Shown here in pieces: positions 1 to 36,936 of a stretch of 36,936 bases of DNA. Made by a program: the position numbers and the translations under genes. Where the stretch lies: positions 1-36,936 of the forward strand of contig JADGQX010000013.1 of NCBI GenBank assembly GCA_017881445.1. The letters are read 5' to 3'. Each line of letters starts with the position of its first letter. The stretch's first letter is position 1. The notes under the pieces are model-generated. The model did not search any database and was not told the origin of the DNA. It saw nothing but the letters and a program-made list of their open reading frames with translations. Origin of the DNA: Gemmatimonadota bacterium. GTDB lineage: Bacteria; Gemmatimonadota; Gemmatimonadetes; Longimicrobiales; RSA9.

Positions 1-585
1 CGCCACCGCGCCCAGCTCCACCCCCGCCTCCGCCGCCAGCCGCCGGGCCAGCGGCGAGGCCTTCACCCGCCCGCCCTCGACCGGGGCGACCGGGGCGGCC
101 GGGGCGGCCGCCGGCGCGCCCGCCCCGTTTCCGCCCTCCACCTGCCCCGTGGCCTGCCTTTGCCCCTGCCCCTGCCCTCCGGCCAGAGCCGCGCTCTCGA
201 CCTCCGTCTTCCCGGAGTCCGCCACCTGGCTGGCCGCCGCGGCCGCCTCCTGCTCGGCCTTCGGTGCCTCCGCGGCCGGCTTGGCCTCCGGCGGCGGCGC
301 CGTCTCCCCCGTTGCGGCGCCCTGCACCAGGGCGGCGATGTCCTCGTCCGCCGCCGCGATCACGGCGATGACCGTGCCCACGGGCGCCGCCTGGCCCTCG
401 CCCAGCATGCGCTTGCGCAGCACGCCCGCCCCGCGGGCGACCAGCTCCATGGTCGCCTTGTCCGTCTCGATCTCCGCCAGGACGTCGCCCTCCTTGATCT
501 CGTCGCCTTCGTTCTTCAGCCAGCGGACGAGCTGCCCCTCCTCCATCGTGGGCGAGAGCGCCTCCATGTGGACCTTGGTCGCCAT
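1..585 (-). CDS. pdhC: Pyruvate dehydrogenase E2 (dihydrolipoamide acetyltransferase), N-terminal part, cut by window edge
   Basis: The first 195 residues of a 2-oxoacid dehydrogenase E2 are visible; the rest lies beyond position 1. Residues 1-75 form a biotinyl/lipoyl domain, with the lipoyl-lysine in the ETDKATME motif (Lys43). An Ala/Pro/Gln-rich flexible linker follows (about residues 85-170). The start of a peripheral-subunit-binding domain follows from about residue 173 (KASPLARRLAAEAGVEL). E2 transfers acetyl groups from E1 to CoA in the pyruvate dehydrogenase complex. The linker contains a GQGQGQ stretch encoded by the same low-complexity hexamers that recur in spacers of this window. 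It lies 126 bp downstream of pdhB on the same strand. The choice of pyruvate over branched-chain substrate is inferred from the neighbouring E1 genes. The catalytic domain is not visible. Confidence 0.9.
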   Translation of the reverse strand, partial: MATKVHMEALSPTMEEGQLVRWLKNEGDEIKEGDVLAEIETDKATMELVARGAGVLRKRMLGEGQAAPVGTVIAVIAAADEDIAALVQGAATGETAPPPEAKPAAEAPKAEQEAAAAASQVADSGKTEVESAALAGGQGQGQRQATGQVEGGNGAGAPAAAPAAPVAPVEGGRVKASPLARRLAAEAGVELGAVA

Positions 586-607
586 TCTATCCCCGCCTGA
601 TATGTTC

Positions 608-706
608 CCGAATCCGAATCCGAATCCGAATCCGAATCCGACCCCGTCCGTTTGCCCGCGGCGCCCGCGAGCGCCGAGGTACAACCGCATTCGGAGTCGG
701 ATTCGG
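608..706. repeat. CCGAAT hexamer tandem repeat with opposing copies in the pdhB-pdhC spacer
   Basis: Five uninterrupted CCGAAT units run from 608 to 637. Three complementary-sense units (ATTCGG, AGTCGG, ATTCGG) lie at 689-706. The two tracts can pair, so the spacer transcript between pdhB and pdhC can fold into a long stem. There is no clear T-run, so this may be a processing or attenuation structure rather than a terminator. Confidence 0.75.
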
Positions 707-711
707 AAGGT

Positions 712-1704
712 TCACGCCGTCGCCTGCCGGTACAGCACCCGGTTGCACGCCTTCACCACCCGCTCCGCCGACGGCTTGGCCAGCTTCTCCAGGCTCTTGT
801 TGTAGGGCATGGGCACGTCCGCCTGCGACACCCGCACGATGGGCGCGTCCAGGTAGTCGAACGCCTCCTCCTGGATCAGGTCGGCGACGGTGACGCCGAT
901 GCCGGCCAGCCCCCACCCCTCCTCCACGTACACGGCACGGTTCGTCTTGCGGATGGAGGCCAGGATGGTGTCCACGTCCAGCGGGCGGATCGAGCGCAGG
1001 TCCACGACCTCGGCGCTCACCCCCTGCTTTTCCAGCGCCGCCGCGGCCTGCAGCGACACGTGCACCATCTTGCCGTTGGTGAGGATGCTGACGTCGGTGC
1101 CCTCGCGCTTCACGTCCGCGAGCCCCAGCGGCACCACGAAGTCCGCGCCGTCGGGGACCTCGCCCTTGAGCGCGTAGAGCATCTCGGCTTCCAGCACGAT
1201 GACGGGGTCCTCGTCCCGGATCGCCGCCTTCAGCAGCCCCTTGGCGTCCGCCGGCGTCGCCGGCGTGCACACCTTGATGCCGGGAAAGTGCGCGTAGGTG
1301 GACTCCAGTGCATGCGAGTGCTGGGCCGAGAGCTGCAGCGCGGCGCCGCTCGGCCCGCGGAACACGATGGGGCACTTGAACTGCCCGCCCGACATGTACA
1401 GCACCTTGGCCGCGCTGTTGAACACCTGGTCCCAGGCGAGCATGGCGAAGTTGTGCGTCATAAACTCGATGACCGGACGCAGCCCGACCATGGCGGCGCC
1501 CACACCCAGCCCGGCGAATCCCAGCTCGGTGATGGGCGTGTCCACGACGCGCATCTCGCCGAAACGGTCGAGCAACCCCTTGGACACCTTGTACGCGCCG
1601 TTGTAGAGCCCCACCTCCTCGCCCATGAGGAAGACATTGGGGTCCCGCTCCATCTCCTCCGCCAGGGCGGCGTTCAGCGCCTCGCGATACGTGATCACGG
1701 CCAT
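712..1704 (-). CDS. pdhB: Pyruvate dehydrogenase E1 component, beta subunit
   Basis: A 330-residue protein of normal length for an E1 beta subunit. It starts MAVITYREALNAALAEEMERDPNVFLMGEE, and contains the family segments VVDTPITELGFAGLGVGAAM, FNSAAKVLYMSGGQ and QLSAQHSHALE, plus a C-terminal transketolase domain with VEEGW. With E1 alpha it forms the thiamine-diphosphate-dependent heterotetramer that decarboxylates pyruvate and acetylates the E2 lipoyl group. The open frame extends far upstream, but the ATG at 1704 lies 2 bp after the pdhA stop and begins the conserved sequence, so it is the start. It is translationally close-coupled to pdhA. A branched-chain 2-oxoacid E1 is possible, but the E1 alpha partner and lipA favour pyruvate. 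Confidence 0.93.
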   Translation of the reverse strand: MAVITYREALNAALAEEMERDPNVFLMGEEVGLYNGAYKVSKGLLDRFGEMRVVDTPITELGFAGLGVGAAMVGLRPVIEFMTHNFAMLAWDQVFNSAAKVLYMSGGQFKCPIVFRGPSGAALQLSAQHSHALESTYAHFPGIKVCTPATPADAKGLLKAAIRDEDPVIVLEAEMLYALKGEVPDGADFVVPLGLADVKREGTDVSILTNGKMVHVSLQAAAALEKQGVSAEVVDLRSIRPLDVDTILASIRKTNRAVYVEEGWGLAGIGVTVADLIQEEAFDYLDAPIVRVSQADVPMPYNKSLEKLAKPSAERVVKACNRVLYRQATA

Positions 1705-1706
1705 GG

Positions 1707-2804
1707 TCAATCCTCCATCCGGTCCTGCCGGTCGAAGAACAACCGACCGTGCTCGTTGATCTGGGCGTACACGTCGCGGTACAGCTCGTCCGGTTCCGGC
1801 TCCGGCGAGCGGTCCGCGAACTCGGCCGCGTCGTCCACCTCCTGCTTGACCCGCCCGTCCAGGGCGTGCAGCTCCTCCTCCGTGAGCAGGCCCGCGTCCT
1901 TGAGCTGGTCGATCAGGATGCGGATCGGGTCCTTCTCCTTGGCGCTCTCGACCTCTTCCTTCGTGCGGTACACGCCGCTGACCGGGTCCGACATGGAGTG
2001 CCCCATGAAGCGGTAGCAGCGCGCCTCGATCAGCGTGGGCACCTTCTCGCTGCGCGCCCGCTCCACCGCCTCGCCCACCTTCCGGCGCATGTCGAACACG
2101 TCCATGCCGTCGGCCACGCTGGCAGGCATGTCGTACGCCGTCGCCTTCTGCGAGATGTCGTAAAGCGACGACGCCCGCTCCCAGGCCGTGCCCATGCCGA
2201 AGCGGTTGTTCTCCACGATGTAGATCACGGGCAGCTTCCAGAGCGCCGCCATGTTGAGCGACTCGTGGAACGCGCCCTGGTTCACCGCCGCCTCGCCCAG
2301 GAAGCAGATGCAGACGCGGTCCTCGCCCCGGTACTTGATGGCCCAGCCGATCCCCGTCGCCAGCGGTAGCTGCCCGCCCACGATGCCCCAGCCGCCCATG
2401 AAGTTGTGCTCGGCGCTGTACAGGTGCATGGAGCCGCCCTTGCCTTTCGAGCTGCCACCCACGCGACCGTACAGCTCGGCCATGATCTGCCGGGCCGGGA
2501 TCCCCTTCAGCAGCGCCTGCACGTGGTCCCGGTACGCGTCGATGATGTAGTCGTCGGGCCGCAGCACGGAGAGCGCGCCCGTGGCCACCGCCTCCTGCCC
2601 GATGTACAGGTGGCAGAAGCCGCCGATCTTCCCCAGCGCATACCCTTCCGCGCACTTCTCCTCGAAGCGGCGGCCGAGCAGCATGCGGTAGAGCAGATCG
2701 TGCAGCGGCTCCCGCGTCAGCCCCTCGAGCCGCGCCTCCTGCGTCCCTTGCGCGCCATCGCCGCCGGCCGGGCGCTTCCTTGCCGTAGTGTTGCCGTCCG
2801 CCAT
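1707..2804 (-). CDS. pdhA: Pyruvate dehydrogenase E1 component, alpha subunit
   Basis: A 365-residue E1 alpha subunit. It has the conserved FCHLYIGQEA and RDHVQALLKG segments and GKGGSMHLYS before the thiamine-diphosphate motif at about residues 170-200 (GEAAVNQG to VENN). A phosphorylation-loop-like region RCYRFMGHSMSDP follows. The usual GDG at the start of the cofactor motif reads GEA, a conservative Asp-to-Glu change at the metal-binding position. A strong ribosome binding site (GAAGGAG) precedes the ATG. The gene lies 134 bp downstream of lipA and 2 bp upstream of pdhB. The first 25-30 residues are polar and low complexity, as in many bacterial E1 alpha proteins. Confidence 0.94.
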   Translation of the reverse strand: MADGNTTARKRPAGGDGAQGTQEARLEGLTREPLHDLLYRMLLGRRFEEKCAEGYALGKIGGFCHLYIGQEAVATGALSVLRPDDYIIDAYRDHVQALLKGIPARQIMAELYGRVGGSSKGKGGSMHLYSAEHNFMGGWGIVGGQLPLATGIGWAIKYRGEDRVCICFLGEAAVNQGAFHESLNMAALWKLPVIYIVENNRFGMGTAWERASSLYDISQKATAYDMPASVADGMDVFDMRRKVGEAVERARSEKVPTLIEARCYRFMGHSMSDPVSGVYRTKEEVESAKEKDPIRILIDQLKDAGLLTEEELHALDGRVKQEVDDAAEFADRSPEPEPDELYRDVYAQINEHGRLFFDRQDRMED

Positions 2805-2882
2805 TCCTCGCTCCTTCTATCGCGCGGGCGACGCCGCCCGGCGCCGCCGCTCTCTTTCTCCATCCGTTCGCGACGAAGCGGA

Positions 2883-2907
2883 GGGGAGGACGCTCCGTCC
2901 TCTCCCC
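2883..2907 (-). terminator. GC-rich hairpin in the lipA-pdhA spacer
   Basis: GGGGAGGACG pairs with CGTCCTCTCCCC around a 3-nt loop, with a 2-nt bulge. It lies between the lipA stop and the pdhA ribosome binding site. No T-tract follows on the leftward transcript, so it could reduce read-through or mark an mRNA processing site; intrinsic termination is uncertain. Confidence 0.45.
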
Positions 2908-2937
2908 CGCTCCGGGGATTCGCTCCCGCTCGCCGCA

Positions 2938-4026
2938 TCAACCGGCGCGCAGGCCGTGCAGCTGGACCAGTGGGGCTCCGCCCGGCGAGACCACCTCCGC
3001 CGGCGCCGGCACGTCCGCCTCCAGGATCCGGGCGATCTCGCCCACTCCCCCGGCCTGCACCGTCCGGGCCTGCTTCTCCGCGTGGTAGCTCGAGCGCACC
3101 AGCGCGCCCGACTCCACGTGCCGGAAGCCGAGCTCCTGCTCGCCCAGCCGCTTCCACTCGCGGAACTCCTCGGGCGTCACGAAGCGCGCCACGGGCGCAT
3201 GGTGGACCGAGGGCCGCAGATACTGGCCCAGCGTCAGGATGTCCACGGAGCCCTTGCGCAGGTCGCGCATCGCCTGCGCCACTTCTTCCTGCGTCTCGCC
3301 CAGCCCCAGCATGATCCCCGACTTGGTCAGCATGGTCGGGTCCATGCGCTTGGCCGCGCCCAGCAGCGAGATGCTCCGCCAGTACCGCCCTCCCGGCCGC
3401 GCCCAGGGGTGCAGCCGCGCCACCGTCTCCAGGTTGTGCGCCAGGATGGCCGGGCGCGCCTCCACCACCAGCTGGAGCGCGGCCTCGTCCCCCTTGAAGT
3501 CGGGGATCAGCACCTCGATCGAGCACGATGGCCGCAGCTCGCGCGTGCGCCGGATCAGCTCCGCGAAGATGCCCGCGCCGCCGTCCGGCAGCTCGTCCCG
3601 GTTCACGCTCGTGACCACGACGTGCTCCAGCTGCAGCGCCGCGACCGATTCCGCGACACGGCGCGGCTCGTCCAGGTCCAGCTCCGTCGGCATGCCGTGC
3701 GCGATCGCGCAGTACTTGCACGCCCGCGTGCACACGTCCCCCAGGATCAGGAACGTCGCCGTCCCCGCCTCCCAGCACTCGCCGATGTTGGGGCAGCCCG
3801 CTTCCTCGCATACCGAGTGCAGCTTCTGCCCCCGCATGAGCTGCTTCAGCCGCAGGTAGTTCGGACCGCCCGGCGACCGGACCTTCAGCCACTCCGGCTT
3901 GCGCGTCGTCAGCGGGAGCGCTTCGCCATCCAGGATCGGCACCTTCGCCGTCCCCTTCGACTTCACCACTCCCGTATCCTTGCCCTGCGGCGCATAGCCC
4001 CGCGCGGGCCGCTCGTTTCCGTTCAT
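2938..4026 (-). CDS. lipA: Lipoyl synthase (radical SAM)
   Basis: A 362-residue lipoyl synthase. It carries both expected cysteine triads. The auxiliary [4Fe-4S] cluster motif [12 protein letters not shown] is at Cys73, Cys78 and Cys84. The radical-SAM motif CTRACKYC is at Cys99, Cys103 and Cys106. The C-terminal RSSYHA serine motif that ligates the auxiliary cluster is also present. The enzyme inserts two sulfurs into octanoyl groups on E2 lipoyl domains, so a place just upstream of pdhA-pdhB-pdhC fits. The frame stays open upstream to 4446, but the ATG at 4026 gives a length close to the family (about 290-340) and lies downstream of a plausible promoter. The first 30-40 residues are not conserved and an internal start cannot be excluded. 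Confidence 0.95.
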
Positions 4027-4186
4027 CCGTCCTCGTGTCGGCGCGACTGGCCCCCGCCCCCACGTCCCTCCGGCCGTCCTCTCGCGCTCGTATGCCCTCG
4101 GTCTCCCGTCACGCGACTGTGCCGCCGGGGGCCTGCCTGGCCCCCGACCGCCCCCAACCCGCGGACCTGTTCTGCCGGAGCCGCTT

Positions 4187-4215
4187 AGAATACCCCGCAG
4201 GATCCCACGCGGCAA
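4187..4215 (-). promoter_or_regulatory. Putative sigma-70-type promoter for lipA-pdh genes
   Basis: Reading leftward, TTGCCG (-35, 4215-4210), a 17-bp spacer and TATTCT (-10, 4192-4187). It would give a 5' leader of about 150 nt before the lipA ATG. The rest of the 289-bp gap 4027-4315 shows no gene. Prediction is by consensus match only. Confidence 0.5.
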
Positions 4216-4315
4216 CGCGCACTGCACCTTCCCGGTTCGGAGCGCGGGCCGGCGCCTCGCCCGCGCCGACGCTGCTACCCCGGCGCGGCGCAGGCGGTGA
4301 TCGTTCCTGCGCCCT

Positions 4316-5200
4316 TCATGCCAGCGCGTGCCGAAGCGCGCCGCCCAGCTCGGGGAAGCGGAAGGTGTAGCCCGTCTCCAGGAGTCGCGCCGGCCGTACC
4401 CGCGCGCCCGTAAGTACCATTTCCTCGCCCATCTGGCCCAGGGCAAGGCGCGCGGCGAAAGCGGGAACGCGGAAGAGGGCGGGGCGGTGCAGGACCGCGG
4501 CCAGCGACCGGGCCAGCTCGTTGAAGGAGACCGGGTGCGGCGCCGTGAAGTTCACCGCCCCACCCAGGGCGGGCGTGGCCAGCACGTGCAGCAGCGCCGG
4601 CGAGATCTCGTCCAGCGCGATCCAGCTCACCACCTGCTCGCCCGTGCCGACCGGACCGCCCAGTCCGATCCGGAAGAGCGGCAGCATGACCCCCAGGGCA
4701 CCGCCCCGCCCCACCACCATGCCCAGGCGCGCGTGCACCACGCGCATACCCGCCGCCGCCGCCATGGCCGTGGCCTGCTCCCACGCGCTCGTTACCCGGG
4801 CCAGGAACCCCTCGCCCGCGGGCGAGGTCTCGTCCACGGCATCCTCGGGAGGGTGGGCGCCGTAGTAGCCGATGGCGGAGGCGGAGACCAGCGTCGCCGG
4901 CGGCCGGGCGAGCTTCGCCAGCGTGTGCGCCAGCAGCGTCGTCGCCCGCACCCGGCTCTCCAGGATCCGGCGCTTCTTGCCTGCGGTCCAGCGCCCGGAG
5001 ACGTTCTCCCCCGCCAGGTTCACCACCGCATCCAGCCCCTCGAGCCCGGCCGCGTCGATCCGCCCGGCCTCGGGATCCCACTGCACGCCCCCGGTGACCC
5101 GTCCCCGGGAGATGGGCACCACCTCGTGCCCCCCCTGCTGGAGCATGTGGCCCACCCTGGACCCCACGAACCCCGTCGCCCCCGTAATCCCGATCCTCAA
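4316..5200 (-). CDS. TIGR01777-type NAD-dependent epimerase/SDR protein
   Basis: A 294-residue extended-SDR protein. The N-terminal Rossmann glycine motif GATGFVG occupies residues 7-13. The [16 protein letters not shown] segment and the SASAIGYYG motif with the catalytic-region tyrosine follow. A C-terminal DUF1731-like region ends [24 protein letters not shown]. These features are typical of the YfcH/SulA-like TIGR01777 family, whose substrate is unknown. Length is normal for the family. It begins 34 bp after the deoxyhypusine-synthase-like gene, and the gap is filled by a G-rich hexamer repeat. Probably the last gene of the four-gene leftward set beginning at 8252. Confidence 0.88.
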
Positions 5201-5234
5201 AGGTGTTCCCTTACCTTTGCCTTCACCCTTACCC

Positions 5235-6349
<1,115 letters not shown>

Positions 6350-6353
<4 letters not shown>

Positions 6354-7228
6354 TCCGCTTCCCTGGGCACCAGTGGCCGCCGCGGCATGGGCGCGGGCGG
6401 CTTGAATCCACCTCGCCCCGGCCCATTGCCGGCGCCGTTCACCCCGTTGTCGGCCGCCGCCGCCTCCGCCGCCGCCCGCGCCACCTCGCGGTCGTAGGCC
6501 TCCACGATCACCGCCACCGCCTCCTCGGGCGAGTCGGTGACGTGCAGCAGGTCCGGGTCCTTGGCCGACACCTTCCCCTCGGCCAGCATGCTCGAGCGGA
6601 TCCAGTCCTTCAGCCCCGACCAGTACTTCTGCCCGATCATGACCACCGGGAAGTTCTGCACCTTGCCGGTCTGGATCAGCGTCAGCGACTCGAACAGCTC
6701 GTCCATCGTGCCGAAGCCGCCGGGGAAGATCACGAACGCCTCGGCGTACTTCACGAACATCGTCTTGCGCACGAAGAAGTAGTGGAAGTTCACCGACGTA
6801 TCGACGAAAGCGTTCATCCCCTGCTCGAAGGGCAGCTCGATGTTGCACCCCACCGACTCCCCGCCCGTCAGGTGGCAGCCCTTGTTGGCCGCTTCCATGA
6901 TCCCCGGGCCGCCGCCCGTGATCACGGAGAAGCCGGCCTCCGCCAGTAGCTGCCCTGTCCGCGCCGCCGCGGCGTACATCGGGTCCTCCGGTTGGGTCCG
7001 GGCGCTGCCGAACACGCTCACCGCCGGCCCCAGGTGCGCCAGCGCCTCGAATCCCTCCACGAACTCGCCCATGATGCGAAGAACCCGCCAGGACTCCTTT
7101 GCCATGTCCTGCAGGTTCGTCGGCCGCTCCAGCAGCCGCTGGTCTTCCGTGCGCTTCTGCGCTTTGAGGTCCGGCAGCGGCACCGGTGGCTGGCTGAACC
7201 GGGCCTGGTCGCTCTTCTTGGCAGGCAT
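6350..7228 (-). CDS. TIGR00730/LOG-family protein (lysine decarboxylase-like fold)
   Basis: A 292-residue protein with the LOG-family signatures [13 protein letters not shown] and [12 protein letters not shown], and a Rossmann-like start VSVFGSART at about residue 70. Characterised relatives are cytokinin-riboside 5'-monophosphate phosphoribohydrolases or nucleotide 5'-monophosphate nucleosidases; the name lysine decarboxylase is historical. The first 65 residues are a polar extension ending in [20 protein letters not shown], typical of the longer bacterial subgroup. An Ala-rich low-complexity tail ([20 protein letters not shown]) ends the protein. It lies 16 bp after the SDR gene and overlaps the following deoxyhypusine-synthase-like gene by 4 bp, so all are probably cotranscribed. 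Confidence 0.87.
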
Positions 7229-7244
7229 CAGAACTGCTCCTGGG

Positions 7245-8252
7245 TTAGCTCCCGTGTCTCGACCGCCACCAGCGCGCGGTTCGTTCCAGCGCCTCGGAGG
7301 CCGGCACCAGCGCCCCGGCCGTCCAGCCCAGCAGCCGCCCCGCTTTCCCGTCCGGGTACGGGTTGTCCCGCAGCATCAGCCGCATGGAGCGCTGCAGGTC
7401 CGCTCCCGCGGCCACCGGCATCACCCGGGCGACGACGTCGCCCAGCGCCGCCAGCCACGTCAGCGGCACGCCCGGCACCGCCAGCAGCCGGGGAGTCCGG
7501 CCCAGCCCCCGGGCCAGCAGCTCCACCAGCATGGCCGGGCAGAGACCGGCGTCCGCGCTCAGGTTGAACGCCTCGCCCACCGCGCTCTCCCGCTCCAGCG
7601 CCCACACCAGCCCCCGCGCCACGTTCCCCGCGTAAACCACCGCTACCGACGTCCGGCCGCCTCCCGGCAGCGGCACCACCGGCCAGCCCGTCACCCGCGC
7701 CAGCATGGGCGTGAACAGCCGGTCGCGCTCGCCGTATACCACGCCCGGCCGCACCGTCGTCAGCCGCACCACGCCGGCCTCGTGCAGCCGCCAGGCCGCC
7801 TCTTCCCCCCCCCGCTTCGAGCGCGCGTACAGCCACCGGCCCGCCAGCGGCCCGCTCAGCCAGCTCTCCTCCACGTAGCCCGACGCGGCGGCCGCCGGGC
7901 CGTAGACCGCGATGCTCGATACCAGCAGCGCCCGCCTCGCGCCGGCCGCGCCCGCCGCCCGCAGCACCTGCTCTGCCGCCGTCACGTTCAGCCGCTCATA
8001 TTCGGCCCAGGACGCGCCCCGCCGATAAACCAGCGCCGCCGAGTGCACGATGGCGTCGCAGCCGGCCATGAGCCCCGACAGGCGCTCCGGCGGGCCCAGC
8101 AGGTCGCCCACCACCAGCCGCGCCACTCCGGCAAGCGCCCGCGTGTCGCTTTCCGGGCGAGCCAGCGCGACCACCTCGTGGCCCGCCGCCGCCAGCGCCG
8201 CCGCCGCGTGCGAGCCCACCAGCCCGGTCCCTCCGGTGAGGAAAACCCGCAT
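7245..8252 (-). CDS. NAD-dependent epimerase/dehydratase (extended SDR)
   Basis: A 335-residue extended SDR. It starts MRVFLTGGTGLVGSHAAAAL with the GxxGxxG cofactor motif at residues 7-13. It has the active-site serine region VSSIAVYG and the catalytic YxxxK in LYARSKRGGE. Substrate class (sugar nucleotide, sterol/steroid or dihydroflavonol-like) cannot be resolved. The frame is open to 8303, but the ATG at 8252 begins the conserved nucleotide-binding strand and is preceded by a GGAG-like site, so the extra 17 residues are left out. It is the first gene of the leftward SDR-LOG-deoxyhypusine-synthase-like-SDR set. Confidence 0.87.
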   Translation of the reverse strand: MRVFLTGGTGLVGSHAAAALAAAGHEVVALARPESDTRALAGVARLVVGDLLGPPERLSGLMAGCDAIVHSAALVYRRGASWAEYERLNVTAAEQVLRAAGAAGARRALLVSSIAVYGPAAAASGYVEESWLSGPLAGRWLYARSKRGGEEAAWRLHEAGVVRLTTVRPGVVYGERDRLFTPMLARVTGWPVVPLPGGGRTSVAVVYAGNVARGLVWALERESAVGEAFNLSADAGLCPAMLVELLARGLGRTPRLLAVPGVPLTWLAALGDVVARVMPVAAGADLQRSMRLMLRDNPYPDGKAGRLLGWTAGALVPASEALERTARWWRSRHGS

Positions 8253-8434
8253 CCCGCACTCCCCTTCGGGCGTGGCGCCCGCGCCGACCCGGAAACGCGG
8301 CAAACTACACGCCTGTCACCGGTATCACCACCGCCGCACCCGCCGCCTGTCCTGAACCGCCGCCGCCGTCCCCGCCGCCGGCACTCCGCCGGGGCTCTGG
8401 ACGAAGTGCGCCAGCGCCTTTAACATACGGCCCT

Positions 8435-9196
8435 ATGAGATGCCCTGCCTGCCAGACCGAGTCCACGGGCGCCTACTGCCCCGAGTGCGGGACCCCCCTC
8501 AGGGTCGCCTGCGCTTCCTGCGGCGCCACCCTGCAGCCCGCCGCGCGCTTCTGCACGCAGTGCGGCTCCCGCGCCCGCGCCGCCCGCAGCAACGCCCCCT
8601 GGTACATCGCCGGCACTGCCCTGCTCGCGCTCAGCGCCGTCGTGCTGCTCCCCGGCTCGAAGGCCGGCACCGGCTCGGCCGACGCCGGCCCGGCGCAGAC
8701 CGCGCCCATGCTCGTAGGGGGCACCGGCGCGGGCGCGGCTCCGACCTCGGACAACGCACCTCCGCCCCTTACCGGCACGCCCCGCGAGCAGGCCGACCGC
8801 CTCTTCAACCTCATCATGGAGAACAAGGAGAAGGGCGACACCGCCAAGGCCAAGTTCTTCGTGCCCATGGGGTTGCAGGCGTACGCCATGGCGGGCCAGC
8901 TGGATGCGGACGGCCTCTACCACCTGAGCCTGCTGCAGACTCTGGGCGGCAATGGCGCCGATGGCGTCGCTACGGCGCGGAAGATCCTGGCCGTCTCGCC
9001 CGACAACCTCCTCGGGCTGGTCGCCGCCGCCCAGGGGGAGGCGGCCGCCGGCCAGCGCGCGGCCGCGGCCGGCTACTACCAGCATTTCCTGGCCGTATTC
9101 CCGACCGAGAAGGCGCGCGACCTTCCTGAATACCGCGACCACGCGGCCGCGCTGCCGCAGTATCAGGAAGAGGCGCGCCGCTTCGTGAAGCCGTAG
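8435..9196 (+). CDS. Zinc-ribbon membrane-anchored protein with a helical C-terminal domain
   Basis: A 253-residue protein of unknown function. Residues 1-48 hold four CxxC knuckles (CPAC, CPEC, CASC, CTQC), forming a double zinc ribbon. A hydrophobic helix at about residues 54-74 (WYIAGTALLALSAVVLLPG) is a probable membrane anchor. A Gly/Pro/Ala-rich linker leads to a C-terminal domain of paired helices resembling TPR units (REQADRLFNLIMENKEKGD, GLYHLSLLQTLGGNGADG). This layout is common in bacterial zinc-ribbon proteins of unassigned function. It is divergent from the SDR gene at 8252. The next gene is convergent, and the 94-bp gap holds no clear terminator. Confidence 0.8.
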   Translation: MRCPACQTESTGAYCPECGTPLRVACASCGATLQPAARFCTQCGSRARAARSNAPWYIAGTALLALSAVVLLPGSKAGTGSADAGPAQTAPMLVGGTGAGAAPTSDNAPPPLTGTPREQADRLFNLIMENKEKGDTAKAKFFVPMGLQAYAMAGQLDADGLYHLSLLQTLGGNGADGVATARKILAVSPDNLLGLVAAAQGEAAAGQRAAAAGYYQHFLAVFPTEKARDLPEYRDHAAALPQYQEEARRFVKP

Positions 9197-9290
9197 CGGC
9201 GCGGCCGGTCGGCCGCCGGACCGCGTCCGGCGCAGCCGGCGGTGACCCGGGATCGGGACCTATCGGGCTCCGGCGCGAAGGACCGGCGCT

Positions 9291-9668
9291 TCAGGGGCCG
9301 GACCTCCGACCCTCGGCCGGCGGGCCCAGCCTGGAGAGCAGGTCCTCCGGGTCCACCGGTTTCACCAGCAGGCAGAGCGCCTTTCCCTGACGCGGGTCCG
9401 CGGCACCCTCCTCCGGCACGCTCCCCGTCACCACCACCACGGGAAGCCCCGGCTCGCGCCGGTGCAGCCGCTCCAGCAGGTCCCACCCCGACATCCCCGG
9501 CAACGCCACGTCCGTGATCACGACGTCACAGCCGCCGGGCTCCCAGAGCGCCAGTGCCGCCTCGGCGGACGTAACGCCGGCGACGATGTGCCCCACCGTC
9601 CGCAGCGCCGCCATGGTCGCCTCCGCGGCCAGCGCATTGTCCTCCACCAGCAGCACCCGCAGCGCCAT
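9291..9668 (-). CDS. Single-domain response regulator (CheY-like receiver)
   Basis: A 125-residue stand-alone receiver domain with no output domain. Conserved residues are in place: acidic pair Glu9-Asp10 in LLVEDN, phospho-acceptor Asp53 in ITDVALPGMSG, Thr81 in VVVTG and Lys103 in LVKPVD. It is expected to accept phosphate from a histidine kinase and signal by protein contact. No kinase gene is in the window. A GAGGAAGG ribosome binding site precedes the ATG. It is 147 bp from the Nif3-family gene on the same strand. Confidence 0.9.
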   Translation of the reverse strand: MALRVLLVEDNALAAEATMAALRTVGHIVAGVTSAEAALALWEPGGCDVVITDVALPGMSGWDLLERLHRREPGLPVVVVTGSVPEEGAADPRQGKALCLLVKPVDPEDLLSRLGPPAEGRRSGP

Positions 9669-9814
9669 TGCCCTTCCTCTTCAAGGGGACCGCCCGAAGG
9701 GGACCCGCCCGCCCGTCTCGCCCGACCCGACCGCTCGCTGCCCGCCGGCCTGCAGCGCTCCCCGCCGATGCGTCTTCCGACCTGTTGCGCCCTGGCGCCG
9801 CCTGGCGCAGGCGC

Positions 9815-10567
9815 TCACATGCCGGTCGGCAGGTCCAGGAACTGCCAGGCGAGGCCGAACCGTTTCTCCAGGTGCGCCGCCAGTGCCCGCACCCCCCATG
9901 TCTCCGTCGCGTAGTGCCCGCCGTAGTAGACGTTCACCCGCTCCTCCAGCGCGTCGAAATACGTATGGTGCGTGCCCTCCCCCGTTACGAAGGCATCCAG
10001 CCCCAGTCCGGCCGCCTCCCCGATCAGCTGCGCCGCCCCGCCGCTCACCACCCCCACCCGCCGAACCCGCTCCGGGCCGCCCGCCACCAGTCTCACCCTC
10101 ACCCCCAGCAGCTCGTCCAGCCGCGCGCACAGCGCCTCCCGTCGCAGCTCCAGCGTGCCCCAGACCCCCAGGTGGACGCCTCGATACTCGCCGAACGTGC
10201 CCTCCGGCTCCATGCCCAGCTCACGCGCCAGCACGGCGTTGTTGCCCACCTCCGGGTGCACGTCCAGCGGGATGTGCGCGCTGTACACCGCCACCCCCGC
10301 ATCCAGCAGCCCCTTCAGCTTCCGATAGCGCCGCCCCGTCACCGGCTCCGCACCCGCCCAGAAGAGCCCGTGGTGCACCAGCAGCAGGTCGCAACCGGCC
10401 GCCACAGCCCCCGCGATCGACCGCTCGCTGGCGTCCACTGCCGCCGCCACCCGGGTCACCTCGCCCCCGTTCGCCACCTGCAGCCCGTTCAGCGCCGTGG
10501 GCGCATCCGGGATCTCCGCCACCCGCAGAAACGCATCCAGGTAGCCGGTCAACTCCTCCAATCGCAT
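9815..10567 (-). CDS. Nif3-like dinuclear metal centre protein (YbgI/GCH1 type 2 family)
   Basis: A 250-residue protein of the short Nif3/YbgI type without the PII-like insert. Metal ligand motifs are visible: LLLVHHGLFW (about residues 61-70), SAHIPLDVHPEVGNN (about 93-107) and C-terminal GGHYATE, with TGEGTHHTYFDA before it. The family forms hexameric toroids with a two-metal site; its biochemical function is not settled, although some members are annotated GTP cyclohydrolase 1 type 2. The frame is open to 10699, but the ATG at 10567 begins the conserved sequence. The start lies 24 bp from a DnaA-box cluster, so its promoter region may coincide with DnaA binding. Confidence 0.9.
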   Translation of the reverse strand: MRLEELTGYLDAFLRVAEIPDAPTALNGLQVANGGEVTRVAAAVDASERSIAGAVAAGCDLLLVHHGLFWAGAEPVTGRRYRKLKGLLDAGVAVYSAHIPLDVHPEVGNNAVLARELGMEPEGTFGEYRGVHLGVWGTLELRREALCARLDELLGVRVRLVAGGPERVRRVGVVSGGAAQLIGEAAGLGLDAFVTGEGTHHTYFDALEERVNVYYGGHYATETWGVRALAAHLEKRFGLAWQFLDLPTGM

Positions 10568-10590
10568 GGCCGACTCCCCTTGGAAACGCC

Positions 10591-10699
10591 TGTGGATAAC
10601 GGGGTGGTTGTTGTCCACACCTGGATGTGCAGAACCACCCGCATGTGCACAAGTCGCGGTAGAACAACAACTTAGAAGATTTCCACGAATTGTGGACAA
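10591..10699. promoter_or_regulatory. DnaA-box cluster between the Nif3 gene and bactofilin gene
   Basis: One perfect box TTATCCACA (as TGTGGATAA, 10591-10599) and two single-mismatch boxes TTGTCCACA (10611-10619 forward; 10691-10699 reverse) lie within 110 bp. Weaker TGTGCACAA (10644-10652) and TTTCCACGA (10680-10688) also occur. An AT-richer patch GAACAACAACTTAGAAGATT at 10662-10681 lies between boxes, unusual for this GC-rich DNA. It may be an origin sub-region, a DnaA-titrating site or a regulatory site. Confidence 0.75.
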
Positions 10700-10760
10700 A
10701 CGCCCGCGCCGCGGGAGCGGCGCCGGGCGCGGACGGCGTGTTTTCAGGCCGGAATGGGCG

Positions 10761-11228
10761 TCAATCCGCCGTCAGGACGGGCGGGGCCGGCGTGCCCTGC
10801 GTCTCGGGGCGCGGCATGTCCGGAACCCCCGCGGGGCTCGCCGGGACACCCGGGGCCGGGCGCCGCTGCACCTCGCCCGTGCGGATCCCGCCATTGACCC
10901 GCCCGCCCTCGTCGAGCTTGATGCGCCGGGCGTGGATCTCGCCGTCGATGACGCAGGTCGCCTGCAGCTCGAGGCGGCTCTCGGCGACGACGGTGCCCTT
11001 GACCTTGCCGCCGATGATGGCGTCCTGGGTGTCGATGTCGCCAATGACGACGCCGTCCTTGCCGACGACCACGGCCTTGCCGGCGCGCACGGTTCCTTCC
11101 AGCTCCCCCTCGATGCGGAGCGTGCCCTCCGTATCGCAGTTGCCCACCACGCGCATTCCCGCGCCGATGATGGAGATCACGCCATCGTGGGCGGGCGCGC
11201 CTCCGAGCGGGGTCTTGTCCTTGGCCAT
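10761..11228 (-). CDS. Bactofilin (polymer-forming cytoskeletal protein)
   Basis: A 155-residue bactofilin. The central beta-helical core (about residues 16-115) shows the repeating short strands and turns of the family (GTLRIEGELEGTVRAGKAVVVGKDGVVIGDIDTQDAIIGGKVKGTVV...). It is flanked by a short disordered N-terminus and a Pro-rich tail. Bactofilins polymerise without nucleotide and scaffold cell-wall enzymes or chromosome-segregation proteins. ATG at 11228 is chosen because AGGA lies 9-12 nt before it. A GTG at 11252 overlapping the previous stop (GTGA) is the alternative. It ends the parA-parB-coiled-coil-bactofilin cluster, in line with known bactofilin-ParABS links. Confidence 0.92.
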   Translation of the reverse strand: MAKDKTPLGGAPAHDGVISIIGAGMRVVGNCDTEGTLRIEGELEGTVRAGKAVVVGKDGVVIGDIDTQDAIIGGKVKGTVVAESRLELQATCVIDGEIHARRIKLDEGGRVNGGIRTGEVQRRPAPGVPASPAGVPDMPRPETQGTPAPPVLTAD

Positions 11229-11248
11229 GTTGCCATCCTGGTGTGCGT

Positions 11249-11683
11249 TCACTTCTTGAGTCCGAGCAGGCGGGCCGCTTCGGAGACGGAGGAGCCGGCT
11301 GCGGCGCGCGACCCGGCGGAATCCTTCCGGCCGAGCGGCGGGAGTATGGGCTCCTTGCTCCTGGGCGCGGCCGCGTCGGCACCCAGGAGCTGACGAACGT
11401 GCTCGTACTGCGCTTCGACCTGCTCCAGCTCCCGCGCCAGACGCGCGACCTTCTCGCGTTCGCTTTCGAGGCGTTGCACTTCGGCCTGGAGGCTGTTCGC
11501 CCGGGCCGCCTGCGCGGCCACGTACCACCAGGTCGACACCACGAGAACGAAGACGAGGAGCAAGGCCACCACCCCGGCGAAGAGGAGCTTCAGGCGGCCG
11601 TAGGAGACCGTGAAGGTACGGGTCTCCAGGTCCGCGTGCGGGACCACGATGAACGTGAGGAAGCGCTTGTCGCCGTGGGGCAT
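11249..11683 (-). CDS. Small membrane-anchored coiled-coil protein (M23-peptidase-like N-terminus without peptidase domain)
   Basis: A 144-residue protein that starts MPHGDKRFLTFIVVPHADLETRTFTVSYGRLK, followed by one hydrophobic helix (about residues 33-55) and a coiled coil (about 60-95, LQAEVQRLESEREKVARLARELEQVEAQYEHVRQLL). It ends in a short polar tail. This start-helix-coiled-coil layout resembles the N-terminal half of M23-family cell-wall endopeptidases often found next to bactofilins, but no HxxxD or HxH catalytic motif follows before the stop. It lies 2 bp after parB and just before the bactofilin gene. It may be a stand-alone adaptor linking bactofilin to the membrane, or a remnant. 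Function is not established. Confidence 0.75.
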   Translation of the reverse strand: MPHGDKRFLTFIVVPHADLETRTFTVSYGRLKLLFAGVVALLLVFVLVVSTWWYVAAQAARANSLQAEVQRLESEREKVARLARELEQVEAQYEHVRQLLGADAAAPRSKEPILPPLGRKDSAGSRAAAGSSVSEAARLLGLKK

Positions 11684-11685
11684 GG

Positions 11686-12585
11686 TCAGGACACCACTTC
11701 GGTCACCGGCTGGCCCACGAGCAGCTCGTAGACGCGCTCGAAGTCGTCGGCGCTGTAGAAGGGGATCTCGATGCGGCCGCGGCCGCCGCGCGCGTGCCGG
11801 ATCCGGACGGCGGTGCCCAGGGCGCGCTGCAGCGCGTCCTCGATCTCGCGCTCCGCCGCCTCCTTCGGCCGCGGCGCGAGTGCCGGCCTGGCGGCGCGAG
11901 TCGGGCGCACGCGCTGCACCTGCGCCTCGATCTCCCGCACGCTCCAGCCCTCTTCCGCCGCGCGCCGCGCGAGCTCCGCCATGCGGTGGTCGCTCTGCAC
12001 GCCCAGCAGCGCCCGCGCGTGCCCGGCCGTGAGCTGGCCCTCGCTCAGCAGCCGCCGCACCGAGGCCGGCAGCTGGAGCAGCCGCAGCGAGTTCGCGATC
12101 GTGGAGCGGTCCCGCCCCATGATCTCGGCGATCTGCTGCTGCGTCAGCCCGAACTCTTCCGACAGCCGGCGGTAGCCCTCGGCCTCTTCGAGCGGCGACA
12201 GCCCGGAGCGCTGGAGGTTCTCCACCATGGCGAGGACCAGCATGGTCCGGTCGTCCACGTCGCGCACGATCGCCGGCACCTGCTGCCACCCCAGGCGCGT
12301 GACCGCCCGCCAGCGCCGCTCGCCGGCCACCAGCTCCCAGTCCAGGCCAGAGTCCTCCGCCGCGCGCCGCACCACGATCGGCTGCAGCAGCCCGTTCTCC
12401 CGGATCGAGGTGGCCAGCTCCGCCAGCTCCTCTTCCTTGAAGTCGCGCCTGGGCTGGAACGGGTTCGGGCCGACCTTCGCCACCGGAACCAGTCGCGAAT
12501 TCGCGCCGTCGGGGGCGCCCGCGTCGCCCAGGTACTCGCCGAGCAGCGCACCCAGGCCCTTCCCGAGCCGGTCCCGCTTGTTCAT
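11686..12585 (-). CDS. parB: ParB chromosome-partitioning CTPase/DNA-binding protein
   Basis: A 299-residue ParB/Spo0J protein. It has the N-terminal KGLGALLGE segment, NPFQPRRDF, the nucleotide-binding signature GERRWRA, the ENLQRSGLSPLEEAEGY box, a helix-turn-helix (LTQQQIAEIMGRDRSTIANSLRLL) and a short C-terminal dimerisation domain. ParB binds parS, spreads as a CTP-driven clamp and is moved by ParA. Two perfect parS palindromes lie about 1.6 kb upstream. The frame is open far upstream of the ATG at 12585, but that ATG begins the conserved N-terminus and lies 5 bp after the parA stop. Confidence 0.95.
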   Translation of the reverse strand: MNKRDRLGKGLGALLGEYLGDAGAPDGANSRLVPVAKVGPNPFQPRRDFKEEELAELATSIRENGLLQPIVVRRAAEDSGLDWELVAGERRWRAVTRLGWQQVPAIVRDVDDRTMLVLAMVENLQRSGLSPLEEAEGYRRLSEEFGLTQQQIAEIMGRDRSTIANSLRLLQLPASVRRLLSEGQLTAGHARALLGVQSDHRMAELARRAAEEGWSVREIEAQVQRVRPTRAARPALAPRPKEAAEREIEDALQRALGTAVRIRHARGGRGRIEIPFYSADDFERVYELLVGQPVTEVVS

Positions 12586-12590
12586 GGACG

Positions 12591-13391
12591 TCACCCCCGC
12601 GCGGCCGCGGCGGTGGTGATGCCGGCGGGCTTCCGGGCGATCAGCTCTTTCGCCAGGGCCAGATAGCTCTGCGCGCCCGCGGAGAGAAGGTCGTACACCA
12701 CGATCGGCTTGCCGAAGCTGGGCGCCTCGGCCAGGCGCACGTTGCGCGGGATCGCGGTGCGGTAGACCCGGCTGCCGAAGTACTCCTGCGCCTCCTCCGC
12801 CACCTGGCGCGAGAGGTTGAGCCGCTGGTCGTACATGGTCAGCAGCACGCCGTCGATCTGCAGCTTCGGATTGATGTTCCGCTGCACCAGCCGCACGGTG
12901 TTCAGCAGCTGCGACAGCCCTTCCAGCGCGTAGAACTCGCACTGGATCGGGATCAGCACCGCGTCCGCCGCCGCCAGCGTGTTCAGCGTCAGCAGTCCCA
13001 GCGAAGGCGGGCAGTCCACGAGCACGAACTCGTACTCGTGCCGGATCGCTTCCAGCGCCTTGCGCAGCAGCAGCTCGCGGCCCGGCCGGCTCACCAGCTC
13101 CACCTCCGCCCCCACCAGGTCCCGGCTCGAGGGCACCACGTCCAGGTACGGGAAGTGGACATGCCGCACCGTCGCGCTCGAGACCGCCGCGCCTTCCACC
13201 AGCACCTCGTACGCCGTCGCCTGCGCCGCCGACCGGTCCACCCCCAGCCCGCTGGTGGCATTGCCCTGCGGGTCCATGTCGATCATCAGCGTCCTGCGCT
13301 CGGCCACGGCCAGGCAGGCGCCGAGGTTGATGGCGGTGGTGGTCTTGCCCACCCCGCCCTTCTGGTTGGCGATGGCGATCACGCGGGACAT
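12591..13391 (-). CDS. parA: ParA/Soj chromosome-partitioning ATPase
   Basis: A 266-residue ParA with the deviant Walker A motif KGGVGKTT at residues 11-18, the Walker A' segment LMIDMDPQGNATSGLG, and Walker B VLVDCPPSLG. It is full length. It lacks an N-terminal helix-turn-helix, so it belongs to the chromosomal Soj type rather than plasmid ParA that represses its own promoter. It is expected to form ATP-dependent, DNA-bound gradients that move ParB-parS. A plausible promoter lies 41-69 bp upstream. First gene of the par-bactofilin cluster. Confidence 0.95.
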   Translation of the reverse strand: MSRVIAIANQKGGVGKTTTAINLGACLAVAERRTLMIDMDPQGNATSGLGVDRSAAQATAYEVLVEGAAVSSATVRHVHFPYLDVVPSSRDLVGAEVELVSRPGRELLLRKALEAIRHEYEFVLVDCPPSLGLLTLNTLAAADAVLIPIQCEFYALEGLSQLLNTVRLVQRNINPKLQIDGVLLTMYDQRLNLSRQVAEEAQEYFGSRVYRTAIPRNVRLAEAPSFGKPIVVYDLLSAGAQSYLALAKELIARKPAGITTAAAARG

Positions 13392-13431
13392 GCGATTCCA
13401 GTGTCATCCGGGAAACTGCGGAGGAAGCGAA

Positions 13432-13460
13432 AATATACCCGCGCCCACCGGCGCGGTAAA
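13432..13460 (-). promoter_or_regulatory. Putative promoter of the parA-parB-bactofilin cluster
   Basis: Leftward reading gives TTTACC (13460-13455), a 17-bp spacer and TATATT (13437-13432), a strong -10 match standing out in GC-rich DNA. The start codon of parA is about 41 bp downstream. Based on consensus only. Confidence 0.55.
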
Positions 13461-13653
13461 GGCGCGCCGCCCCGCCCCGGCGCATTCGCCCTCCGGGCCG
13501 CCCGCTTGGGCGACCGGCCCGCGCACGCGCCCCGCCGGGGCGCTCCCGCCGACGAACCGGTAACCCGGGCTGCCAGGTGGATCCCCGCGGCGCGCTTGAC
13601 CCGCTCCGCCCGCCGCCGGAAATTGCTCTCTGCCCCTTCCACCTGGAGGATCC

Positions 13654-14132
13654 ATGCGACGCCGCACCGCCTCCTTCGCCGCCGCCCTGGCCCTCGGCCT
13701 CGCCGTCTGCGGCGGCGGCGGCGGCACCGGCCCGGGCGGTCGCCTGCCTGCGCCGGTGGTCGGAGGCTGGGAGGCCGGCCCTCCCTGCAAGGCCCGCGGC
13801 TGTACCATCGACGCTCGCATCGACGGCTCGGGCGTGACCCTGCCCCTCACCGACAGCCTGCACCTGGTCCTGGACATCCGCGAGACCGGCGGCGGCGTCT
13901 CCCACGCTCACCTTCGGCGGCGCCCAGACGTCCACGCTCCAGGGCACCGGCCGCATCCATGGCGACACCCTCATCATCGACTACCCGGGCACGCCCTCCG
14001 ACACCATCGTCTTCGCCGTCCAGGGCGCGCTCCTGCGCTTCGACTTCCGCAATAGCCTCCAGCTCCCCGACGTCACCGGCGACGGCCTCCCCCGACCGCC
14101 TGCACGTGGCCGTCCTCCTCGCCCGCCGCTGA
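13654..14132 (+). pseudogene. Secreted lipoprotein gene broken by two +1 frameshifts
   Basis: Begins after a strong GGAGG site with a signal peptide and lipobox-like LAVC (Cys19), followed by a Gly-rich linker and GWEAGPPCKARGCTIDARIDGSGVTLPLTDSLHLVLDIRE. Near 13900 the sensible reading moves to the next frame (TLTFGGAQTSTLQGTGRIHG, LIIDYPGTPSDTIVFAVQGA, LRFDFRNSLQLPDVTGDGLP). Near 14090 it moves again (DRLHVAVLLARR, stop at 14130-14132). Both shifts coincide with C runs and each is repaired by removing one C. Joined, it gives about 159 residues of one beta-rich lipoprotein of unknown function. Either the gene is decayed or the assembly has homopolymer errors. Confidence 0.7.
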
Positions 14133-14159
14133 CCGGCCGCGGCCGGCCGCCGCGGGCCC

Positions 14160-14173
14160 GTTTCACGTGAAAC
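14160..14173. promoter_or_regulatory. parS site 1 (GTTTCACGTGAAAC)
   Basis: A perfect 14-bp palindrome, GTTTCACGTGAAAC, with flanking bases C and A. It equals the classic Spo0J/ParB centromere core found near many bacterial origins. It lies about 770 bp from the parA start and 3.7 kb from dnaA. Confidence 0.93.
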
Positions 14174-14256
14174 ACCGGCCCGCATCCCGCCGACGCGAAG
14201 GCGCCGCGGCTGCGCTCCGCCTCCCCGCGTGCGGACCGTCCGGGCGCCGCCCGGAC

Positions 14257-14270
14257 GTTCCACGTGGAAC
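14257..14270. promoter_or_regulatory. parS site 2 (GTTCCACGTGGAAC)
   Basis: A second perfect palindrome, GTTCCACGTGGAAC, 97 bp from the first. It differs symmetrically at one position in each half-site (T to C, A to G), matching the variant type used by some other phyla such as myxobacteria. The symmetrical change keeps the palindrome, which argues for a selected ParB site. Confidence 0.88.
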
Positions 14271-14611
14271 ACTTCCCGCAACTTGGTGTGGTTATTGCAC
14301 TTAACCAGCGCGGAGACCCCGGACGCACCGCCCCGGGGACCGCTTGCCGGGCCCGCAGGTCCGCCGGGCGAGGATCGCCTTGCGCGACACGCCCGCCGGC
14401 CTGCCGGAGGAGCGCGCCGGCCTCCCGCTGGCCGGAACCGGCCCGGCGGCGCGGTCTCGCCCTGACCGCCGCACTTTCCTGCGGCACTGGCGGCGGCGCC
14501 CGGCCTGAGCCAGAATCCGAGGCCGGACGCGCCGCTCCGACGCATGCGCGCCGACCGACCGGGGCCCAGCGCCAGCTTCGAGACTCCGAGCGCGAGCCCA
14601 TGTGATCTCCC

Positions 14612-14643
14612 GCCCCGGGCCGGCGGACTCGCCGGCCCGGGGC
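14612..14643. terminator. Perfect 14-bp GC hairpin upstream of acylphosphatase
   Basis: GCCCCGGGCCGGCG pairs perfectly with CGCCGGCCCGGGGC around a 4-nt loop GACT. No T-run follows. It ends 16 nt before the acylphosphatase ATG, so it may insulate the parS region from transcription or hold back translation of the downstream gene. Confidence 0.5.
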
Positions 14644-14659
14644 CGTTACCGTGGCAGCC

Positions 14660-14947
14660 ATGAACCAGCAGGGCGAGGCGCGGGCCCGCTTCCGGGTGGT
14701 GGGGCGCGTGCAGGGCGTGGGGTTCCGCTGGTGGATCGCGCGCGAGGCACGCGCGCTGACGCTGGCCGGAACCGTTTACAACGAGGCCGATGGCTCGGTC
14801 GGGGTCGAGGCGGAGGGCAAGGCCGCCAACCTGGCCCAGCTGCGGGAGCTCCTGGCCGAGGGTCCGCCCAACGCCTCCATCGAGCGCGTCGAGGAGCTCT
14901 CGCCGACGCGTGGTGCCCTTCCCGCTCCCTTCTCCATCCGCGCCTGA
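14660..14947 (+). CDS. acyP: Acylphosphatase
   Basis: A 95-residue acylphosphatase. It has the phosphate-binding signature GRVQGVGFRWW with the catalytic Arg, and the partner motif GTVYNEADGSVGVEAEG with the catalytic Asn. It hydrolyses carboxyl-phosphate bonds such as acetyl phosphate or 1,3-bisphosphoglycerate. Length is typical (about 90-100). A GTG nine bases upstream (14651) is an alternative start adding MAA. No clear Shine-Dalgarno precedes either, and the region is occupied by a strong hairpin. Convergent with yidC. Confidence 0.9.
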   Translation: MNQQGEARARFRVVGRVQGVGFRWWIAREARALTLAGTVYNEADGSVGVEAEGKAANLAQLRELLAEGPPNASIERVEELSPTRGALPAPFSIRA

Positions 14948-15058
14948 CCGCTGCGCCGCCGGAGCGTTGGCCCGACCCGGCCCGGCCGCAGACCCGCGCC
15001 CGAGCGGAGACGCTGCCCTGCCCTGCCGCTGGCGGCGCACGGAAGGCGGCGGAACGCT

Positions 15059-15089
15059 GACGGGCGGGTCCCGCTGGGACCCGCCCGTC
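15059..15089. terminator. Bidirectional terminator-like hairpin between acylphosphatase and yidC
   Basis: GACGGGCGGGTCCC (15059-15072) pairs perfectly over 14 bp with GGGACCCGCCCGTC (15076-15089), 3-nt loop. It sits between two convergent genes. No long T-run lies on either side, so it may be a GC-type terminator or a transcript-end stabiliser. Confidence 0.7.
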
Positions 15090-15119
15090 TGTGCGTCCGG
15101 CGACGGCGTCGGCTGGCGC

Positions 15120-16847
15120 TCAGCCGGAGCGGCTGGCCTGCCAGCGCTTGCGCTCGGCCAGCAGCTGGAGCTGCTGGGGGAGTGAGGCCACGTTCTGGGC
15201 CACGTAGTACAGGTTCAGCCCCGAAGCGAAGTTCAGGAAGAGGACGACCCAGATGCCGGGCATGAGGTAGGTCATCATCTTCATCTGCTGGTTCGGCTGC
15301 GGCGTGGAGCGGAGGCCGAGCCACTGCAGCAGGAACATGGTGGCGCCCAGCAGGATGGGCAGGATGTAGAGCGGGTCCGCCCTGGAGAGGTCCGGCAGCC
15401 AGAGGAACGGCACGCCGCGGAACTCGATCGTGCCCTGGAACACGAAGTAGAGCGTGAACAGCACGGGCATGGGCACGAGCATGGGGAGGCAGCCTCCGAG
15501 GGGGTTGAATCCCTCCTCCTTGTAGAGGCGCATGACCTCCTTCTGCATCTTCTCCGGGTCCTTCTTGAGCCGGTCCTGGATCTCCTTCAGGCGCGGCTGC
15601 AGCTCCATGTTGCGCAGCTGGGAGCGCATGGCCTTGGCGTTCAGCGGCCAGAGCACGACGCGGATGACGACGCCGAACAGGATGAGCACCCAGCCGTAGC
15701 CGACGTGCAGTACGTCATGAGCGCCCTGTAGCGCCCAGATGACCACGTGGGCCAGCGGCCGGATGACCGGCCGCAGGAAGCGCCAGCCGTACGGATTGAC
15801 GTCCTGCAGGTCGTATCCCAGCGCCGCCAGCCGCTGGTTCTCCTGGGGGCCGATGTAGAGCCGGTAGCTCCAGAGGCCCTCGCGGGAGATGGGCAGCGTG
15901 GCCGTCAGCAACGCCGAGTGCGGCGCCCGGCCGTCCCGGGCCATGAGCCCGCCGAAGGGCGAGGCCCCCGCCTCCGTCGCCTTCACGGCGGCGAAGACGA
16001 AGTACTTGTTCTTGACCGCCACCCAGTTGAGGGGCCCCTCCTCGATGCGGTCCTCCTTCATCTTGTCCAGCGGCTGGCTGGAGATGCCGTCCCGCTCGCT
16101 GTTGACCACGTAGTCCAGCGTGCGGTAATCCTCCGCCGGGTTGGCCTCGTTCACGGCCAGCGTCGGCGGCAGGTCGAGCTGCAGCTGCGTCGCGCCCGGC
16201 GTGCCCGTCGCGCCCGGCGTGCCGAACCGGCCCGTCACGGTGGCGCCGTACTGGTCAGGCTGGAAGGTGTAGTCGATCTCCGCGTGCAGCCCGGGGTCGT
16301 CGTGCACGAAGTGGAGTGTGCGCGGACCGCCGCCGCGCTGCAGCGTGATCCCCGCCGCGGGCTCCACCTGGAAGGTGAGAGTGCGCAGGTCCACCACCCG
16401 CTCGCCCATGCGCACGCTGTAGCCCAGCAGCGGCGCCATCCCGTGGGGCGCCAGCTGCACGGGGCCGTTGCGGGTGAAGGAACGGTAGGGCAGCAGCTCC
16501 GCCGAGACGATGGCGCCGCCGGCCGCGCTCACCCCGTACCGGTAGAGCGGCGACTCGACCAGGACGACGGGCGCGGCGACCAGCGTCGCGGGCAGGGCCG
16601 CCGCGGGCGCGGCCGCCGCGCCGGGGGCGGCTCCCGCGCTGGAGGCCCGGGCCGGCGCGCCGGCGGCGGGTGCCGTGGCCGCCGGTTGCGTCGCCGGCGT
16701 CGTCGCTCCGGCCGGGGCCGCCTGCGGCACCGCGCGCGCGCTGTCCGCCAGCGGGCGCTGTGCCGGGCGGTGCGGCACGAGCAGGTTGGTTATGACCACC
16801 ACGGCGACCATCAGGACGATCGCCACGACGAATCGTACGCTGTCCAT
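15120..16847 (-). CDS. yidC: Membrane protein insertase YidC/Oxa1
   Basis: A 575-residue YidC of the Gram-negative type. The first transmembrane helix is at about residues 5-23. A long Ala/Pro-rich linker (about 30-95) leads into a large periplasmic beta-domain (about 95-345). The conserved Oxa1 core follows with a transmembrane segment around HVGYGWVLILFGVVIRVVLWPLNAKAM, the cytoplasmic loop LKEIQDRLKKDPEKMQKEVMRLYKEEGFNPLGGCLPMLVPMPVLFTLY and two further helices. It inserts and folds inner-membrane proteins with or without Sec. It is the last gene of the leftward rpmH-rnpA-yidD-yidC cluster found beside many bacterial origins. Confidence 0.96.
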   Translation of the reverse strand: MDSVRFVVAIVLMVAVVVITNLLVPHRPAQRPLADSARAVPQAAPAGATTPATQPAATAPAAGAPARASSAGAAPGAAAAPAAALPATLVAAPVVLVESPLYRYGVSAAGGAIVSAELLPYRSFTRNGPVQLAPHGMAPLLGYSVRMGERVVDLRTLTFQVEPAAGITLQRGGGPRTLHFVHDDPGLHAEIDYTFQPDQYGATVTGRFGTPGATGTPGATQLQLDLPPTLAVNEANPAEDYRTLDYVVNSERDGISSQPLDKMKEDRIEEGPLNWVAVKNKYFVFAAVKATEAGASPFGGLMARDGRAPHSALLTATLPISREGLWSYRLYIGPQENQRLAALGYDLQDVNPYGWRFLRPVIRPLAHVVIWALQGAHDVLHVGYGWVLILFGVVIRVVLWPLNAKAMRSQLRNMELQPRLKEIQDRLKKDPEKMQKEVMRLYKEEGFNPLGGCLPMLVPMPVLFTLYFVFQGTIEFRGVPFLWLPDLSRADPLYILPILLGATMFLLQWLGLRSTPQPNQQMKMMTYLMPGIWVVLFLNFASGLNLYYVAQNVASLPQQLQLLAERKRWQASRSG

Positions 16848-16949
16848 CGACTGCTCACGGTCCGGGTCGTTCGTGACAGCCGCCTGTCCGCGGGAGGCCG
16901 CGCCGGCCCGGGCGGCCAGCCTCCGATTGCGGACGGCGATACGGCCCGC

Positions 16950-17162
16950 TCAGGGAACGGGGTCGAACCCGCTGCCCCCGAACGGGTGGCAGCGCAACAA
17001 CCGCCGCAGGGCCAGCCACCCGCCCCGCAGCGCACCGTAGCGCGTCAGCGCCTCCTCCGCGTATGCTGAGCAGCTGGGCACGAACCGGCACGACGGCGGC
17101 AGCGCCGGCGAGACCCACCGGCGGTATCCGCGCACCGCCGCGATCAGCGGACGTGCGAGCAT
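16950..17162 (-). CDS. yidD: Membrane protein insertion efficiency factor YidD
   Basis: A 70-residue YidD. It shows the family segments [27 protein letters not shown] and [24 protein letters not shown] with the three conserved cysteines and an amphipathic N-terminal helix. It aids YidC-dependent membrane insertion. ATG at 17162 is used; an in-frame ATG at 17177 adds five residues. Either start overlaps the 3' end of rnpA, the usual rnpA-yidD arrangement. Confidence 0.92.
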
Positions 17163-17497
17163 CGCCGCTCCAGCCATTGCGTCAGCTCGGCCACCAGCTC
17201 CCCGTACCCGGCGACGTCGTACGCCTCCCGCCGGGCGCGCACGATCACGTCCAGCCGCAGTCCGCTGGCATCCAGCGCCGGCAGGATCGCGTTGCGCAGC
17301 GCTTCCCGCAACCGGCGCTTCAGCCGGTTGCGCTCCGCGCCCGTCCGCCGGTGCTTGGGCACCACCACGCCCACCCGGCAATACGGCGCGGGGGAAGCGG
17401 AGTCGAAGACGTCCAGGTGGGCCGTCCTGCTCCTCTTCCCCCTCTGAAAAAGGCCGCGGATTTCCGGGCCACGGGTGATCCGCCGCGCGTGCGGCAG
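17144..17497 (-). CDS. rnpA: Ribonuclease P protein component, start codon unclear
   Basis: The RNase P protein frame is clear: [16 protein letters not shown], then [23 protein letters not shown], then the RNA-binding signature [19 protein letters not shown], and a C-terminus ending [14 protein letters not shown]. The first usual start in this frame is GTG at 17374, which would remove the conserved first 40 residues. Between 17374 and the upstream in-frame TAA inside rpmH there is no ATG, GTG or TTG. The family N-terminus begins near 17497, where a CTG codon gives 117 residues, a normal length. A GTG at 17514 would work if one G were added to a run of four G. So this gene has either a rare start or a one-base assembly or true frameshift. 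Confidence 0.85.
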
Positions 17498-17562
17498 ACG
17501 CCGTCGCCCCGCACCAGCCGCCCCGTCCCGCTCCTGCGGCCCCGGCGCTACCGGGGTCGTAG

Positions 17563-17715
17563 CTACTTCCCGCCGACGGCGACGATCAACCGCTTGCGCC
17601 CCTTCTTGCGGCGGCTGTTGAGCACGTCTCTGCCGCCGCGCGTGCTCATGCGCGCGCGGAACCCGTGCTTGTTCTTCCGCTTGCGGTTATGCGGCCGATA
17701 GGTTGGTGCGCCCAT
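17563..17715 (-). CDS. rpmH: 50S ribosomal protein L34
   Basis: A 50-residue L34 with the highly conserved core [40 protein letters not shown] after the short start [10 protein letters not shown]. It is slightly longer than the usual 44-47 residues at both ends. A GGAG site precedes the ATG, and a sigma-70-type promoter lies 38-67 bp upstream. It is divergent from dnaA and the first gene of the rpmH-rnpA-yidD-yidC cluster. Confidence 0.96.
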
Positions 17716-17752
17716 GTGCAACTCCACTCGTTTCCGTGTTTCAGAGCCTTGA

Positions 17753-17782
17753 AGTATAACCGTGGCTTGCGGGACCGGTCAA
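17753..17782 (-). promoter_or_regulatory. rpmH promoter
   Basis: Leftward TTGACC (-35, 17782-17777), 18-bp spacer and TATACT (-10, 17758-17753). It is the best promoter match in the window, with a 5' leader of about 30 nt before rpmH. Confidence 0.7.
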
Positions 17783-17826
17783 GCGCGCGCCCGGCGAGGC
17801 GGCCCCGGCGCTGGCGGGGGCGCCGG

Positions 17827-17856
17827 TTGACTTATCCACATCGCAACCCCTAGCTT
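17827..17856 (+). promoter_or_regulatory. dnaA: dnaA promoter candidate overlapping a perfect DnaA box
   Basis: Rightward TTGACT (17827-17832) and a weak TAGCTT (17851-17856) with an 18-bp spacer. A perfect DnaA box TTATCCACA (17832-17840) lies in the spacer, where bound DnaA would block RNA polymerase. This fits known dnaA autorepression. The -10 match is poor, so the promoter call is tentative; the DnaA box is clear. Confidence 0.6.
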
Positions 17857-17900
17857 TGCCCCTCGCGTCCGTAGCCTCCCGCCCGCTCGAACGACTCGCG

Positions 17901-19283
17901 ATGGAGTTCACCGCCACCGAAGCCTGGTCCCTGATCCTGGAGCGCGTTCGCGCGGTGCTCCCGGATCACACCTATCGCACGTGGCTGGAGAAGACCGAGC
18001 CGCTGTCGCTGTCCGAGGACCGGCTGGAAGTGAGTGCCGGCAGCGAGTTCGCCGCGGAATGGATCGAGGACAAGTACGGCAAGCTGCTGCGCGACCTCGC
18101 GGAGCGGGTCCTCGGTCGGAGCATCTCCATCTCGGTGCAACACCATACGCGCGGCGAGGGGTCGGCGGTTTCGCCGCGTCCGGCGGAGCGACCGGCGGGA
18201 CCGGCCGTGCCGGCGGCGGCGGTGCCGCCCAGGCCGATGGGCCCGGCGGTCGCACCCGCACCGGGCGGCCCGCTGAACGATCGCTACACGTTCGAGCGTT
18301 TCGTGGTGGGCACGGACAACCAGTTGGCGGCGGCGGCCTGCAAGGCGGTTGCGGAAGCGCCGGCGCGCATGTACAACCCGCTCTTCATCTATGGCGGCGT
18401 GGGGCTGGGCAAGACGCACCTGATGCACGCGGTGGGTCATGCGATCCTGGCGCGGGACCCGACCAAGCGGGTGGCGTACGTGACCAGCGAGCGCTTCACG
18501 AACGAGATGGTGGTGTCGATCCAGGAGGGGCGCATGCCGGAGTTCCGGCGTCGCTACCGGGAGATCGACCTGCTGCTGATCGACGACATCCATTTCCTGG
18601 GGGAGAAGGAACGGACCCAGGAAGAGTTCTTCCACACGTTCAACGCGCTGCACGACGCCCAGCGCCAGATCGTGCTGACGAGCGACCGTCCGCCCAAGGA
18701 GATCAACGGGCTGGAAGCGCGGCTGGTCTCCCGCTTCGAGTGGGGGCTGGTGACCGACATCAAGGCACCGGACCTGGAGACGCGGGAGGCGATCCTCCGC
18801 AAGAAGGCGGAAGACGACCGGCTCACTCTAGCCGACGACGTGCTGCAGTTCGTGGCGCGCAACTGCCGCTCGAACGTGCGCGAGCTCGAAGGCGCCATCA
18901 TCAAGCTCCTGGCCTACTCCTCGCTGACGCGGCGCGAGATCACGGTGGAGCTGGCGCGGGAGGCCCTCGGCGGCCTGGCGGTGCCGGTAGCCGCTGAGTT
19001 GTCACCGGAGACGATCCGTACCCGCGTCGCCAGCTTGTACGGCGTCACGGTGGACGGGCTCTGCTCCAAGAGGCGGACCAAGGAGCTGACGGTTCCGCGC
19101 CAGGTGGCCATGTACCTGATCCGGATGCTGCTCGATCTGCCGCTGGTGGAGATCGGGAAGCTCTTTGGCGGCCGGGACCACTCCACCGTGATTCACTCGG
19201 TGCAGAAGGTGGAGGACGACCTGGCGACCGACGAGCAGCTTCGGGGGCGAGTCGAAGCTCTCCGACAGGAGCTGCTGGGCTGA
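17901..19283 (+). CDS. dnaA: Chromosomal replication initiator protein DnaA
   Basis: A 460-residue DnaA. Domain I covers about residues 1-80 (WSLILERVRAVLPDHTYRTW). A Pro/Ala-rich domain II linker spans about 85-124. The AAA+ domain III starts at about 125, with Walker A GGVGLGKT (165-172), Walker B LLLIDDIHFL (about 227-236) and the sensor region. Domain IV ends with the DnaA-box-binding signature GRDHSTVIHSVQKVEDDL. It opens the origin and loads replicative helicase. ATG at 17901 starts the conserved domain I; a TTG at 17856 would add 15 unconserved residues. Divergent from rpmH, and followed by an origin-like spacer and dnaN. Confidence 0.97.
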   Translation: MEFTATEAWSLILERVRAVLPDHTYRTWLEKTEPLSLSEDRLEVSAGSEFAAEWIEDKYGKLLRDLAERVLGRSISISVQHHTRGEGSAVSPRPAERPAGPAVPAAAVPPRPMGPAVAPAPGGPLNDRYTFERFVVGTDNQLAAAACKAVAEAPARMYNPLFIYGGVGLGKTHLMHAVGHAILARDPTKRVAYVTSERFTNEMVVSIQEGRMPEFRRRYREIDLLLIDDIHFLGEKERTQEEFFHTFNALHDAQRQIVLTSDRPPKEINGLEARLVSRFEWGLVTDIKAPDLETREAILRKKAEDDRLTLADDVLQFVARNCRSNVRELEGAIIKLLAYSSLTRREITVELAREALGGLAVPVAAELSPETIRTRVASLYGVTVDGLCSKRRTKELTVPRQVAMYLIRMLLDLPLVEIGKLFGGRDHSTVIHSVQKVEDDLATDEQLRGRVEALRQELLG

Positions 19284-19554
19284 GCAGAGGACGGTGGAAA
19301 GCGTGTGGAGCGCGGCTCCACTTGCCAACAGGATCCGTCCAGATGTGGGTAACCGGAGCAAACCCGTCGCGGCCTCCACGGCGCTTCCACAACGGGACCG
19401 ATGAGGAAACTGGTTGGAGGGCAGGGAGCTGAAGCGTGTCGGCCGGCGTTGTCCACGGCTCCACACCCTCTACTATTACTACTAGAGATTTCCATCATAC
19501 AGGGCTAGTTATCCCTGGATGTGAACTCGTGGGGACAACCGGGCGAGAGGCACC
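19284..19554 (+). other. Candidate oriC in the dnaA-dnaN spacer, with DnaA boxes and a DnaA-trio
   Basis: The spacer carries several DnaA-box-like sites: TTACCCACA (reverse, 19344-19352), TTGTCCACG (19449-19457), GGCTCCACA (19457-19465), plus hexamers TCCACA at 19304-19309 (reverse) and 19386-19391. Directly after the 19449 and 19457 boxes comes a short C-rich gap, then CTA-CTA-TTA-CTA-CTA (19470-19484). This matches the DnaA-trio layout of basal unwinding systems (box, GC-rich spacer, trinucleotides). AT-richer DNA follows to about 19520. This is the strongest oriC candidate in the window. Confidence 0.8.
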
Positions 19555-20670
19555 ATGAAATTCACGATCACGCGGGACAACCTGCAGCAGGGTCTTGCCT
19601 CGGTGGCCGCGAGCATTCCGACGCGAACCACGTTGCCGGTGCTCTCGAACATCCTGATCGAGGCGGATGGCGCGGGTGTCCGGATGAGCGGCACCGACCT
19701 GGACATTGCCGTGAGCCTGCAGGTGGCCGCGGATGTGGAGGAAGAGGGGGCGCTCACGGTGCCGGCCAAGAAGCTGCAGGAGCTGGCGCGGGAGCTGCCG
19801 GAGAATCCCGTGCGGATCTCGACCAAGGCCGACCGCTTCGAACTGGCCTGCGGCCGGGCGAGTTTCAAGCTGAACGGCATGCCGCGCGACGAATTTCCCA
19901 CGTTCCCCGCGGTGGACTTCCACGACGCCTGGAAGCTGTCGGGACAGGTCCTGAGCACACTCATCCACCAGACCTCGTTCGCGGTGTCCACGGAGGAGAG
20001 CCGCCCGATCCTGAATGGCGTGCTCTGGCAGTTGGGTGACCGCGAGATGCGCATGGTGGCGACCAACGGCCATCGCCTGGCGGTCATGAAGCAGGCGGTG
20101 AATTTCCCGGGGGCGGGCCGGGTGGACCTGATCATCCCGCCCAAGGCCCTGGCCCAGGTCGAGCGCCTGTTCGCCGGGGGCGAGGAGATCGAGGTCGGGC
20201 GCAGCGAGAACCACCTCGGCTTCCGCCAGGGCGGCACCCGCATTTTCACACGCCTCATCGAGGGGCCCTATCCCAACTACGAGCAGGTCATCCCCAAGGA
20301 CAACGATAAGCACGCGGATGCCGACAAGGCGGGCCTGATCCAGGCGTTGCGCCGCATGTCGGTCGTGGCCAGCGAGCAGACACACCGGGTACGGCTCTCC
20401 TTCAACCCTGGCCTGCTGCGCTTCTCCGTGGAGTCGCCGGACCTGGGCGAAGCCCGCGAGGAGCTGGAGATCGACTACCAGGGCGAGCCCCTCGACATCG
20501 GCTTCAATGCCGCCTACCTGCTCGAGGTGCTGCGCTACATTCCCACGGCCGAGGTGCACCTTACCTTCAAGGCACCGGAGCGCGCTGCCACGCTCGAGCC
20601 GGTGCGGCCGGAGGGCGAGAGCGGGCCGGACTACCTCTGCCTGGTCATGCCGCTCAGACTGCTCGAATAG
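19555..20670 (+). CDS. dnaN: DNA polymerase III beta subunit (sliding clamp)
   Basis: A 371-residue sliding clamp with the three-domain layout. It starts MKFTITRDNLQQGLASVAASIPTRTTLPVLSNILIEADGAGVRMSGTDLDI and ends with the family C-terminus PDYLCLVMPLRLLE, which contributes to the partner-binding cleft. It encircles DNA as a dimer and tethers polymerase III. It follows dnaA after the 271-bp origin-like spacer and is closed by a strong terminator, so it does not appear to be in an operon with recF. Confidence 0.97.
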   Translation: MKFTITRDNLQQGLASVAASIPTRTTLPVLSNILIEADGAGVRMSGTDLDIAVSLQVAADVEEEGALTVPAKKLQELARELPENPVRISTKADRFELACGRASFKLNGMPRDEFPTFPAVDFHDAWKLSGQVLSTLIHQTSFAVSTEESRPILNGVLWQLGDREMRMVATNGHRLAVMKQAVNFPGAGRVDLIIPPKALAQVERLFAGGEEIEVGRSENHLGFRQGGTRIFTRLIEGPYPNYEQVIPKDNDKHADADKAGLIQALRRMSVVASEQTHRVRLSFNPGLLRFSVESPDLGEAREELEIDYQGEPLDIGFNAAYLLEVLRYIPTAEVHLTFKAPERAATLEPVRPEGESGPDYLCLVMPLRLLE

Positions 20671-20673
20671 AAC

Positions 20674-20880
20674 GGCAAGGCTAGGGCCAGGGCGAAGGCT
20701 AGGGCGAAAGGGGGAGACCGGCAGGTGCGAGGGAGGGTCTCCCCCTTCCCTTTAAGGGCAAAGGGCGCAGCGGTGGCCGCCAGGAATGCCGCGGCCCTCG
20801 CCCCTCACAAGCTGTTGTCTTCTCTCGCCTTAGACCTCGCCCTTGCCCTCGCCCTGCCTTTAGGCCCTATTCCGCCTTGC
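20674..20880. repeat. Facing G-rich and C-rich hexamer tracts around the dnaN terminator
   Basis: After the dnaN stop, GGCAAGGC, AGGGCC, AGGGCG and AAGGCT-type units run to 20709. About 120 bp later, 20826-20880 carries the complementary C-rich series (CTCGCCCTTGCCCTCGCCCT and GCCTTTAGGCCC). The two tracts form a loose inverted repeat around the terminator. They belong to the same low-complexity family as the tract at 5208-5274. Confidence 0.65.
20708..20753 (+). terminator. Rho-independent-type terminator after dnaN
   Basis: AAGGGGGAGACC (20708-20719) pairs with GGTCTCCCCCTT (20736-20747) around a 16-nt loop, 12 bp, followed by the T-containing run CCCTTTAA. It lies 38 bp past the dnaN stop. 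Confidence 0.8.
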
Positions 20881-20910
20881 CCCAGCAACCTCTGCAGCCG
20901 GAGGAGCCAC

Positions 20911-21498
20911 TTGGACCCGCTCTACCTCACGCTCCGCACGCTCACGTCCCCGATCGCTGCGATCACCACCTCGTCCGGGGGTCGCCGCAACGGCCTCGTC
21001 GTCAACAGTGCCCAGCGGGCGTCGCTGGTGCCCACGTTCATGCGCGTCTCCATGTACATTTCCAAGACCAACCTCACCCACGACCTCATCTGGGACAGCG
21101 GTGTCTTCGGCATGCACCTGCTGCGTGCCGACCAGTGGGACGTGGTGCGGGCGCTGGGCGTGCGCAGCGGCAGGGACGGGGACAAGTTCGCCTCCCTCGC
21201 CCTGCGCACCGGACAGACCGGCTGCCCGCTGCTGCAGGATTGCCTGGTGGCCCTCGAGTGCCGCGTGGCCAATACGATGGATGCGGGCGCCGCCACCTTC
21301 TTCCTGGGCGACGTCGTCGCCGCGGAATCCGGCACCGAAGGCGACGTCATGACCAGCGATCGCTTCCGGAAGGGGCTTCCCGACGACCTGCGGGTGCAGT
21401 ACGAGGCGAACCTGGTGCGGGCGCAGGAAGAACTCGCCCGCATCGCCCAGACCGTGGACCGCGCCCGCAACTGGCCCGGGCCGACCACCCGGCCCTAG
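20911..21498 (+). CDS. Flavin reductase-like, FMN-binding split-barrel protein
   Basis: A 195-residue protein of the flavin reductase domain family. It has the start LYLTLRTLTSPIAAITTSSGGRRNGLVVNSAQRASLVPTFMRVSMYISKTNLTHDLI, then SGVFGMHLLRADQWDVVRALG and CRVANTMDAGAATFFLGDVV, typical for FMN- and NAD(P)H-binding split barrels. Relatives supply reduced flavin to oxygenases or act as FMN-binding redox proteins. The start is TTG at 20911, chosen because a perfect GGAGGA lies 5 nt upstream and conserved sequence begins there. It is separated from dnaN by a terminator and is convergent with pyrE. Confidence 0.85.
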   Translation: MDPLYLTLRTLTSPIAAITTSSGGRRNGLVVNSAQRASLVPTFMRVSMYISKTNLTHDLIWDSGVFGMHLLRADQWDVVRALGVRSGRDGDKFASLALRTGQTGCPLLQDCLVALECRVANTMDAGAATFFLGDVVAAESGTEGDVMTSDRFRKGLPDDLRVQYEANLVRAQEELARIAQTVDRARNWPGPTTRP

Positions 21499-21571
21499 TC
21501 TGGAGCCACGGCGCCGGCGCGCGGCCCGCCGGGGCAGGGAGGGGCGGCTCGGCCGACCGGCGACCGCCGCC

Positions 21572-21603
21572 GTAGCCGGCCGCACCGGCCGGCGCCCGGC
21601 TAC
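21572..21603. terminator. Hairpin between flavin reductase gene and pyrE
   Basis: GTAGCCGG (21572-21579) pairs with CCGGCTAC (21596-21603), with inner pairing GGCCG/CGGCC. It overlaps the pyrE stop codon and could end transcription from both convergent genes. Confidence 0.5.
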
Positions 21604-22148
21604 CCCGCCAGCAACTCTGCTGCGGTCATCAGTGCGCGCAGGTCGAAGCCGGCGTCGGCCAGGCGACGTCGGCCGTCGGGGTCCCGCTCCACCACGGCCA
21701 GGACGCCCAGCACCCGGCCGCCGGCCTGCTCGACGGCGGCAATGGCCTTGAGGGCGCTGCCGCCGGTGGTCACCACGTCCTCCACCACCACGACGTCGGC
21801 GCCGCTGGGAAACGGGCCCTCGATGAGCCGCCCCGTGCCGTGGCCCTTGGCTTCCTTCCTTACGGTGAAGGCATCCAGCGCCCGCCCCGCGGCCGCCGCG
21901 GCGTGGGCGATGGCGTAGGCCACCGGGTCGGCGCCCAGGGTGAGCCCGCCCAGCGCGGCGGGGCGCCACCCGGCAGCGTCCAGCGCCTCCAGCCCGACGC
22001 GGCCCAGCAGCAGTTGTCCCGGACCGGACATGGTGGTCAGGCGTGCGTCGATGTAGTAGGTGGAGTGCGCACCGCTGGCCAGGGTGAAATCGCCCCGGCG
22101 CAGCGAGCGTTCGCGCAGCAGCTGGCGGAGCCGGTCTAGCTCGGTCAA
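21600..22148 (-). CDS. pyrE: Orotate phosphoribosyltransferase
   Basis: A 182-residue PyrE. It has the substrate loop FTLASGAHSTYYIDARL near the N-terminus, the RKEAKGHGTGRLIEG flexible catalytic loop and the PRPP-binding motif VVVVEDVVTTGGSA. It joins orotate and PRPP to form OMP in pyrimidine synthesis. TTG at 22148 is preferred as start, as GAGGAG lies 5 nt before it and the conserved sequence follows. The frame stays open upstream to 22454, but that extension is not similar to the family. It lies 52 bp downstream of the small gene at 22201-22497 on the same strand. Confidence 0.93.
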   Translation of the reverse strand: MTELDRLRQLLRERSLRRGDFTLASGAHSTYYIDARLTTMSGPGQLLLGRVGLEALDAAGWRPAALGGLTLGADPVAYAIAHAAAAAGRALDAFTVRKEAKGHGTGRLIEGPFPSGADVVVVEDVVTTGGSALKAIAAVEQAGGRVLGVLAVVERDPDGRRRLADAGFDLRALMTAAELLAG

Positions 22149-22200
22149 GAGGTCTCCTCGGGGCAGACGTAGGGTCCGGCGCGCGGCGGATCGGCCGCGC

Positions 22201-22497
22201 TCAGCCTCCGGGCGGCGGCGGCTCGGCCGCCGGCACCTCGTCCCAGAGCTCCTGCGTGCCCGGGAAGGCCGCGCCCAGAGCCGCGAGAGCCGCCGCCACA
22301 TCGGCGCGGGCGAGCGGGTCGGCGGCGGCCCACTCCAGGAACTCCAGGAACAGCCCGGGCTGCGCGGGCGAGCGGAAGAGCCAGGCATGGGCGCCGGCCC
22401 CCGCCGCCGCCGCGCGCAGCGGCTCCCAGGCCGCGAGGTAGGCGCCCAGCCCACTCTCGGGCACGTGCCGGCGGATGCTCAGCAGGGCGTGGGGCAC
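22201..22497 (-). CDS. Small hypothetical protein, ABM/dimeric alpha-beta-barrel-like
   Basis: A 98-residue protein, MPHALLSIRRHVPESGLGAYLAAWEPLRAAAAG..., with FLEFLEW and a predicted beta-alpha-beta-beta order. This resembles small monooxygenase (ABM) or stress-response dimeric barrels, but no catalytic motif identifies it. Start is GTG at 22497. It ends with a Pro/Gly-rich tail. It lies just upstream of pyrE and may be cotranscribed; its function is not known. Confidence 0.6.
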   Translation of the reverse strand: MPHALLSIRRHVPESGLGAYLAAWEPLRAAAAGAGAHAWLFRSPAQPGLFLEFLEWAAADPLARADVAAALAALGAAFPGTQELWDEVPAAEPPPPGG

Positions 22498-22716
22498 GTT
22501 CGCCTGGTCGCCAGCGTCCGGGCGCGCCGGGCCGTCGGGTTCGTCCGCATGGCGGGGAATATCCGGCCGGCGGGAGCGGCGTCAAGCGGGCGGAGAGGCC
22601 TCGCCTCGCCTGGCGCGAATCGTGCGCCGCCATGATACGTCAGCAGTTGTGTGCATGCCCGGCGATGGCGCTCTGCCCGTCGGGCCGTTGTGTTTCCCCC
22701 GCCGAAGGAGAGACGG

Positions 22717-23706
22717 ATGGCAGTGTTCGGGCCGCTGGCCCATACGTGGTGGTTCCCCCTGCTGTGGGTGCTCGCGTTCGGGCACATCACCAACATCTGC
22801 GTCACGCTGTACCTGCACCGCTCCATGACCCACGAAGGTGTCGTCTTCCATCCCGTCGTCTCCCACTTCATGCGGTTCTGGCTCTGGCTGACCACGGGCA
22901 TGAACACGCGGGAATGGGTGGCCGTGCACCGGAAGCACCACGCCTTCGCCGACCGGGACGGAGATCCGCACTCGCCCGTCGTCGCCGGGTTCTGGGCCAT
23001 CATGCTGGGAGGCGTCTTCTTCTATCGGAAGGCGATCCAGGACGCGGAAATGATCGAGAAGTACGGCAGGGGCTGCCCGCAGGACTGGATCGAGCGCAGG
23101 GTCTACACCCCCCACGGGGTCATGGGCATCGTGCTCCTGCTGGCGCTCGAGATCGTGCTGTTCGGGCCGCTGGTCGGACTGCTGACCTGGTCCGGCAGCG
23201 TGATCTGGGTGCCGATCATGGGCAACATCATCAACGGCGCCGGCCACGCCCTCGGCTATCGGAACTTCGACACCCGCGACCACAGCCACAACCTCTACCC
23301 GCTGGGCATCTGGATCGTGGGCGAGGAGCTGCACAACAACCACCACGCGGACCCGAAGTCGGCCAAGTTCAAGGCCAAGTGGTGGGAGTTCGACATCGGC
23401 TGGGCGTACATCCGGGCGCTGCAGCTGGTGCGGGGGGCCCGCGTGATCTACGCCCGCAGCGTGTCGGCGCGCGAGTTCGCGGAGAAGTACTACGACCGCG
23501 CCCGGGGCGCGGCCGTCTCCGCGGCGGAGCGGGCGCGGGATGCGGCCAGCAGTGCGGCGGAGCGGGCGCGGGATGCGGCCAGCAGCGCGACGGGGCGGGC
23601 GCGGGAAGCGGCCAGCAGCGTGGCCGAGCGCGCGCGCGGCGCGGCCAGTGCCGCCGCGGACGCGGCCGCCGAGGCTGCGCCCACCCGGCCGCTCGCCCTC
23701 GAGTAG
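22717..23706 (+). CDS. Membrane fatty-acid (acyl-CoA delta-9 type) desaturase with 11-residue-repeat tail
   Basis: A 329-residue desaturase. The three histidine boxes of the membrane di-iron family are present: HRSMTH (residues 34-39), HRKHH (71-75) and HNNHH (206-210). An extra NGAGH segment lies near residue 173. Hydrophobic helices lie between the boxes. It introduces a cis double bond into acyl chains, affecting membrane fluidity. Residues about 262-329 are not part of the family. They form about four 11-residue amphipathic repeats (SAAERARDAAS type), then an Ala-rich end. A strong AAGGAG site supports ATG 22717 over an upstream start at 22651. It is followed by a bidirectional terminator. 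Confidence 0.9.
   Translation: MAVFGPLAHTWWFPLLWVLAFGHITNICVTLYLHRSMTHEGVVFHPVVSHFMRFWLWLTTGMNTREWVAVHRKHHAFADRDGDPHSPVVAGFWAIMLGGVFFYRKAIQDAEMIEKYGRGCPQDWIERRVYTPHGVMGIVLLLALEIVLFGPLVGLLTWSGSVIWVPIMGNIINGAGHALGYRNFDTRDHSHNLYPLGIWIVGEELHNNHHADPKSAKFKAKWWEFDIGWAYIRALQLVRGARVIYARSVSAREFAEKYYDRARGAAVSAAERARDAASSAAERARDAASSATGRAREAASSVAERARGAASAAADAAAEAAPTRPLALE
23518..23649 (+). repeat. 33-bp tandem repeats encoding the desaturase tail
   Basis: Four 33-bp units (23518-23550, 23551-23583, 23584-23616, 23617-23649). The first two encode the same 11 residues, SAAERARDAAS; the others diverge (SATGRAREAAS, SVAERARGAAS). In helical form they would be amphipathic with an 11-residue period, like LEA-4 or apolipoprotein-type repeats. 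Confidence 0.85.
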
Positions 23707-23720
23707 CCCGGAAACACGAA

Positions 23721-23749
23721 GCCCCGGGCGTCTGGAGAGAGCCCGGGGC
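23721..23749. terminator. Bidirectional terminator hairpin, GCCCCGGGC type
   Basis: GCCCCGGGC (23721-23729) pairs with GCCCGGGGC (23741-23749), 11-nt loop, between the convergent desaturase and helicase genes. Its sequence resembles the hairpins at 26856-26890 and 31347-31382. Confidence 0.75.
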
Positions 23750-23786
23750 GATGCGCTTCTGGTTCTGCTGTGAGAGATCTGGTGGT

Positions 23787-25046
23787 CTAGCCCACCTTCA
23801 GCAGCTCTCTGAGCTGCTCCGGCGAGAGCTCCTCGACCCTGCGGGCGCCGAATCGCTGACCGGTGCGCTTGGCCTGCGGCTGGGGGCGGAGCGCCGCGGT
23901 ACCGCCCTCGTAGTCATACTCGGGCAGGGAAATCCGCTCGATCTGGTATCCCAGCATCCGCTCGATGTCGTGCACCTGGGCGAGTTCGCCGCTCATGAAC
24001 GTGATCGCGGTGCCCGTCGCCCCTGCCCGGCCGGTCCGTCCGATCCGGTGCACGTAGTCCTCGGGGTCCTTGGGCGTGTCGAAGTTCACGACGTGGCTGA
24101 TGCCCTCGATGTCCAGCCCCCGCTGCGCGACGTCCGTTGCCACGAGCACCCGGACCTTGCCGTTGTCGAACTCCGCCAGCGCCCGGTGCCGCTCCTTCAT
24201 CTCGCGGTCGCCGTGCATCACCGTGCACGAGATGCCGGCCCGCTTGAGCTGCGAGTCGAGCACATCGGCGCCGTGCTTGGTGCGGGTGAACACCAGCACC
24301 TGGTCCCAGCCTTCGCGACCGAGCAGGTCCACCAGCAGGTCCACCTTCTTCTCCGGACGCACCGAGTAGATCTTCTGCTCGATCCCGTCCGCGGCCGTGG
24401 CCGACTTCGTGACCTCGACCCAGACGGGGTCATTCAGGATCCGCAGCGCCAGCGCGTGCACGCCGTTGGGCATGGTCGCCGAGAAGAACAGCGTCTGACG
24501 CTTCTTCGGCAGCGCCTGCAGCACCTGCTCGATCTGCGGGCGGAATCCCATGTCCAGCATGCGGTCGGCCTCGTCCAGCACCAGCACGTCGATCCCCGAG
24601 AGGTCGATCGTGCCGCGCTCGATGTGGTCGATCAGGCGACCCGGCGTGGCCACGACGATGTCGAAGCCCGCCCGCAGGTCCCGGATCTGGGCGCGGATCG
24701 GCAGTCCGCCCACCAGCTCGCCCACGAAGAGGTGCAGGTGCTTCGACAGCACCCGGGCATCCTCCGCCACCTGCTGCGCCAGCTCCCGCGTCGGGCAGAG
24801 CACGAGCGTCGAAAGTCGTTCCGAATTGCCGTGTTTCTCCAGCGCCGGCATCAGGAAAGCGCCCGTCTTGCCGGTTCCCGTCTGCGCGATGCCGACGATG
24901 TCGCGACCCTCGCGGGCCACCGGGATCGCCTGCACCTGGACCGGTGTCGGCTCCGTCCAGCCCAGCTCGCGGATCGCCCGCAGCACCGGCTCGCACGTGG
25001 TCAGTTGCTCGAACGTCACCGCACTCTTTGTTACGACCTGATCCAT
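23787..25046 (-). CDS. DEAD-box ATP-dependent RNA helicase
   Basis: A 419-residue DEAD-box helicase. Motifs in order: Q motif (EPTPVQVQAIP), motif I AQTGTGKT, Ia PTRELAQQ, Ib TPGRL, II DEAD, III SAT, IV VLVFTRTK, V ATDVAQRGLDIEG and VI HRIGRTGRAG. The short C-terminal tail after residue 370 (ALRPQPQAKRTGQRFGARRVEELSPEQLRELLKVG) is basic but lacks an RRM or RhlB-type extension, so it fits the RhlE-like group. It probably helps mRNA decay or ribosome assembly. ATG 25046 is preceded by GGAGGG; the larger upstream frame reaches 25154 but is unconserved. Confidence 0.93.
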   Translation of the reverse strand: MDQVVTKSAVTFEQLTTCEPVLRAIRELGWTEPTPVQVQAIPVAREGRDIVGIAQTGTGKTGAFLMPALEKHGNSERLSTLVLCPTRELAQQVAEDARVLSKHLHLFVGELVGGLPIRAQIRDLRAGFDIVVATPGRLIDHIERGTIDLSGIDVLVLDEADRMLDMGFRPQIEQVLQALPKKRQTLFFSATMPNGVHALALRILNDPVWVEVTKSATAADGIEQKIYSVRPEKKVDLLVDLLGREGWDQVLVFTRTKHGADVLDSQLKRAGISCTVMHGDREMKERHRALAEFDNGKVRVLVATDVAQRGLDIEGISHVVNFDTPKDPEDYVHRIGRTGRAGATGTAITFMSGELAQVHDIERMLGYQIERISLPEYDYEGGTAALRPQPQAKRTGQRFGARRVEELSPEQLRELLKVG

Positions 25047-25214
25047 CCATTCCCTCCGATTTAAGAACGCGAGGCCGGGTGCCGACAGGGTGGCCGGCGC
25101 ATGTGCCCGGATCCCCGAAACGGCTGCCCGGCCTCGCAACGAACTCCGAAACATAGCGGAAAGCGAGGCCTGCCGGTAGTCCCAAACAGACTACCTGGGC
25201 GGCCCACCGCGCAT

Positions 25215-25390
25215 CTCACACAAAGGAGTGAAGTGCCGAAGCCATCCTGCGCGGGCGGCCAGGAACGCCGGGCGAATCTGACTGCCGGCGTATGTTGTTG
25301 TAATTACAACCAGAAGGAGTCCGGCCGAGCCGCAGCGCCGCGGCGGTTCCGGGTGCGCGACTTCGGCCGTCCTTCGCCCCTTCGTGTGAG
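25215..25390 (+). repeat. Palindromic intergenic element, copy 1 (176 bp)
   Basis: Ends are CTCACAC and GTGTGAG. Arms carry CGAAG-rich inverted repeats (left GGAGTGAAGTGCCGAAG; right CTTCGGCCGTCCTTCGCC). The centre is CCGGCGTATGTT (25285-25296) and a perfect palindrome GTTGTAATTACAAC (25297-25310). It is homologous to copy 2 at 26348-26537 in inverted orientation. No transposase is present. Most of the 388-bp gap 25047-25434 is this element. Confidence 0.8.
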
Positions 25391-25434
25391 CTGAGTGCAG
25401 GGTCGCCCGGGTCGCCGGAGGACGGCCGAAGAGG

Positions 25435-26286
25435 CTAGAGCCGGTATTCCCGGAAGAGCCGGCGCTCGCCCTCGGTGCCCTCGAGCTTGGCTTCCAGCTC
25501 GACGTACGGCTCGAGGCCGCTGCCCTTCAGCTTTTCGCGGAACAGCTCGTCGATCTGGAACACGCCGGCGGAGTTGGAGATGTCCACGCGCAGGCGGATC
25601 GGCTTCTCCTCGCCCGCGTCGATGTGGATGGCCTCGATGGCCATGGCGGAGATGGAGTGGATGCTGGTGGAGCCGGCCTGGAAGGGGATGCGGGAGCGCC
25701 CCTTGGCCATGTCGAGGGCGTCGGCCACGCGCACCACGCCCGCCTCCAGGGTGAGCGGCTTGCCGCCCGAGCGGTGGGCGATGATGGCGTGCAGCACCTC
25801 GCTGCGGACGACGGCGGCGGTGGCCGCGTCGTAGATGCCGGGCAGCAGCTGGCGGAGCTGGTCCTGGGCGACGAAGAGGGAGAACTCCTCGTGGCCCGAG
25901 CGGTGGATGGACATGCCGAGGTCGTGGAGCAGCGCGGCGGCGGCGACGATGACCACGGCGTCGTCCCGGTTCATGCCGTAGTTGGTCACGATGGAGGGCT
26001 CGATGCCGCGGTCGAGGAGGAGGCGCAGCAGCTTCACGGCGATGTTCATCACGATCTTGACGTGGACCGGGCCGTGGTCGGTCATGCCCAGGCGCTCGAT
26101 GGCATTCACGTTGGTGGCGGTCCAGAGCGCGTAGAGCTCGTCGCTGGCGTTCACGTGGGCGATGAACTCGCGCAGAGTGGGGTTGCCGCGCTCGGGGACG
26201 TTTATCTCGACGCGGTGGGCCATGCGCTCGCGGAGGCTGAGCCCCGCGGGGCCCTCGCTCTCCTGCACCAGCGTTTCATCGGACAT
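25435..26286 (-). CDS. HD-domain metal-dependent phosphohydrolase
   Basis: A 283-residue HD-superfamily protein. The metal-binding order is visible: His in DHGPVHVKI, His-Asp in AAALLHDLGMSIHRSGHEE, His in IIAHRSGG and Asp in RVADALDMAKGRSR. The C-terminal part (about 200-283) is a beta-rich domain with IEAIHIDAGEEKPIRLRVDISNSAG. The substrate could be a nucleotide, but this cannot be told from sequence. ATG 26286 is supported by GAGGA 8 nt upstream; the longer frame starting at 26352 runs into the repeat element. It stands alone between two inverted copies of a palindromic element. Confidence 0.87.
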   Translation of the reverse strand: MSDETLVQESEGPAGLSLRERMAHRVEINVPERGNPTLREFIAHVNASDELYALWTATNVNAIERLGMTDHGPVHVKIVMNIAVKLLRLLLDRGIEPSIVTNYGMNRDDAVVIVAAAALLHDLGMSIHRSGHEEFSLFVAQDQLRQLLPGIYDAATAAVVRSEVLHAIIAHRSGGKPLTLEAGVVRVADALDMAKGRSRIPFQAGSTSIHSISAMAIEAIHIDAGEEKPIRLRVDISNSAGVFQIDELFREKLKGSGLEPYVELEAKLEGTEGERRLFREYRL

Positions 26287-26347
26287 GGATGGTTCCTCGG
26301 GTATATGTCTTGGCCAACGGCCGGCGCCACGGGCGTCCGAACGCTCA

Positions 26348-26537
26348 CTCACAATACGAAGACACGAAGACGGCCGAAGCGGCGAAGGCCGGGCCGCGCC
26401 GCAATCCCGCCGCGATCCGTGCCGGTCCGTGGTTTGTATTTGTTGTTATTACAATAACATACGCCGGATGATCGGTTCGCCCGGATGCCGCGGCCGCCCC
26501 GACGGATGTCTTCGACGCGTTCGCTCCTTCGTGTGAG
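26348..26537 (-). repeat. Palindromic intergenic element, copy 2 (190 bp), inverted to copy 1
   Basis: Read leftward, it repeats copy 1: CATCTCACAC, then AAGGAG, GAA, CGAAG and CATCC blocks, CCGGGCGAA, the core CCGGCGTATGTT (26467-26456) and TTGTAATAACAAC, then CTTCGGCCGTC and GTGAG at the far end. The AT-rich centre breaks the GC-rich background. Outer ends are CTCACA and GTGTGAG. The 26287-26706 gap otherwise shows no gene. Confidence 0.8.
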
Positions 26538-26706
26538 ATGGGCGCGTGGACGCCCCCGGAGCCAGCCGCCCGGCGAAAAGTGTTCCGTCCACCGGTCGTC
26601 CCGGGAATTGCAACCAAACCGGAGGTCGGAGTGACTAACCCTGCGAAGGTCGGATGCGGCAGCTGGGCCGCGACCGACTGAAGGCAATATCGAGCGGGGG
26701 TGTCTC

Positions 26707-26838
26707 ATGGAAAAGACGCATGATCTTGGCAGTGCCGTCGCGGCGGCGCTGGGTGGGGTGGCGGTAGCGCTGGGCTTCCTCGGGCTGTATGCCGCGGTCT
26801 CGATGCCCGTCGTGCACCTGCTGCAGCGGTTGGGGTGA
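26707..26838 (+). CDS. 43-residue single-span membrane peptide
   Basis: ATG at 26707 to TGA at 26838 encodes MEKTHDLGSAVAAALGGVAV, then ALGFLGLYAAVSMPVVHLLQ and RLG. It has a polar start, one long hydrophobic helix and a short basic end, like many bacterial small membrane proteins. It is followed 18 bp later by a perfect 11-bp terminator hairpin, which supports a real transcript. The Shine-Dalgarno match is only a G-rich run. No known family is recognised and the role is unknown. Confidence 0.55.
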   Translation: MEKTHDLGSAVAAALGGVAVALGFLGLYAAVSMPVVHLLQRLG

Positions 26839-26855
26839 ACGGGAGACCTGGCGGA

Positions 26856-26890
26856 AGAGCCCGGGCGTCGCTGGACGATGCCCGGGCTCT
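26856..26890. terminator. Bidirectional terminator hairpin, AGAGCCCGGGC type
   Basis: AGAGCCCGGGC (26856-26866) pairs perfectly with GCCCGGGCTCT (26880-26890), 13-nt loop. It lies between the rightward small membrane peptide gene and the leftward M28 peptidase gene. Confidence 0.8.
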
Positions 26891-26921
26891 ACTCATGTTC
26901 GTGGGCCGGCGTCCGTCCGGC

Positions 26922-28574
26922 TCACTGGCGGCAGGGCGCGGTCGGGTCCGGCTTCGGCTTGTCCACGAGGGGCCGGTGGTCGAGGTCCGCGACGCGCGCG
27001 GCGACGTCATGCACGAGCTGGGCGACGGCCGCCATGTGCGGGTAGTCGATGTACTCGGGCTCGTCGGTCACCTGGTGGTAGTCGCGGTGCAGCCCGGTGG
27101 TGAAGAAGGTGATGGGTATGCCGAAGCGGGCGTACTCGGCGTGGTCGCTGCGGCAGTAAATGTTGTGGGACTCCCCGTTGGCGTCGTACTGGTAGTCGAA
27201 GCGGAAGGGGCGCGGCTCGGTCTTGTTGACGGCTTCGACGATGTCGCCCAGCTCGGTGGAGAGCCGGCGCGAGCCGACGAGCAGGAGGTAGTCGGGCCCG
27301 CCGCCGGCGACGTCGTCCGCCTTGCCCCGGCCGACCATGTCCATGTTGAGTTGGGCCACGATGCTGTCGCGCGGGACCGTGGGGTGGTCGGTGAACCAGC
27401 GCGAGCCCAGCAGCCCCAGCTCCTCGCCCGTGTGCCAGACGAAGAGGATGGAGCGGCGGGGGCGCGGCTTCGCCTTCGCGAACGCCTCCGCCACTTCGAG
27501 CATGGCGACCGATCCGGAGCCGTCGTCGTCGGCGCCGTTGAAGACGGAGTCGGGGCGATCGGGATCGGCGCGGCGCATGGAGTCGAGCACAGCGGCGACG
27601 CGCTGCTGCTGCTCCGGCGTGGGCGGTCCGGTCACGCGACTGTCGGCGCCCATGGGGCGCATGACGGTGTTCCAGGCGCGGATGGAATCGTGGTCGATGG
27701 GGCGCGCCATGCCCAGGTGGTCGTTGTGCGCGCCGATGGCGACGTACTCGGCCTTGAGGCGCGGGTCGCTGCCGCGCAGGATGCCGACAACGTTGCGCGC
27801 CGGCGCTGGCGTCTCCTCGTAGACGATGCCACCGTGCACGGTCTTGCCGGCCGCGCCAGGATGGGCCGAGTCCACCGGCATCCCCAGGAGCGCGGCGGCG
27901 GCCTGGGCCGTAAGCAGCAGGGTCTGCGGGCCGGCCGCGCCGGCGCCGCTCATGGACAGCGACGACTGCCGCGCCTGGGCCACGAGCGCGGCGGGCGGCG
28001 CTCCGGCCAGGACGAGCCCGATCCCCGCGGCGGAGGCGAGGGGGCTCTGGGGGCCGAGGCGCAGGCGCACCTGTGCCGATGTGGCGCCGGAGCTGACGAG
28101 CACCAGCTTGCCGGCGGCCTGCTCGGCGTCGATGCCGGGGTTGGCGGCGTCGCCGCCGTAGACCACCTGCGCGCCGTCCAGGCGGCGGGCCGTGCCGCGC
28201 GTGGCCAGCGGCGTGAAGTCGGTCCAGAGCTCGAGGTTGCGGCCGTCCACGGCCAGCGACGACCGTGCGGCGACCGTGCGGCGGACCAGCGGCACTGCCT
28301 GGAAGTAGGTGCCGCCGTCGCCGGCGGGCAGCAGCCCCAGGCGACGCACCTCACGCTCGATGTACGCGGTGCCCTTCAGGTTCCCGGCCTCGCCTGCGCG
28401 CCGTCCCTGCATGGAGTCGTCGGCGAGGATGTAGAGGCGGGTCATGAGGTCGCCGGCGGTGATGGCCGCCGCAGTGGGCTGGGGCGCGTGCTTGAGGGGG
28501 AGCGGGCCCTGGGCGCGCGCGGCGACGGGCGCGGCCAGCAGCACGGCCGAGCACACGAGATGGAGCGTTCTCAC
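26922..28574 (-). CDS. Secreted M28-family metallopeptidase with PA-like insert
   Basis: A 550-residue secreted peptidase. A signal peptide ends near Ala-Arg-Ala-Gln (residues 1-22). A mid-region (about 110-260) resembles a protease-associated domain. The co-catalytic zinc site follows in order: GAHNDHLG, GADDDGSGSVAMLEVAEAF, HTGEELGLLGSRWF, NMDMVGRG and SDHAEYARFGIP. The family are aminopeptidases or carboxypeptidases acting on peptides outside the cytoplasm. Length is normal for the PA-containing group. The start ATG 28574 precedes the signal peptide directly. Confidence 0.92.
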   Translation of the reverse strand: MRTLHLVCSAVLLAAPVAARAQGPLPLKHAPQPTAAAITAGDLMTRLYILADDSMQGRRAGEAGNLKGTAYIEREVRRLGLLPAGDGGTYFQAVPLVRRTVAARSSLAVDGRNLELWTDFTPLATRGTARRLDGAQVVYGGDAANPGIDAEQAAGKLVLVSSGATSAQVRLRLGPQSPLASAAGIGLVLAGAPPAALVAQARQSSLSMSGAGAAGPQTLLLTAQAAAALLGMPVDSAHPGAAGKTVHGGIVYEETPAPARNVVGILRGSDPRLKAEYVAIGAHNDHLGMARPIDHDSIRAWNTVMRPMGADSRVTGPPTPEQQQRVAAVLDSMRRADPDRPDSVFNGADDDGSGSVAMLEVAEAFAKAKPRPRRSILFVWHTGEELGLLGSRWFTDHPTVPRDSIVAQLNMDMVGRGKADDVAGGGPDYLLLVGSRRLSTELGDIVEAVNKTEPRPFRFDYQYDANGESHNIYCRSDHAEYARFGIPITFFTTGLHRDYHQVTDEPEYIDYPHMAAVAQLVHDVAARVADLDHRPLVDKPKPDPTAPCRQ

Positions 28575-28763
28575 GCAGGTCCTCCGGTGGACAGGAGCGC
28601 GGGCACGTGGGGGGTCGCGCGGAGCCGAACGGCCGAAGATGGGGGAAGGGTGCCGGAGCGCGAAAGGGCGTGGCAGGGCGAGATGACATACGGAGCGCCG
28701 CGCGGCCTCGACGGTCAGGGCCGCGCGGTATCCAGGAGGGCAAGCGCAGCGCCAACTGGACCG

Positions 28764-29063
28764 TCAGGCGTCCCGCGGGTCGTCTTCCTCCGGGATGCGC
28801 TCGAACTCGGCGCCGCCGCTGCCGGCGGAGCCGAACATCGGTGCGGTTATGCCCTCCGTGGTGCGTGGCGGCATGGGGTCGCGCCGCATCACGTCCAGCT
28901 CTGTGCGGTTCTCGGTCGCCGTGTAGCGGGCGGGCGCCTCCCGGAAGGCGCGGGCGCACTCCGCGGAGCAGAAGAAGTGGAAGTGGTCGCCGTGGGGCTC
29001 GCGTGCCGGCGCGCGCTCCGGATCGATGCTCATGCCGCAGACGGGATCGGTTACCCGGGCCAC
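28764..29063 (-). CDS. YHS-domain small protein
   Basis: A 99-residue protein with an N-terminal YHS domain (MARVTDPVCGMSIDPERAP... HFHFFCSAECARAF, residues 1-50), followed by a polar tail. YHS domains bind copper or other metals through cysteines such as CGM and CSAEC, and occur in metal-transport proteins. The GTG at 29063 is chosen as start because AAGGAGG lies 6 nt before it. The upstream ATG at 29093 adds ten residues but lacks such a site. The gene lies alone, divergent from the M1 peptidase gene. Confidence 0.8.
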   Translation of the reverse strand: MARVTDPVCGMSIDPERAPAREPHGDHFHFFCSAECARAFREAPARYTATENRTELDVMRRDPMPPRTTEGITAPMFGSAGSGGAEFERIPEEDDPRDA

Positions 29064-29117
29064 GATGCGCCTCCTTCGAGGGGTTGCCTTCACTCCGGCT
29101 CAAGTTCCGTACCGTTC

Positions 29118-29165
29118 GGCGACGGTGGCGGCGATCGCGGCGGCGATCGCGGCGGCGACAGCCGG
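29118..29165. repeat. Four 12-bp direct repeats GGCGATCGCGGC between YHS and M1 genes
   Basis: Units at 29118-29129, 29130-29141, 29142-29153 and 29154-29165. The middle two are identical and contain the GCGATCGC palindrome; the outer two diverge. It lies in the shared upstream region of the divergent YHS and M1 peptidase genes. Confidence 0.75.
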
Positions 29166-29267
29166 GGCGGGGCGTCCGCATGACCCGCTTGCGCAGGGCG
29201 GACCGTGCTTGACGCGCCGCCCCGGCGGCGGGCAAGTTCCCGGGCCTCCTCCAGCAAAAGGAAATCC

Positions 29268-31241
29268 ATGTCCGTGAGATCGTGGCAGCGGCCGGTGGTC
29301 GGAGCGGTGGTGCTCATCCTCCTGCCGCTGGCGGCTGCGGCGCAACAGGCGCCCCGGGCCGAGGAGGGAGTCCCGTCGTCGCTCCGGCTGGTCGTACCGC
29401 CCGCGCTGGACAGCGCCATTGCCCGGGGCACGCGCTCCAGGACGGGCGCGCCCGGCGCGCGCTACTGGCAGAACTCCGCGGATTACGACATCACGGCGCA
29501 GGTCACGCCCCAGGACTCGATGCTGCGCGGCCAGGAGCGGGTGGTCTACCACAACAGCTCGCCGGACACGCTCAAGTACGTGTTGTTCCGCCTGTACCAG
29601 AACCTTATGGCGCCGGGCGCCGCCCGGGAGCAGCCCGGCCCCATGACCGCCGGGCTGCTGCTGGAGGAGGTGCGTGAGAGCGGGCGGGTGGTGCCGTTGC
29701 CGCCGTCGTCCTTCGCCCCCAACCCCGACCGGACCGGGGCGCGCATCTACGGCACCCTCATGTTCGTGCCGCTGGCGACGCCGCTCCTGCCCGGGGCCAG
29801 CGCCGCCTTCGACGTGCGCTGGCGCTTCACGATCCCGGGGAGCTGGGCGCCGCGCATGGGAATGGAGGACGCGACCACTGGCCAGATCGCGCAGTGGTAT
29901 CCGCAGATCGCGGTCTATGACGACCTGGATGGCTGGGATCGCCAGATGTACACCGGGACCGGCGAGTTCTACCTGGACTACGGCCGCTTCCGCTACTCCG
30001 TGACCCTGCCGGCCGGCTACGTCGTGGGCGGCACCGGCACGCTGCAGAACCGCCAGCAGGTGCTCAACGACGACCAGGTCGAGGCGCTGCGCCGGGCGGC
30101 CGGCACGAGCGACGTCGTCCACGTGGTGGCGCCGGGCGGCTTCGGCCCGGGCAAGGCGACGAAGGGTGCCGCGGGCACGACGCTCACCTGGAAGTTCGCG
30201 GCGGACTCCGTGCGCGACGTGGCTTTCTCCTTCGGCGACCACTACCTCTGGGACGCGACCAGCGCGGTGGTGGACTCCGCGGCCGGGCGGCGCTCGCTGG
30301 TGAACATCATGTACCGGCCGGGCGCGCCCCGGTTCGACAGCGTCTGGAAGATGGCCCAGTATGCCCTGGAGACGCACTCGTCGCGCATGGTGCCTTATCC
30401 CTACCCGCAGCTCACGGAAACCGAGGGCGGCAACGGCGGCATGGAGTACCCGATGACCGTCTTCGTGCAGGCCGATTCGGGGCTGTACGAGGAGGACATG
30501 GTCACCGCTCACGAGATCGGGCACGAGTGGTTCCCCATGCTGGTGGGGAGCAACGAGACCCGGTACGGCTGGCAGGACGAAGGGCTGAACACGTTCGACA
30601 CCTTCTTCGCCACCGACGCCTACGTCTCGGACTCGGTCGGCCACGGCCTGGATGTGGCGCAGAAGGGATACCTGGAGTACGCCCGCCAGAGCGATGAGCC
30701 GCTGCCGATGATGGCGCCGGCCAACGCCTTCGGCGTCACCTCCACGGCGAACTACAGCACCGAGGCCTACGACAAGCCGGGCAGCGTCCTCTGGGCGCTG
30801 CGCGCCACTCTGGGCGACGCCGTCTTCTTCCAGGGGTACCGGTCCTACATCCGCCGCTGGGCCTACCGGCACCCGACGCCCTGGGACTTCTTCGACTCCA
30901 TGGCCGAGGCGGCGGGCCAGGACCTGGATGCCTTCTGGTTCCAGTGGTTCTTCACCAACCAGCGCCTGGACCAGGCCGTGGCCGCGGTGACGCAGTCGGG
31001 CGGCCGGGTCTCGGTCACCGTGCGCAACGTCGGGCAGATCTTTGCGCCCGTGGATGTGACCGCGCATCTGGCGGACGGGCGCACCGTCTCGTGGCGCGAG
31101 CCCATGAGCGCGTGGTACGGCGGCGCCCGGACGCTCACGACCTCCCAGGCGGTGCCCGGCCCGGTCGTGCGCGTGGTGCTGGACGAGCCCAGGAACTTCC
31201 CGGACATCGACCGGTCGAACAACAGCTGGAAGGCGCGGTAA
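29268..31241 (+). CDS. Secreted M1-family aminopeptidase (gluzincin)
   Basis: A 657-residue M1-family peptidase with a signal peptide at about residues 1-27 (cleavage near AAAQQ). The substrate-binding segment GGMEYP is at residues 390-395. The zinc site HEIGH is at 415-419, and the third ligand Glu438 comes 18 residues after His419, the exact M1 spacing (HExxH-x18-E). The usual GAMEN motif reads GGMEY, as in other bacterial secreted M1 members. It should release N-terminal residues from peptides outside the cytoplasm. ATG 29268 is preceded by AAGGA and starts the signal peptide; the frame opens earlier at 29205 but lacks support. The stop codon is inside a large inverted repeat. Confidence 0.92.
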   Translation: MSVRSWQRPVVGAVVLILLPLAAAAQQAPRAEEGVPSSLRLVVPPALDSAIARGTRSRTGAPGARYWQNSADYDITAQVTPQDSMLRGQERVVYHNSSPDTLKYVLFRLYQNLMAPGAAREQPGPMTAGLLLEEVRESGRVVPLPPSSFAPNPDRTGARIYGTLMFVPLATPLLPGASAAFDVRWRFTIPGSWAPRMGMEDATTGQIAQWYPQIAVYDDLDGWDRQMYTGTGEFYLDYGRFRYSVTLPAGYVVGGTGTLQNRQQVLNDDQVEALRRAAGTSDVVHVVAPGGFGPGKATKGAAGTTLTWKFAADSVRDVAFSFGDHYLWDATSAVVDSAAGRRSLVNIMYRPGAPRFDSVWKMAQYALETHSSRMVPYPYPQLTETEGGNGGMEYPMTVFVQADSGLYEEDMVTAHEIGHEWFPMLVGSNETRYGWQDEGLNTFDTFFATDAYVSDSVGHGLDVAQKGYLEYARQSDEPLPMMAPANAFGVTSTANYSTEAYDKPGSVLWALRATLGDAVFFQGYRSYIRRWAYRHPTPWDFFDSMAEAAGQDLDAFWFQWFFTNQRLDQAVAAVTQSGGRVSVTVRNVGQIFAPVDVTAHLADGRTVSWREPMSAWYGGARTLTTSQAVPGPVVRVVLDEPRNFPDIDRSNNSWKAR

Positions 31242-31309
31242 CGCAGGCGCAGGCGGTGGCGCTTACGGGAACGAACCCGTGGACGCCACCGCCTGCGCTT
31301 GCGTCACCG
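31236..31309. repeat. Large inverted repeat covering the M1 peptidase stop
   Basis: A 26-bp stem, 31236-31261 against 31284-31309, with two mismatches and a 22-nt loop that holds a smaller hairpin ACGGG/CCCGT. It includes the TAA stop. A second, perfect hairpin (31347-31382) follows. Tandem hairpins suggest transcript 3' end formation or stabilisation, or a repetitive element. Confidence 0.8.
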
Positions 31310-31346
31310 GTCGTTAGGTGCCGGTGGCTGAGCCAGGTCGCGAACA

Positions 31347-31382
31347 CGAGAGCCCGGGCCGCTTCCGCCGCCCGGGCTCTCG
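31347..31382. terminator. Bidirectional terminator hairpin, CGAGAGCCCGGGC type
   Basis: CGAGAGCCCGGGC (31347-31359) pairs perfectly over 13 bp with GCCCGGGCTCTCG (31370-31382). It lies between convergent M1 peptidase and APC permease genes, and shares its stem sequence with the hairpin at 26856-26890. Confidence 0.8.
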
Positions 31383-31409
31383 CCGTCCCGCCAACCCGCT
31401 ATCGCGCCA

Positions 31410-32855
31410 TCAGGCGCTGTCCACCGGAGTGCCCGTTCGCCGCCAGAGGAAGAACACGGGCACGCCCAGGAGCACCAGCACGAGGCCGGCCGTGGAGTAG
31501 ATGGGCTTGGCGAAGAGCAGGACCACGGCGATGCCGCCGGTGGCCAGCAGGTAGATGGCGGGCAGCACCGGGTAGCCGAAGGCGCGGTAGGGGCGCGGCA
31601 TCTCGGGCCGGGTGACGCGCAGGCGGAAGAGCGCCACGGCCGTGAGGAAGTAGAAGATGAGCGCGGCGAAGATGACGTAGTCGAGCAGGTTGCCGTACGT
31701 CCCGCTCAGCGCCAGCAGGCAGGTCCAGGCCGCCTGGAACAGCAGCGCCTTGACCGGCACGGCGCTGCGGGGCGAGAGGTCGGCGGCGGGGCGGAAGAAG
31801 AGGCCGTCGCGGGCCATGGAGTAGAAGACGCGGGCGCCGGCCAGCACCAGGCCGTTGATGCAGCCGAAGGTGGAGACCAGGATGGCGCCGGCCATCAGGT
31901 AGAGGCCCATGCCGCCGAAGACGTGCTGGGACAGCACCGTGCCCACGCGGTCCTGGGCCGCGTGCTGGATCTCGCCCAGCGTGAGGGCGGACAGGTAGGC
32001 CACGTTGGCCAGCAGGTAGATGAGCGTGACCGCGCCCGTGCCCATGGCCAGCGCAAGGGGCAGGTTGCGCGCGGGCCGGTGCACTTCCGCGGCGGCGAAG
32101 GTCACGTTGTTCCAGGCGTCGGAGGCGAAGAGCGATCCCACGGCGGCGGCGCCGAACGCCATGATGAACGCGGTCCCCAGGGGCATGCCCTGCCAGGGCG
32201 CGGCGAAGTTGGCGCGCAGCGCCGCCGGGTCCCGCCCGATGGCCACGCCCAGGAAGATCAGCCCCACCAGGGCCGCGATCTTCGCGGTAGTGAAGAGGTT
32301 CTGGATCCACTTGGCCTCGCGCACGCCCATGATGTTGACGCCGGTCAGCACCAGGATCACGGCCATGGCGATGATGCGCTGGATGGAGAGCCCCAGCTCC
32401 ACCTGTCCGCCCGGCATGGGGATGTGCCCGAGCGAGAGGAAGACGTCGGGGGTGACGGCGGGGAAGAACACCTGCAGGAAGCGCGAGAAGGCCACGGCGA
32501 CGGCCGCGATGGTGCCGGTCTGGATCACCACGAAAAGCGTCCAGCCGTAGAGGAAGCCCCAGATCGGGCCCAGCCCCTCGCGCAGGAACACGTACTGCCC
32601 GCCCGCGCGGGGCATGGCCGCGGCCAGCTCGCCGTAGGCCAGCGCGCCCAGAACCGTGATGAGGCCGGTGGCGCCCCAGACCAGCAGCAGCCCGCCCGCC
32701 GACATCATGGTGCGGGCCATGTCCGCGGAAACGATGAAGATGCCCGAGCCGATCATGGACCCCATGACCAGCATCGTGGCGTCCAGCAGCGTCAGCCGGG
32801 GCTTCAGCCCTGACGTCGCCCCCTGCTCCCGCACGACATTGATCTCCGTCGCCAT
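31410..32855 (-). CDS. APC-superfamily amino acid permease
   Basis: A 481-residue transporter of the amino acid-polyamine-organocation family with about 12 hydrophobic helices. It begins with the conserved first helix MLVMGSMIGSGIFIVSADMA, then GGQYVFLREGLGPIWGFLYGW, and ends near PRPYRAFGYPVLPAIYL, typical of L-amino acid transporters of the LAT/YfnA-like type. The substrate cannot be fixed from sequence. ATG 32855 has GGAGGGGG upstream; the frame is open further, to 32945, without support. It lies 31 bp after the DAACS symporter gene on the same strand and is probably cotranscribed. Confidence 0.9.
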   Translation of the reverse strand: MATEINVVREQGATSGLKPRLTLLDATMLVMGSMIGSGIFIVSADMARTMMSAGGLLLVWGATGLITVLGALAYGELAAAMPRAGGQYVFLREGLGPIWGFLYGWTLFVVIQTGTIAAVAVAFSRFLQVFFPAVTPDVFLSLGHIPMPGGQVELGLSIQRIIAMAVILVLTGVNIMGVREAKWIQNLFTTAKIAALVGLIFLGVAIGRDPAALRANFAAPWQGMPLGTAFIMAFGAAAVGSLFASDAWNNVTFAAAEVHRPARNLPLALAMGTGAVTLIYLLANVAYLSALTLGEIQHAAQDRVGTVLSQHVFGGMGLYLMAGAILVSTFGCINGLVLAGARVFYSMARDGLFFRPAADLSPRSAVPVKALLFQAAWTCLLALSGTYGNLLDYVIFAALIFYFLTAVALFRLRVTRPEMPRPYRAFGYPVLPAIYLLATGGIAVVLLFAKPIYSTAGLVLVLLGVPVFFLWRRTGTPVDSA

Positions 32856-32886
32856 GCCCCCTCCGCTCGATCCGGGTTGCCTGCCG

Positions 32887-34161
32887 TCAGCCTTCCTGCT
32901 CCACGCCGGCCAGTGCCGGCTTCCGCTCGAAGGCGGCCAGCGCATCGATGCGCTCGAACTCGCCCTCCCAGCGGGCCATGACCGCCGTCGCCAGGCAGTT
33001 GCCGACCAGGTTCAGGCTGGTGCGCGCCATGTCCAGCACCGCGTCCACGCCCAGCAGGATGGCGACGCCCTCCAGCGGCAGGCCGAACGACGCCACCGTG
33101 CCGGAGAGGATCACCAGCGCCGCCCGCGGCACGCCGGCCACGCCTTTGCTCGTCAGCATGAGCGTGAGCATCATGATGATCTGCTGCGCCACGCTCAGGT
33201 GGATGCCGGCGGCCTGGGCCACGAAGATCGAGGCCACGGCCAGGTAGAGCGTGGTCCCGTCCAGGTTGAAGGTGTAGCCCGTCGGCAGCACGAATGCGAC
33301 GATCCGGCGCGGAACCCCCATCGCCTCCATGTTCTCGAATGCCAGCGGCAGCGCCGCCTCGGACGACGCCGTCGAGAACGCGATCAGCCACGGCTCCTTC
33401 ACCGCCGAGATGAAGCGCCGCAGCGGCACGCCGGCGATGCGCGCCACCGGCAGCAGGGCCAGGAGCGCGAAGAGGATGAGCGCGACGTAGAGCGTCAGGA
33501 TCAGCTTGCCCAGGTTGAGCAGCACGCCCAGCCCGCTGTGCCCCACCGTGGTGGCAATGGCCGCGCCGATGCCGATGGGCGCGAACAGCATCACCAGCCC
33601 GGTGAACTTGAACATCACCTCGGCCAGCGATTCCAGGAATCGCAGCATGACATCGCGCAGCTCCGGCTTGACCTTCGTCAGCGCCGCCGCGAACAGGATG
33701 GCGAAGAAGACCACCTGCAGCACCTCGTTGCCGGCGGCGGCCTCGGCGAAGCTCTGCGGTACGATGTGCTCGAGCAGCGTCGAGAAGGTGGCGTGGCTTC
33801 CCACGAGCGCTTTGGCCGCGTCGGCGGGCGCGCCCAGCACGATGCCCACCCCCGGCTTGGCCACGTTCACCGCCACCAGGCCCAGCACGAGCGCGGCGGT
33901 GGTCACGATCTCGAAGTAGATGATCGACCGGAGCGCCAGCCGGCCCACCTTCTTCAGGTCGTCGCCGTGCCCCGCCACGCCGATCACCAGCGTGGAGAAG
34001 ATCAGCGGCACGATCAGCGACTTGATCATCCGCAGGAACACCGTGGACAGCGGCTTCATCGCCACGGCCGTGTCCGGCGACAGCCAGCCCAGCAGGATCC
34101 CCAGCACCATCGACACCAGGATCCACTGCGTCAGAGAGACCTTACGAATGACCTTCCACAT
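32887..34161 (-). CDS. Dicarboxylate/amino acid:cation symporter (DAACS, GltP/DctA type)
   Basis: A 424-residue symporter with the DAACS pattern of six helices, a re-entrant hairpin 1 with STASSEAALPLAFENMEAMG (where SSS-type serines are common), helix 7 with TGYTFNLDGTTLYLAVASIF, and hairpin 2 with GVAGVPRAALVILSGT. Helix 8 holds NLVGNCLATAVMARW. Members move glutamate, aspartate, C4-dicarboxylates or neutral amino acids with Na+ or H+. The ATG 34161 starts just before the first helix (MWKVIRKVSLTQWILVSMVLG); a start at 34266 would add 35 polar residues. It precedes the APC permease gene. Confidence 0.92.
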   Translation of the reverse strand: MWKVIRKVSLTQWILVSMVLGILLGWLSPDTAVAMKPLSTVFLRMIKSLIVPLIFSTLVIGVAGHGDDLKKVGRLALRSIIYFEIVTTAALVLGLVAVNVAKPGVGIVLGAPADAAKALVGSHATFSTLLEHIVPQSFAEAAAGNEVLQVVFFAILFAAALTKVKPELRDVMLRFLESLAEVMFKFTGLVMLFAPIGIGAAIATTVGHSGLGVLLNLGKLILTLYVALILFALLALLPVARIAGVPLRRFISAVKEPWLIAFSTASSEAALPLAFENMEAMGVPRRIVAFVLPTGYTFNLDGTTLYLAVASIFVAQAAGIHLSVAQQIIMMLTLMLTSKGVAGVPRAALVILSGTVASFGLPLEGVAILLGVDAVLDMARTSLNLVGNCLATAVMARWEGEFERIDALAAFERKPALAGVEQEG

Positions 34162-34308
34162 GGCCTTCTTCGCGTTGGGGGGCCGCGGGCGGGCGGTGCG
34201 GGACCGGGAATTGGGAGCCGAAAAGGTGACGGCGCCCCTCCCGGATGGCAAGGGCGTCGCGGACATAGCGGCGGCGCCCGGACGGCCCGGCTTCCGGCGT
34301 CAGCCCGG

Positions 34309-35457
34309 CTAGCCCGGGCCGAGCAGCACCAGCGCTTCCCGTCGCAGGGCAAGCTGCACCGCCACGCCCGGCCTGAGGTCGAGGGCGCCGTAGCTCAGGA
34401 GCGGGAAGCGGACGTCCACCTCGCGACCGTTCGGCAGCCGCACCGTGATCTCCCGGAACCCTGCGCCGGAGAGCACGCGCAGCACCTGGCCCTCGAAGCG
34501 GTTGTACGCCACGGAGCGGGACAGGGGCCGGTCGCCGTAGAGCAGCTTGACCTCCTCCGGGCGGATGTACGCCAGCGCGCGATCGCCCACCCGGGCGGGC
34601 TGGGGCGGTGCGCTCAGCTCCAGCCCCTCCCAATCGAGGCGCAGCTCGCCCGCGTCCGCCGCCACCACCCGCACGGAGAGCAGGTTCCGGATGCCCATGA
34701 CCTCCGCCACGCCCGCCGTGGCCGGGCGGCGGAACACCTCGGCGATGGGACCGACCTGCTCGATGCGCCCTTCCCGCAGCACGGCGATGCGGTGGCCCAG
34801 GGCGAAGGCATCCTCGAGGCGGTGCGTGACGTAGATCACGATCAGCCCCAGCTCCGACTGCAGCTCGGCGATGTCGCGCTGCAGGTGCTCGCGCACCGCC
34901 GCATCCACGGCGGAGAATGGCTCGTCCAGCAATAGCAGGCGCGGCTCCGCGGCCAGCGCCCGGGCCAGCGCCACGCGCTGCTGCTGCCCGCCCGACAGCT
35001 CCCGCGGGAACCGGTCCGCCACCCCGTCCAGCCGCACCCGCTCGAGCAGCGCGTGGGCGCGCGCCTGCCGCGCCGCCCGCCCCGCTCCGCCCGCCTGCCC
35101 GCGCCCCGCCGGCGTGTGCCCCAGCGGATACATCACGTTCTGCAGCGCCGTCATGTGCGGGAAGAGCGCGTACTGCTGGAAGACGTAGCCGACGTGCCGG
35201 TCGCGGGCGGGCACCCGCACCGGTGGGGCGCCCCCCGCCGTGCCCGGGGCGCCCCGCCGGAAGAAGGTGTGTCCGTCCAGCGAGATCTCGCCCGCGTCGG
35301 GGTCCGCCAGCCCGGCCACCATGTCCAGCGTGGTGGTCTTGCCCGCGCCCGAGGGACCGAAGAGCACCAGCGTCTCGGTGTCGAGATCGAGGCGGACGCG
35401 CAGGTCCAGCGCCGGCAGCCGCCGGCTGGCGTCCACGTGCAGCCGCGGCTGGCTCAT
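34309..35457 (-). CDS. modC: Molybdate-type ABC transporter ATP-binding protein
   Basis: A 382-residue ABC ATPase. Walker A GPSGAGKTT is at about residues 34-42, the Q-loop in GYVFQQYALFPHMTALQN, the signature LSGGQQQRVALARALA, Walker B LLLLDEPFSAVD and the His switch THRLEDAFALG. A C-terminal TOBE/MOP-like domain (about 260-382) follows. It powers oxyanion uptake. Its start ATG overlaps the modB stop in an ATGA. The long linker between the Q-loop and signature (PAGRGQAGGAGRAARQARAH) is Gly/Ala-rich. Molybdate is likely from the partner genes, but tungstate or sulfate is not excluded. Confidence 0.92.
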   Translation of the reverse strand: MSQPRLHVDASRRLPALDLRVRLDLDTETLVLFGPSGAGKTTTLDMVAGLADPDAGEISLDGHTFFRRGAPGTAGGAPPVRVPARDRHVGYVFQQYALFPHMTALQNVMYPLGHTPAGRGQAGGAGRAARQARAHALLERVRLDGVADRFPRELSGGQQQRVALARALAAEPRLLLLDEPFSAVDAAVREHLQRDIAELQSELGLIVIYVTHRLEDAFALGHRIAVLREGRIEQVGPIAEVFRRPATAGVAEVMGIRNLLSVRVVAADAGELRLDWEGLELSAPPQPARVGDRALAYIRPEEVKLLYGDRPLSRSVAYNRFEGQVLRVLSGAGFREITVRLPNGREVDVRFPLLSYGALDLRPGVAVQLALRREALVLLGPG

Positions 35458-36161
35458 GCGCCCGCGGGCAGGCCGGAGCCTCCGGGCGACGGCGTCGCCC
35501 CGCCCGCCGGCCTGTCCGCGAAGGCGGCCCGGGTCTCGAAGCGGCGCACCACCCAGAGGCTGGCGAAGGACAGCGCGGTCATCAGCAGCACCATCCCGTT
35601 GGCCGCGGCGAGGTTACCGGTCTGAACCGCGTCGTAGATGGCCAGGGGCAGCGTCTGGGTGCGGCCCGGGATGTTGCCCGCCACCATGAGGGTGGCGCCG
35701 AACTCGCCGAAGGCGCGCGCGGCGGCCAGCACCACGCCCGCCAGGATGCCGCGGCGCGCCAGGGGCAGCGTGATGCGACGCAGCACCTCCGCCTCGCCCG
35801 AGCCCAGCATGCGGGCGGCCCGCTCCAGCGCCGGGTCCACCTGCGCGATGGCGGCCCGCGACGCCTGCACCATGAGCGGCAGCGCGACCACGGCCGAGGC
35901 CAGGGCGGCGGCGGGCCAGGTGAAGAGCAGGTGCAGGCCGGCCTGGCGGGCCAGCGGGTTGGAGCGGCCGAAGGCCACCAGCAGGTAGAAGCCGATGACG
36001 CTGGGCGGCAGGACGAGCGGCAGCAGGATGAGGGTCTCGAGCAGGCTCTTGCCGCGGAAGCGGCCGCGGGCGAGGAGCAGCGCCAGGGGGAGGCCGGCCG
36101 CCACCGCGAGCGCCAGGGCCACGGCCGTGACGCGCAGCGACAGCAGCAGCGCCTCGGTCAA
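35454..36161 (-). CDS. modB: Molybdate-type ABC transporter permease
   Basis: A 235-residue ModB/CysT-like permease with about five hydrophobic helices and the EAA loop in the segment AARMLGSGEAEVLRRITLPLARRGILAG, which contacts ModC. ARAFGEFGATLMVAGNIPGRTQTLPLAIYDAV is typical of molybdate permeases. The start is TTG at 36161, inside the modA stop region (ATTGA), preceded by GGAGATGA. The longer open frame to 36908 is a shadow of modA. Stop overlaps modC start, so modA-modB-modC is tightly coupled. Confidence 0.93.
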   Translation of the reverse strand: MTEALLLSLRVTAVALALAVAAGLPLALLLARGRFRGKSLLETLILLPLVLPPSVIGFYLLVAFGRSNPLARQAGLHLLFTWPAAALASAVVALPLMVQASRAAIAQVDPALERAARMLGSGEAEVLRRITLPLARRGILAGVVLAAARAFGEFGATLMVAGNIPGRTQTLPLAIYDAVQTGNLAAANGMVLLMTALSFASLWVVRRFETRAAFADRPAGGATPSPGGSGLPAGA

Positions 36162-36936
36162 TGCGTCATCTCCGGCGGCGGGTCGAAGCCGTGCCGGGCC
36201 AGGATCGCCTGCCCCTCGGGGCCGGTCACGAAGGCGGCGAAGGTCCGCGCCGCCGGCTCGTTGCGCGTGTCGCGCACCACGCCGATCGCCTGGTACATGC
36301 GGGGATACAGCTCCTCGGGCACCTGCAGCACGTGCCCGGGCGCGTGCACCACCAGCGCGAAGGCGACCATGGCCGCATCCGCATCGCCGGAGCGGGCGTA
36401 GAGCAGCGCCTGGCGCACGTTCTCGCCGAAGACGGCCTTGCCCTTGACCGCGTTCCAGAGCCCCGCCATGCGCAGCGCCTCCTCGGCCGCGTGGCCGTAG
36501 GGCGCCGTGCGGGGATTGGCCAGCGCCACCCGCCGGAAGCGGGGAGAAGCCAGGTCCTGCAGGCTGTCCGGCGCCGGGGCGCCGGGCGGCGTCCAGACCA
36601 CCAGCCGGCCCGTGGCGTAGATCGCCCGCGTGCCCCGCAGCAGCAGTCCCGCAGAGCCGAGATCCTCCATGTAGTGCAGGTCCGCCGACATGAAGATGTC
36701 CGCGGGCGCGCCCTCCGCGATCTGCTGCGCCAGCTGCCCCGAGGCGCCGTAGTTGATCGCCAGGCGCACGCCCGTCTGGCGCTGGAAGGCGGCCGCCAGC
36801 TCGGGTAGTGCCTCCATCAGGTCGGACGCCGCCGAGATGGTCAGCTCCGCGGGGGCGTGCGCCGGCGCGGCGCGGCAGCCGCAGAGCGCCAGTGCCGCGA
36901 CCAGGCACCCGGCCAGCCCGGCCAGCCCGGCCGCCC
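36158..36936 (-). CDS. modA: Molybdate-binding lipoprotein, N-terminus cut by window edge
   Basis: The visible 259 residues cover nearly all of a ModA. The lipoprotein signal end LVAALALCGC with lipobox Cys is followed by ELTISAASDLMEALPELAAAFQRQTGVRLAINYGASGQLAQQIAEGAPADIFMSAD, with the serines that bind the oxyanion (ISAASDL and GASGQL). Later comes NPRTAPYGHAAEEALR, and SGDADAAMVAFALV. The start codon lies beyond 36936. ATG 36817 falls inside the mature protein and is not the start. It ends MTH just before the modB start. A Moco riboswitch or ModE site, if present, would be outside this window. Confidence 0.93.
   Translation of the reverse strand, partial: AAGLAGLAGCLVAALALCGCRAAPAHAPAELTISAASDLMEALPELAAAFQRQTGVRLAINYGASGQLAQQIAEGAPADIFMSADLHYMEDLGSAGLLLRGTRAIYATGRLVVWTPPGAPAPDSLQDLASPRFRRVALANPRTAPYGHAAEEALRMAGLWNAVKGKAVFGENVRQALLYARSGDADAAMVAFALVVHAPGHVLQVPEELYPRMYQAIGVVRDTRNEPAARTFAAFVTGPEGQAILARHGFDPPPEMTH

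Follow-up and report, generated by a model that had tools for sequence, protein, structure and literature searches.

Where, and by what signal, does the very GC-rich chromosome of this Gemmatimonadota bacterium open for replication? The DNA analysed here (the window, 36,936 bp) corresponds to contig C46 in a draft genome of 4.75 Mb and 420 contigs, 99.6% complete, and carries dnaA and dnaN on either side of a 271-bp spacer (dnaA stop at 19283, dnaN start at 19555). Its nearest named relatives are Gemmatimonadota, and one of them, L003, shares its spacer with G114, a genome from the window's own order, which places the window in this phylum. The basal unwinding system (BUS), in which DnaA boxes lead across a short gap into DnaA-trios, has been defined and placed in most bacteria by published analysis (PMC8287927), and the structure of trio-bound DnaA is available (PMC10721633). 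Among the sources within reach of our literature search, which left out most subscription journals, we found no described Gemmatimonadota origin. We hold it highly probable that the spacer is the origin, that positions 19449–19484 are a BUS opened by DnaA (Table 1), and that over most of the sampled phylum an opposed DnaA box lies about 50 bp away across the melting zone.

Table 1. Coordinates of genes and origin elements in the window
Feature	Position	Strand	Remarks
dnaA	17856..19283	+	start codon uncertain; Pfam Bac_DnaA 3.2e-72, Bac_DnaA_C, DnaA_N; trio-binding residues kept
dnaA–dnaN spacer, highly probable oriC	19284..19554	.	position and DnaA-box cluster; GC-skew minimum adjoining in closed relative
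Upstream DnaA box TTACCCACA	19344..19352	-	1 mismatch
DnaA box 1 of BUS, TTGTCCACG	19449..19457	+	1 mismatch to TTNTCCACA; kept in relatives
DnaA box 2 of BUS, GGCTCCACA	19457..19465	+	2 mismatches; TCCACA core kept in relatives
Gap CCCT, proximal box to trios	19466..19469	+	4 bp in most origins
Five DnaA-trios CTA CTA TTA CTA CTA, CTACTATTACTACTA	19470..19484	+	sole match to five YTA triplets in genome; conserved
AT-richer stretch, predicted to unwind	19485..19519	.	46% GC; relatives average 35%
Weak inverted DnaA box GAGTTCACA	19520..19528	-	50 bp from first trio; box position conserved in relatives
Inverted DnaA box TTGTCCCCA	19530..19538	-	1 mismatch; 60 bp from first trio
dnaN	19555..20670	+	Pfam DNA_pol3_beta domains

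A basal unwinding system between dnaA and dnaN

An earlier sequence-only reading had proposed that boxes in this spacer lead through a C-rich gap into the CTA-CTA-TTA-CTA-CTA run, in the order known from DnaA-trio origins. Both the elements and their order are indeed present at 19449–19484, well beyond chance, and they form a canonical BUS. The published search rule allows a box with at most two mismatches, a spacer of at most 16 bp and at least three consecutive 3'-NAN-5' trios (PMC8287927); here TTGTCCACG ends 12 bp and GGCTCCACA 4 bp ahead of the first of five trios, 3'-GAT-5' stands closest to the box, and the TCCAC cores of the two boxes are spaced 8 bp. The strand predicted to be bound at the trios is the minus strand, 3'-GAT GAT AAT GAT GAT-5'. 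A point against the assignment is that the proximal box has two mismatches. The range of 19304–19520 originally proposed does enclose the BUS, but the signal consists of the core at 19449–19484 plus the DNA beyond it, and the inverted boxes at 19520–19538 had been missed.

Five consecutive YTA triplets occur once in the 4.75-Mb genome, both strands counted, and that match is the one in this spacer (0.0013 expected from base composition). DnaA boxes are likewise concentrated here, with nine at up to two mismatches and three at up to one, against 0.96 and 0.10 expected from the remainder of the window. The AT-richer DNA that had been noted after the trios proves to be the extreme of the window: the 50-bp segments starting at 19463–19471 reach 62% AT where the window averages 29%, and no 40-mer in the entire 36.9 kb is less stable than the one beginning at 19471, with unstable AT-rich DNA lying both at and after the trios.

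GC skew, which the earlier reading had suggested as a check, was followed in G032, a closed relative in one contig that belongs to the same order as the window, and there the switch coincides with the spacer. Across twenty 20-kb samples the sign of the skew changes near dnaA and once more on the far side of the circular chromosome, the samples at 3.8 and 4.0 Mb, which are weakly negative, being the exceptions, and the cumulative minimum over 420 contiguous kb falls at 3,126,440, about 0.6 kb from the dnaA stop at about 3,125,806. The window has its own cumulative minimum at 17980, 1.3 kb ahead of the spacer.

Conservation was assessed in 152 origins from 116 genera, each anchored at its first trio. 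With anchors set by our own scoring rule, which favours CTA near TCCAC and does not include the downstream box, the trios open with CTA in 141 of the 152 origins, and the first two are CTA followed by CTA, TTA or CTG (or are TTACTA) in 129 (102 of 116 genera). The gap between box and trios measures 4 bp in 129/152 origins, and the TCCAC cores of both boxes are strongly conserved in relatives at a constant 8-bp step. The trinucleotides, their phase and their spacing, whose comparison among related genomes had also been put forward, are thus kept. Neither of the two outcomes that the earlier reading had named as refuting it, a distant skew switch or a loss of trio phase and box spacing in close relatives, was encountered. 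The main exception is genus g12 with a few neighbours, where CTATGATGACGAT stands in place of the trios and the CTA phase is lost; this CTATGATGACGAT-like sequence follows straight after the boxes in L152–L154, L156–L160, L166 and L002. Comparable ATGATGACG runs stand behind a TCCAC box in the Chloroflexota L007 and L018, and in L251–L253, from another class of the phylum, two good boxes are followed by the trio variant CTAATAATAATAG or CTGATAATATTAG.

The initiator itself retains the residues for trio binding. Aligned with Bacillus DnaA (numbering and roles as in PMC10721633), the window's DnaA keeps N187, I193, R202, K222, E228 and R264 and has Val in place of I190; in B. subtilis these residues hold trio bases, contact the backbone or join protomers (PMC10721633, PMC8287927). 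In g12 and its neighbours with altered trios the pocket residues are unchanged except for position 194 in g12. The covariation of this residue (Q to Y/G/S/A) with the altered trios is not interpretable, because it is seen in one clade only.

Could the trios be an accident of an AT-rich patch, with the origin opening elsewhere, for example at a cluster of DnaA boxes at 10591–10699? In its favour, the cluster combines perfect boxes with DNA of low stability, and the spacer contains no mismatch-free box. However, the trios are unique in the genome and conserved over the phylum, the skew minimum of G032 lies beside the dnaA–dnaN spacer and not 10 kb upstream, and the window holds no other run of three YTA triplets. 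Opening elsewhere than at the trios is largely refuted, and we regard it as extremely improbable.

We therefore read the spacer as most probably the place where the chromosome opens for the start of replication, and the signal within it as one of a known kind. It resembles the BUS of B. subtilis oriC (DnaA-boxes 6 and 7, gap, DnaA-trios) in its succession of box, box, C-rich gap, 3'-GAT-5' trios and AT-rich stretch, in its location between dnaA and dnaN, and in the trio-binding residues of its DnaA; this extends a probably ancient origin-opening signal to Gemmatimonadota. By homology with B. subtilis, on which our account of DnaA binding, melting and strand choice rests, we envision that the two tandem boxes would be bound by DnaA as duplex DNA, that a DnaA filament would then grow onto the minus-strand trios with three bases captured per protomer, and that this growth would melt the AT-rich stretch 19470–19519. 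That DnaA opens the origin at the trios is very likely on this analogy, from which we also infer the precise position of the first melted bases.

An inverted DnaA box across the predicted melting zone

Across the AT-rich stretch from the trios, relatives carry a TGTGGA-like DnaA box in inverted orientation. When boxes were scored over all distances from the first trio, in both orientations and in 5-bp bins, families f1, f2, f3 and f7–f10 had an inverted box at 48–52 bp in 81% of 90 origins, against at most 7% in every other bin of either orientation. Taking one origin per genus in these seven families, which include that of the window, the inverted box occurs at 48–52 bp in 48 of 61 genera where dinucleotide shuffles predict 1.5, although binomial p-values overstate independence here because the genera share ancestry; direct boxes at this distance occur in none of the 61. 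The window departs somewhat from its relatives, as its best distal box, TTGTCCCCA, lies at 60 bp and not at their 50 bp, where it has only the weak GAGTTCACA. In the sister families f4–f6 the inverted box is absent at 48–52 bp, and direct boxes are found at 43–47 bp in 13 of 49 genera (1.25 expected) and at 53–57 bp in 11 of 49 (1.45 expected).

Two related patterns were considered and set aside. A second peak at 57–61 bp, as helical-turn quantisation would give, amounts to 3 observed against 2.1 expected with g12 excluded and is not claimed. Nor does the melting zone form a simple dyad, or inverted repeat, beyond the level of shuffles (39 of 73), and therefore no palindrome is claimed.

Since the distal box stands directly upstream of dnaN, it could be an operator at which bound DnaA controls dnaN transcription, and PMC4447404 describes DnaA as a transcription factor at some B. 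subtilis boxes. The box, however, keeps a constant distance to the trios and lies anywhere from 3 to 94 bp from the dnaN start, which couples it to the former rather than to dnaN and disfavours dnaN regulation; it also keeps the same orientation with respect to the trios. We consider the operator reading unlikely. Instead, because the opposed box is held about 50 bp off across the melting zone, DnaA bound to it is likely to cap the bubble at its far edge or to orient that edge.

Such a phase-locked inverted box, found across most of the sampled phylum, is apparently undescribed: our literature search, from which most subscription journals were out of reach, returned nothing relevant on inverted trios or on boxes flanking the unwinding element. 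Beyond the phylum, strong inverted boxes were seen only in L004, L012 and L031 among the Bacillota origins examined, and so no general rule is proposed. The origins of E. coli and Vibrio cholerae also contain oppositely oriented DnaA boxes, but their opposed clusters are part of the box region flanking the unwinding element (PMC10316083), whereas the opposed box of Gemmatimonadota lies beyond the unwinding element and at a fixed distance. From the BUS of B. subtilis the present origin differs in its very GC-rich chromosome, in the phase-locked inverted box past the AT-rich stretch of most relatives, and in a genome with no DnaD-type protein. The distal box outweighs the extension of the BUS in importance, and may hint at the way in which the second replication fork is started.

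Inverted trios and the second helicase

The placement of the second helicase is described as unresolved in the literature (PMC10721633, PMC10201434). In B. subtilis, the DnaD recognition element (DRE) has, like the distal box, been proposed to steer the second helicase onto the complementary strand; it differs in that it lies across from the trios as single-stranded TnnT and depends on DnaD. The genome analysed here encodes DciA, and a search of its 99.6% complete sequence for a DnaD-type protein (DnaB_2 domain, PF07261) gave no match, with controls matching in B. subtilis and L. lactis. With DciA but no DnaB_2-domain protein, the second-helicase scheme of B. subtilis (PMC10201434) is therefore unavailable here.

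Tentatively, and with the odds against it, the distal inverted box, or inverted trios in the sister families, might seed another DnaA filament on the strand opposite the first, in effect a mirror-image BUS, which would place the second helicase and replace DnaD and its recognition element. The equipment of the genome and the unsettled literature leave room for such an arrangement, and the 48–52 bp distance is constant across highly diverged DNA. In the DNA that separates the AT-rich stretch from the distal box, many relatives also carry GTAGTAG or AGTAGAAG, trios of the other strand, giving a convergent layout exemplified by L175 (CTCTACTACGACTACTA...CAGTAGTAGAG...TGTGGA). Over 140 origins a reverse-strand trio matrix scores above shuffles (Wilcoxon 7e-10) and a direct-strand matrix shows no excess; the inverted excess is significant in f3, f4 and f5, strongest in f4, then in f3 and f5. 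However, the window has no inverted trios beside its distal box (shuffle p 0.42), f1 shows no excess, and most single origins fall short of individual significance. Moreover, the strong inverted trios occur mostly in f4 and f5, which lack the inverted box, so that the two halves of the mirror image rarely coincide. Inverted trios in relatives are thus a tendency, not a rule. These scores come from anchored scoring of the spacers; an exact long pattern for the convergent layout, found in 15 of 298 genomes of the phylum with several apparent chance matches, was too strict and was abandoned.

It is also conceivable, if doubtful, that Gemmatimonadota origins consist of a single melting zone between two DnaA platforms that face each other, each serving one strand. 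The strong BUS would then occupy the dnaA side and a counterpart based on a box or on trios the dnaN side, and DnaA by itself would determine strand as well as polarity for each helicase, with no DnaD-like protein involved. Whichever role the distal box has, capping or orienting the bubble edge being the one we favour, it is an element at a fixed place in a DciA bacterium, which makes the question of the second helicase testable through one 9-bp site.

Further DnaA boxes and parS-like sites in the window

The second cluster of DnaA boxes, at 10591–10699, contains three perfect boxes 7.2 kb ahead of dnaA and sits between a bactofilin gene (10761–11528, minus strand) and a DUF34/NIF3 gene, also on the minus strand; its 40-mer at 10660 ranks third in instability over the whole window. 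A cluster in the bactofilin–NIF3 interval is present in 17 of the 19 genomes examined, the window included, and absent in L311 and L312, with two to six boxes at up to one mismatch per 280 bp against 0.04–0.28 expected. It may be a site of DnaA titration or reactivation, a distal part of the origin, or a DnaA-controlled promoter. Directly 5' of the dnaA start, a perfect box TTATCCACA at 17832–17840 is possibly a site of autoregulation. Finally, two parS-like sites at 14159–14174 and 14256–14271, with one and three mismatches to TGTTTCACGTGAAACA (0.02 expected), lie 5 kb from the origin and close to genes for ParA (12591–13391, minus strand) and ParB (11686 onwards, minus strand).
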